A stretch of 64,000 bases of DNA from Prosopocoilus inquinatus (lineage: Eukaryota; Arthropoda; Insecta; Coleoptera; Lucanidae): assembly GCA_036172665.1 (NCBI GenBank), contig CM069873.1:32974001-33038000 (forward strand), in the 5' to 3' direction. Every line of letters begins with the position of its first letter. The first letter of the stretch is position 1. A program made the translations under genes and the position numbers. This document shows positions 1 through 64,000 of the stretch, one piece after another. The notes below the pieces were generated by a model. It had not been told where the DNA came from and made no database searches. It saw nothing but the letters and a program-made list of their open reading frames with translations.

Positions 1-263
1 AAACTGATTTTCCTATGGGGATACAGTTTCGGTATGTGAGAAATCAATCAGTTGATGTTTGTGAATAATAATTACATGATTTATTTCAGGTTATTGTGAA
101 AGCGGAGACTATTATTAATAAGCAGCAAAGGCTCCTTATTCTTTTTTAAAGGTCACTAGACCAATCAATCATTTGTAATAACGGCGTGTTTGATTTTAAA
201 TTACATAATTCGATGGCTTTTAATTTTTTTTAATCATTTGTTTTTTCTTTAGATTTTGTAATT
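1..263. other. No recognisable feature
   Basis: AT-rich sequence with T-runs. No open frame, repeat or splice pattern stood out. The last bases may hold the 3' untranslated part and terminal repeat of the mariner fragment that follows, but no terminal inverted repeat could be paired because the other end of that element is missing. Confidence 0.5.
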
Positions 264-832
264 TTATTTACGTGGGCTGCTGGAAAAGTTTCTGGAAACG
301 GTATGAAAAAACGCATATGTAATTTGGTAAACGGTATAATTTTTTTCGAAGTATTCGCCTTTGACGTCAATACACTTTTGCTTACGCTCGAACCAATTTC
401 TGAAGCATGTTTTCCACTCTAAAGATGGTACCTCAGAAACCAGCGTCCGGAATGTTTCAACCGCTGCTTCAGCCGATGAAAATCGCTCACCACGCATTTT
501 ATTTTTGATATTTGGGAACAAAAAGAAATAATTAGGTGATAAATCAGGTGAATATGGACAAAGAGTCATTAATTCAACATTTTTGTTGGACAAAAAATCA
601 ACTGTTTGACGGGCTGAGTGAAAGCTGTCGTTGTCATGATGGAGAATAATTCGTCGATTTCGATTGTTTCTTCTTTTTTGAGCGATGATTTCCGGCAAAC
701 AAATTGTAGTATACCAATCAGCATTCACGGTTTTTCGATCCTCTAAAGCCACGGTTGCTACATGTGCAGTTAAATCAGAGAAACAAGCAATCATTTGCTT
801 CGCAGCACTGCGTGAATGGACAATTTTTGTTG
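264..832 (-). pseudogene. mariner transposase fragment (C-terminal part)
   Basis: The minus-strand frame encodes the C-terminal two thirds of a mariner transposase, the DDE enzyme that cuts and pastes the element at TA sites. Visible landmarks are KQMIACF, NADWYTTICLPEII, the LHHDN motif with the second catalytic Asp, and YSPDLSPNYFFLFP near the third. In the family the last motif normally carries Asp two residues before FLF (PxDFFLF); here that position is Tyr, so the third catalytic residue looks lost. The frame runs upstream past its first Met (794) to about 832 (PTKIVHSRSAAKQM), where it stops abruptly against Ty3 retrotransposon sequence. The N-terminal helix-turn-helix region and the 5' terminal repeat are absent. 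A dead fragment. Confidence 0.88.
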
Positions 833-2038
833 GACCATCCTAAGACCCGACGTCATTAAGTCATCTGGACACACCGAACCGACCAAGTGAAGACTGAAAA
901 CTGCAACTGGAACATCAGCAACTGTCCACGGTGAAGTAGAGGTTATCATCACCATTGCAGGACTGAGGTTATCGTCGACGCAAAAATGGACGGTGTTTTT
1001 CAAGATGGGCAAGTCATTATGGTTGAACCTAATACTGATGATCAAAGGATTGGAAGAGGAGTCCTCGTTGGGAAAATGTTGCTGACAGCGAACAAGGAAG
1101 TACCTGTCCGCCTGATGAACGTCAATTGTTTCTCCGTCAATATAAAAAAGGAACCATCTTGGGAAGCTGCACCATGGTTTCCTCCATCTCCCGCCAACTT
1201 GAAACAAACGTGCCAGAAGCGAAAGTCCCAATGAAGTTATGGGAAATGGTTATGTCAACAGCTCAGGAATTGACTCCAGACCAGAAGACAAAAGCAAAGA
1301 ATCTGATCGGCCATTATCAAGATGTATTCGAGGTAGAAAATGGATCCACGGGAAGAACTGATGTCGTGAAACACAAAATAGAGACTGGAGAAGAAAGACC
1401 TATCCGTCAAGCTCCAAGGCGATTACCGTTAGCGAAGCGTGAGGAAGCGGAACGCATTATTCGTGAGATGGAAAAGGATAATGTAATAGAACTATCAAGC
1501 AGCCCGTGGGCGTCACCAGTAGTCCTTGTGAAGAAGAAGGATGGGTCCACCAGGTTCTGTGTAGACTACCAGTTACTCATCAATGTCACCAAGGAGGACA
1601 GCTATCCCCTGCCACGGATTGATGATACCCTGGACACCCTGGCCGGCTCAAAGATCTTCTCAACTTTGGACTTAAAGAGTGGATATTGGCAAGTGGAGCT
1701 GGCGCCCGAAGATCGAGAAAAGACGGCGTTTTCCATTGGAATGGATCTGTGGCAATTCACAGTGATGCCATTCGGGTTATGTAATGCCCCAGCGACATTC
1801 GAGCGGTTAATGGAGACGGTTCTGAAAGGTCTGTCCTGGACAACGTGCATGGTGTACCTTGATGACATAATTGTCGTGGGAAAGACGTTCGACGACCACC
1901 TAAGGAACCTGGAAGGAGTGTTCCAGCGGCTTCGCGGAGCTGGACTAAAGCTTAGCCTCAAGAAGTGTCACCTGTTCCAGAAGGAAGTGAATTACCTGGG
2001 GCACATCGTTAATGGAAATGGAATCGCCGTGGACCCTG
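833..2038 (+). pseudogene. Ty3-type retrotransposon copy A, 5' part (protease remnant and reverse transcriptase)
   Basis: This segment matches copy B (minus strand, 18853-25489) closely. It begins inside the protease region, has an internal deletion of about 200 bp (join near 956-962, CACCATTG to CAGGACTG), then continues into reverse transcriptase. RT motifs: FSTLDLKSGYWQV, the LPFGLCNAPATFE-like block and YLDDIIVVG at the catalytic YxDD. A one-base deletion in an A-run near 1145 shifts the frame relative to copy B. The reading stops where the DNA transposon starts at 2039, inside a stretch that in copy B reads ...GIAVDPVKIQ, and resumes at 9962. Gag, both LTRs and most of the protease are missing. 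Confidence 0.93.
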
Positions 2039-2052
2039 CCCACACAGCACAA
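2039..2052 (+). repeat. Left terminal inverted repeat of the CACTA-like element
   Basis: CCCACACAGCACAA; exact inverse of 9946-9959. Immediately preceded by the duplicated TG. Confidence 0.93.
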
Positions 2053-2463
2053 GTACATCCATTAGACATACATTTCATGTAATTTATGGATATCCATGAT
2101 ATCCATTAGATGTCTATGGATATCCTATGGTTTTCTAATGGTTATCCAAATGTCCGCCTAATATCCATATCTTATATGTATATCCAAGCAAATACGTCTT
2201 ATGTATATACATTAGATATACAGGTATCCCTACTTTCGACTTTCTGTGGTCAGCATAACGATATCCATTAGATATCCATCTACTCAGCACAAGTACATCC
2301 ATTAGACATCCATTTCGTGCAATTTATGAACATCCACAATATCCATTAGATGTCTATGGATATCCTATGATTTTCTAATGGATATCCAAATATTCGCCTA
2401 ACATCCATATCTTTTGCGTATATCCAAGCGAATACGTCTTATGTATATACACTGCATATACAT
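2043..2463. repeat. Left subterminal repeat array
   Basis: Two imperfect copies of a unit of about 180-240 bp start at CAGCACAAGTACATCC (2045 and 2284). Each is full of the motif ATCCATTAGAC and its inverse GTCTAATGGAT, along with TATGGATATCC. Such dense short repeats just inside the ends are the binding sites of accessory transposition proteins in plant CACTA elements; that role here is an inference. Confidence 0.85.
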
Positions 2464-3975
2464 GTCAGTTTTCTATTAGATTTACTGTAGACTTATTTTG
2501 GTCATTGTAAAGATGTCTCAAAAAGAACGTTTTGTTTTTGTAATAAAAAGCAACATTTATTCGAAAACAGGCGATTTTTATTTATGTTGAAATTATTGTG
2601 GAATATGGCCTGCATTCCTTGCACAATACAGCGAAATAAAAATATCACCACCTTTTGAATAAATGATATGCTTATTTATTACAAAGTTAGATCTAGCACG
2701 ACAATTTCATACTTTATAAATATGTTATATTCAGGAAGTGCAATTTTCTAAGGTTTTGGATTTTTTATGATACACTTAGCGCACCCAATCGAAAGCGTTG
2801 TGAAATATGCAGACAGCATCCCGTAGGTACGTCAAATAAAAAAAATAGAGAGAGATGTGTAAGAATGAAATCCTATAAAACAAACAAGAGATTATATTTG
2901 ATTTTGTTTTATTATACTTTTAATTTTAACATGTACATGTAATTTCAATTTCACAGTCTTCTTTAATTTCTTTCGTTAGCTGTCTCTAAAAGTCTCTTCT
3001 CTCTAAAATAATTAAATAATACTAGAAAAAATAATAAAAAGACATATTTTGAATTAAGAGATGTGCCTTACATCATTGTTATACAAGAAGTTCCGTAATG
3101 TAATGCCAGCACTCCACCCATGTGATCAATTCAAACCAAGTAAAAAAAAAAACTAATAAATGTTTGTTCTAAAGAAAACCGTTACAGAAATACTGGGTGT
3201 TAAATGTTCAAGTTTTTATTTTTTTAATTTTAAAGTTAATAATATATGAAAAATAATAAAACTAACAAAGCAAATCGTTTCTCAAGAGTACAACGTGTTT
3301 TTTTTTTTGAAAACACACTACCACTGCTGACAGATATCTAAATTTTTTTGATAATCACAATAAAAACGTCGTATTCTTGAAATACGGTTTGTTTTATTAG
3401 TTTCTTTTTATTTGAATTGATTATTAGGTGAACGGAGAAATTGTTAGGTGAACTTTAAAATTATAAGGATGAACAAAAATTAAACATTATACTTAATATA
3501 ATTAATATTATATATAAATTAATAATGATTTGAATCGATTATCACGACGGTGAAGTGGCGACATTACCTCACGACACACCCAGTATAATTCACCATAATA
3601 TAATTCATTCAAAGTTGACCACAATTGTTAACAGCTATACTCTAATTTTTATTGATAGGCAAAAATTTACAGATTGTTCTAAAGTGTTACACAACTTGCA
3701 GACGACAAAAGATTTCAAAGTAGCCCCGAATCGTTACCAACTAGTTGCCGTTTTAATAAAATAAAGAAGAGAACACAAATAACTGACTAATAAAAGAGCC
3801 ACATTCATTTACAACTGCGCGTTTTCCGCCTGTCAGGAGAAAATAGACCATAGGCATATCTCTTAACTGAAAATTATTCCTAATCATTAATTTCGAGAAT
3901 GTTTTGTTTTCAAAACAAACTGTATAAACAGGAATTCGGAAAATTTAATGTCGGACAAACTGAAAACATACTCAC
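2464..3975. other. Non-coding interior of the CACTA-like element
   Basis: AT-rich sequence with long A and T runs and no protein-coding pattern that I recognise. It could hold the 3' untranslated region and last exon of the minus-strand DUF4806-like gene, whose fifth exon ends at 3976 with a good donor (AA|GTGAGT), implying a further exon that I could not identify. Confidence 0.4.
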
Positions 3976-4438
3976 TTATTATTACTCCGCGTAGGTGCAT
4001 GTCGTAACCAATTTTTAATGCTGATAACAACTTCTTGTTCAGTACAACCTTCTTTTCTCTGTATTATGCCTAAAATATAAATTATAATAATTTAAAAGAT
4101 ACATAGTTGCCTATCGGTAACGACAAATAACTTACTCAGAACAACTGCAGCACAAGTAAGTTTTGAAAAAAATTGTTTCTTTTTTGCTCCTAACCAGTTG
4201 AATTTGGCAGCAAGTTGATCGGTGAATAACCTTTGCAATAATAACTTTGTTCTATTGTCTACTCCATGGCCACCTATTTTTTCTAATTTGTTGATCTGAA
4301 AATATTGTACATAATAATTGTCTTTAATTACTTTCAAAATAAGCTGAGAGCTGCAACTTTGCCTTTTTCTAAATCTGGAATCACCAAACAAAATTTCCAA
4401 ATATATTTCGGCATATTTAAATAGTTCTAGTGATTATA

Positions 4439-5100
4439 CAGTGTGTCCATGGATTTTCTGCAATAGAAGAAAATCTTTTTTATTTTATGTTTTAGGAAAA
4501 ACGTTTATTCTTTATAAAAAAATTTGCTTGCACTAAAACCTTCAAAAATTATAGAAAAATTCACACACTGCCTCGTTTATGGATTTAAATTTAGAAAACA
4601 TGCTTACTTACTCTCAAAAATTTGCCTAAGTTCAAATTACATTCATAATTATCGCATTACCCGGACTTGTCAAAGTGATTAATCAAACTTATTCCTTAAG
4701 TACTTATTGATAATTAATACCTCTAGTTAAAGTTACGCTTACGTTACAGCAACGGATTTACTTAATAAAATGTGACGGAATCGGAGAAACGACTTACCAA
4801 ACGACCATCCATAAATTTAATGTAAAATATCCTGATATTCATGTTACAATTAATACGTTAAAAAATATTATCCAAAAGTTCGACGAAACTGGTTCTATAG
4901 CTAAAAGGAAGAAAATAAGCTATGGCTATGGTATCAGTTTATGAAAATCCAAAATCGTCTTTGCGTAAAAGAACTGCAGACCTTGGTATCAGCAAAAGTT
5001 CATTTTTTTAAGAAAGAAAATACTTAAATGAATTAAAACAATGCATCAAAATCAAAATCAGATGTCATTCTACCATTGCAGAAAATCCGTGGACACACTA
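4439..5100 (+). mobile_element. Small Tc1/mariner-like element with N-terminal transposase remnant
   Basis: The ends are inverted copies of YAGTGTGTCCAYGGATTTTC, each flanked by TA (4437-4438 and 5101-5102), the usual target of this superfamily. Plus-strand frames around 4770-5010 read like a helix-turn-helix N-terminus: KFNVKYPDIHVTINTL, FDETGSIAKRKK, then ENPKSSLRKRTADLGISKSS. The catalytic DDE part is gone, so this is a non-autonomous deletion derivative. It lies in intron 3 of the DUF4806-like gene. Confidence 0.75.
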
Positions 5101-5964
5101 TAGAATAAACAAAGTAAAATTTGAAAACATGCTCTACTCATTATTTGTTTAAATGAATGCTAGGTTTAAAACAGACAAATTTACACACAAATAATATTAC
5201 ATATACATATATATATACCAGCTTTGTTTTGAATGCAAAGGACTTCAACTGCTCCTCCATTTGTTCTAATTTTTCTTCTGTAGCTAGAGGAAAATCCTGC
5301 AATACATCACCCTCATCATTGACATCTTCAGCTTGTGTATCATTTTTCTTAGTTAATGCATCTACACTTTGTGATAATTTTATTAAGTGCATTTTAATAA
5401 AGGATAAATCTCTGTTTACTTTGTTTTGAAATTCTGAAACGTTATAAATACTTTGTTTTCAAAAAAATATCAATTTAATAGTATAGTTACCTTGATCTGC
5501 TATAGATTTGTCTCACACTATCGAATCTGTCCGTGTTAAGTCAGTTGAGCTACTGCCGCTGCCTGATTTTGAAGTAGTACATTCATCTATGTCTACTCGT
5601 GTTATTTTCTTTAGTTTTGTTGGCGGTATGACATTCTCTAAAGTACATTCTGTATCTAGCAGTGATGCTTCAATACGTCTTGTTGGTTGGGTGATATTCT
5701 CTGCAACTCTATTCAAGCAAGGAGTTGGTGGCGGCGGTAATGGTTTCAATCGTAAATGCTCCATTTCGTCTTCACTTGTATCACTACTAAGCCGTCTCTT
5801 TTTTCTGGATTTTCTACTTTTCTTTGATGCCTCCCAATCAGTGCTCAGATCCGTTTGCTCTTCAGCAAGCAATAACTTCTTTCTACCAACTTCATAAGAA
5901 GCTTAAAAATAATAAAATTTACTCTTTATTCTCCTACAAATGATATTCAAACTAGCCAGATAAG

Positions 5965-6481
5965 AAAAAATTTAAATTTTTTTGCCGCAAATCGTTTTTG
6001 ATTGCAGTGGATCACTCGAGCAGCCTCTGTACAGCTGTTTCAGGCCTCATTGGGGTTAGCAGAAACGTGGCTCGAGAGTTCCACTGCAAACCAAAACGAC
6101 TTGTCCCTAGTTATTCGCAAAAGCGATGTAAAAGTCATGAATAGATTAAGTAAAGACATCTTAATTAAAATTGCATGCTGACCATCCTAATGCAATGTAA
6201 GGTCAGGATACGATTTTAAGATGTCACTACTTAATCTATTCATGACTTTTACATCGCTTTTGCGAATAACTAGGGACAAGTCGTTTTGGTTTGCAGTGAA
6301 ACTCTCGAGCTACGTTTTTGCTGACGAAACCTCAATGAGGGCAAATTTTTTAAAATTTTCATGGTGCTTTGACAGCAAGCATGGCCGCCTTGCATGGGAT
6401 GACTTATTATGTAGTAAACTGGCTTCAATTCGTCAATCCTAATGCAATATGCAGTCAAGATGTCGCTACTTAATCTATTAA
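5965..6481. mobile_element. Foldback element with hairpin module and 12-bp target duplication
   Basis: Flanked by a 12-bp direct repeat TAGCCAGATAAG (5953-5964 and 6482-6493), which looks like a target duplication. Inside is a large inverted repeat: 6065-6166 pairs with about 6218-6312 (arms about 100 bp, over 90% alike, including ACTTGTCCCTAGTTATTCGC). The outer left part contains a compact hairpin-rich module, CAGCCTCTGTACAGCTGTTT followed by CAGGCCTCATTGGGGTTAGC, that recurs at 32595-32705 and 48668-48830. No coding capacity. It sits in intron 1 of the DUF4806-like gene, so the CACTA-like element was inserted first or carried it along. Confidence 0.75.
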
Positions 6482-6822
6482 TAGCCAGATAAGGTTAATT
6501 TGAAGTTTCAAAATATATAGTAATGAAAAAGTGTTAGAATTATAGAGTAAATTAACGTCTATGTACTCACAATAAGTTCCCAAAATTTTCATTTCATACT
6601 AGGCCAATCGTCTTGAGGTTGTTCAAAATTTTTAACTGCTGCAGTATATTTCAAAGAGCTGTTAAATAAGGGCCAATAACATTGATCGGCTTTAATCCAA
6701 TGTATTGGTACAAGTTGGACGCCATCATTGAATTCAACACACCATTGCTTTTGCTCCATAGCTGAATATATTAAAACATTTCAAGAAAAATTAAATCTAA
6801 AATAATCCTTAAATAATTAATA

Positions 6823-8856
6823 TTACTTACAGTTCAATGGATAACGTTTCCTCTCAGAAGAAGAAGTTATAAATTGAATATTATATTTATATGGACACGG
6901 AATTAATAAATAATTAATTATAAATCTGTATGCAGAATCTTTTACATATGCGCAGCCTATTAACGTCGAAGAACAAGGACTACTATACAGTTCTGTAGTT
7001 TGTAAAAATTTTTTACCGATCACCATCATGCAATCATTCAATGAATGTTAAACAAAATTTAGAGCTAACACTACCTCTTCATTTATTTTACAACAATTAT
7101 CTGGTGCTGAAGTTAACAGACAATATGTTCCTGTTTTCATAACTTCGTATTGTTTCTCAGCGGTACAATTATCAAGAAGCGGTCCTCTTCAGTGTTTCTT
7201 TAAAAAAAAAGGTTTCTTAAATACCTTTTATGTAATTGTTGTAAAGGTTTCTCATGTTTGCGTAACATACGTTTCAAAGTACGCATATAATTTTCAAAAG
7301 GAAAGGCACTAAAACTATCAAGTGATCCTAAATTATTAACATCATCTAGAAGATGACATAAACCATGAACATTATGTGATGTAAGCTCTTTTCCATACAA
7401 AATTTGAAAACACTGAATAAAATATTTTAAAAGGTTGTGTGCATATTCTCCATACTGATGTATGTGCTTGTTATTGCATAGTATTCTGATAGCAACATGG
7501 AGTGACAGTAGGTGTTCATATACCTCCTTTGGTACTATACAAAATAAAACCACTGGTGAAGTGTACAATAAAAATTGTCGCAGTTCTGTGGCTTTCCATT
7601 TCGAAATATTTTTAATTTCTTGTGGTCGACGAGCAAATTCTTTTGGTATATGACGTCTTAAAGATAACAGATTGGTCGATAATTTACAAATTTGTTTATG
7701 TTGAAGTCGTACGTTCAGACTACCATTCAACCACAAACCGATAACTTTTTTGACAACACCTATGCAAACTAAATGCATATAGTCCAGTGGAATTTGCGAT
7801 ACTAAACCGAAACTTGAAATATTTGTCAAAATTGTGTGTCCTAAGTGAAAATCTTTGTCTGTTTGTAATACAAAGCTTTCATCTGTACGTTTTAAACAAT
7901 CCACTTCAGGAAAACATATTCTCCTGTCAAGATATTCTCCTTCTTGAATACATTTTGTACATCCAAAATAACCGGTATGTTCTTTAGTTTTCGTTATGGC
8001 CGGCGCATCGCATATGATGCAACGAAGTCGTACGTTAAACTTAAAGCCTTTATATAATATACCACATTTTGTCAGATGAATCATGATGATTTTCTGGTTT
8101 TGCGTATCCATGATACGCACCAATTAAAAAACTTTTCCCTTTGGATAAATACTGCCAAGGATTGGCCAGAGCTGACTATTGTTAGAGTTTGAAAGTGGTA
8201 AACCATCAATGCCAACATCAATTTGTATATCAGAATTTACTTCTGCAAAATGACACTTACTTAAAATATTCAATATGGCGTTCTGTATTCCAAAATGGCA
8301 ATAATAACCGGAATCGATGGTTTTTATTTTTGTAACTCTTGGTGTCTGGAGTAAAGTTCTAGCATCCTTTGGCAGAGACAAATTATTTTCTTGTTTTCGT
8401 AGGACAACTAATAAATCGGATATAGCTGTATGGCAAATATTATATTTAATTGCCCACGCGGCCAATTCATGTTTTATATTGAACGCAACACTGTCACCTT
8501 CATATATTTGTTTTCCATTTTCATCTACTTCCTCACAGTTTTTTATAAAACCATCACTAGTATGGATGTTTTAATGAATTGTCATGAGTTGTATTGAAAC
8601 ATTTATCCTCTGAGCAACATTTTTCTTGCTCAAATGAATTATTATAAAATTCATTTTGTAGTTCTTCTTCAATGAAAACCGAACAATGTTTTTTATTAGC
8701 TTCCACGCTTTCCTTACTGGCTTCTGGTTGTAAATGAGGATTTAAATGGTTGACATGACGTTGGGATACTCTTGCATTTCTACTGTCTTTAGAAACTAAC
8801 CTGCGCAAATGTCTTCTAGATATATTTATTATATCTTTCTTCTTACGTGTCCTCAT
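6823..8856 (-). pseudogene. CACTA/EnSpm-like transposase, frame-broken
   Basis: The protein reads from a basic N-terminus (MRTRKKKDIINISRRHLRRL, Met at 8856) through AAWAIKYNICHTAISDLLVVLR, DARTLLQTPRVTKI and IDVGIDGLPLSNSNNSQLWP into the central block: IICDAPAITKTKEHTGYFGC with C..C pairs, PLDYMHLVCIGVVKKVIGLW, ISKWKATELRQFLLYTSPVV and AFPFENYMRTLKRMLRKHEK. A further segment (DNCCKINEE..., IGKKFLQTTELYSSPCSS) extends to a stop at 6823. These blocks belong to a transposase family common in insect and cnidarian genomes; I place it near EnSpm Tnp2-like proteins, with moderate certainty. Frame breaks lie near 8570, near 8123/8124 and near 7200, plus a stop near 7045, so it is probably inactive. 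It would act in the nucleus on the element ends. Confidence 0.8.
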
Positions 8857-9599
8857 TGAAATGTTTCACAGGTCAATTTTCTGAAGCTCTATCTTAAAAA
8901 AAAATCGGTTCAAATCGGCTAATAAACATATTTTAAAAGGGGTGTTTCCTTTCTAAATGGATCACACTGTATGGTTTACCGTGTCCCCATTAGAAATGAA
9001 TTCGAAGTACTACTCAAAAAATACGATGCGTTAATAAATTATTTAGATCAACTCTTGCTATGAAATTTTTATCACTGAATGAAGCGATACTTTAATAGAC
9101 CATAAAAATCTGTCTAGTTAAATTGCACAGAAAGAGTTAATTTAAATAATTTAATAACACAATGTGTAAAGAAACAACGTTCCAAATTTTCTCAAGAGAT
9201 TCATTGTCAGTATTAAAACACTGAAAATGGTAATGATGCATAAAATCAAGACATAACCACGTATAGTGATTATCAACGGAAGAAATTCACATAAAAAAAA
9301 TATATTCCTGCGACTATTTTTTGAAGGTTAAAATCACTGCCAATTTTATTATACGAATATCTAATATAATATCAAATAATTAATTATCTGTTTCATTTAA
9401 AAATCAAACACTCAACTTTATTGTAATCTCTTGGGTAAGTACATGTATAAATATAAAAGAATTTACTTGCCTTATCAAAATAATTGAACACACATCGATC
9501 ACTCTTTGAGTTCAGAAGCGAAGAGAACGATATGCGTCAAGCCGCCAAACGCTTAGCGAATGCAGTTACGGAACACTCGAATATATGCGATTAGATACG
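8857..9599. other. Non-coding 5' flank of the transposase gene within the element
   Basis: AT-rich, no open frame of note. It lies between the transposase start (8856, minus) and the right subterminal array, so it would hold the transposase promoter. No TATA box or initiator could be assigned with confidence. Confidence 0.4.
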
Positions 9600-9945
9600 A
9601 TTAGCCGCACGTACATACGTGTATATCCACATGACATCTAATGGATATTTACTGTGGACTGGATACGACAGACATAAGATATGTCTAGTCATGAATATCC
9701 ATAGGACATCTAATGTATATTCACTATGGACTGGATATGATATAGATATTATGGATATAGATATGTGTAGTCGTGAATATCCATAAGACATCTAATGTAT
9801 ATTCACTGTGGACTGGATATGATAAAGATTTTATGGACATCTGTATGTCCAGGCGTGTATATCTAAAAGATATCTAATGTACATTCATCGTGGTTTGGAC
9901 ATGATATGGATGTAATGTACGTCTAATGTACATACAATGGACGTT
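9600..9945. repeat. Right subterminal repeat array
   Basis: Three to four tandem units of about 90-100 bp, each with ATCCATARGACATCTAATG, TATTCACTGTGGACTGGATA and a gap of variable A/T bases. The core ACATCTAATG is the inverse of the ATTAGATGT/ATTAGACAT motifs on the left, so the two arrays are inverted relative to each other. Confidence 0.85.
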
Positions 9946-9959
9946 TTGTGCTGTGTGGG
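9946..9959 (-). repeat. Right terminal inverted repeat of the CACTA-like element
   Basis: TTGTGCTGTGTGGG, exact inverse of 2039-2052, followed by the second copy of the TG target duplication. Confidence 0.93.
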
Positions 9960-9961
9960 TG

Positions 9962-12535
9962 TGAAGATTCAGGTGGTGAAAGACTGGCCAACTCCCAGAA
10001 ATAAACACCAAATAAGGAGTTTCCTTGGCCTGTGCACTTACTATCGGCGCTACGTTCCTGGATTTGCAGACATTGCTAAGCCGTTGACAAAACTCACTGA
10101 AGAAGGTCGTCCATTTGAATGGGACCAACAGTGTCAAATTGGTTTTGAACAACTAAAGCAGTACTTGATTAGTGCTCCTATTCTGAGTTATCCTCTCCCG
10201 GAAGGCAAGTTTGTCGTGGACACAGATGCTAGCAACGTTAGGATTGGTGGCGTACTCTCCCAGATACAAGAGGGGCAAGAGAAGGTGATCGGCTACTTCA
10301 GTAAAGTTGTATCAAAGCCGGAACGAAACTATTGCGTCACAAGAAGGGAATTGCTAGCTGTCGTAAAAACGACAGAACATTTCTACAAATACTTGTGTGG
10401 TAGACGGTTCCTCCTGAGAACCGACCATGCCGCTCTAAAATGGCTTCTACGTTTCAAGAACCCAGAAGGGGAAGTTGCACGATGGATCGAGCGACTTCAG
10501 GAGTACGATTTTAAAATTCAGCATCGGGCAGGAACTAGCCATCGAAATGCCGATGCTTTGTCGAGAAGACTGTAAGCACTGTAGTCGTTTGGACGAGAAA
10601 GTAGCCACGACTGCGAGGACAGCCATTGTCGACGACAAATGGCAAGGCGAAGAACTGCGAAGAGACCAGGAGAACGACCCGGATTTGAAATTAGTGCTAG
10701 AGTGGAAAAGTAGGGACGCGAGGCCTACCTGGGAAGAGGTAGCACCATGTACACCGCCAGTAAAATCATACTGGGCGCAGTGGGACTCCATAGTGTTGGA
10801 TCGTGGTCTTCTGAGACGAAGCATAGGGAATCAGGAAGGCATGGAACAGAACACACAGTTACTAATCCCCAAGAATAGGGTGCCAGAAGTTCTGAGGGAA
10901 CTTCACGGTGGAACTTCGGGAAGGCATCTGGAAGTTAAGAAGACTATGGAGAAGGTGCGCGAAAGATTTTACTGGGTGAACTGCAAGGAAGACGTGAAGG
11001 ATTGGTGAAGAAAGTGTGCAGTCTGCGCAGCCAGTAACGGTCCCCACAGGCGGGGTAAGGCCCCTATGAGACAGTACAACGTTGGAAGTCCTTTTGAGAG
11101 AGTTGTCATCGATGTAGCCGGCCCGTTTCCAGAAACGAATGGTGGAAACAAGTACATCGTCGTGGTAATAGACTACTTTAGCAAGTAGGTTGAAGCTTAC
11201 GCCCTACCTAACCAAGAAGCAGTCACTATTGCGGAAGTCCTTGTCAGGGAATGGATCAGTCGGTATGGTGTACCTATGGAACTGCATTCAGACCAAGGAA
11301 GGAACTTTGAATCGGCCTTGTTCAAGAACGTGTGTACTCTGCTCGGCGTACGAAAAACTAGAACAACTGCACTCCACCCACAGTCGGACGGAATGGTGGA
11401 AAGGTTCAATAGAACCATCAACCGACATTTGTCCAAGGTCGTTTCCGATCATCAGAGGGACTGGGACACGTACATCTCCCTGTTTCTAATGGCATACCGC
11501 TCGTCCGTTCATGAGACAACACGGGAGACTCCCGCGAAAGTAGCATTCGGGCGAGAGCCGAGACTGCCCTGCGACCTGAAGTTTGGTGTGAAGCCTGGCG
11601 AAGTCTCTCCCGACGAAGATTACGTGAGCAAATTACGCAGGAAAATGGATGACATCCACAACCAAGTGCGTCACAATATACAGACGGCCAGCGATCGGAT
11701 GAAGGAGCACTATGACATCAACGCTCCACACGGGGGATACCAACCTGGAGCACTGGTCTGTCTTTATAACCCCCAAAGACGTCGAGGCCTCTCCCCAAAA
11801 TTGCAGACATCTTGGGAAGGTCCTTACAAAGTGATGAAACGGATCAACGACGTCGTTTACCGCATCAAGAAGGTCCCCTATGGCAAACCCAAAGTAATCC
11901 ACTTCAACCGGATAGCCCCTTACCATGGAGAAGGAGATGAAGGGACAGTACAAAGGGCGCAAGTTTCCGAAGTGAACTTCGAAACCTTCATGTCTCATCA
12001 CGCCGAAGGAAGCAAGGCACGGTTTGGAGTGACCACGGAGAAGCAACAAGATCTCTTTAAAGTGCCACTGGAGTACAGTCTGGCCCACTGCGTAGCAGAA
12101 GACCTGAAAATGTCCAAAGGAATCGCTCAGGTGTTTAGGAAGAAATTTGGCCAAATCGAGGAGCTACGAAGACAGCATCCCATGGTAGGCAAGAGCTTGC
12201 AGATCATTGATTCGACGGCAGATCGGAGGCGCCACGTGCATTATTTAGTCACTAAGAAGACATCAAGCGGTAAACCTGACTATCAAAGTATGTGCAGAGC
12301 CCTATATAGCCTGAGGAGACAGCTAATAGAGAACCATCAGATGAAGTTAGCCATCCCCAAATTGGGCTGCGGATTGGACGGACTAGACTGGAGAGTAATT
12401 CGAAGCATGCTGGAAGTCATCTTCCACAGAACGGGAATTGAAGTCCTAGTCTGCAGCCACCACCCACAGGCAACAGTCAGCAACAGCAAAACCGTAGACT
12501 GCTACTTCTTCCAGACGGGAAGTTGCAAGAATGGT
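9962..12535 (+). pseudogene. Ty3-type retrotransposon copy A, 3' part (RNase H, integrase, macrodomain)
   Basis: Continues copy A after the inserted transposon. RNase H: FVVDTDASN and REL. Integrase: His/Cys finger, LHSDQGRNFE and MVERFN carrying catalytic Asp and Glu, GPY module (EGPYKVMKRINDVVYRIK). The TARG1-like macrodomain follows (about 12060-12460: SLAHCVAEDLKMSKGIA, YLVTKKTSSGKPDY, PKLGCGLDGLDW), then VDCYFFQTGSCKNG, where the match to copy B ends at 12535 in the middle of the CCCH finger. Lesions: a 14-bp deletion near 10570 (repeat-mediated, GAAGA), TGA near 11006 in the integrase finger (Cys codon in copy B) and TAG near 11187 (Trp codon in copy B). The macrodomain stretch has no lesion and differs from copy B at very few residues. 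Confidence 0.93.
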
Positions 12536-12924
12536 GGTTATGTAATATTTCAAATGTGAATTGTAATTACACACATTGCATTGTAATTGAAGTACAAATT
12601 TTTGATGATTTTTCCAGAACTACATGTAATATTACTTAACAATTTTGTAAAAAAATCAATTACTACAGCTTCTTGTAATTTTATATTTTACTTTGTGAAA
12701 TTACAAACCTAAAAATAATTACACAATTATGAGTAATATTACATTATAAATAAATGGTTACTGGGTAGCCATTTATTTTTAGTGTAAATTTACATATTTC
12801 TTTTTACAGTGTACATATAACACTAGCGGCACGGACAACCTTTCCGGACCGCACTGTATATATTATATTATTAGCTTTTTGTCACCGTAGACAATAGGCA
12901 TCTAATTTAACAACTAAGAACCAG
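12536..12924. other. AT-rich intergenic sequence
   Basis: No gene seen. Contains several short inverted motifs of the kind GTAATATTAC and AATTACA, perhaps a decayed MITE, but no bounded element could be defined. Confidence 0.4.
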
Positions 12925-14005
12925 GGTTGCCAGATTGGGCGAAATTCCGCCATTTTGGTTACATTTTAAACATATTTGGCGCTTAAAAATTTTATTTGGC
13001 GCCTGGTGCCTGATTTGGGCTACTATTTTTTTTATTGTTGACTTGATATTACGCCACTCAACAAAATTCTGCATCTAATATGGAATAAAAGTGAACCACC
13101 AGTCAAAAATTTGAGACCGCAGATTCGATGCAAAGAAAAAATGTTCAATATGAACAATTATGACGCTACTTTAATTTATAGGCAGGTTTGAAATAATAAG
13201 AAATACTTTAAGTATCATTTTTTTGTTCGATTATTTTTTTCTTTCTCTTTTGTTTGTTTTCTCTTTCAAGGAATCGATGTTTTGCATTTTATTCACGGTT
13301 TATTTATTTTGTCCTTTTGTTTTCTACCAGTTTCTTGACTTGCAAAAATATTCGGCCGGAAAATCACCGTTTTTTCATTTGTTATTTTGTCAACCCATTC
13401 GTCTTTTGTTTTTTTACTGTTTTTTTTTTCATTTTTATTCTTTTTGATCGAATCGATTTCGAATTTTTTGACTTCTTTATACAGTCCTTTTTCGTATCCT
13501 ATGAGTTTTATGCTTTCGTCATTCTTTTGCATTTTTATCATTTGATTTTTCATATTTTTTGATCGACTCGATCGGTTTCTACTAGTTTTTTTTAAATTTT
13601 CTTGTTTTTTCTTACCGTGCTACTGATTTTAGAAAATAAAAATTTTCTATGATTTTTTTTTGATTCATACGAAAAATAGTTTACAGTTGTTTTTCGTTCA
13701 ACTGGTGTTGTTAAAGTTCTTTTGTTTTTTTTTGTTCACTTCATGTGTATTTTGTTGCTGTTTGTTTCGCTACTCTTTGGTTTCCGATTTTTTTGCCAGT
13801 TTCATTTTTTTTTTTTTACATTTGTTTGATCTGATTTTTGATATCCGAAATCGGAGATTTTTAATTTATTGTGTTTTCGTCTACGTTATTCTTCGTATAA
13901 CTGTTTTCTTCGCTTGAAATTTCTTTTGTTTCTTTCTGCTATATTTTTAATTAAAAAAATGGGTCGTTTTTAAAGTAAATCAGTTTTTGAAACAGGCGAT
14001 AGGTT
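12925..14005 (+). repeat. T-rich interspersed repeat, copy 1
   Basis: Begins CCAGGGTTGCCAGATTGGGC, then about 800 bp of T-rich pyrimidine sequence with GTTTT runs, ending near AATCAGTTTTTGAAACAGGC. The same landmarks in inverted orientation occur at 48085-49490 (start near 49490, end near 48085), including TCTGATTTTTGATATCC in the interior. The frames it opens are biased to Phe/Leu/Ser and show no domain. Family unknown; two copies in one window suggest an abundant repeat. Confidence 0.65.
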
Positions 14006-16115
14006 TGTATTGGCGCTTTTTGGCTACATTTTATCAACAAGTTGACGACATTTCTTGCAAAAAAAAACAGACAGACCTGCTAAGAACTGTCACAATTTTG
14101 TTTGTTCTTGTTTAGAACAACTTCTTTTGATGAAAGAGGTTATTAAAAAAAATCCATTTAAAAGAGGAAATGTTTAAAAGTTTATTTTCCCTTAATTTGC
14201 TCAAACGAAGGAATCATATTAATCAATAATAACTCCTCTTTTTAGCGAGACATAAATATCCCTAGAACGGGAGAATTCTCTCAGGTTGGCCACACTGTTG
14301 GAAAGCTTTCCTTTCTATGAAGGTAATGATTTATTGAAGGGTTATCTTTTTTATATACAGAGTCTCAAAAAGCGTGCTACAATAGATTTTTTTATTATCA
14401 ATTTTTCTAAAAAGTTTCTTGGTTCGGAATGCTTCGACGTTCCTTAATCTCAAATTGGGAGATGTCATATGAAATTTATCTTGCACGGTATACAACGTGG
14501 AAACCGAGATATGAAGACTCCTTAACAGTAGAGTACCCTTGTTTTACAAGATACAGGAAAATGTCATAAGGATAAGTCGTTTAGAATTAAAAGTTAGAGT
14601 TAGATCTGAAATTACAGCCTGCTGTGTCAAAAATGAAAAAAATGAAAAAGAAAATCGCCATTTATTACGAACTACTTTTTATACGCAGTAACAGTGACAC
14701 TACATTAGAAAATACTGTTGGGGTTAGAGTATCTGGTAAAATAATATGAATCGGAAAACACGAAATTCATTCTTATTTCTTAATTACGTCATTTGTTTCT
14801 GAGTGATTATTCCAGTAAATGCCGATTGATGTAAAGAAAGTAGTTTGGAATTCATTGAAATGATCATACAAAAACTGAAAAATTGCACTCAACGTTTCAC
14901 TATCGGTTGGTTTTTCAGTGTCCGTTTATATATTAAAAAGAATTTTTCCTAGCCTACTTCAATTACAAAATTTTTAGATAAATGTTATTTCCTGCATTTT
15001 TGTAATTTTGTAACATTAGGTAAAGTATACCGGGTGTCCCAATGAGAGTGTCGGCCGGCAATATTTAGGAAACCGTTATATCTAAAAGATCGGGGGAAAA
15101 AAGGATTTATTTCCAATAAAGCTAAGAAATTTAGAAAATATTTTTAAACATATCATAAGTAACGAATCATCACGTCCCTGCAGGGTGCTAGAGCATACAA
15201 GACTCACTCCATCTATTTTAATCGTGTATACCGCTTGCGGTCTATTGTATTGCCTCTATGTTCTCACTTCACAATAACGATCATTAATTATATTATCCAA
15301 CAGTGCTGTTGCAAACCGTATGGATTCGTTACTGAGTAACGGGTTAAAACCTTTAGTTACTCGTATGACTATAGCGTACGATTTCGTTCACGTTTCGACA
15401 CGAAAAAGTGCGAGCTTCCGATGAGTTATTAATTTGGTAATTTCAGTTATAAGTTATTTACGTTTTTAATAGATTTTTTATCAACTGTTTATACCCATAC
15501 GTACCGTCCACGGCTTATGTATGCATTTTTAGTAAGTAGTAATTGTATTTTGAATATTTTTTATAAACAAAATTATTATAAAAGTAATCTCATTAGGTAT
15601 TACGACTTTTAAGTTGAAAATTATATCGATGCACGTTATTTGATTATTTAATTGTACTATAGTAAGGAAAGTAACGAGTAACGAATACTTTGTAACGAGT
15701 ACCGAAATCTAAAGTAACGAATTCATGCGCGTACAAACTTTTTCGTTACTGTTACTGCACTATTAACCAAATTAATCTGCGACGTCCTTAAGAATTTGTG
15801 GAAGAGGCATTTTCATTTTGTTGGATTAGTGATCATAATGTTTCTCGTTCAATTAGGGCAATAAAATACGTTGAAACGAAGGATAATTTGAAAAATATTT
15901 AAAAACAAACAAATTGAGAAATTTTTGGAAAAGTCCTGGCAATAAAAATTCCGTTTGGCAAATTAAAAAAAATAAAAAAGTATGTAGCTGTGGTTCACAT
16001 TTGCATAGCTGACTAATTAGGGTTGCAAATATAGAACGCGGCGTAAATTATTATACCTTTTATCGATTATGTGAGCCCAGTGATTCGTAAAGATGTGTAA
16101 AGTTCAATCGTTGTC
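14006..16115. other. Non-coding intergenic region
   Basis: No coding pattern. Short motifs such as ACAGAGTCTCAAAAAGCGTG (about 14358) and CCGGGTGTCCCAATGAGAGT (about 15031) resemble ends of small Tc1/mariner-type MITEs, but the partner ends were not found. The stretch just before 16116 would hold the upstream sequence of the gene that follows. Confidence 0.4.
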
Positions 16116-16196
16116 ATGGATACTCTTCTCATGCGTAACAATTTCTATTTCAGACATCCGAAGGATTTCAGTGTTCATTTAACATTCCGAACAAAA

Positions 16197-17057
16197 ATGT
16201 CACGCGAAACCAGTCCCAAAGATTCCCAATCGGAATCTTCGAATAGTTCTCCAAATCCCCCGGTGTTGAAATCTCAAAAAGATCTGACCGACTTAACATT
16301 GTTCGGCGGTCCAGTATCATTAAGGCTTAACCGTTCGGCCACCGTTCGAAGAGCAAGCACACTTTCTGCAAAAAAAGAACCTGTAACAATTGATGATTAC
16401 ATATTTCCAGTAGTTGTTCCCTCGGAAAAACATCGGAATAGCAAATTATTGGATAGCAATTACAGACGTAGCTTGGAATCCATTTCAGAGTACAGACCTA
16501 AAAGTTCTTTTTCGGTGTCCACTTTTTATCCCAGCAGAAACGGCGGCAGTTCTATCGATTCCACATCTTCTGATTGTACAGATTATGCCTTCAAAAGTAC
16601 CACCGAAACTTACAATACCAAAGATAACGATAAGACGTTTACCAGTCCGAGTTCTAGTTATTTAAGCTGGATCGAAAGTGTGAATAGTGAATATTTTGGA
16701 AATACAGGGAGTACTGGAGATATAGTCGACGTAGATAACAAAGTTGGGGAATGGAATAATTTCTGGTTGAACTATAATAGTCCCAGAAATAGGTACTTGT
16801 CTAGCTATTATTTGTGCCCAGGAAATGAAGATAAAACGGGAGATGACGTTTCGGACTGTAAAAGTAGTTGCAGTACCCAAAAGGAATTTAATGATAAATT
16901 ATCAGGCGATAATGTTATAATAACATACGATGATATTAATGAAATTTTACGTTGTTCTCAACGGATTACTGAAATTTTACAAAAGGTCGTCAGGAAAAAT
17001 GAAGAAATTGATCAGTCCAATGATTCTTATTATTCTCAATATTATTCACAACCAACG
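16197..17057 (+). CDS. Ser-rich protein of unknown function, probable exon
   Basis: I do not recognise this protein. The frame opens with Met at 16116, but TTTCTATTTCAG at about 16143-16153 looks like a splice acceptor, so I favour Met at 16197 (AAAAATGTCACG; protein start MSRETSPKDSQ). It is rich in Ser, Asn, Asp and Tyr, with no signal peptide or membrane span. Ordered-looking islands are SSSYLSWIESVNSEYF, VGEWNNFWLNYNSPRNRYLS and DDINEILRCSQRITEILQKV, the last probably helical. The frame continues to a stop at 17106-17108, but CAACCAACG|GTAAGC at 17057 is a strong splice donor in phase 0, so the open end may be intronic. Codon use and residue balance look like a real gene. Possible later exons at 29574-29745 and 45102-45347 are a guess. 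Confidence 0.72.
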
Positions 17058-17108
17058 GTAAGCAATCACTTTTTCAATTATTATGAACGGTTATTATTAC
17101 AAAAGTAA

Positions 17109-17740
17109 TAAAAAAAAACTGCTTTAAGTAAGAAAAAAACGCTTCAAATAATCAGCTTCGAATTCTTTGTAATTTAGTGTACGAATTTACTATTATTATT
17201 TTATCTGCAAGCACTAAAACATTTGTTATCAAATCATTGAACTGGTGTCTTATTTATTTTCTTATTATTATCCTGTTATTTAGTTTCGTATCCTGTTATT
17301 TATTTCGTATCCTATCAACTTCCAAGTTCCAAAGACCATTCATTATAAATGCTAGAAATTTTAATGTGTTTAAAACCCATCTTAAACAATTTCTAGTTGA
17401 CAGTTGTTGTCGATATCCAGTTCAAGATTTTTAATATATTTTTTTAAATATATTATTAAAGAGATATGTTTGCAGAATTTCTTTAAAACTTTAAATATAT
17501 CATCACCTTTCAGTATTTACGATATTTTAATTTTATCTGTATAATTGTAGTTTTCAATTTGTTATTACATAAAATTAAAATTTTAAAATGAGATGAACAG
17601 TTTTAATAAACTAATATAACCAAACTTTATTATAGAATTTAATTAAATTTTTATTTCATATACGTCATTTATGTGTGAATTGGAATAAAGTATGTTTATT
17701 ATATTTTGTAGGAAAATGTTCACGAATTCCAACTCGAAAG
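17109..17740. other. AT-rich non-coding sequence
   Basis: No gene or bounded repeat seen. Would be intron or 3' untranslated sequence of the preceding gene. Confidence 0.4.
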
Positions 17741-17742
17741 TA

Positions 17743-18196
17743 CAGTGCTCGAAAAAAGTAATGTCTTCTCCAAAAAATGTAAATGTCCGGGCTAAGCTGT
17801 CGAGACCCACATTACAGCAAGCCAAGCCATTGTGAGCAGGTAATCCCGCTTGCGAAATATATTTAATCTGCCTGAGATAAATTCGAAGCGTTCTACTGCT
17901 AAATTCTCTAAATATAATTATAAAACAAAGTGTTATTTGTTTGGTAAAGTCAAACATTTTGTGCTATGCAATACAAGTAAAATAAAAGTAAAAAAAATAA
18001 ATTTTTAATGATAAATATTAAGTTCAACAAAATAATTCTTATACGGCAGTCTAACGTTTCGAATATCTCTCAGATACATTTCGCAGGCGGGATTACTTGC
18101 TCGCAATGCTTGGCCGCCTCCCTGTAATGTGGGTCTCGACAACTTAGCCCGAACATTTGCATTTTATGGGGAAGACATTACTTTTTTCGGGCACTG
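17743..18196. mobile_element. Palindromic MITE, Tc1/mariner type
   Basis: Ends are inverted copies of CAGTGCYCGAAAAAAGTAAT, each next to TA (17741-17742 and 18197-18198). Arms of about 155 bp pair with each other around a loop of about 145 bp; GGGATTACYTGCTCRCAAT is one shared block. No coding capacity. Confidence 0.8.
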
Positions 18197-18198
18197 TA

Positions 18199-18367
18199 CA
18201 GGGTGACTACACGAGAATTCCTACCCCCTTTAACTCTTTTATTTTTGATTTTAGGAACAAATGCTTAATACAAAACTTAAAGGGACTAATTCAAAGTTTC
18301 ACTGTGTGCTCACAGAGAAAAAAACAAAAGAGTGAAAGAGGGTAGGAATTCTCGTGTAATCATCCTG
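18199..18367. mobile_element. Short MITE directly abutting the previous one
   Basis: Ends are inverted copies of CAGGRTGAYTACACGAGAAT with TA on both sides (18197-18198 and 18368-18369). It shares its left TA with the right TA of the neighbouring MITE, so one element inserted at the TA end of the other. Confidence 0.8.
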
Positions 18368-18369
18368 TA

Positions 18370-18848
18370 CATGCGATCAACTCCTTCATTATAAAGAACT
18401 ACGATTGAATTATTGACTTCCGGTTAGAACCACATGTCTCGGATATCTTCTAGAAGAACTATATTAATTAGTATTTGACTATTCTATTGATTCTAATTAT
18501 TGTTAATTTTAATTTAAAAATTTAAATTTAATATCGATTTGAACGCATAAAATATCTTTATAGAAGTAATGTCAAATTACTAACAATATTGAACTTAAAA
18601 AATTTTTTTCCAAAAATATATTCAACTGCTAGTATTATTTATTGTCCTCATTAACAACGCATATTTTTAATTTAATATTTAATTATAAATATTAATTAAA
18701 AATTTTTGTAGAAACATAATTAGTGTTACTGCTTATTTAGACGAGGACATATTCATTCATAACAAAAACTTTTACAAAATCAAATTTTATTAACACATTA
18801 ATAAAATTCCATTTAGAAAAGATTCAGTAACGGAGTTCGAAATTTTCG
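18370..18848. other. AT-rich non-coding sequence
   Basis: No feature seen; long runs of AATTTAAA-type sequence. Confidence 0.4.
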
Positions 18849-18852
18849 ATAT

Positions 18853-19156
18853 TGTTACGTTTCTAGGGTTTAAATTTATTTAAACGAATAAAACACTCGA
18901 TAAAAACTTAACCGTAATTTAATAAAGCTTAAAAACTAATTTATTTGTAACAATTTATTTACACACTAAAAATCTAACTCCGGGCGATTTTATATCATTT
19001 GCTGCCGTCTGGAATTCTCTACGCTGGAAGATTCGAGTTTGTTCCATCGCCGGAAAAGTCTAGGCTGTTCGATGTAGACACCGGTGGCGTGGCAGCCAAT
19101 GACGCATAACGAACCGACTTCTTGACGCCTTGAGCTAAGCCGGGTGGCGCCCCACA
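18853..19156 (-). repeat. 3' LTR of Ty3 copy B
   Basis: 304 bp, plus-strand start TGTTACGTTTCTAGGG and end CCCCACA (TG...CA). It lacks 42 bp present in the other LTR (between AATCTAAC and TCCGGGCG), probably lost between short AAC repeats; otherwise only about two differences are visible. The pol reading frame runs into it and stops at 19019. Confidence 0.95.
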
Positions 19157-22100
19157 CTGCCCCCTTCTTAAAAACGTTTCGTCTCGAAATGTTCCTGGTG
19201 ATAGTCTTGAAGGAGGGTGTCGGAATCTACATGCTGACCCATTCTTGCAACTTCCCGTCTGGAAGAAGTAGCAGTCTACGGTTTTGCTGTTGCTGACTGT
19301 TGCCTGTGGGTGGTGGCTGCAGACTAGGACTTCAATTCCCGTTCTGTGGAAGATGACTTCCAGCATGCTTCGAATTACTCTCCAGTCTAGTCCGTCCAAT
19401 CCGCAGCCCAATTTGGGGATGGCTAACTTCATCTGATGGTTCTCTATTAGCTGTCTCCTCAGGCTATATAGGACTCTGCACATACTTTGATAGTCAGGTT
19501 TACCGCTTGATGTCTTCTTAGTGACTAAATAATGCACGTGGCGCCTCCGATCTGCCGTCGAATCAATGATCTGCAAGCTCTTGCCTACCATGGGATGCTG
19601 TCTTCGTAGCTCCTCGATTTGGCCAAATTTCTTCCTAAACACCTGAGCGATTCCTTTGGACATTTTCAGGTCTTCTGCTACGCAGTGGGCCAGACTGTAC
19701 TCCAGTGGCACTTTAAAGAGATCTTGTTGCTTCTCCGTGGTCACTTCAAACCGTGCCTTGCTTCCTTCGGCGTGATGAGACATGAAGGTTTCGAAGTTCA
19801 CTTCGGAAACTTGCGCCTTTTGTACTGTCCCTTCATCTCCTTCTCCATGGTAAGGGGCTATCCGGTTGAAGTGGATTACTTTGGGTTTGCCATAGGGGAC
19901 CTTCTTGATGCGGTAAACGACGTCGTTGATCCGTTTCATCACTTTGTAAGGACCTTCCCAAGATGTCTGCAATTTTGGGGAGAGGCCTCGACGTCTTTGG
20001 GGGTTATAAAGCCAGACCAGTGCTCCAGGTTGGTATCCCCCGTGTGGAGCGTTGATGTCATAGTGCTCCTTCATCCGATCGCTGGCCGTCTGTATATTGT
20101 GACGCACTTGGTTGTGGATGTCATCCATTTTCCTGCGTAATTTGCTCACGTAATCTTCGTCGGGAGAGACTTCGCCAGGCTTCACACCAAACTTCAGGTC
20201 GCAGGGCAGTCTCGGCTCTCGCCCGAATGCTACTTTCGCGGGAGTCTCCCGTGTTGTCTCATGAACGGACGAGCGGTATGCCATTAGAAACAGGGAGATG
20301 TACGTGTCCCAGTCCCTCTGATGATCGGAAACGACCTTGGACAAATGTCGGTTGATGGTTCTATTGAACCTTTCCACCATTCCGTCCGACTGTGGGTGGA
20401 GTGCAGTTGTTCTAGTTTTTCGTACGCCGAGCAGAGTACACACGTTCTTGAACAAGGCCGATTCAAAGTTCCTTCCTTGGTCTGAATGCAGTTCCATAGG
20501 TGCACCATACCGACTGATCCATTCCCTGACAAGGACTTCCGCAATAGTGACTGCCTCTTGGTTAGGTAGGGCGTAAGCTTCAACCCACTTACTAAAGTAG
20601 TCCGTTACCACGACGATGTACTTGTTTCCACCATTCGTTTCTGGAAACGGGCCGGCTACATCGATGGCAACTCTCTCAAAAGGACTTCCAACGTTGTACT
20701 GTCTCATGGGGGCCTTACCCCGCCTGTGGGGGCCGTTACTGGCTGCGCAGACTGCACACTTTCTGCACCAATCCTTCACGTCTTCCTTGCAGTTCACCCA
20801 GTAAAATCTTTCGCGCACCTTCTCCATAGTCTTCTTAACTCCCAGATGCCCTCCCGAAGTTCCATCGTGAAGTTCCCTCAGAACTTCTGGCACCCTATTC
20901 TTGGGGATTAGTAAGTGTGTCTTCTGTTCCATGCCTTCTAGATTCTCCATGCTTCGTCTCAGAAGACCACGATCCAACACTATGGAGTCCCACTGCGCCC
21001 AGTATGATTTTACGGACGGTGCACATGGTGCTACCTCTTCCCAGGTAGGCCTCGCATCCCTGCTTTTCCACTCTAGCACTAATTTCAAATCCGGGTCGTT
21101 CTTCTGGTCTCTTCGCAGTTCTTCGTCTTGCCATTTGTCGTCAACTATGGCTGTCCTCGCAGTCGTGGCTACTTTCTCGTCCAAACGACTATAGTGCTTA
21201 CAGTCTTCGGCACAGGGTCTTCTCGACAGAGCATCGGCATTTCGATGGCTAGTTCCTGCCCGATGCTGAATTTCAAAATCGTACTCCTGCAGTCGTTCGA
21301 TCCATCGTGCAACTTGCCCTTCTGGGTTCTTGAAACGGAGAAGCCATTTTAGAGCGGCGTGGTCGGTCCTCAGCAGGAAGCGTCTACCATACAAGTACTT
21401 GTAGAAGTGTTCTATCGTTTTTACGACGGCTAGCAATTCCCTTCTTGTGACGCAATAGTTTCGTTCCGGCTTTGATACAACTTTACTGAAGTAGCCGATC
21501 ACCTTCTCTTGCCCCTCTTGTATCTGGGAGAGTACGCCACCAATCCCAACGTTGCTAGCATCTGTGTCCACGACGAATTTGCCTTCCGGGAGAGGATAAC
21601 TCAGAATAGGAGCATTAATCAAGTACTGCTTTAGTTGTTCAAAGCCAATTTGACACTGTTGGTCCCATTCAAATGGACGACCTTCTTCAGTGAGTTTTGT
21701 CAACGGCTTAGCAATGTCTGCAAATCCAGGAACGTAGCGCCGATAGTAAGTGCACAGGCCAAGGAAACTCCTTATTTGGTCTTTATTTCTGGGAGTTGGC
21801 CAGTCTTTCACCACCTGAATTTTCACAGGGTCCACGGCGATTCCATTTCCATTAACGATGTGCCACAGGTAATTCACTTCCTTCTGGAACAGGTGACACT
21901 TCTTGAGGCTAAGCTTTAGTCCAGCTCCGCGAAGCCGCTGGAACACTCCTTCCAGGTTCCTTAGGTGGTCGTCGAACGTCTTTCCCACGACAATTATGTC
22001 ATCAAGGTACACCATGCACGTTGTCCAGGACAGACCTTTCAGAACCGTCTCCATTAACCGCTCGAATGTCGCTGGGACATTACATAACCCGAATGGCATC

Positions 22101-22666
22101 ACTGTGAATTGCCACAGATCCATTCCAATGGAAAACGCCGTCTTTTCTCGATCTTCGGGCGCCAGCTCCACTTGCCAATATCCACTCTTTAAGTCCAAAG
22201 TTGAGAAGATCTTTGAGCCGGCCAGGGTGTCCAGGGTATCATCAATCCGTGGCAGGGGATAGCTGTCCTTCTTGGTGACATTATTGAGTAACCGGTAGTC
22301 TACACAGAACCTGGTGGACCCATCCTTCTTCTTCACAAGCACTACTGGTGACGCCCACGGGCTGCTTGATGGTTCTATCACATTATCCTTTTCCATCTCG
22401 CGAATAATGCGTTCCGCTTCCTCACGCTTCGCCAACGGTAATCGCCTTGGAGCTTGACGGATAGGTCTTTCTTCTCCAGTCTCTATTTTGTGTTTCACGA
22501 CATCAGTTCTTCCCTTGGATCCATTTTCTACCTCGAATACATCTTGATAACGGCCGATCAGATTCTTTGCTTTTGTCTTCTGGTCTGGAGTCAATTTATG
22601 AGCTGTTGACATAACCATTTCCCATAACTTCATTGGGACTTTCGGCTTCTGGCACGTTTGTTTCAA
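19019..22666 (-). CDS. pol: Pol polyprotein: RT, RNase H, integrase, TARG1-like macrodomain, CCCH finger
   Basis: A 1215-residue open frame. Approximate domains: RT 75-285 (KKDGSTRFCVDYRLLN, FSTLDLKSGYWQV, YLDDIIVVG near 219); RNase H 360-485 (FVVDTDASN); integrase His/Cys finger 600-645 (HDGTSGGH..., CRKCAVC); integrase core with Asp in VAIDVAGPF (about 666), Asp in LHSDQGRNFE (about 726) and Glu in MVERFN (about 763); GPY module 905-940. Ty3 integrases usually end near a GPY or chromodomain, but here the chain continues into a macrodomain (about 980-1115), a CCCH finger (about 1130-1150) and a tail whose last 45 or so residues are encoded by the 3' LTR. The upstream protease is cut off by a one-base deletion at about 22783 with a compensating insertion near 22642. 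Replication occurs by reverse transcription in particles and nuclear integration. Confidence 0.95.
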   Translation of the reverse strand: MKQTCQKPKVPMKLWEMVMSTAHKLTPDQKTKAKNLIGRYQDVFEVENGSKGRTDVVKHKIETGEERPIRQAPRRLPLAKREEAERIIREMEKDNVIEPSSSPWASPVVLVKKKDGSTRFCVDYRLLNNVTKKDSYPLPRIDDTLDTLAGSKIFSTLDLKSGYWQVELAPEDREKTAFSIGMDLWQFTVMPFGLCNVPATFERLMETVLKGLSWTTCMVYLDDIIVVGKTFDDHLRNLEGVFQRLRGAGLKLSLKKCHLFQKEVNYLWHIVNGNGIAVDPVKIQVVKDWPTPRNKDQIRSFLGLCTYYRRYVPGFADIAKPLTKLTEEGRPFEWDQQCQIGFEQLKQYLINAPILSYPLPEGKFVVDTDASNVGIGGVLSQIQEGQEKVIGYFSKVVSKPERNYCVTRRELLAVVKTIEHFYKYLYGRRFLLRTDHAALKWLLRFKNPEGQVARWIERLQEYDFEIQHRAGTSHRNADALSRRPCAEDCKHYSRLDEKVATTARTAIVDDKWQDEELRRDQKNDPDLKLVLEWKSRDARPTWEEVAPCAPSVKSYWAQWDSIVLDRGLLRRSMENLEGMEQKTHLLIPKNRVPEVLRELHDGTSGGHLGVKKTMEKVRERFYWVNCKEDVKDWCRKCAVCAASNGPHRRGKAPMRQYNVGSPFERVAIDVAGPFPETNGGNKYIVVVTDYFSKWVEAYALPNQEAVTIAEVLVREWISRYGAPMELHSDQGRNFESALFKNVCTLLGVRKTRTTALHPQSDGMVERFNRTINRHLSKVVSDHQRDWDTYISLFLMAYRSSVHETTRETPAKVAFGREPRLPCDLKFGVKPGEVSPDEDYVSKLRRKMDDIHNQVRHNIQTASDRMKEHYDINAPHGGYQPGALVWLYNPQRRRGLSPKLQTSWEGPYKVMKRINDVVYRIKKVPYGKPKVIHFNRIAPYHGEGDEGTVQKAQVSEVNFETFMSHHAEGSKARFEVTTEKQQDLFKVPLEYSLAHCVAEDLKMSKGIAQVFRKKFGQIEELRRQHPMVGKSLQIIDSTADRRRHVHYLVTKKTSSGKPDYQSMCRVLYSLRRQLIENHQMKLAIPKLGCGLDGLDWRVIRSMLEVIFHRTGIEVLVCSHHPQATVSNSKTVDCYFFQTGSCKNGSACRFRHPPSRLSPGTFRDETFLRRGQCGAPPGLAQGVKKSVRYASLAATPPVSTSNSLDFSGDGTNSNLPA
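19157..19170 (-). other. Polypurine tract of Ty3 copy B
   Basis: Minus-strand AAGAAGGGGGCAG directly before the 3' LTR (TGTGGGGC...). It primes plus-strand DNA synthesis. Because pol reads through it into the LTR, the tract is also protein-coding (RRGQ). Confidence 0.85.
19215..19280 (-). other. CCCH zinc finger at the Pol C-terminus
   Basis: Residues VDCYFFQTGSCKNGSACRFR followed by His give the spacing C-x7-C-x5-C-x3-H, typical of the CCCH fingers that bind single-stranded RNA. It is encoded between the macrodomain and the polypurine tract. In copy A the match ends inside it. An RNA-packaging or RNA-targeting role is an inference. Confidence 0.85.
19310..19735 (-). other. TARG1/OARD1-like macrodomain in Pol
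   Basis: The segment SLAHCVAEDLKMSKGIAQVF, FRKKFGQIEELRRQ, YLVTKKTSSGKPDY, LAIPKLGCGLDGLDW lines up end to end with human TARG1 (OARD1), a macrodomain enzyme that removes ADP-ribose from Asp/Glu side chains. The two residues known to act in human TARG1, Lys84 (TKKRASHKP) and Asp125 (GCGLDRLQW), have counterparts here (first Lys of TKKTSSGKP; Asp of GCGLDGLDW). The MGAG of the ADP-ribose loop is MSKG here. Length about 135 residues, normal for the family. Both copies in the window keep it intact. Activity is predicted, not shown. Confidence 0.88.
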
Positions 22667-22780
22667 GTTGGCGGGAGATGGAGGACAACATGGTGCAGCT
22701 TCCCAAGATGGTTCCTTTCTTGATATTGACGGAGAAACAATTGACGTTCATCAGGCGGACAGGTACTTCCTTCTTCGCCG

Positions 22781-23443
22781 TCAACAACATTTCCCAACGA
22801 GGACTCCTCTTCCAATGCTTTGATCATCAGTATTAGGTTCAACCATAATGACTTGCCCATCTTGAAAAACACCGTCCAGTTTTGCGTCGACGATAACCTC
22901 AGTCCTGCTGGGTAATACAACGTCTTCAGCGAGGACTACTCGAGCGGCCACGTCCCCTCGTTGATGTAGAACCAACTCCTCATTATTGACCGCCATCACG
23001 CCACGCTTTAAGTCCAATTGGAACCCGTGGGCACACATGACGTCCGTGCCCAAAATTGCCTCGTCCTCTATATCTGCCACCAGTGCACGGTGTTTTATTG
23101 GAGTTGAACCAATGGTGATGATAACCTCTACTTCACCGTGGACAGTTGCTGATGTTCCAGTTGCAGTTTTCAGTCTCCACTTGGTCGGCTCGGTGCGTCC
23201 AGATGACTTAATGACGTCGGGTCTTAGGATGGTCTTCGTCGCACCCGTATCCAACAACATGGTGTGAGGAATGTCATCAATGGTAACATCCACGAAGACA
23301 CTGCTGGTTAACTGCCGTAGGGATATTACGTGGTTGGCTTTCGTCTTTGGGGGCCTTGGAATACGGGTCGACGTTTGCCCCTCTGCACCGACCCGGCTTA
23401 GTTTAACTGTGGCTTCCTTGGATCCTGTCTGGGTTTTGGACAT
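22781..23443 (-). CDS. Retroviral-type aspartic protease region of Pol
   Basis: Open frame with the active-site motif LLDTGATKTIL (one Asp per monomer; the enzyme works as a dimer) and the second conserved stretch AILGTDVM followed by HGFQLDLK, which matches the flap and ILG(x)D region of Ty3 proteases. It processes Gag and Pol. The natural entry is not the Met at 23443 but a probable -1 ribosomal shift at 23401-23407 in the Gag stop region. In this copy the frame ends early at LVGKCC-stop because one A is missing from an A-run at about 22783 compared with copy A; RT lies in the same register beyond a second, compensating indel. Confidence 0.88.
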   Translation of the reverse strand: MSKTQTGSKEATVKLSRVGAEGQTSTRIPRPPKTKANHVISLRQLTSSVFVDVTIDDIPHTMLLDTGATKTILRPDVIKSSGRTEPTKWRLKTATGTSATVHGEVEVIITIGSTPIKHRALVADIEDEAILGTDVMCAHGFQLDLKRGVMAVNNEELVLHQRGDVAARVVLAEDVVLPSRTEVIVDAKLDGVFQDGQVIMVEPNTDDQSIGRGVLVGKCC

Positions 23444-25047
23444 CGCCTACGAACATGTCCTTCCTCCAACACACCAGCGGCTTCTTCTGCTTGAGGACCT
23501 GTTCCACAATGCGGCGAACATCCTCGGCGGTGGCATATTCCTTGGATTGCCCCTTATTAGCAGATCCCACCTTGGCGTTAGCGGACTCTTCCTCTTCTTC
23601 CTCTTGGAAGTCCATAGCCGCTCGCACCTTGACATGCCCTCTTGAAACTCGTCTCGCCGCTTCAAATTCCAAGGCATAAGCCAATGCGTTCTTGGATGTC
23701 TTCGGATGGGTCATTCTCAATGCCTGCTGGTTGTCTGGGTCACGGATTCCATCTATGAAGGTCTGCACCGTCAAACATTTGAGGAATTCAACAGGAGCTG
23801 TGGGATATGCCAACTGGGCCAGACGCGCAACGTCTGTTTCGAATTCCTGAAGACTTTCTCCGGATTTCTGACAGCGATTCCTCAACTGTGCATGGTATAC
23901 CTCGGTCAGATGGGCCTGTCCGTAACGCATTTCCATCCTATTCACAAGCTTGTCGAAGTCTTCTTGTTCCTCTGGCGGCATCGTCTGTAGCACATCGATA
24001 GCGTCCCCTCTCAAGGCCACAATTAACGAAGTGGCTTTTTCGCTGGCCGTCCATCTGTTCGCCTTTGCTGCTGCTTCGAACTGTTTGAAGTAGTTGGGCC
24101 AAGAAGACTTTCCATCGAACGTTGGTGGTTTTATTTTCAATTTCGAATTTTCTGTTGGTCCTTCCACAATTCGGATTTCATTATTTTCTAGTGTTTCTAC
24201 TGGTGGCTGATCCCCGAACACTCGCAACCCCGCCATGATTTGTTCCAGATTTTTGATTTTATTATCCTGCTGGAATATTATTTCTTCCACATTTTCTTGC
24301 AGGTTCCTTGTTTCTTCCGATATTTTTACCACTAGTTGATCTTCGAGTCCTTTTGTTTGTTCTAGAAATTTCTCGTCGAAATTTCTGGATTGCTCTCGAA
24401 ATTTCTCGTCTAAGTCTCTAGATTGTTCCAATAATTTATTCTGTAATTTGTCGAAATTTCCAGCTTGTTCTAGAAGCTTCTCCTCTAAATTTCTGGATTG
24501 TTCCATCAATTTAGTTTGCAACTCGTCTTTGAAGTTTACAGATTGTTCTCGAAGTTCGTCCTTGAAATTTCCAGATTGTTCTAGAAGCTTCTCCTCTAAA
24601 TTTCTGGATTGTTCTCGAAGTTCGTCCTTGAAATTTCCAGATTGTTCTAGAAACTTTTCCTCTAAATTTCTGGATTGTTCTCGAAGCTTCTCTAAATTTC
24701 CAGACTGTTCTTGAAACTTCTCGTCCAAATTTCTGGATTGTTCTCAAAGTTCGTCCTTGAAATTTCCAGATTGTTTTAGAAACTTCTCGTCCAAATTTCT
24801 GGATTGTTCTCGAAGTTCGTCCTTGAAATTTCTGGATTGTTCTCGAAGTTCATCTTTCAAGATTTTATTAAAATCGACGGGACCCCACGAAATTTCGAAA
24901 AGGAAGGTCTCTGGATCTTCACCAGCTGTCAACAAATCGTATCGGAGACGCGCCTTTCAAACCACAGGTTTCTAACTCTCGTTCTTCCAATTCGGTTTTT
25001 AATTCGGCCACTTTTAAGTTTTTCAACAACACTTTTCTCGTAGCCAT
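23398..25047 (-). pseudogene. gag: Gag of Ty3 copy B, with coiled-coil repeats and three lesions
   Basis: Start at MATRKVLLKNLKVAELKTEL (25047), which resembles the SAP-like N-terminus of related Gag proteins, then GEDPETFLFE. A long array of 11-residue repeats follows (EQSRNLEEKLL / EQSGNFKDELR, about 24420-24850), a predicted coiled coil. The capsid-like part has PPTFDGKSSWPNYFKQFEAA and ALRGDAIDVLQTMP; the nucleocapsid has a CCHC knuckle, visible as CW... and GHVRRRCPKPR. Lesions: an extra T near 24937, a CGA to TGA change at 24746-24744, and a small deletion inside the knuckle near 23480 that puts its second half in another frame. The intended frame ends with TAA at 23400-23398. Gag forms the virus-like particle. 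Confidence 0.85.
23401..23407 (-). promoter_or_regulatory. Candidate -1 ribosomal frameshift heptamer at the Gag-Pol joint
   Basis: Minus strand reads G-TTA-AAC immediately followed by the Gag stop TAA. A -1 slip on this heptamer leads into CTA AGC CGG, the frame of the protease. GUUAAAC is a known shift sequence in arteriviruses. The reading frame used for Gag is the one set by the knuckle half GHVRRRCPKPR. Confidence 0.6.
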
Positions 25048-25125
25048 TGTTTTTTTCCGATATTGTACTTATTTAATAATCTGATTAAATTTAATTTACT
25101 TTAAATTGTTTATTTATTTGAACAA

Positions 25126-25144
25126 ACCCGCACACCGACACCAA
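25126..25144 (-). other. Primer-binding site of Ty3 copy B
   Basis: Minus strand, one base after the 5' LTR: TGGTGTCGGTGTGCGGG. It begins with TGG, the complement of a tRNA 3' CCA end. The tRNA itself was not identified. Confidence 0.7.
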
Positions 25145-25489
25145 TGTTACGTTTCTAGGGTTTAAATTTATTTAAACGAATAAAACACTCGATAAAAACT
25201 TACCGTAATTTAATAAAGCTTAAAAACTAATTTATTTGTAACAATTTATTTACACACTAAAAATCTAACTTCGACGATCGCTGTTAGAATTCGACTGACT
25301 GGTGAGTCAACTCCGGGCGATTTTATATCATTTGCTGCCGTCTGGAATTCTCTACGCTGGAAGATTCGAGTTTGTTCCATCGCCGGAAAAGTCTAGGCTG
25401 TTCGATGTAGACACCGGTGGCGTGGCAGCCAATGACGCATAACGAACCGACTTCTTGACGCCTTGAGCTAAGCCGGGTGGCGCGCCACA
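25145..25489 (-). repeat. 5' LTR of Ty3 copy B
   Basis: 345 bp, TG...CA ends, with the same sequence as 18853-19156 plus 42 extra bp (from TTCGACGATCG to GAGTCAAC). Contains ATATAAAA on the minus strand (25321-25328) as a plausible TATA box for the genomic transcript. Confidence 0.95.
25321..25328 (-). promoter_or_regulatory. TATA-like box in the 5' LTR
   Basis: Minus strand ATATAAAA in a GC-richer stretch of the LTR (TCGCCCGGAG nearby). Position within the LTR fits a promoter; transcription start not determined. Confidence 0.45.
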
Positions 25490-25493
25490 ATAT

Positions 25494-25789
25494 AAATATT
25501 TTTTAATTTACTTAAAGATATTTTCTTTTATTATTATACTCTCGTTATTATCATTGTTGCAAACATTTCTAACATTCATACTTCCGACAAACATTTCAAT
25601 TTTATAGTCTGTACAAGTGTAATTTCAATTTTTCGTCTCTTTTCCTGTATCTATGTTAAACTTACAAGTCACGTGAATAAATGATTCAAAATGCTATCAA
25701 AGTAACCAACAAACAATTTAAGCTGAATAAATGTTTACTCAGCTTTCTTATATGACTTTGGCTAAGTAAAGGCTGTATATAAGTGGAAA
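25494..25789. other. AT-rich sequence grading into the minisatellite
   Basis: No gene. From about 25715 degenerate forms of the following repeat appear (AGCTGAATAAATGTTT). Confidence 0.45.
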
Positions 25790-26375
25790 AGCTGATTAAG
25801 GTAATTATAAGCTGAATAGATGTTTCTTCAGCTTATTTTAAAGCCTTTATATGACCATTTGTCCGTTAGTTCTATAACAAGCTGAAGAAACATTACCACA
25901 GACAATTTGGAAGCCTTTATATAACCATTTACATGTTAGTCGTATAACAAGCTGAAGAAACGTTACTACAGCTAATTTGGAAGCCTTTATACAACCATTT
26001 GCATTTAGTCATACAACAAGCTGAATAAACGACACTGCAGCTAGTTTGGAAACCTTTATACAACCATTTGCATTCAGTCATATAACAAGCTGAATAAACG
26101 ACACTGCAGCTAGTTTGGAAACCTTTATACAGCAATTTGCATTTGGTCGCATAACAAGCTGAATAAACGTCACTGCAGCTAGTTTGGAAACCTTTATACA
26201 ACCATTTGCATTTAGTCATATAACAAGCTGAATAAACGTCACTGCAGCTAGATTGGAAAACTTTATACAGCAATTTGCATTTGGTCGCATAACAAGCTGA
26301 ATAAACGTCACTGCATCTAGTTTGGAAACCTTTACACAACCATTTGCATGTTAATCGCATAGCTCGGAAATTATA
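25790..26375. repeat. Minisatellite with 69-bp unit
   Basis: About eight units carrying AACAAGCTGAATAAACG, CACTGCAGCTAGTTTGGAAA, CCTTTATACAACCATTTGCA. The inner units (about 26020-26350) are close copies at 69-bp spacing; the left ones are diverged. Because 69 is a multiple of three, the minus strand shows a 143-residue open frame of 23-residue Cys-rich repeats; I treat that as a by-product. Confidence 0.9.
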
Positions 26376-26499
26376 ATTTTAAACTAATGCTTTTATTGTC
26401 AAATACAACCTCTTTGAAAAATAACTTACGACAAATTAATTTCAAGCAAACCGTGACAGATGCTCAGACGAAGTTTTATTTTTATTGGTGTTCGTCGAA
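26376..26499. other. Spacer
   Basis: Short AT-rich spacer before the foldback element; nothing seen. Confidence 0.4.
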
Positions 26500-29392
26500 C
26501 CACCGATGAGAAGTTAGCAATAAAATTCCAGCAATAAAATTATGAAATTTCAAAACGCTGCCACCGCTAAAATAACGATCACAGATCAATAATATTTAAT
26601 CTATTACAGAGAGTATAATGTGTAGATTCCCCTCATATGAAGAAACTGAAAAAATATTTGATATTAAGTTAACTACGGCTATTTAAACCAGCATAAGTCA
26701 TTATTCATATATCGCACCAAAACAATTGCTTTCACTGAAAATTTTCACGTAGTCATAAAGTAAACATACATATCTATTTAATAATGCCTTCAGAAAGTTT
26801 TAGACGGTTGATTTGAAGTAATTAGAAATTAATTAAAAGTGGCGCTCGGACCAATGAAACAGTATCAATTTCAAATGTTCATAACTTTTCTCAGAGAACT
26901 TGCATAAAAATTCTGTTTGCAGAATATTAAAGCACGGATCGAAATCTATCGTTTAAACCACCCTCTGAGTTTTAGCCGGTTGATTTGAAGTAATTAGAAA
27001 TTAATTAAAAGTGACTCTCAGATCAATGAAACAGTACCAATTTAATAAATTGTGACGTTTGCAACAATAAAAAAAAACTTTACTTTGCGCTTTGTGAATT
27101 ATGGCCAAGATCTGAAGTTTGCATTGAGTACACAGGGTGTTCAAAGTTTTTGTTATAGGCACACAACTACTTCATTATTATCGAAGGTACGAAGTCGTTC
27201 GAATTGGCAAAAATATACTGCTTTTACTCAAGATTAGTAATTAAGCATTGTCCATGCGTAAGCTGACCGGATCAGTCAGATTACGGTGGAATTCTCGATA
27301 TGTTCCTCTTCTGATGAGGCATCAATTAGGGCCGAAATCGCTATGAGAACCCTGTTGCAATTTAGCTGAATTGTAGCAGATTTTTAATGATTTTTTTTAA
27401 TGATGAGTACAAATGTCGCAATAACTCCTTCATTATTTGGTCTGAGGTTAAGTAGTAAAGAATACTTTATATTTAGAATTTACTATTCTTTCGTTTCACA
27501 ACAAAAAATACGGAATATTTCATTAAAGAAAAGTTTACATGTGAAGATATTATGAGAACGCGATGCGTAATGATTTTTTTGATATCGCCGCTTAATTGTT
27601 GGTTCATTGTTGCTGATGATTTGAACGATTTCGTACCTTAATAATTATGAAGTTATTGTATGTATACAGTGTTTCCCAAAAGTAACGGATAAATTCTATG
27701 AAATGGTTAAGAAAAGGAAGAATTCTCAGGTCGATTTTTATTTTTAAATCATCATTTGAGGATGTAATTTTCAATCCCCCATCTCTAAGCTATAACAACC
27801 CCAACTTGAAAAATTCAAGTAGCAAAGTACCTAAATAACACTTTTAATGCTGAAAATTTGTTAAAACTTGCGGTTTATATTGGATTTTCTCTTAATTCAG
27901 AAGGGCATTATTCGAATCGTGAATCGATATTTTTAGACATCTATCTCCAACCATCTTTTCTATTTGCAAATTTTTCTTCTTCCCACATATTATTTGTGCA
28001 TCATAGTATTTTTATTTAAGCTTTAATCATTCGCGATTACTGAGAATCACTGGGACACACTCTATATTGGAAACTATGATCACCCTATACAGACTGTTTA
28101 AAAATAACTCGACACTATTGCAAACTATTTTATTATTAAAGTTACAGATACAATTAAATTAGCAAACTATTAGTATCTTTCGTCCTGATTGCAACGATGC
28201 ATTCAAAAAAAAAACAATTGAACATCGCATTTATGAAATAAAGGGAAAAATAACACTTTTTTTTAAATAGAACACAATGTAAAATTAATATTGTTATACT
28301 CTTGTCAATGTCACAACTTATTACTTTGTAATAATTGGTACTGTTTCATTGGTCCGAGCGTCACTTTTAATTAATTTCTAATTACTTCAAATCAACCGGC
28401 TAAAACTTAGAGGGTGGTTCAAACGATAGATTTCGATCCGTGCTTTAATATTCTGCAAACAGAATTTTTATGCAAGTTCTCTGAGAAAAGTTATGAACAT
28501 TTGAAATTGGTACTGTTTCATTGATCTGAGAGTCACTTTTAATTAATTTCTAATTACTTCAAATCAACCGGCTAAAACTCAGAGGGTGGTTTAAACGATA
28601 GATTTCGATCCGTGCTTTAATATTCTGCAAAGAGAATTTTTATGCAAGTTCTCTGAGAAAAGTTATGAACATTTGAAATTGGTACTGTTTCAATGATCTG
28701 AGAGTCACTTTTAATTAATTTCTAATTACTTCAAATCAACCGGGTAAAACTCAGAGGGCGGTTTAAACGATAGATTTTGATCCGTGCTTTAATATTCTGC
28801 AAACAGAATTTTTATGCAAGTTCTCTGAGAAAAGTTATGAACATTTGAAATTGGTACTGTTTCATTGATCTGAAAGTCACTTTTAATTAATTTCTAATTA
28901 CTTCAAATCAACCGGCTAAAACTCAGAGGGTGGTTTAAACGATAGATTTCGATCCGTGCTTTAATATTCTGCAAACAGAATTTTATGCAAGTTCTCTGAG
29001 AAAAGTTATGAACATTTGAAATTGATACTGTTTCATTGGTCCGAGCGCCACTTTTAATTAATTTCTAATTACTTCAAATCAACCGTCTAAAACTTTCTGA
29101 AGGCATTATTAAATAGATATGTATGTTTACTTTATGACTACGTGAAAATTTTCAGTGAAAGCAATTGTTTTGGTGCGATATATGAATAATGACTTATGCT
29201 GGTTTAAATAGTCGTAGTTAACTTAATATCGAATATTTTTTCAGTTTCTTCATATGAGGGGAATCTACACATTATACTCTTTGTAATAGATTAAATATTA
29301 TTGATCTGTGATCGTTATTTTAGCGGTGGCAGCGTTTTGAAATTTCATAATTTTATTGCTGGAATTTTATTGCTAACAATTCTCATCGGTCG
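26500..29392. mobile_element. Foldback-type transposon with long inverted repeats built of 172-bp tandem units
   Basis: Left arm 26500 to about 27050 is the inverse of about 28320-29392 (outer shared blocks ACCGATGAGAA and TTAGCAATAAAATTCCAGCA). The right arm contains a tandem array: GGTACTGTTTCA or its variant starts at 28337, 28509, 28681, 28853 and 29024, a 171-172-bp period; the left arm holds one to two units. The centre (27050-28320) has no recognisable gene. Inverted arms made of tandem repeats are the hallmark of FB-type elements in Drosophila; kinship to FB is structural only. No target duplication could be fixed. Confidence 0.85.
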
Positions 29393-29573
29393 TCGAACCT
29401 CATAAAACCGGAATTGCTCACAATATACAGTTACAATTTCATTTGTCAAGAATTTTATCGATATGTAAAAGATAATAATACCGTAAAAAAATTAACAAAT
29501 CATTCTTAAAAATGAGAAACGATGTTTTTTTTTAAAAAAGCTTTTTTTATATGAAATATTCTTCATTTTTTAG

Positions 29574-29745
29574 CAATTTTTCCATTAGTCCCTTATTTGC
29601 AAAAAATAATCTGGCTACCCTGATACACACCGACGAATGTAGTCCGCGTTTGGGCAACAATTACATTACAGATTGGTCCAGTACAGTAGGCCGACGGTTC
29701 CAAATCAAAGGGTCGAAGGTCCAAGTCTTCAAGCAGGTTAAAGGT
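29574..29745 (+). CDS. Candidate internal exon, gene unknown
   Basis: The frame ...LATLIHTDECSPRLGNNYI, TDWSSTVGRRFQIKGSKVQV, FKQVKG has coding-like codon use in otherwise non-coding sequence. It follows a T-run ending in TTTTTTAG (29573; an alternative acceptor at 29588) and ends at AAAG|GTATGT (29745) or CAG|GTTAAA. With the latter donor the phase would fit the exon at 45102. No domain recognised. It may belong to the gene whose exon lies at 16197, but the phases do not join directly. Confidence 0.35.
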
Positions 29746-29879
29746 ATGTAAACATACGCAGTACGGGTTTCAACATATGAATGACGCAAGTGTAATATTA
29801 CTTGTTCTTTTCTTTTTATGGTCATTAGTAATTTTTGCTGGATAATAAAGTTTCCTTTTTTGTTTATGCACAATGTAGT

Positions 29880-29975
29880 AGCTTTTAATAAGGTTGTATA
29901 AAGACTGTATAAAGGTTGTATAAAAGTTGTAGAAAGGTTGGATAAAGGTTGTAGAAAGGTTATATAAAGGTGCTT
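29880..29975. repeat. Short tandem repeat
   Basis: Repeated AAAGGTTGTATA / AAAGGTTGTAGA units of about 11-14 bp. Confidence 0.8.
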
Positions 29976-30052
29976 CAAATGCAAATGCTTTTATGGCCAT
30001 TTTAATCAGCCTTTGCTGAATCAGTTCTCCAATTTTAGCTGTTTAAGGCTGA

Positions 30053-30305
30053 GTTGCACCGACCTTGATTTAACGTAGATTAACTAATCTAAATTAGCGA
30101 CTTTTCAGTTGCACCGACCTTAATTTGCCTTAATCTATGATTAACAAACTTGAGTTAGTTGATTCGGCAATTAACGACCTGCAATTTCAGTCTCAATTAA
30201 CGTTAACACAGATTAACTAATCTGAATTAGAGACTTTCGAGTTGCACCGATCGTAGTTTGTCCTAATCATAATTAGTAAATCTGAATTAGTTAATTCGGC
30301 ATTAT
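30053..30305. repeat. Imperfect tandem duplication with GTTGCACCGA motif
   Basis: GTTGCACCGA occurs near 30053, 30108 and 30241, with GATTAACTAATCT and GAATTAGTTAATTCGGC between. The two outer segments repeat at about 133 bp. An inverted, weaker version (GTCGGTGCATGAATT) lies at about 32808, so this may be one end of a larger decayed element. Confidence 0.6.
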
Positions 30306-31690
30306 GTATTAAAAATGAATAATAAATTATTATTATATTGGAACAAGTAGCGGTGGTTTGTTTAACAGGAAGAAATTAGTAGTTGAACTAACATAATTTG
30401 AAAACAATACAAATTTCTCTATAAAAATTAAAAAAATAACATAAATTCATAAAATATACAGGGTGTTAATAAAAAAACCTGGACAAAATTTGGCAGGTGA
30501 TAGGAGAGTTCAAAACAAGAAAAAAATTCTAATAAATTCTTATCCAATACACAATACAGATACATGTTCCCTCTTCTGGAATTTTAATTTTTTACATAAA
30601 ATTTGGAACAAATAAATTAAATAAAAATTTTCTGACGTAGCACTGGCCACCGTACGACTTCCGGTTTCAACGGAAATTACATCAACTTTCTTATTCGAAT
30701 TGGAACGGCTTTTACATTTTTATATATTTAGAAACCACAGGTTATTGTGAGTCCGAATACGTGTGACTTGGTAATTTTGGTTTCCAGGACAACGAAATTA
30801 TTTTGTTTTTTTTTCAAAGCTATAAATCATGTATTTTCGTTCTAATGCGATTAAGTAATTCGAGAAAGCCATTCCTTTGGGGAAGCGGCTGACTAGTTAC
30901 TAATATTGCCCGTGGCGACGGCGACCCACTTACAGATATTTATAACTCTTTCGGCATTCAACTTAAACCCGGAGAAACGCAGAAAATCCAATCCCAAAGA
31001 GCTGGTCAGAATCCGAACACTCACCGATACATGAAAATTGTTTTTCTCAGATAGAATCCACACATACCAGGAAACGATTCAAACGCACGCCTAATCGTTT
31101 GAACAAGCATTCAACAACCAACAAAAATAAATGTTGAGAAGTATATTAACAGAACTTATGTGAGAAATAAAAGACTTTAGAAACAAGCAGCTTTATCAAA
31201 AGCAAACAACCAGTTTAGGATACGTCAAGATATTTTCAATTTTGTTTCTCTTAACTAAAAACTTACTTCATTCTTTATCTTAACCAAAACTGAAACTAAA
31301 TCATTATGAAAACTGGAGGGCATATCACAATACCATGGCTAGCTTAAACCATATAGTTCATTGTCATTTATAGTTTCTGCGGCTAGAGTTGCTTCTCATC
31401 CTTACCAAAAATTGTGGAGACACCATTTAAGCGTTAGTACAAATTAGGCAAATTTTACCATAGACGATAGTTTTTAACGGTCAATAAAGTACTTACTTCA
31501 GTTACAAAATCCTGTTTTAATTAAGCCAGAACTATCATTTTTTTTAATTCTAAACATGACGGTACATTATTATATTTATTTAAACACCCTCTTACTTACA
31601 TTAGTAAATTACATTAATACTAATAATAAACTATATTATAATTCATCGAACAAGACTGTTATTATGAATTTAATTAAGTTCGTTTAACGT
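30306..31690. other. Non-coding sequence
   Basis: No gene seen. A MITE-like end, ACAGGGTGTTAATAAAAAAA, lies at about 30460 without a clear partner. Confidence 0.4.
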
Positions 31691-31773
31691 TCCTTTTTTA
31701 AAAGAGAAGCCGCAAGTGAGTTGTACATAAGTTGACTATCGGATACAACGGACTGGATAATGACAAACCATAA

Positions 31774-31992
31774 CAGTAACGAACAGATAAAACAGCGACA
31801 ACCTACAATCGCTTTTTGACCTGACATTGCAGTAGGATAGACAAATTGAAGCGGATTTGCTCCTAATAAGACCCCCATGCTAGGCGGTCATGCTTATTAG
31901 GAGCAAATCCGCTTCAATTTGTCTATCCTACTGCAATGTCAGGTCAAAAAGCGATCATAGGATGTCGCTGTTTTATCTGTTCATCACTATTA
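31774..31992. repeat. Near-perfect palindrome, foldback family
   Basis: Arms of about 97 bp (31774-31870 and 31889-31992) share GAACAGATAAAACAGCGACA and GATAGACAAATTGAAGCGGA and pair with only a few mismatches around an 18-bp loop. Related to the inverted repeat at 6065-6312 (both carry TGCAATGTMAGGTCA and lead into the ACAAGTCGTTTT module). Confidence 0.85.
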
Positions 31993-31999
31993 CATCGCA

Positions 32000-32705
32000 A
32001 TTGCAAATAAATTGGACAAGTCGTTTTTGATCTGCAGTGGGAATGTCGAGCTTACGGGGGTTTATGTCTATTGCCACAGTTTTAAACGCAATTATAATTC
32101 CCCCCAGGTCGCTGTAATCCTTAGCATATTTTTAAGTTACCGTGGTTACAGAAGCCAAAGTATTAATTCGATTTCTTTTTTAATTAAACGTTTAAATTTC
32201 GTTTGCGGTCATCCCAGACGAACCAACAGGACAATTTGTGATAAAAATAAGGTAAGAGAGAATGATAAGCGAAAAGTGCACTTTCTCGGCTATCACGGCC
32301 GCGCGGCCTTATTAAGCGCCGGGGCGAAAAACGATTCGCGCAAACGTGGTCGTAATTTATAGAAAGAAAATCACAAATAGTCCGTTTATTCTTCTAGAAT
32401 AGCCCCAAACTAGTATCTTGGGCAAGAATGCAGCTCAATGTATTAGATTATTTAATTTCCTGAACAATACTTAAACCGTTAACGTAGAAATATTTTTAAA
32501 TTACGCGCCTTTTTTTATTTTAATTCCCCCCAGGCCGCGTGAGGCGCGCATTTTGTTGCTCAACATATACAACGTTGGTTTTGACATCTAATATATCTTT
32601 TATCTATGGTCGACCTACGTCTCTGCTGATGAAGCCCCAAACAGGGCTGAAACAGCTGTACAGAGGCTGCTCGAGGTTTTCACTGCAATCAAAAACGATT
32701 TGCAA
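32000..32705. mobile_element. Hairpin module split by a 540-bp insertion
   Basis: Compared with the module at 48668-48830 (inverted), the sequence runs GGACAAGTCGTTTT...TGGGAATGTCGAGCT at 32014-32053, then resumes at about 32604 with CTACGTCTCTGCTGATGAAG, AGGGCTGAAACAGCTGTACA and AAAACGATTTGCA. The intervening segment has the boundary sequences GTCGAGCTTA and GTCGACCTAC, an imperfect duplication, and includes a GC-rich palindrome CGGCCGCGCGGCC. The inserted piece has no coding pattern. Confidence 0.7.
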
Positions 32706-32710
32706 CAAAA

Positions 32711-34270
32711 TTCTTCATAAGAGTAACGTCATACCTGCTCGTAACACGCCATCTATACCAATGAAGTTTCACTTTAATCGGAAATCAACTAATTCGAGTT
32801 GAAAATACGTCGGTGCATGAATTATATTTTAATCACGGATTAACTAACACAAATTAATGCATAAATTTCAGCTGTCAGTCATCATATGTCAGTGAGCAAC
32901 TCAGCGTTTATTAACGTATTGGGATGTACTGGAACATACAAATTATGTCTTCTTCTGAAGAAAGAGATTCCTACGGTTGATCCTCGGATTCAGATTATAC
33001 CAAGACCGAAAGTTTCAAAAAAAAGGACTAACTCATTATTGATTTACGCTGATCTAGATTTTAAAAGGCGTTAAAGATTTTCAAAAGAAGTGGCGCAAGA
33101 AATGCATGTATTAAATAATATACACTCCCCGTCACGAAGCAAGCGTCACAGCTAGTAATGACGTCAAAATAGGTAGATGTTGCCACGAGCAATGGCATTG
33201 CCATCTTGATATTACACCATTTTCCGTCGGGCAAAAATTAACATATGACGATAAAGGGGTTTTGACGTTTCTCTCAATCAATAAACCAACGTAAATCCCG
33301 TTAGTTCAACTGATTGAATCCAAGCATAAGGGGACGGGATGCTCTCGTGAAGAATATGAGAAGTTATTACCGCAGTTATTATATATTGGCTAAATTACAC
33401 TCTACACGACGAAGAACTACTATTTCAATAAAGCATTTTTTGTCCGTTGGAGAACAATACGTGTGTCTGTAAAGATTGCTGGCTAAAGACCTGGATGTGT
33501 ATTGAGATGGCAATGGTAGTGGAACCAAACAGAAATTTAAATGAAACGTCATGCAGTAAAAACGATAATAGGTTCTTTTATTTAGTTGTTAATAATTACT
33601 TTTCGGATTGCTAGAATAAAATTAGGAAGTAATTGAACTTGAAGAGTACGACCCACTTTACAGTCAATAAAACTACATTGACATACAACTGTCAGACACA
33701 TGAAACACGAAACAAATTACTAAGGTTATGTACGAATGTTTGTTTATACTTGACAACATGGTGGATATATTGCCAACTGCATTCTCATTTTCAATGAATA
33801 ATTAATTCAATGCTTAGGACATTTTACACATTTCTCTAGTATTTTAAGATGGTACGAGTTTACGTCATTAATGACGTATTACTCTTGATTGCTGATTTTG
33901 ACTATAAAAATGCCAAATGACTAAACTTTGAGAGGTTATTAACCGAATACCAACATTGCTGTGGCTCCTTTTTTAAAATTCTGGATCACATCCCACTAAG
34001 CAAAATTTCATTTTTGAAACATTTCTGAACCTTTGTGTTAAAGTACTTTTAGATCTCAAATATGATGCACAAACTTCTCATTACATTAAAATAAAGTTTT
34101 TTTCCTTAATTCGCTTTTGACCAAAACCCAATAATAAGAAAGTTACAGCATTTTAACTTTCTTAGTTTCTGCTTTAATTTGCACCTTTAGCTTCTTAATT
34201 AATAAAAAATCTTTCACAAAATGTAACTTTATTGTTAAATAAACTCTTAATTTATCAAAACCACTAATCA
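32711..34270. other. Non-coding sequence
   Basis: No gene or bounded element recognised. Short open frames lack domains. Confidence 0.4.
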
Positions 34271-34797
34271 CCCATTAGACCGTAATAGGACCGTATCCGG
34301 ACAGACACAGTCAAAAAAACATTCTAACAACCGTATCGGCTCCGACAGGCTTCAGACCATGCCGGGCCCAGCCAGACAAATTTGCCGGCGACGAAATTCT
34401 CCGAACCATTGTTTAGCAACGACATGCCATTTGATTACATTCGGCAGCAAATCAGTGTCAAATTTATTTTAGAAAGGGCAATACGCGAACATGCACATTG
34501 AAGGGTGAAATAGAATATGAGTTCTCTAGTTAGTAGTTATTTAGAAACTTAAGAAAATAACGACAGTGTTGTATCTATCCTAATTTTTCTTAATAAGTAC
34601 CAAAACGCTTCAAAAGATAAAATATAATAACTATTAACCAATTAGATCACATAAATATATATTTTTTGAGGTTTAATGGTACTGTGATTATATTTTAGAG
34701 AAGAAAAATGTACTATTGTCAAAACGGAAGCTCTTTTATTTATATTATTTTTAATTATAACTACCTTTTATTTTATCATAACCTACTATCAATACGT

Positions 34798-34843
34798 AAC
34801 TTTTGTAAATCTGAACAGTAAAACTGTCTAACACAACACTCCC
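34798..34843 (-). repeat. Start of a copia 3' LTR
   Basis: Minus strand reads AAAAGTGGGAG (polypurine tract) then TGTTGTGTTAGACAGTTTTA. The same 45-bp LTR start occurs at 36165-36211, on the other side of the pol fragment, so a rearrangement joined LTR sequence to the middle of pol. Confidence 0.7.
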
Positions 34844-34860
34844 ACTTTTACTTTACAGAT

Positions 34861-36170
34861 TTACAGAAATGAAGTAATAGACAAAGCATTACAATTTGTT
34901 TTAAATTTTTCACGTGGAAGTGCTTTCGTTAGAAAGTCAGCCAACTGTTCCTGTGATGAAACGTAAATTGTATTTAGTGTCCCATTTTCTAAACACTTGC
35001 GAATATAATGATATTTCACGTCTATGTGCTTAGTTAATTTATGAAATTCAACACTTTTTGCAAGTTTTATGGCACTTTGATTGTCCAACATTAGTGGTGT
35101 AGGCTGTTCTAGAGGACCTGTTAATTCTTGAAGTAATGCTCTAAGCCACACAATTTCCTGAGCTGCATTCGAAGCTGCGACATATTCTGCTTTCGTGGTA
35201 GACTGAGATACCTACGCATTTTTGTAGTTGTGATGACCAAGTTATTGGACCATTAGCCATAGTACTTACATAACCAGATGTAGATTTGCGTGTATCTAAG
35301 TCTCCAGCGAAATCAGCATCAGAGTACATTTTTAGCTCGCATTTGTCGCCGCTGTAAACAATTCCTACATCTCTAGTTCCTTGGAGATACCTAAATATTC
35401 TTTTCACAGCTAACCATTGTTCCCTAGTTGGATTGCTCAAAAATCGACTTGCTTTGCTCACAGCAAACATGATGTCTGGACGAGAAATAATTGCTACGAA
35501 TATCAGACTGCCTACTGCTTCACGATACGGTACCTCAGTGTTCATGTGTTCGTCAGTGTTTGAGGTTTTCTTGATTTCAAAATTTGTACCTGGATCAGCC
35601 GGTGTAGAATTCGGTTTACATTCCTGCATATTAAATTTCTGCAATATTTTGCTGATATAATTTTTCTGTGAAATAAATAATTTTCTCCCTTCTCTGTCTC
35701 TCTTAATTTCAAGTCCAATGTAATAATTCGGTTTATTGGTTTTAATTTCAAATCTGGAACCCAGTTCTGTCAATATTGCGTCGATAATTTTTTTCTTCTT
35801 GCATATAATAAGTCCATCATCAACATAAAGTGCAAGAAATACAACCTCATCTTGAATAACTGCTTTGAAAATACATTTATCTGCTTCAAGTTCCTTAAAT
35901 TTGAAGATCCTCAGAAATTCAGTAAATTTCTTATTCCAGCACCTAGGAGATTGCTTTAGGCCATACAGACTTTTGCGTAATCTGCATACCAAATCTGAAT
36001 TGTTGGTTTTAAATCCCTCTGGCTGTTTCATGTAGATTTCCTCTTCTAAATCCCCAATAGGAAAGCAGTCTTGACATCAAACTGGCAAATTTCCATATCA
36101 TTTACAGTAGCTAATGCTAAAAGTACTCGAATAGATTCGTATCTAACTACTGGCGAAAAAATCAATACTA
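34861..36170 (-). pseudogene. Ty1/copia pol fragment (reverse transcriptase and RNase H)
   Basis: Minus-strand frames read copia RT: FSPVVRYESIRVLLALATV, QFDVKTAFL (first catalytic Asp), GDLEEEIYMKQPEGF, RKSLYGLKQSPRCWN, ALYVDDGLIIC (YVDD), then RNase H with MYSDADFAGDLDTRKSTSGY and the end MLDNQSAIKLAKSVEFHKLT, KHIDVKYHYIR, LADFLTKALPREKF. Frameshifts near 36060 and near 35205. Gag, protease and integrase are missing. It is inside the long-TIR element and probably inserted there as a complete copy before decay. Confidence 0.92.
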
Positions 36171-37005
36171 ACTTTTGTAAATCTGAACAGTAAAACTGTC
36201 TAACACAACAATATTTACGAACACATTCTATTAACTTTTCGTCCTCCGTAGTTCGTATAAAGTTCGTAAAATTATGTCAAACCGTTGCTATGTATTATGT
36301 ATATATGTTGTTAATAAATAAGTTTTAAAAATAAAATGTTTCATTTTACAACATTAGTATAAACCAAAAGCTGTTTCTCGGCTAAAACTAGAATGGCTAT
36401 ACATCCAACATTGCACTCAATCGTCCCGAAATGTAAGCAATGAACCCGCAAACATGTTTGACCAGCAGTTATCCAGCATTCGGCAAAACATTGCTGTTCA
36501 GTATTATTCTATATTCAAGAAGTTAGAAACAATTTATTGCTGTATCTTACCTTATGTATTAAGAAAAATTACATGTGGCGCAGCTTTCTACAACTTTTTA
36601 AAAGATAATGAAAAAGTTCTTGTGAATGAACAAACTCTAGAAGCTTTTTGGCATTTATTAAGAAAAATTAGGATAGATACAACACTGTCGTTATTTTCTT
36701 AAGTTTCTAAATAACTACTAACTAGAGAACTCATATTCTATTTCACCCTTCAATGTGCATGTTCGCGTAATGCATTTATTTGTTGAAAAATCTGGTTGCC
36801 CTTTCTAAAATAAATTTGACAGTGATTTGGGCTGCCGATGCCGAATGTAATGAAATGGCATGTCGTTGCTAAGCACCGGTTCGGAGAATTTCGTCGCCGG
36901 CAAATTTGTCTGGCCGAGCCCGGCACGGTCTGAAGCCTGTCGGAGACGATACGGGCGTTTTTTGACTGTGTCGGTCCGGATACGGTCCTATTACGGTTTA
37001 ATGGG

Positions 37006-37588
37006 CGAACTCCTTTAATCTGTTTCCTAGTTTTGTTTTTAATTAGTAGGCAGTGCACAACGACTTGAAAAACGTGACTACATTTTTTAAAATAGTTGTT
37101 TATTTTAAAGTAGTGTTCAATTAACTCACAAATGCCCCAAGTTTGAATTTAAAACGTAAAATATTGCTACAGGCAGTAACTTTTACTTCTTCATTAATTT
37201 CACTTTAAATTCTTGTAAGTTTTTAGTTATTCATTTATTCAATTTTACCAAAAATTTATTAAGAAAATAGCTTTAATTTGATCTCCTCTACCTACCCTTT
37301 TAATCTCCTCCGTAGGTTATGAGCAAGGCCTCGAATCTGAGGGTCCAAACTCAGAGGCGTTGTATTCCGCGCGCGGCGTGGCTCGATTTCTCCCTGCATT
37401 TCCGATAGGCACGGGGATTCTACGATCGAATTCTGCGTCTCATTAATTTTGATTTTGACGATTCGACATTTATTTGATTGCTCAGTCTCTCCGTAAATAA
37501 TGAAGAGTTCAAAATTTACCTAGAGAAAGCGTCTCTCACAACCTGTTATGTTGAGAGATCATTTTCTCGCTTTAAAACACAAGACATT
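37006..37588. other. Non-coding sequence
   Basis: No gene seen. A moderately CpG-containing patch near 37360-37400 is not followed by a recognisable first exon. Confidence 0.4.
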
Positions 37589-37596
37589 CTCATGGC

Positions 37597-39854
37597 TAAA
37601 GAGCGGATTCTATGCTAAATGCATATTGCATGCATATTTTGCATATTTGAGCATTTTGTTCAATTTTCGCATATTTCTTAAAAACGTGCATATATATGCA
37701 TATTTGAAAGAATTTGTGTCGAAGTGAATAAATTTTTTTCCTGAATTCTTAATTCGTCAGAACATGTTGTTGCATTAATTAGGGTCTAGTTTGCACCCTT
37801 CTTGGGCTTAAGCAGGCAGAATTTTCCAAGTAGTGAATTAGGGATTTCCAAGTACTTTCTTAACGATGCGGTGGGGCGTTCATGTTTGCAATATTGTTTC
37901 ATCACTTCTTCACGGATTATTAGTCGGTTATTGCTGCGAACGTTTAGTTCTTCCGTAAAAGTATTTTTGTTTGTGAGAAGTGCAATATGCCGAAAGACAA
38001 TTCGAGCCTGGTTAATTCCTGGATCAGAAGCTATCCCGAGCTTGCTTACACCAATGGAAGCGTATTCTGTAAAGCCTGTAGTAAAATGGTAAGTTTTAAG
38101 TTTGTTTTCTTCCTCCTTAGGTAAATATTTGCTTGGTTCTTGAATATTGAAAGTTCAGACAGTTTAAAAAAATTCAAGTTCTTGTTGTAGATACCAACCC
38201 AACGAAAATTTTCGGTCACACAACATGTCGGGACAGAACTACACAAGTCAAAATGCAAGAAGATGAATGAATCGAAAACATTTCCATTACCCTTAGACAG
38301 TGGACCGTCGTTGATGACTTCATCTAATGAACAACAAGAATTTAATGCTGATTTATGCGAGGCGATGATTTGTGCAAACATACCTTTGAAAAAACTGCAA
38401 AATTCTATTTTTAAAAGTTTTTTTGGAAAAATATACCAAGAAAAATGTTCCCGATGAAAGTACGTTAAGAAAAAATTACGTGCCTCGCATCTACAACGAT
38501 ACTCTAAAAGAAGTCAAGAAAATCGTAGAAAATCAATATATTTATTTTATTGTGGATAAAACTACTGATTCTTGTGGGCGTTACATTGTAAATTTGTTAA
38601 TAGGGTCTTTGCGGGAAGATAAACCTATTGAATCTTATTTAATAGCCTGTACACAGTTAGACAAAACTAATCATTTAAGTATTTTAAGATCTGTTAATGA
38701 ATGTTTTATGAAATTTTTCTCACCTAATGTAGTTTCCACTGAAAAAATTTTACTTATGGTATCAGATGCTGCCCCTTACATGGTTAAAGCCGGGCAGCAA
38801 TTTAAAATAATTTATAAAAATTTAGTTCACGTGAGTTGTTTAGCTCATGGATGTAACAGAGTAGCTGAACATATTAGATGTGAATTTTCTGATGTAAATC
38901 TACTAATTAGTACCATTAAAAAAATATTTGTCAAAAGTCCCCTACGAGTTCAGTTGTACAGGGAAAAATTGCCGAATGTACCTTTACCTCCCGAACCAGT
39001 GTTGACTAGGTGGGGAACTTGGTTGGAAGCGGCAATGTTTTATGCTGAACATTTTGTAGCAATTAAGGAATTGGTTGTAGAGTTTAATGCCCAAGATAGT
39101 GCTGCTATTGCAAAGGCACAAAATATTGTAACAAAAACTTCATTGGTAAATCAACTGAACTTCATCAAAATGCATTACAGTTTTGTAATACAAACTATAA
39201 ACAATTTAGAAAAACCGAAAATGTAATAGAATCCGTTAAAATTGTTAAAGAGTTTAAAGAGAATATTTCAAAAGTTCCAGGTAAAATCGGCAGTTCAGTA
39301 AATAAAAAATGTTTATCCGTTTTAGATAAAAATAGCGGCTTCAAAACCCTTGAGGAAATTTACGAAATTTTGAATGGAAACTTTGAAATTGACTTAAGTG
39401 TAGAATTTTCAGCTATGAGTCACTTTAAATATGCCCCAATTACCTCCGTGGATGTTGAAAGGAGTTTTTCAATTTATAAAAATATTTTGTCAGATAAAAG
39501 GCAAAATTTCCTGGTAGAGAACTTGGAAAAACACATTGTTGTAAATTATAATCGAAGATTTTTTTAGTCGTTATAATATTTACTTAATAATGTACATACA
39601 TAATATACATACTTCCTTCATATAAGCGTTTACAAATAAATGTAAATAAATTGTATAAAATATAATGTTTTTTATTTGAATAAGAATGCCCATAGAACAC
39701 AGTAGACCAGTTATTGCATTATTTAAAGTGTTCGGCCTATCTTGCACATATTTCGCCATTTTTAGTGCATATATATGTGCATATTTCATCATTTTTTAGT
39801 GCATATATATGCGCATATTTCATCAAAATTACTCGCATATAAATCCGCTCTCTA
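37597..39854 (+). mobile_element. hAT transposon, complete ends, 2.26 kb
   Basis: Ends TAAAGAGCGGATTCTATGC (left) and the inverse of TAGAGAGCGGATTTATATGC (right), flanked by an exact 8-bp duplication CTCATGGC (37589-37596 and 39855-39862). Subterminal GCATATATATGC-type motifs repeat at both ends. Encodes one transposase on the plus strand. Confidence 0.95.
37987..39567 (+). pseudogene. hAT transposase with BED-like zinc finger, two frameshifts
   Basis: Exon 1 (37987-38088, MPKDNSSLVNSWIRSYPELA, ending SVFCKACSKM) joins exon 2 at 38191 across a GTAAGT...TAG intron. The joined C-x2-C...H-x5-H gives a BED-like finger split by the intron. Then come the catalytic landmarks: FIVDKTTDSC (first Asp), MVSDAAPYM (second Asp), SCLAHGCNRVAEHI (CxxH), LTRWGTWLEAAMFYAEHF (RW), and at the end APITSVDVERSFSIYKNILS, the hAT dimerisation region. 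One-base shifts near 38425 (T-run) and near 39215 break the frame. It would excise and insert hAT elements with 8-bp duplications. Domain order and length fit short insect hAT proteins. Confidence 0.9.
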
Positions 39855-39862
39855 CTCATGGC

Positions 39863-40213
39863 AAATCGAAACGAACGAACGAACGAAAATTTGGAACGTT
39901 ATTTAATAATTAATAATTTAATAACGATTAATAGCTGAGAAATTTTAGTATTTTCTTCCCTATTCGAATTTCGAATACCTGAGAATACTCAAACCGGGCA
40001 AACGAACGATTCAGATCTGCGCTACATCGGGGGTGTTACGATGCGTAATCGGCATCTGGGAGACTAGACGAGCTATTTTCCTCGATGCTGTAGTTATGAG
40101 ACACCCAATATATCGGAGACATACAGCTATAGATGTTTCTGATATTCGTATTTTCAAATATTTCAGAGATAGTTCGACATGTCTGAAGAAAATATTTTGA
40201 TTTTGCTTTAATA
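39863..40213. other. Non-coding sequence
   Basis: Nothing recognised. Confidence 0.4.
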
Positions 40214-40421
40214 ACTGTCGCCGCCAAAAAAAGTGACGTAAGTTTAATAATGCGAAGAATTTTTCTGGGTGGTGAAATTATGAACTGACACTTACTGATG
40301 ATAAGACAAAAATGGAACGTGAATTTAGTTCATTTGTTTGTCATGCCTAAATTACAGTTCATAATTACCCAATAAAAGTCCTATTGTTAAGAAAAGCGTC
40401 CACCTTTTTGGCGGCGACAGT
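40214..40421. mobile_element. MITE with ACTGTCGCCGCC ends
   Basis: Inverted ends ACTGTCGCCGCCAAAAA (40214) and its inverse ending at 40421, with TA next to each end (slightly offset on the left). About 208 bp, no coding capacity; probably Tc1/mariner type. Confidence 0.75.
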
Positions 40422-40988
40422 ACCTGGTTGAATTCTGCTTATAATAATAAAGTCTACAGTAAATGTTTTCCAAAAAAGCACTCTTTTACCTTTTCTTACA
40501 AAATGCACGTCAAATGATAGTATAGTTTTCCCATTTTATAAAGGATTTTTTTTTTATGGCAGAGCAATAGTGATTATTCTAAATGTTAAGAAACTTACTG
40601 AAAGTCTTATAAACTCTTTTATTACCCTTTGAGCAGGAAGCGCTTTAAGAAAATACGTCGATTACGTAGAGGTAAACAAATAAATGTTCTAAAACTATAA
40701 CACAATAAATGGTTTATTTCTTAGTAGAATGCAGAAGTCGCAATATTTTGGTATTCTATAAATGCATGCAATCATCTCAAACTAAAATTACACTGTGATG
40801 TCCAAAGGTATACGGGGGAAATCATAAAAATGAAATTCCAACACGAGTAAAGGGACTTTATTTTAAAAGGTACAGGAAAAAGTCTTACGTGGTATTCAAA
40901 TTATTAACAATGATTAAAAAAAACAAATTAATATATTTGAGTGTAGCGTCCTCCTCGTTCGATACGTAATTTGGTTCTGTTGTGATAA
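40422..40988. other. Non-coding sequence
   Basis: Nothing recognised. Confidence 0.4.
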
Positions 40989-40996
40989 GTTGCAAC

Positions 40997-41250
40997 TAGA
41001 GATGTGCCAGGGAATAAACCCGGTGCATTGAAAGCACCCACATGGGTGCATTCAGCAGGGTGCATACATGAATGTACCGGGTGCATTCAAAAATTTGAAT
41101 TTCCCGCGCAAATCGTCATTTTGAAGCATTTTTTATGTCTTATGTAAATGTTGGCAACCGGGCAATGCATTCAATGCACCAGGTGCATTGTGGGTGCATT
41201 CCATGATTCCACCGGTGCTAGCGATTGCACCGGGTGGAATCCCATCTCTA
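40997..41250. mobile_element. hAT-type MITE, 254 bp
   Basis: Ends TAGAGATGTGCC and inverse of TAGAGATGGGAT, with an 8-bp duplication GTTGCAAC (40989-40996, 41251-41258). The interior is rich in GGTGCATT and its inverse AATGCACC, so the transcript could fold strongly. Confidence 0.9.
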
Positions 41251-41629
41251 GTTGCAACATTTCACAGCATCACAGGTGGGATTAGACGATGCGTTTAAAT
41301 ACTTTACTTTTCAAAAAGTTACACTAAAAGAAATGTCACGGCGTCATGTTTGGCGACTTTGATGGCTAACGAGTTTCAGAATATCTTCCTATTCATTTTC
41401 CGGGGAAGATTCCATCTAAGAAATTCTCTGTTCTTTTAACAAGATATTTTGTACATATAACAGATATCTCTCAGAATTTAAATTTTTCCTGAAGAATATG
41501 TTCCAATAATTTTATAATTTAAAAGATCTTCAAAAAAATAGATTTTGGGTAATCTTAAATATTTCAGCAATCCCTAATATGCGCGTGTGCGAGAAATGAC
41601 GTTTAATGCTTAGATTTTGCCAGATCTAT
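41251..41629. other. Non-coding sequence
   Basis: Nothing recognised. Confidence 0.4.
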
Positions 41630-41632
41630 ATT

Positions 41633-41769
41633 GGGCGCGTTCAGGGACGCTCAGCGGCTGAATTGCTTACTCAGCAGTCGTTTGTGATTGGCTATTACCT
41701 TAATGTAAACCAATCACAAACGATTGCTGAGTAAGCAACTCAGTCGCTGAGTGTCTACTGAACGCGCCC
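41633..41769. mobile_element. Palindromic MITE, Harbinger-like
   Basis: GGGCGCGTTCAG ends; almost the entire 137 bp folds back (AACCAATCACAAACGATTGC pairs with its inverse). ATT on both sides (41630-41632, 41770-41772) would be a 3-bp duplication, as in PIF/Harbinger elements. Confidence 0.85.
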
Positions 41770-41772
41770 ATT

Positions 41773-43104
41773 GTTTACATCACGTGGAGTGTTTGAATTG
41801 AATTCGAAATGTTAGTTTCTGTTTAGATTTCTAGGAATCTATGCGTGGCATAGTAAGAGGTATTAACGTATTATCAAATTTAAATTGTGTTCAAATTTAA
41901 ATAAATAAAACTCCGATAGTTTTTGACGGATTTGGACATACCTAAGTGGAAAAAGACAAAGAAGATTTCTGAATAATTTAAAATCTTTACCACAAATTTA
42001 ATGTCCAACAGATTTTCCAAAAAAATTAGTTTTACAGGGCAATCCCTTGGAACCGGAATGTATGCATTTCCTGTATTATATTTACCAGGTAAGAATAATA
42101 GTTTACGTATACAAAGCAAGAAAATTAAATGTGGAAATTTTATGTAGGATTCAAGGAGCCCCCAACACAGGAAAATTGTTTCTGGCAGTCACCACATCAA
42201 CAATAACCTGTTACACCTGAGAGAAACAAGGTCCGTGTACTTGCTTTATTAAAAGTGTAAATATTTAAGTCAATTATTATAGATGAACCACACCAGAAAC
42301 TTTATCTTCATGACATGGTAATTGTTTGGAGCAGACAGCTTAGTTATTGAATATGTAAGTGACAGTACACAGCAGAATTTAGTTGATTTAGTTATTTCTC
42401 TGAAATATGGTGCGGTGCTGATTTAGAAGGAAACAAAATAATAATCTATGAGGCATTTGTTGAAGTGTTCCCATCAACTTCTCGGGGAATAAATTATTCA
42501 ACAGGAATTGGTTTCGCAATTGCACCTGATAGTGATAAAAGAATTTTGTTATGTGAAATAAAGGTTGGTTTTGGAAATTAATCTAATAACAGCAGCTTGA
42601 TTAGCTGAACCTTCATCTGAAATTATGGCTACCACATGTAAACCTCAATCAGTCAGCAGTTGAATAATAATAATTCAATAGTTGACATAGTTCCTTGACA
42701 AAAGCGAACATACAGTTTCTTTCCACTTTCTATGAATTTTCTTCACAATAAATGTTAATGCATGATCAGTAAATACTAGGTCCTAGATGAGGTCCACTAA
42801 AATCTACAAAACCTCTAACAGGATCACTTTGTCGTATTCGAGGCCAGGAGGGAGTTCACACATTAGAACAATATTTCCCAGTCAATTTAGTTTTTGAACC
42901 AAGTTTAGATTGAGATTGATCTTAATATGTTTTGAATTGTTACTCTTAAGACTATTTTTGTTAAATAAATAGTTTTGTACCATTTTTTAATTTCTTATTA
43001 TTACTTTTTGTATTTAGCTACACGTTAATAAATCGTATCTTATAGAATTGTATCGTAATTTATATATCTCTTTTATTTCATTGATTTGATCAAACTTCAT
43101 ATAT
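41773..43104. other. Non-coding sequence
   Basis: No gene I can support. A plus-strand stretch near 42420-42580 reads weakly like protein (INYSTGIGFAIAPDSDKRIL) but has stops around it and no secure family. Confidence 0.4.
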
Positions 43105-43199
43105 AGTACACGTGAATTATTCAGTGAAAGGATAGTAAGTGATTACGTAAATACAAAGTAGTCACTTATTGTTCTTTCACCGAATAATTCACATGTACT
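43105..43199. mobile_element. Small palindromic MITE
   Basis: Arms of about 40 bp starting AGTACAYGTGAATTATTC, nearly perfect, with a short loop. Confidence 0.8.
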
Positions 43200-44696
43200 T
43201 ATAAATAATTTTTTTTATGGGTGTGTGGGGATTTATTTAAATTTCCCGGCCTTTTCCTTTAACAGGGTTCTGCATTATTATTAATGTACTTATGTCATGC
43301 AAATACAGATGGCGTAAAAACTCGACACCACTTTTGTATGCAAGAGTCAGCAGTCTATTTCCTTCCTTGTCTATGGCTGTACCCCACAGTATGTACCCCT
43401 CAAGTAGGGTCGCAACATTTTCGTAACATAAACCGCAAATTATCCTAACTACACTGCCAAAACCCGCCAAATTTAAGTACCTATCTTACAAGTTGAAACT
43501 AAAGCATATTACAAGTAATTAGAAACTAAACACATTTAAATGATCTAGTTATTTAAGTAACTTTTAAAACGAATGGTAATTAAGCCCTTGCAATGTCATG
43601 AATGCTATATGAAAATCAAAGCCATACGACCAGTTACTTAGTAAATATTTTTTTTTACCATTGACAACACTGAGTAATGTCTTTTTTTTTTAATAGATAC
43701 AAATTTCATAAGAATTACTTTTTAAGCAGTGACATATACCTTCATAGATTTTATATTAGTTCTTCTTTGTCAGACTGCAGATTAGCCAATCGTGTAAGAT
43801 GTGATGCCTATACCGATACATATGTAGCTCAGGTGGCTTTGTTTTTCAAATGTTCACTAAGCAGATTTTGGCCGTAAGTTGCATTTATTTTCACGCTGAC
43901 TGCGAAGCTGACCAAAATGCGCTTACCGGAATTTTACATTTATTCCCGTAAAAGTAAGATTTAATACCGCCCAATTTGCGGTTTACTGCCCAACTTGGCA
44001 ACCCTGCCTCCAAGGAATCATCGTATCCAAACGGCGCGAATTATGAAAAGTTAATGTTAAGTTAATGTTAATGTGAAACATTAACATATTTAATTTCCAA
44101 AAACATACCTGAAACATTCTTTGTAAATGTTTAAAATGAATGTCAATATTAGACTGATTCGGTGAGACATCATCTTATATATTTTCAAAAACATAGCTCA
44201 AACATACTTTGAAATGTTTCAAAAGAAACGTTACACGTTAAAAATGAAATGTTTCATAGATAATCTCTGCTTACTGGGATGGGGGTCAGTTGAAATTACT
44301 CACCTTGAAGCGTTGAATTTAATAAAATATTTGCGTGAAGTATATCTCGTTTCCTTGAATTAATTCCTCAAATTACTCTGGTTTACAAATTTTAACATTC
44401 TTTAGTCATCAGAAACAAAATACTATAATTTTTTTGACGTTACTTTTAGGAATTTCAAATCTGCCGGGACTTCTTTCTGTTATATTGATACATTTTCGTT
44501 ATGTTTTAAAAATTAAATTATCAAAAGCACCAAAAACTGTTAACAACTTATTTGTTTCTTAACATTTGTTCTTAACATCCATTTGCTATAGTAACAATTA
44601 ATAAGAATACTAAGAGAATTGAAAAGTGTCTTAAGAGTGTAATTTTTTTGATATCTCTTCAAATAAAGAAGATAAGAACAAAATAACATTATTGGG
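43200..44696. other. Non-coding sequence
   Basis: No supported gene. Confidence 0.4.
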
Positions 44697-44937
44697 GTCT
44701 ATTCTGTAACATTGATATATACTTGATATATTGCTGTTTCAAGTGACCTTGCAAAATTAGTATCTTGTAGTTTCGAAAAAACTTACAATCCGTTTCGAAT
44801 GTAATCTCGAGTTAATATGCATCTCTCTTCAATTTGCGGTCAGCAATCGATGTGAAATGTTATGAAATCGTAACAAATTCTTATCAATTATCGAATACCA
44901 TATCAATTGATATGCATATCAATGTTACAGAATAGAC
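44697..44937. mobile_element. MITE with GTCTATTCTGTAACATTGAT ends
   Basis: The two ends are inverted copies of about 30 bp; 241 bp in total, non-coding. Target duplication uncertain. Confidence 0.8.
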
Positions 44938-45101
44938 AATAGAATGTTATTTGTTTGCAGATTATATTAATGCTTATCAAATTTAGCAATTTTTTCAAAT
45001 TGAAACCTACCCACCTACCGTCTACTTCTTCAAATAAGCGGGATCCCAATGGTGAGAATCGAATTTGAAACAGCCTATACATGGGTATTTTTTGTTTCCA
45101 G

Positions 45102-45347
45102 ACTTATGATGAAGACTTAACGAGGGATCGCAATTTAGCTTATGCTGCCGATTCAAGGGATTCACAAAAACAACAGCAACTCCTAAAACCTTCCACGCAG
45201 ACGAACAGTTGTATAAACGTACTTTTGAACACCGGAGTCGCAGACATTTTAAAACGCGTTATAAGCAAAAGACGTGAAGTTGTAGCTCCTGAAGAAATAT
45301 CGTCTACTTCAAGAAACAGTTTCTGTGATTGGTCGAGCGGAAAATAG
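45102..45347 (+). CDS. Candidate terminal exon of an upstream gene
   Basis: TTTTTTGTTTCCAG precedes a frame starting in phase 0: TYDEDLTRDRNLAYAADSRD, then polar sequence with a Gln run, NTGVADILKRVISKRREVVA and a stop at 45345-45347. The helix ADILKRVISKRR is the only structured-looking part. It lies 440 bp upstream of the BTB start and does not share its frame, so it is more likely the end of a gene from the left (perhaps the one with an exon at 16197) than part of the BTB gene. Function unknown. Confidence 0.5.
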   Translation, partial: TYDEDLTRDRNLAYAADSRDSQKQQQLLKPSTQTNSCINVLLNTGVADILKRVISKRREVVAPEEISSTSRNSFCDWSSGK

Positions 45348-45791
45348 ACAGAATTGTACGTTTTATAAATAGAATTAGCCTGATGTGTATATATTTTGTA
45401 CGACAAAGCAAAAACCATGGGGTTAATTAAATTAAAACTCACACTCCCACCGAACGAATTTTTTATTTCAGGGATTTCAGTGGCAGCCCTGATTTTCAGA
45501 TTATTTTTGGGTTGCCACTTGCCATTTGTCAATCACGTAGCCCGGATACCCGGATTGGTCCCGGAAATGGTTAATTAGTGCTGTTGCTTTCGCATTTTTG
45601 TTTATTTACGAACGTGTTTTCTTTTGTTATGCAATTCTGGACGCTAACTGAACATTTGCGGTTTTAAAGGCCCCCGGGCGGCTCAGAAATACCAGTTTTT
45701 GGTGTTTACAAAATAAAAGTAAGTAAACAGAATTACGTACGTATTTCAGTCGCACCGTGCCCGCATTTACGTGTTATGTGTTTTCAGCAAA

Positions 45792-46151
45792 ATGGCCACA
45801 ACTGAACAATTTTCGTTGCGGTGGAATAATTTCCACTCTAACCTCACTTCTGGCTTTCACGATTTGCTGGAGGCTGCCGACATGGTTGATGTCACGCTGG
45901 CTGTCGATGGACACTTTCTGCAGGCTCATAAAATTGTACTGTCCATTTGCAGTCCGTATTTTAAACAATTGTTTAAAGTAAACCCTTGTAAACACCCCAT
46001 AGTCATTTTAAAGGATGTTACCCATGGAAACATGAAGGATATTTTAGAATTTATGTACCTCGGAGAAGTTAATGTATTACGTGAGAATTTACCATCGTTT
46101 TTAAGGACTGCCGAGTTACTACAAGTTAAAGGACTTACAGGTGATGATTCT
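45792..46151 (+). CDS. BTB/POZ zinc-finger transcription factor, constant exon 1 (BTB domain)
   Basis: Start at AAAATGGCCACA (MATTEQFSLRWNNF), right after a splice acceptor TTTTCAG (45787), so a non-coding 5' exon probably lies upstream. The Met at 45771 is in frame but lies before the acceptor. The 120 residues are a complete BTB/POZ domain of the insect ttk type: FSLRWNNFHSNL, DVTLAVDGHFLQAHKIVLS, CSPYFKQLF, HPIVILKDV, FMYLGEVNV and LRTAELLQVKGLT. BTB domains mediate dimer formation and co-regulator binding in the nucleus. The opening EQFSLxWNNFxxNLxxGFH is closest to mod(mdg4), but the fingers differ, so I give no symbol. Exon ends in phase 0 at TCT|GTAAGT. Confidence 0.95.
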
Positions 46152-46643
46152 GTAAGTATTAAAAATAAGAAATGTCAGAAGTGATTCAATTGAAACTTAC
46201 TGAAAAAAATGTTATTCAATAATTATTATGCATTACAAGCTTAAATTATTTTCTTGGTAGTCAAAAACATTTCGTCACATGAATTCATGAAATACTTAGC
46301 TCAGATTCACAATAGACATAAACATAAGGTTTACATAAGCATAGAAGGCAAATAAATGTAATTTTTCAATATGTTTGTTAATGCATTTTATATAAACGCT
46401 GAATACAAAGAGCAAGACTCTTTATTAACCATTACAAGACTACTCATTGACCTACGGAATGACAAATGTAGCCAAAATTTATGTTTGGAATCCACTGTTT
46501 CTGTAATTCTTTATGTTTACGTCAATTATTGGGCTTACTCTTATTTTGGAAACCACTTATTACTCAGGTAACATGAGGAAATACAATGATTTCTTTGTTT
46601 CATGCGAAACATTCCTATAAAATTTCCTCGTTGCATTTTGCAG

Positions 46644-47091
46644 AGTGATACTTCTTCAAAGAAAGATGAAAAACCTGAATCAGTTTGTGATAACGAAGAA
46701 GACACTGACTACACTCAGTTAATGGAACCGGAAGCGATGACATTATCACATTACCCAAACACATCATTACCATCACAATCTACCCAGAAGCAACAACCCA
46801 TCGTCAATAGTTCAAAACGACACCACACAAAAAGTTCGTTACTTAATTCGAATTTAAAGCGAATCAAATCAGAGCCGAATGTAATGTCTTTGAATAAGAA
46901 TAACACGCGAGGGATAGAAATGACTGATTCGAATCTGATACATGACGATGATAGCGAATTTATAGAAGTTCCTACGAAGATGGACCAAAGTTTCGACAAA
47001 GAAGATTTGGGTATAAAGAAGGAAAACTACCTGTTCGATTCTAATATTGTTCCGAACATAACAGTGAGTGACACGAACACGCAGGACCATG
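46644..47091 (+). CDS. BTB zinc-finger gene, constant exon 2 (acidic/Ser-rich linker)
   Basis: Acceptor ATTTTGCAG, phase 0 start SDTSSKKDEKPESVCDNEED. The exon encodes about 149 residues of disordered linker with a basic patch (SSKRHHTKSS, NLKRIKSEP, the last a possible nuclear localisation and SUMO-like site) and an acidic end (DDDSEFIEVP). It ends CAT G|GTAGGT, phase 1. All four downstream finger exons begin in the matching phase, so this is the common splice partner. Confidence 0.9.
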
Positions 47092-48084
47092 GTAGGTATT
47101 TTTTCTTTGTTTATTCTGCTTGCTAGTTCTTGCATTGCAAGTATTAAATTAAAAACTTCAAATTGTTAAGTGCAGGTAATAAATTTGGAAATAATTACAA
47201 AGCGCTTTACAATTTTAGGTTTGCAGATGCTTTTTGTATCACTGCATATAATTTTGTGTTTTGCTTTTCTTAGTAGAAGTTTCTTTATTGAAATTACAAT
47301 TAATTCGAACATGTTTTAAAAAAAAAAATGATTGTTTAAAGTCGTAGCGTTACATATTATGCTCAGTGTAAAGTTATCGTTGACTAACTGATTAACACAG
47401 CGTTATTATGCCCACATGTATGTGTTATTAATATTTGTTATTCTCCAAATGCATTTTTAGTGATTTTCCAATTGAACTTAAATAAATTCACGCTATCCAT
47501 ACCTATTTTCAAAAGAAAAATAATTTAAAGAAATTCTTTTTAGAGGCAATAAGTTAAATTAGTTTTATTTTTTGCAGCAAATTCAAGTTAGTGTGTTTAA
47601 TATTTATGTATTTGCAAATGTTGTTAGAGGTCCAAAGTTGTTTATAGTCGTTTTATGAATTTGATTTTTTTTGGAGATTAAAAAAATAGAAACCCACTGA
47701 TATCTATTATACAAATTTATGGTCATTTATTGATGAAAGAATTTTTAACAGGGTTCCAACTAATTAAAGGCCCTCCATGGGGTTCTTGTAAACTATAAGA
47801 GATGCAAAGATGGTTAAATTACAAAAAAAAGTTGTGCTATTTTGGGATCTATAAAAATGTACAAAAAGTTTTTGTCTATCTCTGTTTGGCGGTAATTTTT
47901 CCTAAGGCCCATAATGTAACATATTACGCTCGAAAGCAGAAAACAGTAGACAATTACAGATTTCTGTAATTTTTCTTTTGCCAAAATAGTACTTCACAGA
48001 TTTTACAAACGTTTTGAGCTCGTCAAGTTTTCAAAATTTTTAAGAAGCACCTACGAAGCCGTATTTAAACACTAATTTTTTGGT

Positions 48085-49490
48085 TTCGACTGTAATTTGT
48101 AAAAACCAATCATATGTTTCAAAAACTAATTTACATTAAATATGTCGTGCTTTTTTATATTAAAAATATAGCAGAAAGAAATAAAGAAATTTCTTTTGTT
48201 CCGAAGACATAAAGAAAACAAATAAGAAACCGCCAATTTGGGATATCAAAAATCAGAGCAAATAAAAAAAAAACAAATGGAACCTGCGAAAAAAAAAAAA
48301 CGGAAACAAAAGAGAAATGAAAGCAGAAAATACAAGACGTGAAGTGAACAAAAACAAAATAAGATCGACAACGCCAAGCTGAATGAAAAACAATTTTCCG
48401 GACCAATCAAGAAATTCGTTGAAACTTGCACTGCGCAACACACAAGAATAACACAACTGAGATGGACACAAAACAAATGAATTAGAAACAGAAAATGAAA
48501 ACTATAAAAAATCGTCAATAAAGTGCAAAATATCAAAGCAAGAAAGAAGTAAAAGAAGTACACAGTACGAAAGCGTAAAGTACGGAAAACAGACAAATAA
48601 GGTTGATTACTAAGATGAACAAAAACAAAATGAATCTCCAGATGAATAATGAATTTAAAAAACAATTGTTGCAAATCGTTTTTGATTGCAGTGAAAACCT
48701 CGAGCAGCCTCTGTACAGCTGTTCCAGCCCTGTTTGGGGCTTCTACAGCAGAGACGTAGCTCGACATTCCCACTGCAGACCAAAAACGACTTGTCCCATT
48801 TATTCGCAATCGCAAGTGATGAACAGATAAAAGAAAAGTTAGTAAAAAATAAAAGACAACGGTAAAAAAGCGCCAATCAACAAAAGAGCAAAAAAAAAAC
48901 AATTTGATAAAAATAAATAAAAGAAAAATACCTAAGCCATAAATTGAATTGAAGAAAAACAACAGAAGTGCTGTGATACTAAGATGGGCAAAAAAGATGA
49001 AAATCGACGAAAGTTTTTCCAAATAAAAACAAACTCGTAAGAAACAAAAGAAAACTATATGAAGGAGTCAATAAAATGCGAAAACCAATTCAATTAAAAA
49101 GAAAAAAAGGCGAAATGCAGAAAAAAGGAAATAAAAGCAGTATGGATGGACAGAAAAGGAAAAGAAATGCGATTATCGGACTGAAAACTTTTGCAAGTCA
49201 AACGAAATATAATAGACGATGCTCAAAGTATCCTCTCCTATAATACTTTTAAATTAAACCACTGACATGGACAGTTATTATTGATCACGTTGTATGTTGT
49301 ATTTTTTGCGGTTTAAAATTTTTGGTCGGTGATTTTGTTTCGTAAATTATATTAGATGTAGTATTCTGTTGAGTGTTGTTACGTGAAACTAAGAACAATA
49401 GTAAATATAATATTTTTAAACGCCAAATATGTCTAAATTGTAGGGCAAACGGCGGAATTGCGCCCAATCTGACAACTCTGGGATTGACAG
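48085..49490 (-). repeat. T-rich interspersed repeat, copy 2 (inverted)
   Basis: Purine-rich on the plus strand, inverse of the family at 12925-14005. Its ends match that copy (AACTCTGACAACCCTGG-type end near 49490, GCCCAATCTGACAACTC; AAACTAATTTACAT near 48130). The long minus-strand frame (258 residues, Phe/Leu-rich) is composition, not a membrane protein. Interrupted by a hairpin module. Confidence 0.65.
48668..48830. mobile_element. Hairpin module inserted in the T-rich repeat
   Basis: GCAAATCGTTTTTGATTGCA, CAGCCTCTGTACAGCTGTTC, GCCCTGTTTGGGGC, CACTGCAGACCAAAAACGAC and TTGTCCC; the same order as at 5993-6110 and the inverse of 32014-32705. GCCCTGTTTGGGGC forms a small stem and the flanks GTTTTTGATTGCAGTG / CACTGCAGACCAAAAAC pair with each other. 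Confidence 0.8.
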
Positions 49491-50220
49491 TTTCTCAGAT
49501 ACGACTGTCAACTGTTTTTTCTCTTATGGCCGCTAACTTGGTATTCGTACCACATGATACAAAAAATGAAATCTGAATACGAGATACTTATGCTTTTGTT
49601 TTAAAACAAAATATTAAGTTACTGAAAAAATAGTTTCAGAAAAGAACATTCTTTATCTGTTATCTTTTATTTTCTTATATTTCATTTATAAATGCATTGC
49701 TACCACCTTAATACAATTACGTTAACTCCTGGTCACTTATCGAAATGTGGTGGGAAGTTGCGCTGAAGCGTCAATCAACTGTCCTGAGCTAGTTTCTGAA
49801 GGGGAAGGGTGGGTATAACAACAAAAGCGCCAAGAAGTTACCTCAGCTAAAATGCGCACTATAGAACCGAGTCCCAAGGATCTACAGCTTGCGGTGATAT
49901 TCGAAAACTACCAAGTGATACCCTTACACCCGATCATTTAAGATAATTTGTCGACGCAGCAAAACACCAAACGTACTTAAAATAACTATATTTAGGCATA
50001 CTAAGTCGTAATGCAACAACAAGAAACACAATAGCGTGAGGGGCCTAATATAATCTAAATATTTAATCTCAGTACGATATTCAAATTAAATAAAAATAAA
50101 ATTAAATAGTTTTACCCTTCACAGAAATGTGAATCGGTAATTCAATATCCTTAAATTATCCTTGGTTTATAATAACCACGAGAAAACGTTACATGTGCCG
50201 AAAATATTTACGTAAGCGAT
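49491..50220. other. Intronic non-coding sequence
   Basis: GGGATTGACAGTTTCTCAGA onwards (49480-49645) is a diverged direct copy of 58155-58335, part of a MITE family. The rest shows nothing. Confidence 0.5.
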
Positions 50221-50232
50221 TAAATTACGTCA

Positions 50233-50400
50233 ATTTTTGGATAGTTCTTGCTCGTGAGAATTGCAGAGAATATCAAACAAATAAAAAAGCTTTTTAAAAA
50301 CGAGCTAAAAGAGTAATTATAATTGCGAAACGTCAAGTAAGTCAATAAATTACTCTTTTAGCTCGTTTTTAAAAAGCTTTTTTATTTGTTTCATATTCTC
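50233..50400. mobile_element. Palindrome flanked by 12-bp direct repeats
   Basis: AGAGAATATCAAACAAATAA on the left pairs with its inverse at the right end; arms about 55 bp including AAAAACGAGCTAAAAGAGTA. TAAATTACGTCA flanks it at 50221-50232 and 50401-50412. Confidence 0.75.
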
Positions 50401-50449
50401 TAAATTACGTCAGTTATAAAACAGAAATATACGTTACTCTAATTCTAGT

Positions 50450-52860
50450 TAGATGATGAGCGGCGTTGACGGTCGCAGTCATTTATCAGCAATCAGTTAT
50501 TCTTTATTTAGACGGTTCCAATCTCAGCTACTCTTACTGCGAATTGATTTGAAGCTATTTCTGGAGGCTGGATGGTCCCAAACATGCCCAATCGCATTTC
50601 CAGTTGGGATTTTAGCAGGACAATCTAAAATCCTCATTCCGACTTCATGTATGTTTTCTTACACAATCCAAGTAATGACAGTGGTGCGTTATTGTGCATT
50701 AATAGGAAGTTTGGACCAATGAATGGTGCGTGGAGTTCAACACGTGGTTCAGAAACCTCCCTGATGACCTATCGGTAGTCACAGCACCATTATTCACAAC
50801 CACTAACTCCGTACGCGCCTTTAAAGATACTCTACCCTAGACCATAATGGAACCGTCGCCGAAAATTGAGTATTTCTAAAATTGCATTGCTCATATTACT
50901 CACTATATCTGAACTAAACAAACAGAACTGTGATTCATCTGTAAACAAATTTTTGGCGCCGCCGTTATGAGCATTCTATTCAAAGCGCTCTCTGATAAAT
51001 TGCAATCTTGGTAGATGATGCTCCTTGGTGTTTAAGGGACCTTTATGGAATACTCTAGCGTGATTTCCCATATCACGAAGATGATTTCTTATGTTTTGTG
51101 TGATAATTTGAACATTCATTGCATTGTACGGGGTGGCCCGACGATGCGTATTTCTTCTGTGAGGTTTATGGGAAAAAATTAGGAAAGAAATCGATAAAGA
51201 ATTTTATAATAGACAATACTCAGTATACTATAAAATTATTTTAAACTATACAGAGTGATCAGAAAAATAGTGGCTCGTGGAAACTAATTTTTTTTTAATG
51301 GAACACCTGTATGTTTTTAGATATTTGGATGTGCCGCAGTGAGCTGATTAGAACGGTATAAAAATATGTTGATTTCATTGAACTACTTTCGTAAAATATT
51401 TTTTTTTCTTGTAGAATTCTGCAAAAATTCAGTCAGTTTGAATATGAATTTCTGATTACTGACGTAACACAGACGAACGAATTTTTAGGACTTTGGCCTT
51501 TATGAAAATGTGAACAAAATTAAGTTATCTTTTTGCATCATACCGAGCGATCGATACTTACGAAACATTCAGTATTTTTAAATGGAGCGGCCTACTTTTT
51601 ATTTCAGAAATGGATAGCACTTAAACGTAGATTTCTGCTGATATAAGATTATATACTTTTATTTCTAATAATTTCGTTACTAGAATTTTTCTTTTTATAA
51701 GTATTTCAATGGTCGGCGTTTTAAACTACACATCCAGTATTGCTACTTTCCTACTTAAATTCATTCATTCCAAGTCCATTCCATTTTTCGATCATTTGAT
51801 TCTACTTTCAAAGATCTCTAATTTGAATACCCTCGCGATTGGATTTATTTTACCAAAAATAATTTAAAACCGACCATTGAAATACTTGTAAAAAGAAAAT
51901 TTTTAGTGATGAAATTATTAAAAATAAAGGTATATAACCTGATATCAGCAGAAAGCTACATTTAAGTGCTATCCATTTCTAAAATAAAAAGTAGGCCGTT
52001 CTATTAAAAAAAAATGAGATACCGAATGTTTCGTAAGTATCGATCGCTCGATATAATGCAAAAAGATATCTTAATTTTCTTCACATTTTCATAAAGGCCA
52101 AAGTCCTAAAAATATCGTGTTAGATTTTCATTCGTCTGTGTTATCTCATTAATCAGAAATTCATACTACAACTGACTGAATTTTTGCAGAATTCTTCAAG
52201 AAAAAAAAAATTTTTACGAAAGTAGTTCAATGAAATCAATATATTTTTATACCGTTGTTATTTGCTCACTGCGGCACATCCAAATATCTAAAGATATACA
52301 GGATGTTCCATTAAAAAAAAATAGTTTCCACAAACCGCCATTTTCCTGATCACTCTGTATAGCTCAAAATAATTTTACAATATGCCGCGTATTGTCTAGT
52401 GTAAAATTCTTTATCGATTTTTTTCCTATAGGCCTCACAGGAGAAATACGCATCATTGGGCCACCCCGTACAATTAAATTTTCAGCATTTTTGTAGTGCA
52501 ATGTCGGGTACGCATGGCACTTAAATGTAAGGAATTGGACGTTTAAGGCGCTTGTTGCCCTTTTATGACATTGTACTGCTTTATTTCTTAATCCCCACTT
52601 TCCCTAAACCGCCTAGAATTCTTGAAATTGTCAACTGCTGAGCGTCGTTGGTTATGGCTGGATATCTTCCACTATGCCCATCTTTAATCAATATAATGGC
52701 TTCAACAGTTTGATCACGACTTAAATTTCCAAAATTGCGAACAGGAACTTCATCTTCATATTTGAGAACAATATAACTAAATTTTTTAGAATAATCACTT
52801 GTTAAAATTATGACAAACTTAGGATATACACTAAGACGTGTGTTCACCTTAACGTGTCGA
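50450..52860 (-). pseudogene. Tc1-like transposase, decayed and split by a palindromic element
   Basis: Minus-strand order: N-terminal helix-turn-helix (NFGNLSRDQTVEAIILIKDG, QQLTISRILGGLGKVGIKK; 52847-52581), then after the inserted palindrome a second helix-turn-helix (ITQNIRNHLRDMGNHARVFH, GPLNTKEHHLPRLQFIRE; about 51115-51000), the first catalytic strand NLFTDESQFCLF (about 50930) and a trace of the block around the third acid, NAIGHVWDHPASRNS (about 50560), where SPDLNPIEHVWD is usual. Frames are broken several times. Dead. Confidence 0.8.
51123..52474. mobile_element. 1.35-kb palindromic element inserted in the Tc1-like transposase gene
   Basis: Ends ATTGTACGGGGTGGCCC and its inverse. 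Arms of nearly 600 bp mirror each other (CCAAAGTCCTAAAAAT, GCACATCCAAATATCT, GCCGACCATTGAAATACTTG are shared blocks) around a loop of about 150 bp. No coding. It separates two coding parts of the Tc1-like gene, which fixes the order of insertion. Confidence 0.88.
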
Positions 52861-53011
52861 AACAGTAACGACTATTCAGTTTCTTGAAGATGAATTTTTG
52901 CAGATTTTTATAGACTTGGAAATAGTGCAACTTTTTTGGAATTTAATCGTCTTTGTATCTCTTATAGTTTACGAGATTCCCATGGTGGGCCTTTAGTTAG
53001 TTGTAACCCTG

Positions 53012-53888
53012 TATTATGATAACTTAAAAATCTCTATTTTCCTCATGAAAAGTATAAAGTGTTCATTTGAATTTGTGGTCTAGTGACCTTTGACGGCTGT
53101 ATACGTATGTCGTAGCGTATGTCACACGCACTTTCACTTCAGTCTGTTTACCGGCGCGTGTTAGACATGTTTGTTTCTAACCTAGAAGCATTGCCAGAAG
53201 TATTCCATAAAATCGTACTTAAAACGAACATGTGTTTCTAAAAATGTTATTTTCGCAATGGAGTTAAAATAAAAGGTATTTTGTAAATAAAAATAACTGT
53301 TATCATAAATTTGTGTATTATTATTGGCAAATATCAAATGAAAAGGTGAGCCGTATGATTTAATTCACGACATGAGATGAGTTTAACAGTTCCAACGGCC
53401 ACTAGACCACAAACTCAGATGAACATATAGTGTCGTCTAAAAAAGTAATCTTATCCCCTCTCGTTATTTTTATCTTGCCAAAAACATAAAACATGTTTTT
53501 GTAAAGAAAACCTTGAATATATATTTTTTAATTCAAAGAGGGTGATCTCTTCAAAACACAAATTTTTCAATTATATGTTAGAAATTAGTTTATAACTTAT
53601 TGACTGACAAATGCGCTTATGATAAAAAATCAGTTAATTACTTATTTCTGTAACGCGTAAACTAAATTATGATTCATGCGAAGTGCAAAACTGTGAACAT
53701 GAAGTTTCTTGAGGGTTTGATTATTATTATTTTTTTAATTTAAAATTAATTCGCATCCGTAGAAGTTTAATTGAACGCATTTATTTATCTTACTTTCAGT
53801 TTGGCTGAATGTTTTTGTGTATTTCGTTGCATATTATTTCTTGCCTCATTGCATGGTAAGTACTAATACATTAGTTTAATCTTTGCAG
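53012..53888. other. Intron 3' end before the first finger exon
   Basis: No gene. Ends with TTTAATCTTTGCAG (acceptor at 53888). Confidence 0.6.
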
Positions 53889-54082
53889 CAAGTTGCGAAG
53901 CTTGTGGAAAGTTAATGAGGAAAAGTAGCATACGAAGACATATGTATGACGTGCATATCCCCACACAGCAGTTACCTTGTGATATTTGTCATAAACTCTT
54001 CAAAACTGCTAACAGCCTCACCACACATCTCATAACTATTCATAAGCAGCTCAAATCAGACAGACAAAGATACAAAACTTAA
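53889..54082 (+). CDS. BTB zinc-finger gene, alternative finger exon 1
   Basis: Starts in phase 1 after TTTGCAG. Encodes SCEACGKLMRKSSIRRHMYD, a C2H2 finger ending in H-x4-H, then LPCDICHKLFKTANSLTTHL, a second finger, and a basic tail (KSDRQRYKT) with its own stop TAA (54080-54082). Too short to appear as a stand-alone open frame. Splicing of the constant exon 2 to this exon gives one complete protein isoform; the finger pair would set its DNA target. Confidence 0.9.
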
Positions 54083-54795
54083 ACGCACTCTAATTTTATA
54101 TCTCATCATTATTATTATTTTTTTTGTTACGTGTTTTATGTAAAGATAAATTTTACGGATGTTTCATATTTGTATTTTTAACTTCATCAATGTTATATGC
54201 AGGTATTCTGAAAGTGTGTAATTAAATGACATTTAAATAAATAATTGCAATAATTGTTCGTAGCTTATTTTTTTAAGCATTAAAGTCTTTTATATTTAAC
54301 CATAGTAACTTGGTATAATTTAAATTAATACAATTAAATTTAATTGCTATTGTAAAATAATGGAAGCATTTTTCTTTTGAGGTTTTTATTTTATTAAATA
54401 AATTGGTCGTAATTTCATTACTATTTTTAAAATGATGCGAATGAAGTTAACTTCTATTTATTGTGAATATTTTATTAAGTTGAATGTTCTTGTTGTAGGA
54501 ACATATTTGTAAATATATTATTACATACTTTCAGAGAGTAGAAGCATGTAAATACTAAAACATAAATTAAAAATTTGTCAAAACAAAACGAATTTACATA
54601 GTTAAATAATTTATATTTCTATATTATTGTTATATAAATCTCAAAATACAAAACCTTAAAGTAAAAATACAGGGTTTTTTTTTCATTGGATCCCTATTGA
54701 CTTTTTAATGCTGCTCTCGGATTGCGACGGAGTAAGAATACAGCATGCGTATTGCCAATTTCATTGTCACTCTATTAATTTTCGATTGTATTTAG
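54083..54795. other. 3' untranslated region of isoform 1 and intron
   Basis: AT-rich with several AATAAA signals (for example AAATAAATAA near 54233 and ATTAAATAAATTGG near 54390). No coding pattern. Confidence 0.55.
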
Positions 54796-55049
54796 GAAAA
54801 GCCGAAGCAAAGTACGGCAAGACTCACCTGTTCAAATGTGAAAAGTGTACAAAAGGCTTTTCAAGGAGAGATCACCTGAGAACTCATGAAAAAAACATCC
54901 ACGGTGAAGACGCCGGGCCGTTCGCTTGCATAATTTGCTCTCAATTGTATAAGAATTCTGAAAGTCTGCGTAAGCATATTGCCAAGTTCCACTACCATAA
55001 AGTTCAAGAGGTACCTGCCAGAGTTCAGAAAATTCAAATAAACGCTTAA
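54796..55049 (+). CDS. BTB zinc-finger gene, alternative finger exon 2
   Basis: Acceptor GTATTTAG at 54795; phase 1 start GKAEAKYGKTHLFKCEKCTK. Finger 1: CEKCTKGFSRRDHLRTHEKN with H-x4-H; finger 2: FACIICSQLYKNSESLRKHI with H-x4-H; basic tail QEVPARVQKIQINA and stop. Same layout as its neighbours. An upstream Met at 54708 is in frame but lies before the acceptor. Confidence 0.92.
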
Positions 55050-56232
55050 ATTAAATAAAAAGAAAGAAAAGAATTGTGTGCTTTGGGCATTATGTTTAAG
55101 CAAATATTATTAGAATACCTAAGAATTTGCAATTGTTTAGTTACGTATTTACCTGACCACTATTAATAATCTACAGTTCAGTATATTATTGCATTTTTAT
55201 ACCCTGTTCTAGACGTAAAGAAGTTTGTACATATTTTTCATAAAGTTTTTTTTTACGTATGTTTCCAATAAGGAGAATGTTAATATTGTTTTTTTCGTGT
55301 ATTTAGGTTATCCTACCCACGTGAAGTTTGTTGGAAATTTCTTGTTTCTACATTTTATATTCATTTAAAATCTAACTTTTGTGTTATTTAAAAATATTCG
55401 TGAATCAAGTTTACTTCTCAGTTTTTTGTGCTTAATATCATTTTACAAAGTAATTCTATTTTTTTCTCACTGTTTCATTTTTAATAATTGTTTCAGATTA
55501 ATTGGAATAATTGTTCTACATTTTGGACATTGCAATTACAACTTTATATTAAAGTAAATTTTAAAAAATGAGAGAAATTAAGCTAGTTGATATAAAAAAA
55601 TATTTTTTTTAGATTGTACTGTTAGTGTTACTTTCTAATTTTGCACAATAACTTGGAAATGATAAAAGTGGCTTCCCTTCGCACAATTCAGAATAAAGAA
55701 CAAACCTTGTCGTTAATTTTTATTTTTTCTTTACTAAAACTTTTTTTTTTTTGAATAATTTAACTGTTTATGTAAATATTTTGTTTTTGAAGTTTATTTC
55801 CATATATTCACTTATTTTATTATTTTATTTTGGACTATGGATATTAGTTATTCTACGAAAATAAAAGAAACGAGTTGGAATTTCATGATTAATTAATAAA
55901 TAATCAAAAGTTGTTGTTAATGAATTTCGTTTACAAAGTTACTGTAATTTTGTTAAAATATTCGTTAGAACTAGTCATTTTAAATATATGCTGTAAATGA
56001 CAATATTATTTAGTTTTTATACATACACGTTAAAAGTAATGGTCAGGAAAGTTATTAGTATTATTGTGTCACGATGGTATTGTTATTATATAACTATTTT
56101 TTATAATTTATATTAAATTTCTCGCAAGTGCCTTACATAGCTTTTATTGTACTAGTTGAAAACATCAATAAACGTAATCAATTATTGATATCGTAGTATT
56201 CTTTTGAAGTTACCTCACGGTCTTTGTTTCAG
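55050..56232. other. 3' untranslated region of isoform 2 and intron
   Basis: Very AT-rich; AATAAA occurs soon after the stop (AAATTAAATAAAAAG) and repeatedly later. Nothing else seen. Confidence 0.55.
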
Positions 56233-56414
56233 ACGGCAAAACGCTTTCTTGCCCTCATTGTCCAAAAATGTTTAAATTGGACGATAGCTTGAGAAAACAT
56301 GTTGCTAATTTGCATGGTAATGATAAGGGTCCTTTTGTGTGTAATTTATGCGGAAAATTATCAAAGAATCGTAATTCTCTGTATGCACATCGACACAAGG
56401 TGCATAAACGGTAA
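56233..56414 (+). CDS. BTB zinc-finger gene, alternative finger exon 3
   Basis: Acceptor TTTGTTTCAG at 56232; phase 1 start DGKTLSCPHCPKMFKLDDSL. Two C2H2 fingers: CPHCPKMFKLDDSLRKHVAN with H-x4-H, then FVCNLCGKLSKNRNSLYAHR with H-x4-H. Stop TAA directly after KVHKR (56412-56414). Missed by a long-frame search because of its length. Confidence 0.9.
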
Positions 56415-57007
56415 GATTTTTATTTCATCATAAACAGAACTAGATCAACTGAAGACTTAAGAAGAATAAAAAGTACTTTTCAATAAATGAATGAATAAAA
56501 ATCAGTTGATTTAGCAAATCAAACAAAGTTTGTTTTTATTAATAATTCGTATGTTGCAGCTTACCAAATGGATTGTATGTTCCCTGATTTACATTACAAT
56601 TTAAAAGAGAATTGTCTAGAAATGTATTTTAATTTTATACACATTTTACTTTATTGTTAACTACTATTGAGAATAAATTTTATTTTGTTAAAATTTTTGT
56701 TTTGTTTTAAAAATTTCACCTCTACCTCTCAGTATTTTTGTAAATAACTGTGTGTGTGATGTGTACTTTAGACTTATTTGGGGGATAAACTGTAAGACTG
56801 CAGTTAATTAATCTGCAATTTTGATATACTCGATCACGATTTGTAATTTTTTTTCTTTTTTTTGTTCTTACTAACATAATGTGCAGTCTTAGAGTTCTTT
56901 TATTTACTACTGGTGATGTGGTTAACTCTGTAAATACTTCAATTAAAAACTAAGGTAATATGATAATACATTTTCATTATCTTTATATTAGGCTATATTT
57001 TTTTCAG
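56415..57007. other. 3' untranslated region of isoform 3 and intron
   Basis: AT-rich; ATTTTCAATAAATGAATGAA near 56478 offers a poly(A) signal. Ends in TTTTTTTCAG (57007). Confidence 0.55.
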
Positions 57008-57234
57008 ATATACTCGCGTTCGCGATGGAAGCCAAGTCGCACGTATACTGTCCGTACTGCTACAGGAAATTTGTCAATCGCTACAACCTTAAAATTCACA
57101 TCCGAGATAAACACGACACCAGTGAGACCAATTTAGATTGTATAGTTTGTGGGAAAACCATGAGGAACAAAAGTTGCCTTAGGGTTCACATGTACCACCA
57201 TCGCAAACAACAGCTGAAACTGGAAAATGCGTAA
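57008..57234 (+). CDS. BTB zinc-finger gene, alternative finger exon 4
   Basis: Phase 1 start DILAFAMEAKSHVYCPYCYR after TTTTTCAG. Fingers: CPYCYRKFVNRYNLKIHIRD with H-x4-H, and CIVCGKTMRNKSCLRVHMYH with H-x3/4-H; basic end HRKQQLKLENA and stop. The internal Met at 57025 is not a likely start. Last coding exon of this gene in the window. Confidence 0.92.
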
Positions 57235-57828
57235 TTAAAGCCTGCTTTAAATCTAAACGGACTTGTAAAAAATCCTCGTGACTTAAAGGAACTAAAGAAT
57301 GATAGTATTTAGTTTATTATTAAACTGTAACATTCCTCAGTAAGTTTTTTGAAAACAACTTGTAAATAGTAATATTCTTTTGTAAAAAAAAGTTATAAAT
57401 TTAAATTGTTTGTGTTACGGATTAAATCTGAAAATGAACAAAGACTCAGTCTTCACGTCGATCAAATTATGTTACGTATTTCCGTATTTGTATTTAATTC
57501 AAAATAATCTTGAATTTTTAAGGTTCCGTATTTAGCGACTAAAATTATTGTTTTTGGATTTGTCTGTAACAAACCGTGATTATGCATTCTCACTTTGTAC
57601 TTTCTGTATTTTTAAGTTCATTTGAACAAATTAAAACAAATATTTTATTTATTTTTTTGTTTAAATAGATACAGCCGGGAGCATAAAATACGGGACATTT
57701 AAAGCTAAAAGCTGTAAGAATGTTCCGTTTTCTATGCAAGCGATAGTACCTCACCTTCTGCTTTTACATATTCCTATCAGTTATGAAAAGTAACTGTATT
57801 ACAAACTGCATCGTATCGCCTGTCGTGT
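57235..57828. other. 3' untranslated region and downstream spacer
   Basis: AT-rich, no further finger exon with an acceptor in phase was seen. Confidence 0.5.
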
Positions 57829-58803
57829 GTACAGGGTTACAACTAATTAAAGGCCCACCATGAGGATCTCGTAAACTACATACATATAACAGTTACGAGG
57901 ATGGTTAAATTAGAAAAAAGTTGCGCAATTTTCGGTTCTATAAAAACGTGTAAAAAATCTTTTCTATATTCATTTATTTCTGATTTTTTTTCAAAAAACT
58001 GAAAATTCTCAATATCAAAAAGCTTGAAGATCTGGTTTATTCATTATCATAGAATCACATCTTAAAGAGGTTAGGTTCTCCATTTTACGCAAAGCAAAAA
58101 AATAAATACTACAGGAAACTGCTTTTTTCTATTATTTTTTTTGCTTTCAACTAAGTTAGGATTGACAGTCTCACAGATACGACTGTCAACTGTTTTTTTT
58201 TTCTCTTACGGGTGATATCTTAAATATTCGTATCGTGTGATACAAAAATGAAATCTGAATACGGCGATATGTCACACTACGCTTTTGTATGAGCATGAAA
58301 TATTAAGTTACTAAAAAATAGTTTCAGAAACTTTTTAATCAAGTAAACGAAAGCTTACAAACATTAGGAACTAAAGTGATCATTAAATTAACAAACTTAT
58401 TAAATTATAGTACGGATTTATATTATTAAAAAAACATATTTTCTGAAATAATTTTTTAGTCACTTAGTATTTCGTTTTGAAACACATAGTATGAATTATG
58501 AATATCTAAGATAGCGCCCGGAAGAGAAAAAATAGTTGACAGTCATATCTACGAAACTGTAATTTTTAACCTAGTTATATCTTCTGATGCCATTAGATTT
58601 TCCATCGAATTTAAATAAAATAAAAATTTCATAGTTCTATGTTAATAAAGAAGAAATTCGAGATTTTAAAAATTAAGAATTTTCAGATTTTTCAAGATAT
58701 TTCAGGAACTAATGAAGATACACGAGATTTTTGGCATACTTTTATTCTCGAAAATAGCGCAACTTTTGTAATTTAACCGTCTTTTTAATTACTTGTAACC
58801 CTG
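57829..58803. mobile_element. ~1-kb MITE with CAGGGTTACAACT ends and a nested palindromic MITE
   Basis: CAGGGTTACAACTAATTAAA on the left; inverse ends TACTTGTAACCCTG on the right. Same family as the ends at 47749 and 53011. Inside, about 58155-58560 is itself palindromic (GATTGACAGTCTCACAGATA versus its inverse TATCTACGAAACTGTAA) and is related to 49480-49645. No coding. Confidence 0.75.
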
Positions 58804-61600
58804 CATGTCGTCATTGCAAATTTTGCAATTTTCAATTTATAATGAATTTCTTACAAGAAAGACTCAAGTTCAAGACTTTAAGTTCCAGAAAAATTATCGA
58901 TGGAAGCAGAAAGTGAAAGCAATTCAAAAATAAGAAAGTATATTCAATTTATAAATGTACGAAATGACTAAAAATATAGGGAAGTCTGACAGCCTACAGC
59001 AGTGACTGCTTCTCCAATAATTTCGTTTGTTGCTTCTCTTTGCTTTGTATTTTACTTAATTGTTATCATCCAAGTTAAAACACAGAGAATAAATCGATCT
59101 GTTCCTTAAAATATCTTGGTAAGTATTTAATATTACATAATAATAACTAGAGCTTAATTTACTCAATCACAATTAGTAGAAAATATTTTCTTTTTTTAGG
59201 TACAAAAGGAAATTAAAGAAAATTGCAGATCACTAGTCACAGGCATTTAGATTATAAGACTTTTAGGACACGTTAGATAATTTCACACAAAAAAATATGT
59301 TTGCATGCTATTCAAATGACAATGGAATCACGGAGTTTGCAGGGTTATCACATTTTTCTAGAAAAATTTAGCCAAACGTCTTACAAAAAGTAGTTCAATT
59401 ACGCTGAGTAATAACTTTATTAGAAATATTAGCCCTTAGTGAAAAAAAAATCTAAAAATTGGAAATTTTATTTGAACGCAGAAATAAATTTAAAAAAACA
59501 AACGGTAAAACAGTTTATTGTCTTTTTTCTGTTTTCTGGACTAAAATAAGTGATAGCGGTGGAACCCTACCTTCGAATTTGCAAATAAATTTATATTACA
59601 ATCACGTAAAAGAAAAAAATCCAATTTTGTAACATAACGACAGTGAACTTTAGGCGTTTTCGTAACTTCAACCGTGTTAGTCAAGTCAGGTTGACCGGTT
59701 AATGCATTTTTCCGAACCGGGCGACGTCAGATCGGAACATTTACGAACGCCACCAACAAATATTTATTAGTTTGACAAAATCTCTAACCTCATATCATAA
59801 ATTTAGTCGTTATGAACACGTTACGAATGAGAAAACTAAAAGAAAAATTGCTGCAGCTACTTTTTTTTTGTTTCAAGTTAATAAGTTATGTATTGTAACG
59901 CGCCGACACGTCACTGATTTTGTTGTTAAACGGAACAACCAATTACAATAACAAACTGTCTCAAACCAAAGCAAAATAAATTACTCTACTTGACACGTAA
60001 TTCAGAAACCATCAAAAATTAACTTCTGACTCGTAAATGGCCATATGTTTTATCTATTTCAATAAAAATCGTGATCGTCTAATTAAACTTGTAGGACCTT
60101 ACCTGTGATGTAACTCAAGACTCGTTGGTGCGGTCGCGCAATAAATTTGAGAGATTTAAGGAACTAAGTACGTTAAAATAAAAATGCGAGATATTAACTC
60201 TAATTTACTTCGTTTATTGAGAAAAACGAGGGGAAAAACTCCGTTACCAGCCCCCCTAGGAATCTGGTAAATGAGCGTAAAAACCCTCGTGAATTTATAC
60301 GTCAATACAGCGATTACCAAATATAGCAGTTGCGAGCAATACAGTAAGACTCAGCTAACAGATTTCACTCTCGAATATAATAGCGATATAACTTAACCAA
60401 CATTTCTGGTGGAATCGAGTTCGATCAGCACAATAATTTCCCACGGGACTTTGTCCTCGATTGGATTGTCAATCAAAATAATTTCTCTATTGAGCTCTGT
60501 TTAGGTACAGTGATTGTCACTTAAGATCGTACTCTAAAACAACACTCTGACCAAATCAACCAATGTACAGCGTGACACGTGAGTCTACAGTGTACCTTAA
60601 TTAGGTGAATTAATTTCCTAATTAGTTAGATGTTTGGGGAAAGTGGGTGATACGAGATGCGGTTCTTAGTGATCTATTTGCAGAGGTATACACAGTGATC
60701 GCTTTTAGTTTTTCACGGATGTCCCCTTGGGACCCCCCCTAAAGCTAGATTAATTAATTCTTCTGGCCAGGAACTTTGTCTACTCGAAACCAGGTATAGG
60801 GGTTGAGGTACAGTGACTCTCGGTTATTTTCCCCCTGTATATTTTCGTCGCCTAAAGCTGTTACCCACTTGGTGGACCCGATTGACCGCTGATAATGACC
60901 GTACACTATGGGTGCTTAAGTCCAGAGGTCGCAAAGTCAATCCTCTATATTCTCCCGCAATATATCTCAGCTAATAAACCCCAACTGGTAAAACCCACGG
61001 GTTTGGAGAAATGCTCGTTTCGTGAGTTGAGCGCTTAATTTCGTTTCAGTATCTTTGGCCTCGGAATTTGTAAGAAATTCGTACTGGAAATTAACTTGGC
61101 CTTGATTTCTGGTGATAAATTAGTGCTGGCCACACTTAATTAGTCGGCAGATATAACTTGCCTTTCGACCAGGAATTCAAACTGGGAGAACTCTCGTAAT
61201 CACTCAGATCCCAGTTGTGAGCGAGGTCACTAAATGATACGAGGGTTTCCAAAGGTGACAGAAACACTTCTATAATTAGTACACTGGACTGGAGATTTCA
61301 GTAGATTCGTGGTAAAGTTAACTACTTTGGTTGATCAAGTCGCAGAACGCGTACTCCGACGAACCTAGTGACATACTCTGATTTAAACTTAAATATGACA
61401 ATTCTACAATTAAAATACTAGTAATTTATAAGGCAAAGTTGGGAACGTCAACCAACTGTGTGTTTAATTATGTAAATTCAAACTGACTCGAATGCGAACT
61501 CGATTATTGAATTTCAAAGCTCTCTGTCTACAATTATGACTCGATTAAAAGGGTTTGGAATCAATTAAAACCACCAAAAATGCGGCGAAGCAATAATGAT
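58804..61600. other. Intergenic sequence, no gene recognised
   Basis: AT-rich to 59.6 kb, then less so. Open frames are short and without motifs. Minus-strand CACAG|GTAAGG near 60110 looks like a splice donor but no exon could be tied to it. Confidence 0.4.
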
Positions 61601-64000
61601 TAAATGACCTTTTACCTAACTGTCCAAGTCCGAGTAATTTGCGCACCACTCACTCTGTTTTAAAACCACTCGCGTCGAGCCCGTGTGCGAAAGCAAAAAT
61701 TTATTAAAATGCCTTTCAAACACTTGAAGTTACACCCGTAATGGTGATTGAAAACACGATTATGGAACACACCTTACTTAAGACAGACTACTAAATTCAA
61801 AATTGCAACTCGGCGTTTGGTATTCGACCGGTCTTTTCAGATGACAAAATCTGACTCCCTTAATTAAAATAACTTTTCCCTTTTCCACCCTCGTTAGTGA
61901 GCCCCACCCGATTTTCGAAAAGAGCTTGACAACACCCCCGACCAATCGATACCGTTTTCGAAAAGTTACTCTCCTCCTCCTTTTAGAAAACACCCCAGTA
62001 ATAAATTTACACGCATAACTCACCGTAAATGTCCATCTCGAAGTCTGTTTCTTTTCTTTTAAAATTTTGAACATGCACTCGCTTTACAAGTGACTGATTT
62101 ATTGTTTCCTTTGCGAAAGTTAACATTCGTTCTAAAGTTATCGCCTTCCAAAAACAACTCGACCCCCCAGTGATTTTGAAAATCATCTCATCTTACATAA
62201 CCGGCCCTTATCCTATTAAAGCATGACTGACACTCCTTCACAAAATGAAACAAAACGAATACATTCTAATATCTTGGCAATACCCTGCTGTTACTGAAGT
62301 GTTTTGTACTTAAAATTTATTGCCTCTTGTAAACCTGCAACGACCCGTCTCAACCGTTTCCGGCGTTACTAGAACTTCTACGAAAAACAATATTTGTCTG
62401 TTATTTGTAATTTGTTCCACAATCGAAAATCAATCACGATTTGTTTATAAGCAAATCCGCGACCGTTTCATTCGCCCCTACTAGAAATGCGCAGTTTGCT
62501 CCGACGAACGAGCAATTTCTAGTTTTCCCCCAAAACGGAAGCATCTGGTTCGCCACCCCCTGGATGGATTCGCTGGTAGCTGCTGCTGTTGCTCTCCCTT
62601 CCTAGATTAGCTCCTAAATCCCCCCCCCCTGACAGAAACATACATGCAAGCCTAGACACGATAACCGCCCGCGAACTCGCCATGGCCAATATACGCAATA
62701 CCAACTAACTCAAACCTCCACTGAACAGACAAAAATCCCCCTACATGAGGTACGAAAAACAATAAAAATACAATTAGCATACCCTTCAACTTATGAACAC
62801 CCCCCCGCACAACTACGCCGCTGGTACTGCCTTCTGTGCGCCCCTATTCGTCAGACTCGCTAGCTACGACACAATTCTCACCCACATCTATAAACAGTTT
62901 AACAACTCACTAAATTAATGCTGTCCTCCAATAACCCCTACGTGCACCTGAAACATTCCCACTGCACTAATTCGCTGGTCATTCACTAATAATATCATTT
63001 AAACCGTAGTACTCATTAATCACCCAACCACTGATAATTAACTGAACTATACACCTCTTTAATCACCAACCGGTTGATCTCACTTCACCTTGTTTTAATC
63101 CCACCATAATCTTAAACCACTTCTCCCGATCAAATAACCACTAGTCACCACAATTACCACCCCTAATCCTAAACTATCGCCACTATTTAACTGGACTGCT
63201 TTATCACTAGGTTCTGATTAATTTCGCTCCTCCATACACTAACAACACATGGATTGATTACACCCTCGTTAAGCCCCCCTCGTAACAATCATTGCACTTC
63301 TAACTTCCGATCACCTCCTTAATTCCACCTCGCACTTCTTCAATCGATATAACACCTTGAATAATCTCGGTTTATTTAAGCGCAATAATCCGGCAACTCG
63401 ATCACTACCTGTACATTAATAAGCTTTAATACCACCCTCTTACTTGTCACCTTAATTTAACTCCACTCACTTGCTAATCACTCGCCACTCTCATCTGGTA
63501 TAACCACTATACTATTAATTGACACTAAAATATTCCACACCGTAATCCAACGAACGATTTACTCTTGCGGTCACCTCACTTCCGAGCCCGTCTAATTACC
63601 TCTATATCATAATAAACAAACAACAAGCCATGTCCATTCTTCGAGGTTTTATTGTTAGCTACTGAGACACCCCGCCGCGCTACCTGTAAACCCAGACGTC
63701 TAGGGTCCCTTCGTTCACTGACCGTCTGTACTGCCCTACCGACACACTTCCACTCTCGTTGTTGCGGAATTCCCTTTTGACCTGGATACTAAGTTTTATA
63801 GACGTCCGTCTAGACGTTACCTGCTTTTGGACCGACACTGACCCCTTATTCAACCTCCTGTATCCTGTAATATGGCCTCAAATTCCTGGCGTTAAACACA
63901 CCTCGCGTATTGCCGTTTTCGGATTCCAACAGGTAGGCATTTACGTGTACTCTTCGTCGAACGACATATGGTCCCTCGTATAGATGACAGAATTTTTGAT
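61601..64000. other. CpG-containing, C-skewed region, possible 5' end of a minus-strand gene
   Basis: CpG is clearly more frequent here than elsewhere in the window (for example CTCGCGTCGAGCCCGTGTGC near 61670, 62460-62520, 63660-63730). From 62.1 to 63.6 kb C greatly exceeds G on the plus strand. On the minus strand CGAG-ATG-GAC-ATT-TAC-G is followed by GTGAGT near 62020-62040, which could be a tiny first coding exon. No long coding frame supports a gene, so this remains open. Confidence 0.3.

What the first reader, a model, noticed from the sequence alone, without database searches (positions are those of the whole stretch)
19310..19735. A Ty3-type retrotransposon encodes a TARG1/OARD1-like ADP-ribosyl-hydrolase domain at the end of Pol
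Seen: Pol continues without a stop from the integrase GPY module into a segment that lines up across about 135 residues with the macrodomain enzyme TARG1, keeping both the Lys in TKK and the Asp in GCGLD that correspond to the catalytic Lys84 and Asp125 of human TARG1. Known: TARG1 removes ADP-ribose from acidic residues, and viral macrodomains counter host PARP-based defence. Inference: the element captured a host TARG1 gene and may use it to reverse ADP-ribosylation, either of its own proteins or of chromatin at integration sites. I know of no described Ty3 family with this domain.
Basis: partly seen in the sequence, partly recalled or inferred. Interest (0 to 1): 0.92.

Follow-up and report, generated by a model that had tools for sequence, protein, structure and literature searches.

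The report
ADP-ribose eraser domains in beetle retrotransposons
A family of jumping genes in this genome carries an enzyme domain that in animals strips the chemical tag ADP-ribose off proteins and nucleic acids, and related jumping genes in the same genome carry it at a different place in their proteins, which suggests that these elements may need to undo a host modification.

Summary
Confirmed, on the minus strand. A Ty3-type Pol frame (19019-22666) runs from integrase into a TARG1/OARD1-type macrodomain (19313-19741): phmmer to human TARG1 5.7e-29; AF2 model on TARG1 4j5s, rmsd 1.2, TMt 0.95. A CCCH zinc finger follows. Not private to two copies: 150 best-scored matches of 1377 candidates in the host genome and records of eight named beetle species, best 49-57% identical. 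Lys and Asp are both kept in 36 of 37 element macrodomains aligned. New here: three further Ty3 lineages in the same genome carry the domain, two of them between protease and RT; one also carries a USP-type deubiquitinase. dN/dS 0.14-0.19 in three informative pairs of those other lineages shows constraint; none is from the window's lineage. The host has its own intron-bearing OARD1 pair. Best reading: an active eraser of a host modification; its varying place in Pol argues against a pure integration-site reader. Activity and substrate are untested, the number of captures unresolved (AU p 0.31). Precedent: macro-domain ORFs in fish ERVs.

The parts
25309..25489 (-). 5' LTR (181 bp)
   Evidence: direct repeat with 18976-19156, 1 mismatch in 181; no target-site duplication seen
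23403..24728 (-). Gag-like frame, 441 aa
   Evidence: open frame; only a weak PNMA match (E 0.0095, below cut-off) in Pfam
22781..23443 (-). aspartic protease frame
   Evidence: Asp_protease_2 4.1e-10; by its coordinates in the same frame as Pol but separated from it by a stop, and in another frame than Gag
19019..22666 (-). Pol open frame, 1215 aa: RT, RNase H, integrase, macrodomain, CCCH finger
   Evidence: IN by Pfam, RT by a profile from related copies
20402..20683 (-). integrase core
   Evidence: rve 4.3e-13
19853..19954 (-). Integrase_p58_C (GPY-like) module
   Evidence: 4.8e-11
19313..19741 (-). TARG1/OARD1-type macrodomain; Lys codon 19517-19519, Asp codon 19394-19396
   Evidence: phmmer to TARG1 5.7e-29; AF2 model and Foldseek to 4j5s
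19211..19285 (-). CCCH zinc finger
   Evidence: zf-CCCH 1.9e-6, over the cut-off; pattern kept in 12 of 12 rows aligned, window included
19157..19174 (-). polypurine tract, inside the Pol frame
   Evidence: purine-rich run directly before the 3' LTR
18976..19156 (-). 3' LTR; holds the Pol stop at 19019
12032..12460 (+). macrodomain of the second copy (frame 11276-12559), protein 99% identical; its frame breaks off within the CCCH finger

Best explanation
The element encodes an active TARG1-type ADP-ribosyl-ester hydrolase as the C-terminal part of Pol. Shown: the domain, its fold by prediction, its catalytic residues, its conservation, and its presence at two different places in Pol in related elements. 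Inferred: the macrodomain, held near RNA or the integrase complex by the CCCH finger, removes ADP-ribose that host PARPs place on element proteins, on chromatin around the element or on nucleic-acid ends, and so protects replication or expression. The eraser is kept because of its activity, not because of its place in the polyprotein.
For: TARG1 match and fold. Lys and Asp both kept in 36 of 37 chosen element rows and in 15 of 15 rows I took as cellular, two of them from unnamed contigs. Among 12 T1 rows the macrodomain is more alike (median 0.56) than the stretches around it (0.32, 0.38, 0.39), though less than the integrase core (0.82). dN/dS 0.141, 0.192, 0.185 with bootstrap upper limits 0.243, 0.338, 0.331 for three pairs of T2 families. 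Four lineages, two Pol positions. A second modification eraser, a USP-type domain with Cys and His boxes, in one lineage. Viral proteins with TARG1-like folds, top hit Kadipiro virus VP8 at 42% identity, several others from thrips-associated viruses. In PARP-1-null flies, of eight mobile elements called differentially expressed five rose and three fell; ten more rose with weaker or no statistical support, nine of them of the gypsy superfamily (PMC7712786, passages read). TARG1 acts on acidic-residue esters and on ADP-ribosylated nucleic-acid ends (PMC7050489, passages read).
Against: No expression, activity or substrate data. In the Diabrotica record both catalytic residues are changed (K to R, D to E) while the CCCH finger stays, so in one lineage the fold may serve only for binding or be decaying. 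No informative dN/dS exists for the window's own lineage: the within-family numbers come from copies chosen by macrodomain similarity and are biased. A macro-less relative (L066) shows that the domain is not needed for a Ty3 element as such. The fly PARP-1 effect may be indirect, as its authors say.
Confidence: 0.5

Rival explanations
1. Integration-site reader: the macrodomain at the integrase C-terminus binds ADP-ribosylated chromatin and steers integration, as chromodomains do in chromoviruses.
For: Position directly after Integrase_p58_C in T1 and T3 lineages; the ALC1-like class includes readers (PMC7050489, passages); the Diabrotica row keeps the fold without the catalytic residues.
Against: T2a and T2b lineages carry it between protease and RT; catalytic residues, not only the fold, are kept in 36 of 37 rows.
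Confidence: 0.2
2. Nucleic-acid or metabolite housekeeping: the enzyme repairs ADP-ribosylated RNA or cDNA ends or clears ADP-ribose esters during reverse transcription, as dUTPase may do for uracil in some retroelements.
For: TARG1 acts on ADP-ribosylated nucleic-acid ends; dUTPase-like domains sit between PR and RT in some other LTR elements (PMC6431247, passages read), the same place as in T2; the adjacent CCCH finger is a likely RNA binder (its best named matches are RNA-processing proteins).
Against: No sign here which substrate is used; a macro-less relative exists.
Confidence: 0.2
3. Hitch-hiking relic: a captured host exon with no function for the element.
For: Absent from L066; Diabrotica row lost the catalytic residues.
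Against: dN/dS well under 1 in three pairs of related families; catalytic residues kept; more alike than its linkers; several lineages.
Confidence: 0.06
4. Annotation or assembly artefact, such as host OARD1 lying next to an element.
For: Public records are mostly named hypothetical protein, one OARD1-like.
Against: Many copies in one open frame on several chromosome-sized contigs; same fusion in other beetle assemblies; host OARD1-like genes form a separate locus with introns.
Confidence: 0.01

Closest known systems
TARG1/OARD1 (C6orf130), ALC1-like macrodomain class
   Same: Sequence, predicted fold and Lys/Asp positions
   Different: The cellular enzyme is free-standing; here it is part of a retrotransposon Pol with a CCCH finger; activity untested
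Macro-domain ORFs in fish epsilon-like endogenous retroviruses (Basta et al. 2009, known to me only through one passage of PMC4977317)
   Same: A retroelement that gained a macrodomain
   Different: Described there as additional ORFs in vertebrate retroviruses; here fused in Pol of Ty3 elements, TARG1-type, at two positions. The fish sequences were not compared here
Viral macrodomains (alphavirus nsP3, coronavirus nsP3 Mac1)
   Same: Macro fold; Mac1 is described as eraser of host ADP-ribosylation (PMC10499221, passages read)
   Different: Structural match is weaker than to TARG1; that the catalytic residues differ is recalled
Chromovirus integrase with C-terminal chromodomain
   Same: Extra domain after the integrase C-terminal module (recalled)
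   Different: No chromodomain match in the scanned pieces; macrodomain instead
LTR elements with a dUTPase-like domain between PR and RT
   Same: Extra enzyme at the same place as in T2 lineages (PMC6431247, passages)
   Different: Different enzyme

Membership tests
TARG1-type macrodomain | best sequence match is TARG1 rather than another macrodomain | tested here: met
   TARG1 chains 5.7e-29 to 1e-28, next macrodomain 5m3i (DarG by its title) 1.2e-4
TARG1-type macrodomain | macro fold closest to TARG1 | tested here: met
   ranks 1-8 are TARG1 chains; blocks 2-16 of the model pLDDT 91-98
TARG1-type macrodomain | catalytic Lys and acidic residue | tested here: met
   the review passages print Lys84 and Glu125, the aligned PDB chain shows D at the second place
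TARG1-type macrodomain | hydrolysis of ADP-ribosyl esters | not testable with these tools
   needs an enzyme assay
Ty3/gypsy LTR element | PR-RT-RH-IN order | tested here: met
   (family copy L063)
Ty3/gypsy LTR element | LTRs and polypurine tract | tested here: met
Ty3/gypsy LTR element | target-site duplication and tRNA primer site | tested here: inconclusive
   no duplication seen in the flanks, primer site not identified
CCCH zinc finger | C-x7/8-C-x5-C-x3-H | tested here: met
Chromovirus | chromodomain at the IN C-terminus | tested here: not met
   no such Pfam match at E up to 1 in the pieces scanned
Insect errantivirus-like ERV | F-type env after pol | tested here: not met
   in the window Pol runs into the 3' LTR; in lineage T2a locus L057 a Baculo_F frame follows pol (7e-31)

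The most novel reading that the evidence does not exclude
Beetle Ty3 elements have gained ADP-ribose erasers more than once (and in one lineage a deubiquitinase as well) because insect hosts restrict retrotransposons through ADP-ribosylation, an arm of transposon defence that I have not seen described as such; the elements answer it as some viruses do.
Probability: 0.3. Interest if true: 0.93.

Novelty: new variant of a known kind. Interest (0 to 1): 0.8.

Why it matters
Macrodomains are known as viral counter-defence enzymes (coronavirus Mac1). A TARG1-type eraser with its catalytic residues, built into the polyprotein of abundant retrotransposons with many near-identical copies, in four lineages and at two positions, makes it directly testable whether ADP-ribosylation restrains transposons in insects. 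Lineages with, without and with a catalytically changed domain form a natural comparison.

Tried and rejected
Chance match or plain neighbour gene: rejected. Host OARD1 mis-annotation: rejected; the host pair has introns and no match to the RT, RNase H or IN pieces in the 7.3 kb held. CCCH finger as stand-in for a missing Gag zinc knuckle: not followed; no CCHC pattern in the first 520 residues of L063 and L064, but the related record P0127 shows a knuckle-like stretch. A single capture shared by all lineages: not rejected (AU p 0.311); all T2 as one clade p 0.176; T1+T3 p 0.323; T2b+T3 p 0.223. Macro-bearing viral contigs: 17 loci found, 0 of 17 with an RT, RNase H, IN or protease match in the DNA held. 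Within-family pN/pS (macrodomain 0.07 singletons, 0.03 shared, 30 copies; integrase piece 0.48 and 0.57, 22 copies; finger region 0.29 and 0.37, 26 copies) not used, since the 30 copies had been picked by macrodomain similarity. The tails after the macrodomain in L055 and after integrase in L051 and L052 have no Pfam match; in the PDB set the L051 tail has no match and the L055 tail one at E 0.81. Of 10 macrodomain pairs I rest on three; L056/L057 (0.338) and L055/L065 (0.490) have very little divergence, L056 with L058, L059, L060 gave 0.153, 0.133, 0.179 at dS over 2, and two pairs are saturated. Rows dropped: two of 52 macrodomain rows before the tree, a third.

Full report
What is there. 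The finding's coordinates are right, but the element is on the minus strand; the plus-strand frame translated is full of stops. Pol is a single open frame at 19019-22666. The frame runs on across the polypurine tract and stops inside the 3' LTR; the two 181-bp LTRs differ at one base. I saw no target-site duplication. By their coordinates the protease frame lies in the same frame as Pol but is separated from it by a stop, and Gag is in another frame. A second copy, 96-98% alike, lies inverted at 9960-12534.

More than chance. phmmer against PDB sequences gives human TARG1 at 5.7e-29 to 1e-28. An AlphaFold2 model built on 38 sequences has block means of pLDDT 91-98 along the macrodomain and 43-61 in the finger region. 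Foldseek ranks eight TARG1 chains first (4j5s_C E 1.6e-15, rmsd 1.2, TMt 0.95), then DarG at 8.6e-10. Pfam's general Macro model is under its cut-off, so routine annotation can miss this.

How widespread. In the window's own genome (650 Mb, unnamed) the 150 scored matches, out of 1377 candidates, are 97-100% identical, and one of them has a stop inside. That set is the best-scoring part, so it says nothing about decay in general. In the protein database related records are named Aromia, Molorchus, Exocentrus, Gonioctena, Leptinotarsa, Diabrotica, Harmonia and Pyrocoelia (that all are beetles is recalled), best record of each 49-57% identical; the Integrase_p58_C label is on records of seven of them, and the Pyrocoelia record starts with a p58-like stretch. 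One search gave 28 hits, some of them cellular; one search gave 147, of which 120 were listed, mostly Aromia. One record is labelled Erysiphe pulchra, a mildew, on a 5.4-kb contig; insect contamination is likely but was not tested. That the host of the window is a beetle or near it is inference from those neighbours.

Four lineages, two positions. Searching the genome with a mosquito OARD1 (151 matches, 150 scored of 1284 candidates) brought up other elements. I looked at 15 loci. T1 (window, L063): integrase-macrodomain-CCCH. T3 (L055, L065): integrase-macrodomain, with a tail of unknown kind in L055. T2b (L051, L052; L053 and L054 as fragments) and T2a (L056, L057, L058, L059, the second element of L060, L062): macrodomain before RT, with the protease domain shown ahead of it in L051, L053 and L058. 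In T2a, L058 and L059 have a USP-type ubiquitin hydrolase after integrase (UCH 1.1e-56 and 1.9e-27, the latter cut by the end of the locus); the L058 domain shows the Cys and His boxes against USP2. L057 is followed by a Baculo_F-like envelope frame (7e-31). An unrooted RT tree of 18 rows separates T1+T3 from T2a+T2b (99/99), so position and RT lineage agree; the program warns that long branches meet. A macro-less element, L066, whose frame ends about ten residues after p58_C, joins T1 with modest support (84/76); its row is only part of the RT and what follows.

Origin. The host has a tandem pair of OARD1-like genes with introns and no RT or IN match beside them (L061). In the macrodomain tree (50 of 52 rows) T1 is one clade (97/96), T2a one (100/96) and T3 one (100/100); T2b is not shown as one clade. 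The host pair lies outside the element clades, next to T1+T2a with weak support. Holding all element macrodomains together is not rejected (AU p 0.311), nor are all T2 together or T1+T3 together, so the number of captures is open: it may be one with a move and a loss, two, or more. L051 and L052 share three 200-base windows of RT without a difference inside DNA otherwise 49-90% alike, evidence that these elements exchange segments; this could also move the macrodomain.

Constraint. Both catalytic residues are present in 36 of 37 element rows that I had chosen for diversity; the exception is Diabrotica, R and E. A looser motif count over the 144 non-cellular proteins listed finds the Lys motif in 139, the Asp motif in 141 and the finger in 130; short or cut records are included. 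Among 12 T1 rows the macrodomain (median identity 0.56) and finger (0.53) stand above the linkers (0.32, 0.38, 0.39) and below integrase (0.82). dN/dS for three pairs with dS of about 1.0-1.6 is 0.141, 0.192 and 0.185, bootstrap intervals all below 0.34. All three pairs are T2, none is T1. RT is more constrained than the macrodomain (pN 0.072 against 0.246 for L058/L059).

How it most likely works. TARG1 cleaves ADP-ribose esters on acidic residues and ADP-ribose at nucleic-acid ends (PMC7050489, passages). What the four lineages share is the enzyme, not its neighbour in Pol, so I favour an eraser of a host modification over a targeting module. The targets could be integrase, Gag, chromatin or nucleic-acid ends; nothing here decides. 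In flies without PARP-1, five of eight mobile elements called differentially expressed rose and three fell, and ten more rose with weaker or no statistical support, nine of them of the gypsy superfamily; the authors do not exclude an indirect effect (PMC7712786, passages). Viral proteins with TARG1-like folds include Kadipiro virus VP8 and several from thrips-associated viruses.

Novelty. Macro-domain ORFs in fish endogenous retroviruses are on record (PMC4977317, one passage; the original paper was not held), and extra domains in LTR elements are known (PMC6431247, passages). The searches for a Ty3 or other LTR element with a macrodomain were (open-licence PMC only; one search matched 2,132 papers and listed 20). 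I read listings, and passages of PMC4977317, PMC2774666, PMC6431247, PMC7050489, PMC8672886 and PMC12992720; the papers listed I did not open. None of what I saw describes a Ty3 Pol with a macrodomain. I rate it a new variant of a known kind.

Noticed in passing
L058:247-1191 (-), L059:7246-8892 (+): USP-family ubiquitin hydrolase fused after integrase in macro-bearing Ty3 elements; Cys and His boxes kept in L058.
   Followed up: partly
L057:7706-9412 (+): Baculo_F-like envelope frame after a macro-bearing pol, i.e. an errantivirus-like element.
   Followed up: no
L051 and L052, about 3201-3800 of L051: Three 200-base windows of RT without a difference between two families that are otherwise 49-90% alike: inter-family recombination.
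   Followed up: partly
P0144 (Diabrotica): Macrodomain with both catalytic residues replaced while the CCCH finger is intact.
   Followed up: partly
Aromia proteins: Precomputed SAP domain (PF02037) on many records of this element family.
   Followed up: no
P0127 (labelled Erysiphe pulchra): Macro-bearing element of the beetle type in a mildew record; probably contamination.
   Followed up: no
L061: Host OARD1-like tandem gene pair with introns.
   Followed up: partly
window 28294-29094, 26513-29377 and 25867-26418: 172-base tandem array with inverted partners, and a 69-base tandem repeat.
   Followed up: no
L067-L083: TARG1-like macrodomains in 17 IMG/VR viral contigs, without RT or IN match in the DNA held.
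   Followed up: partly
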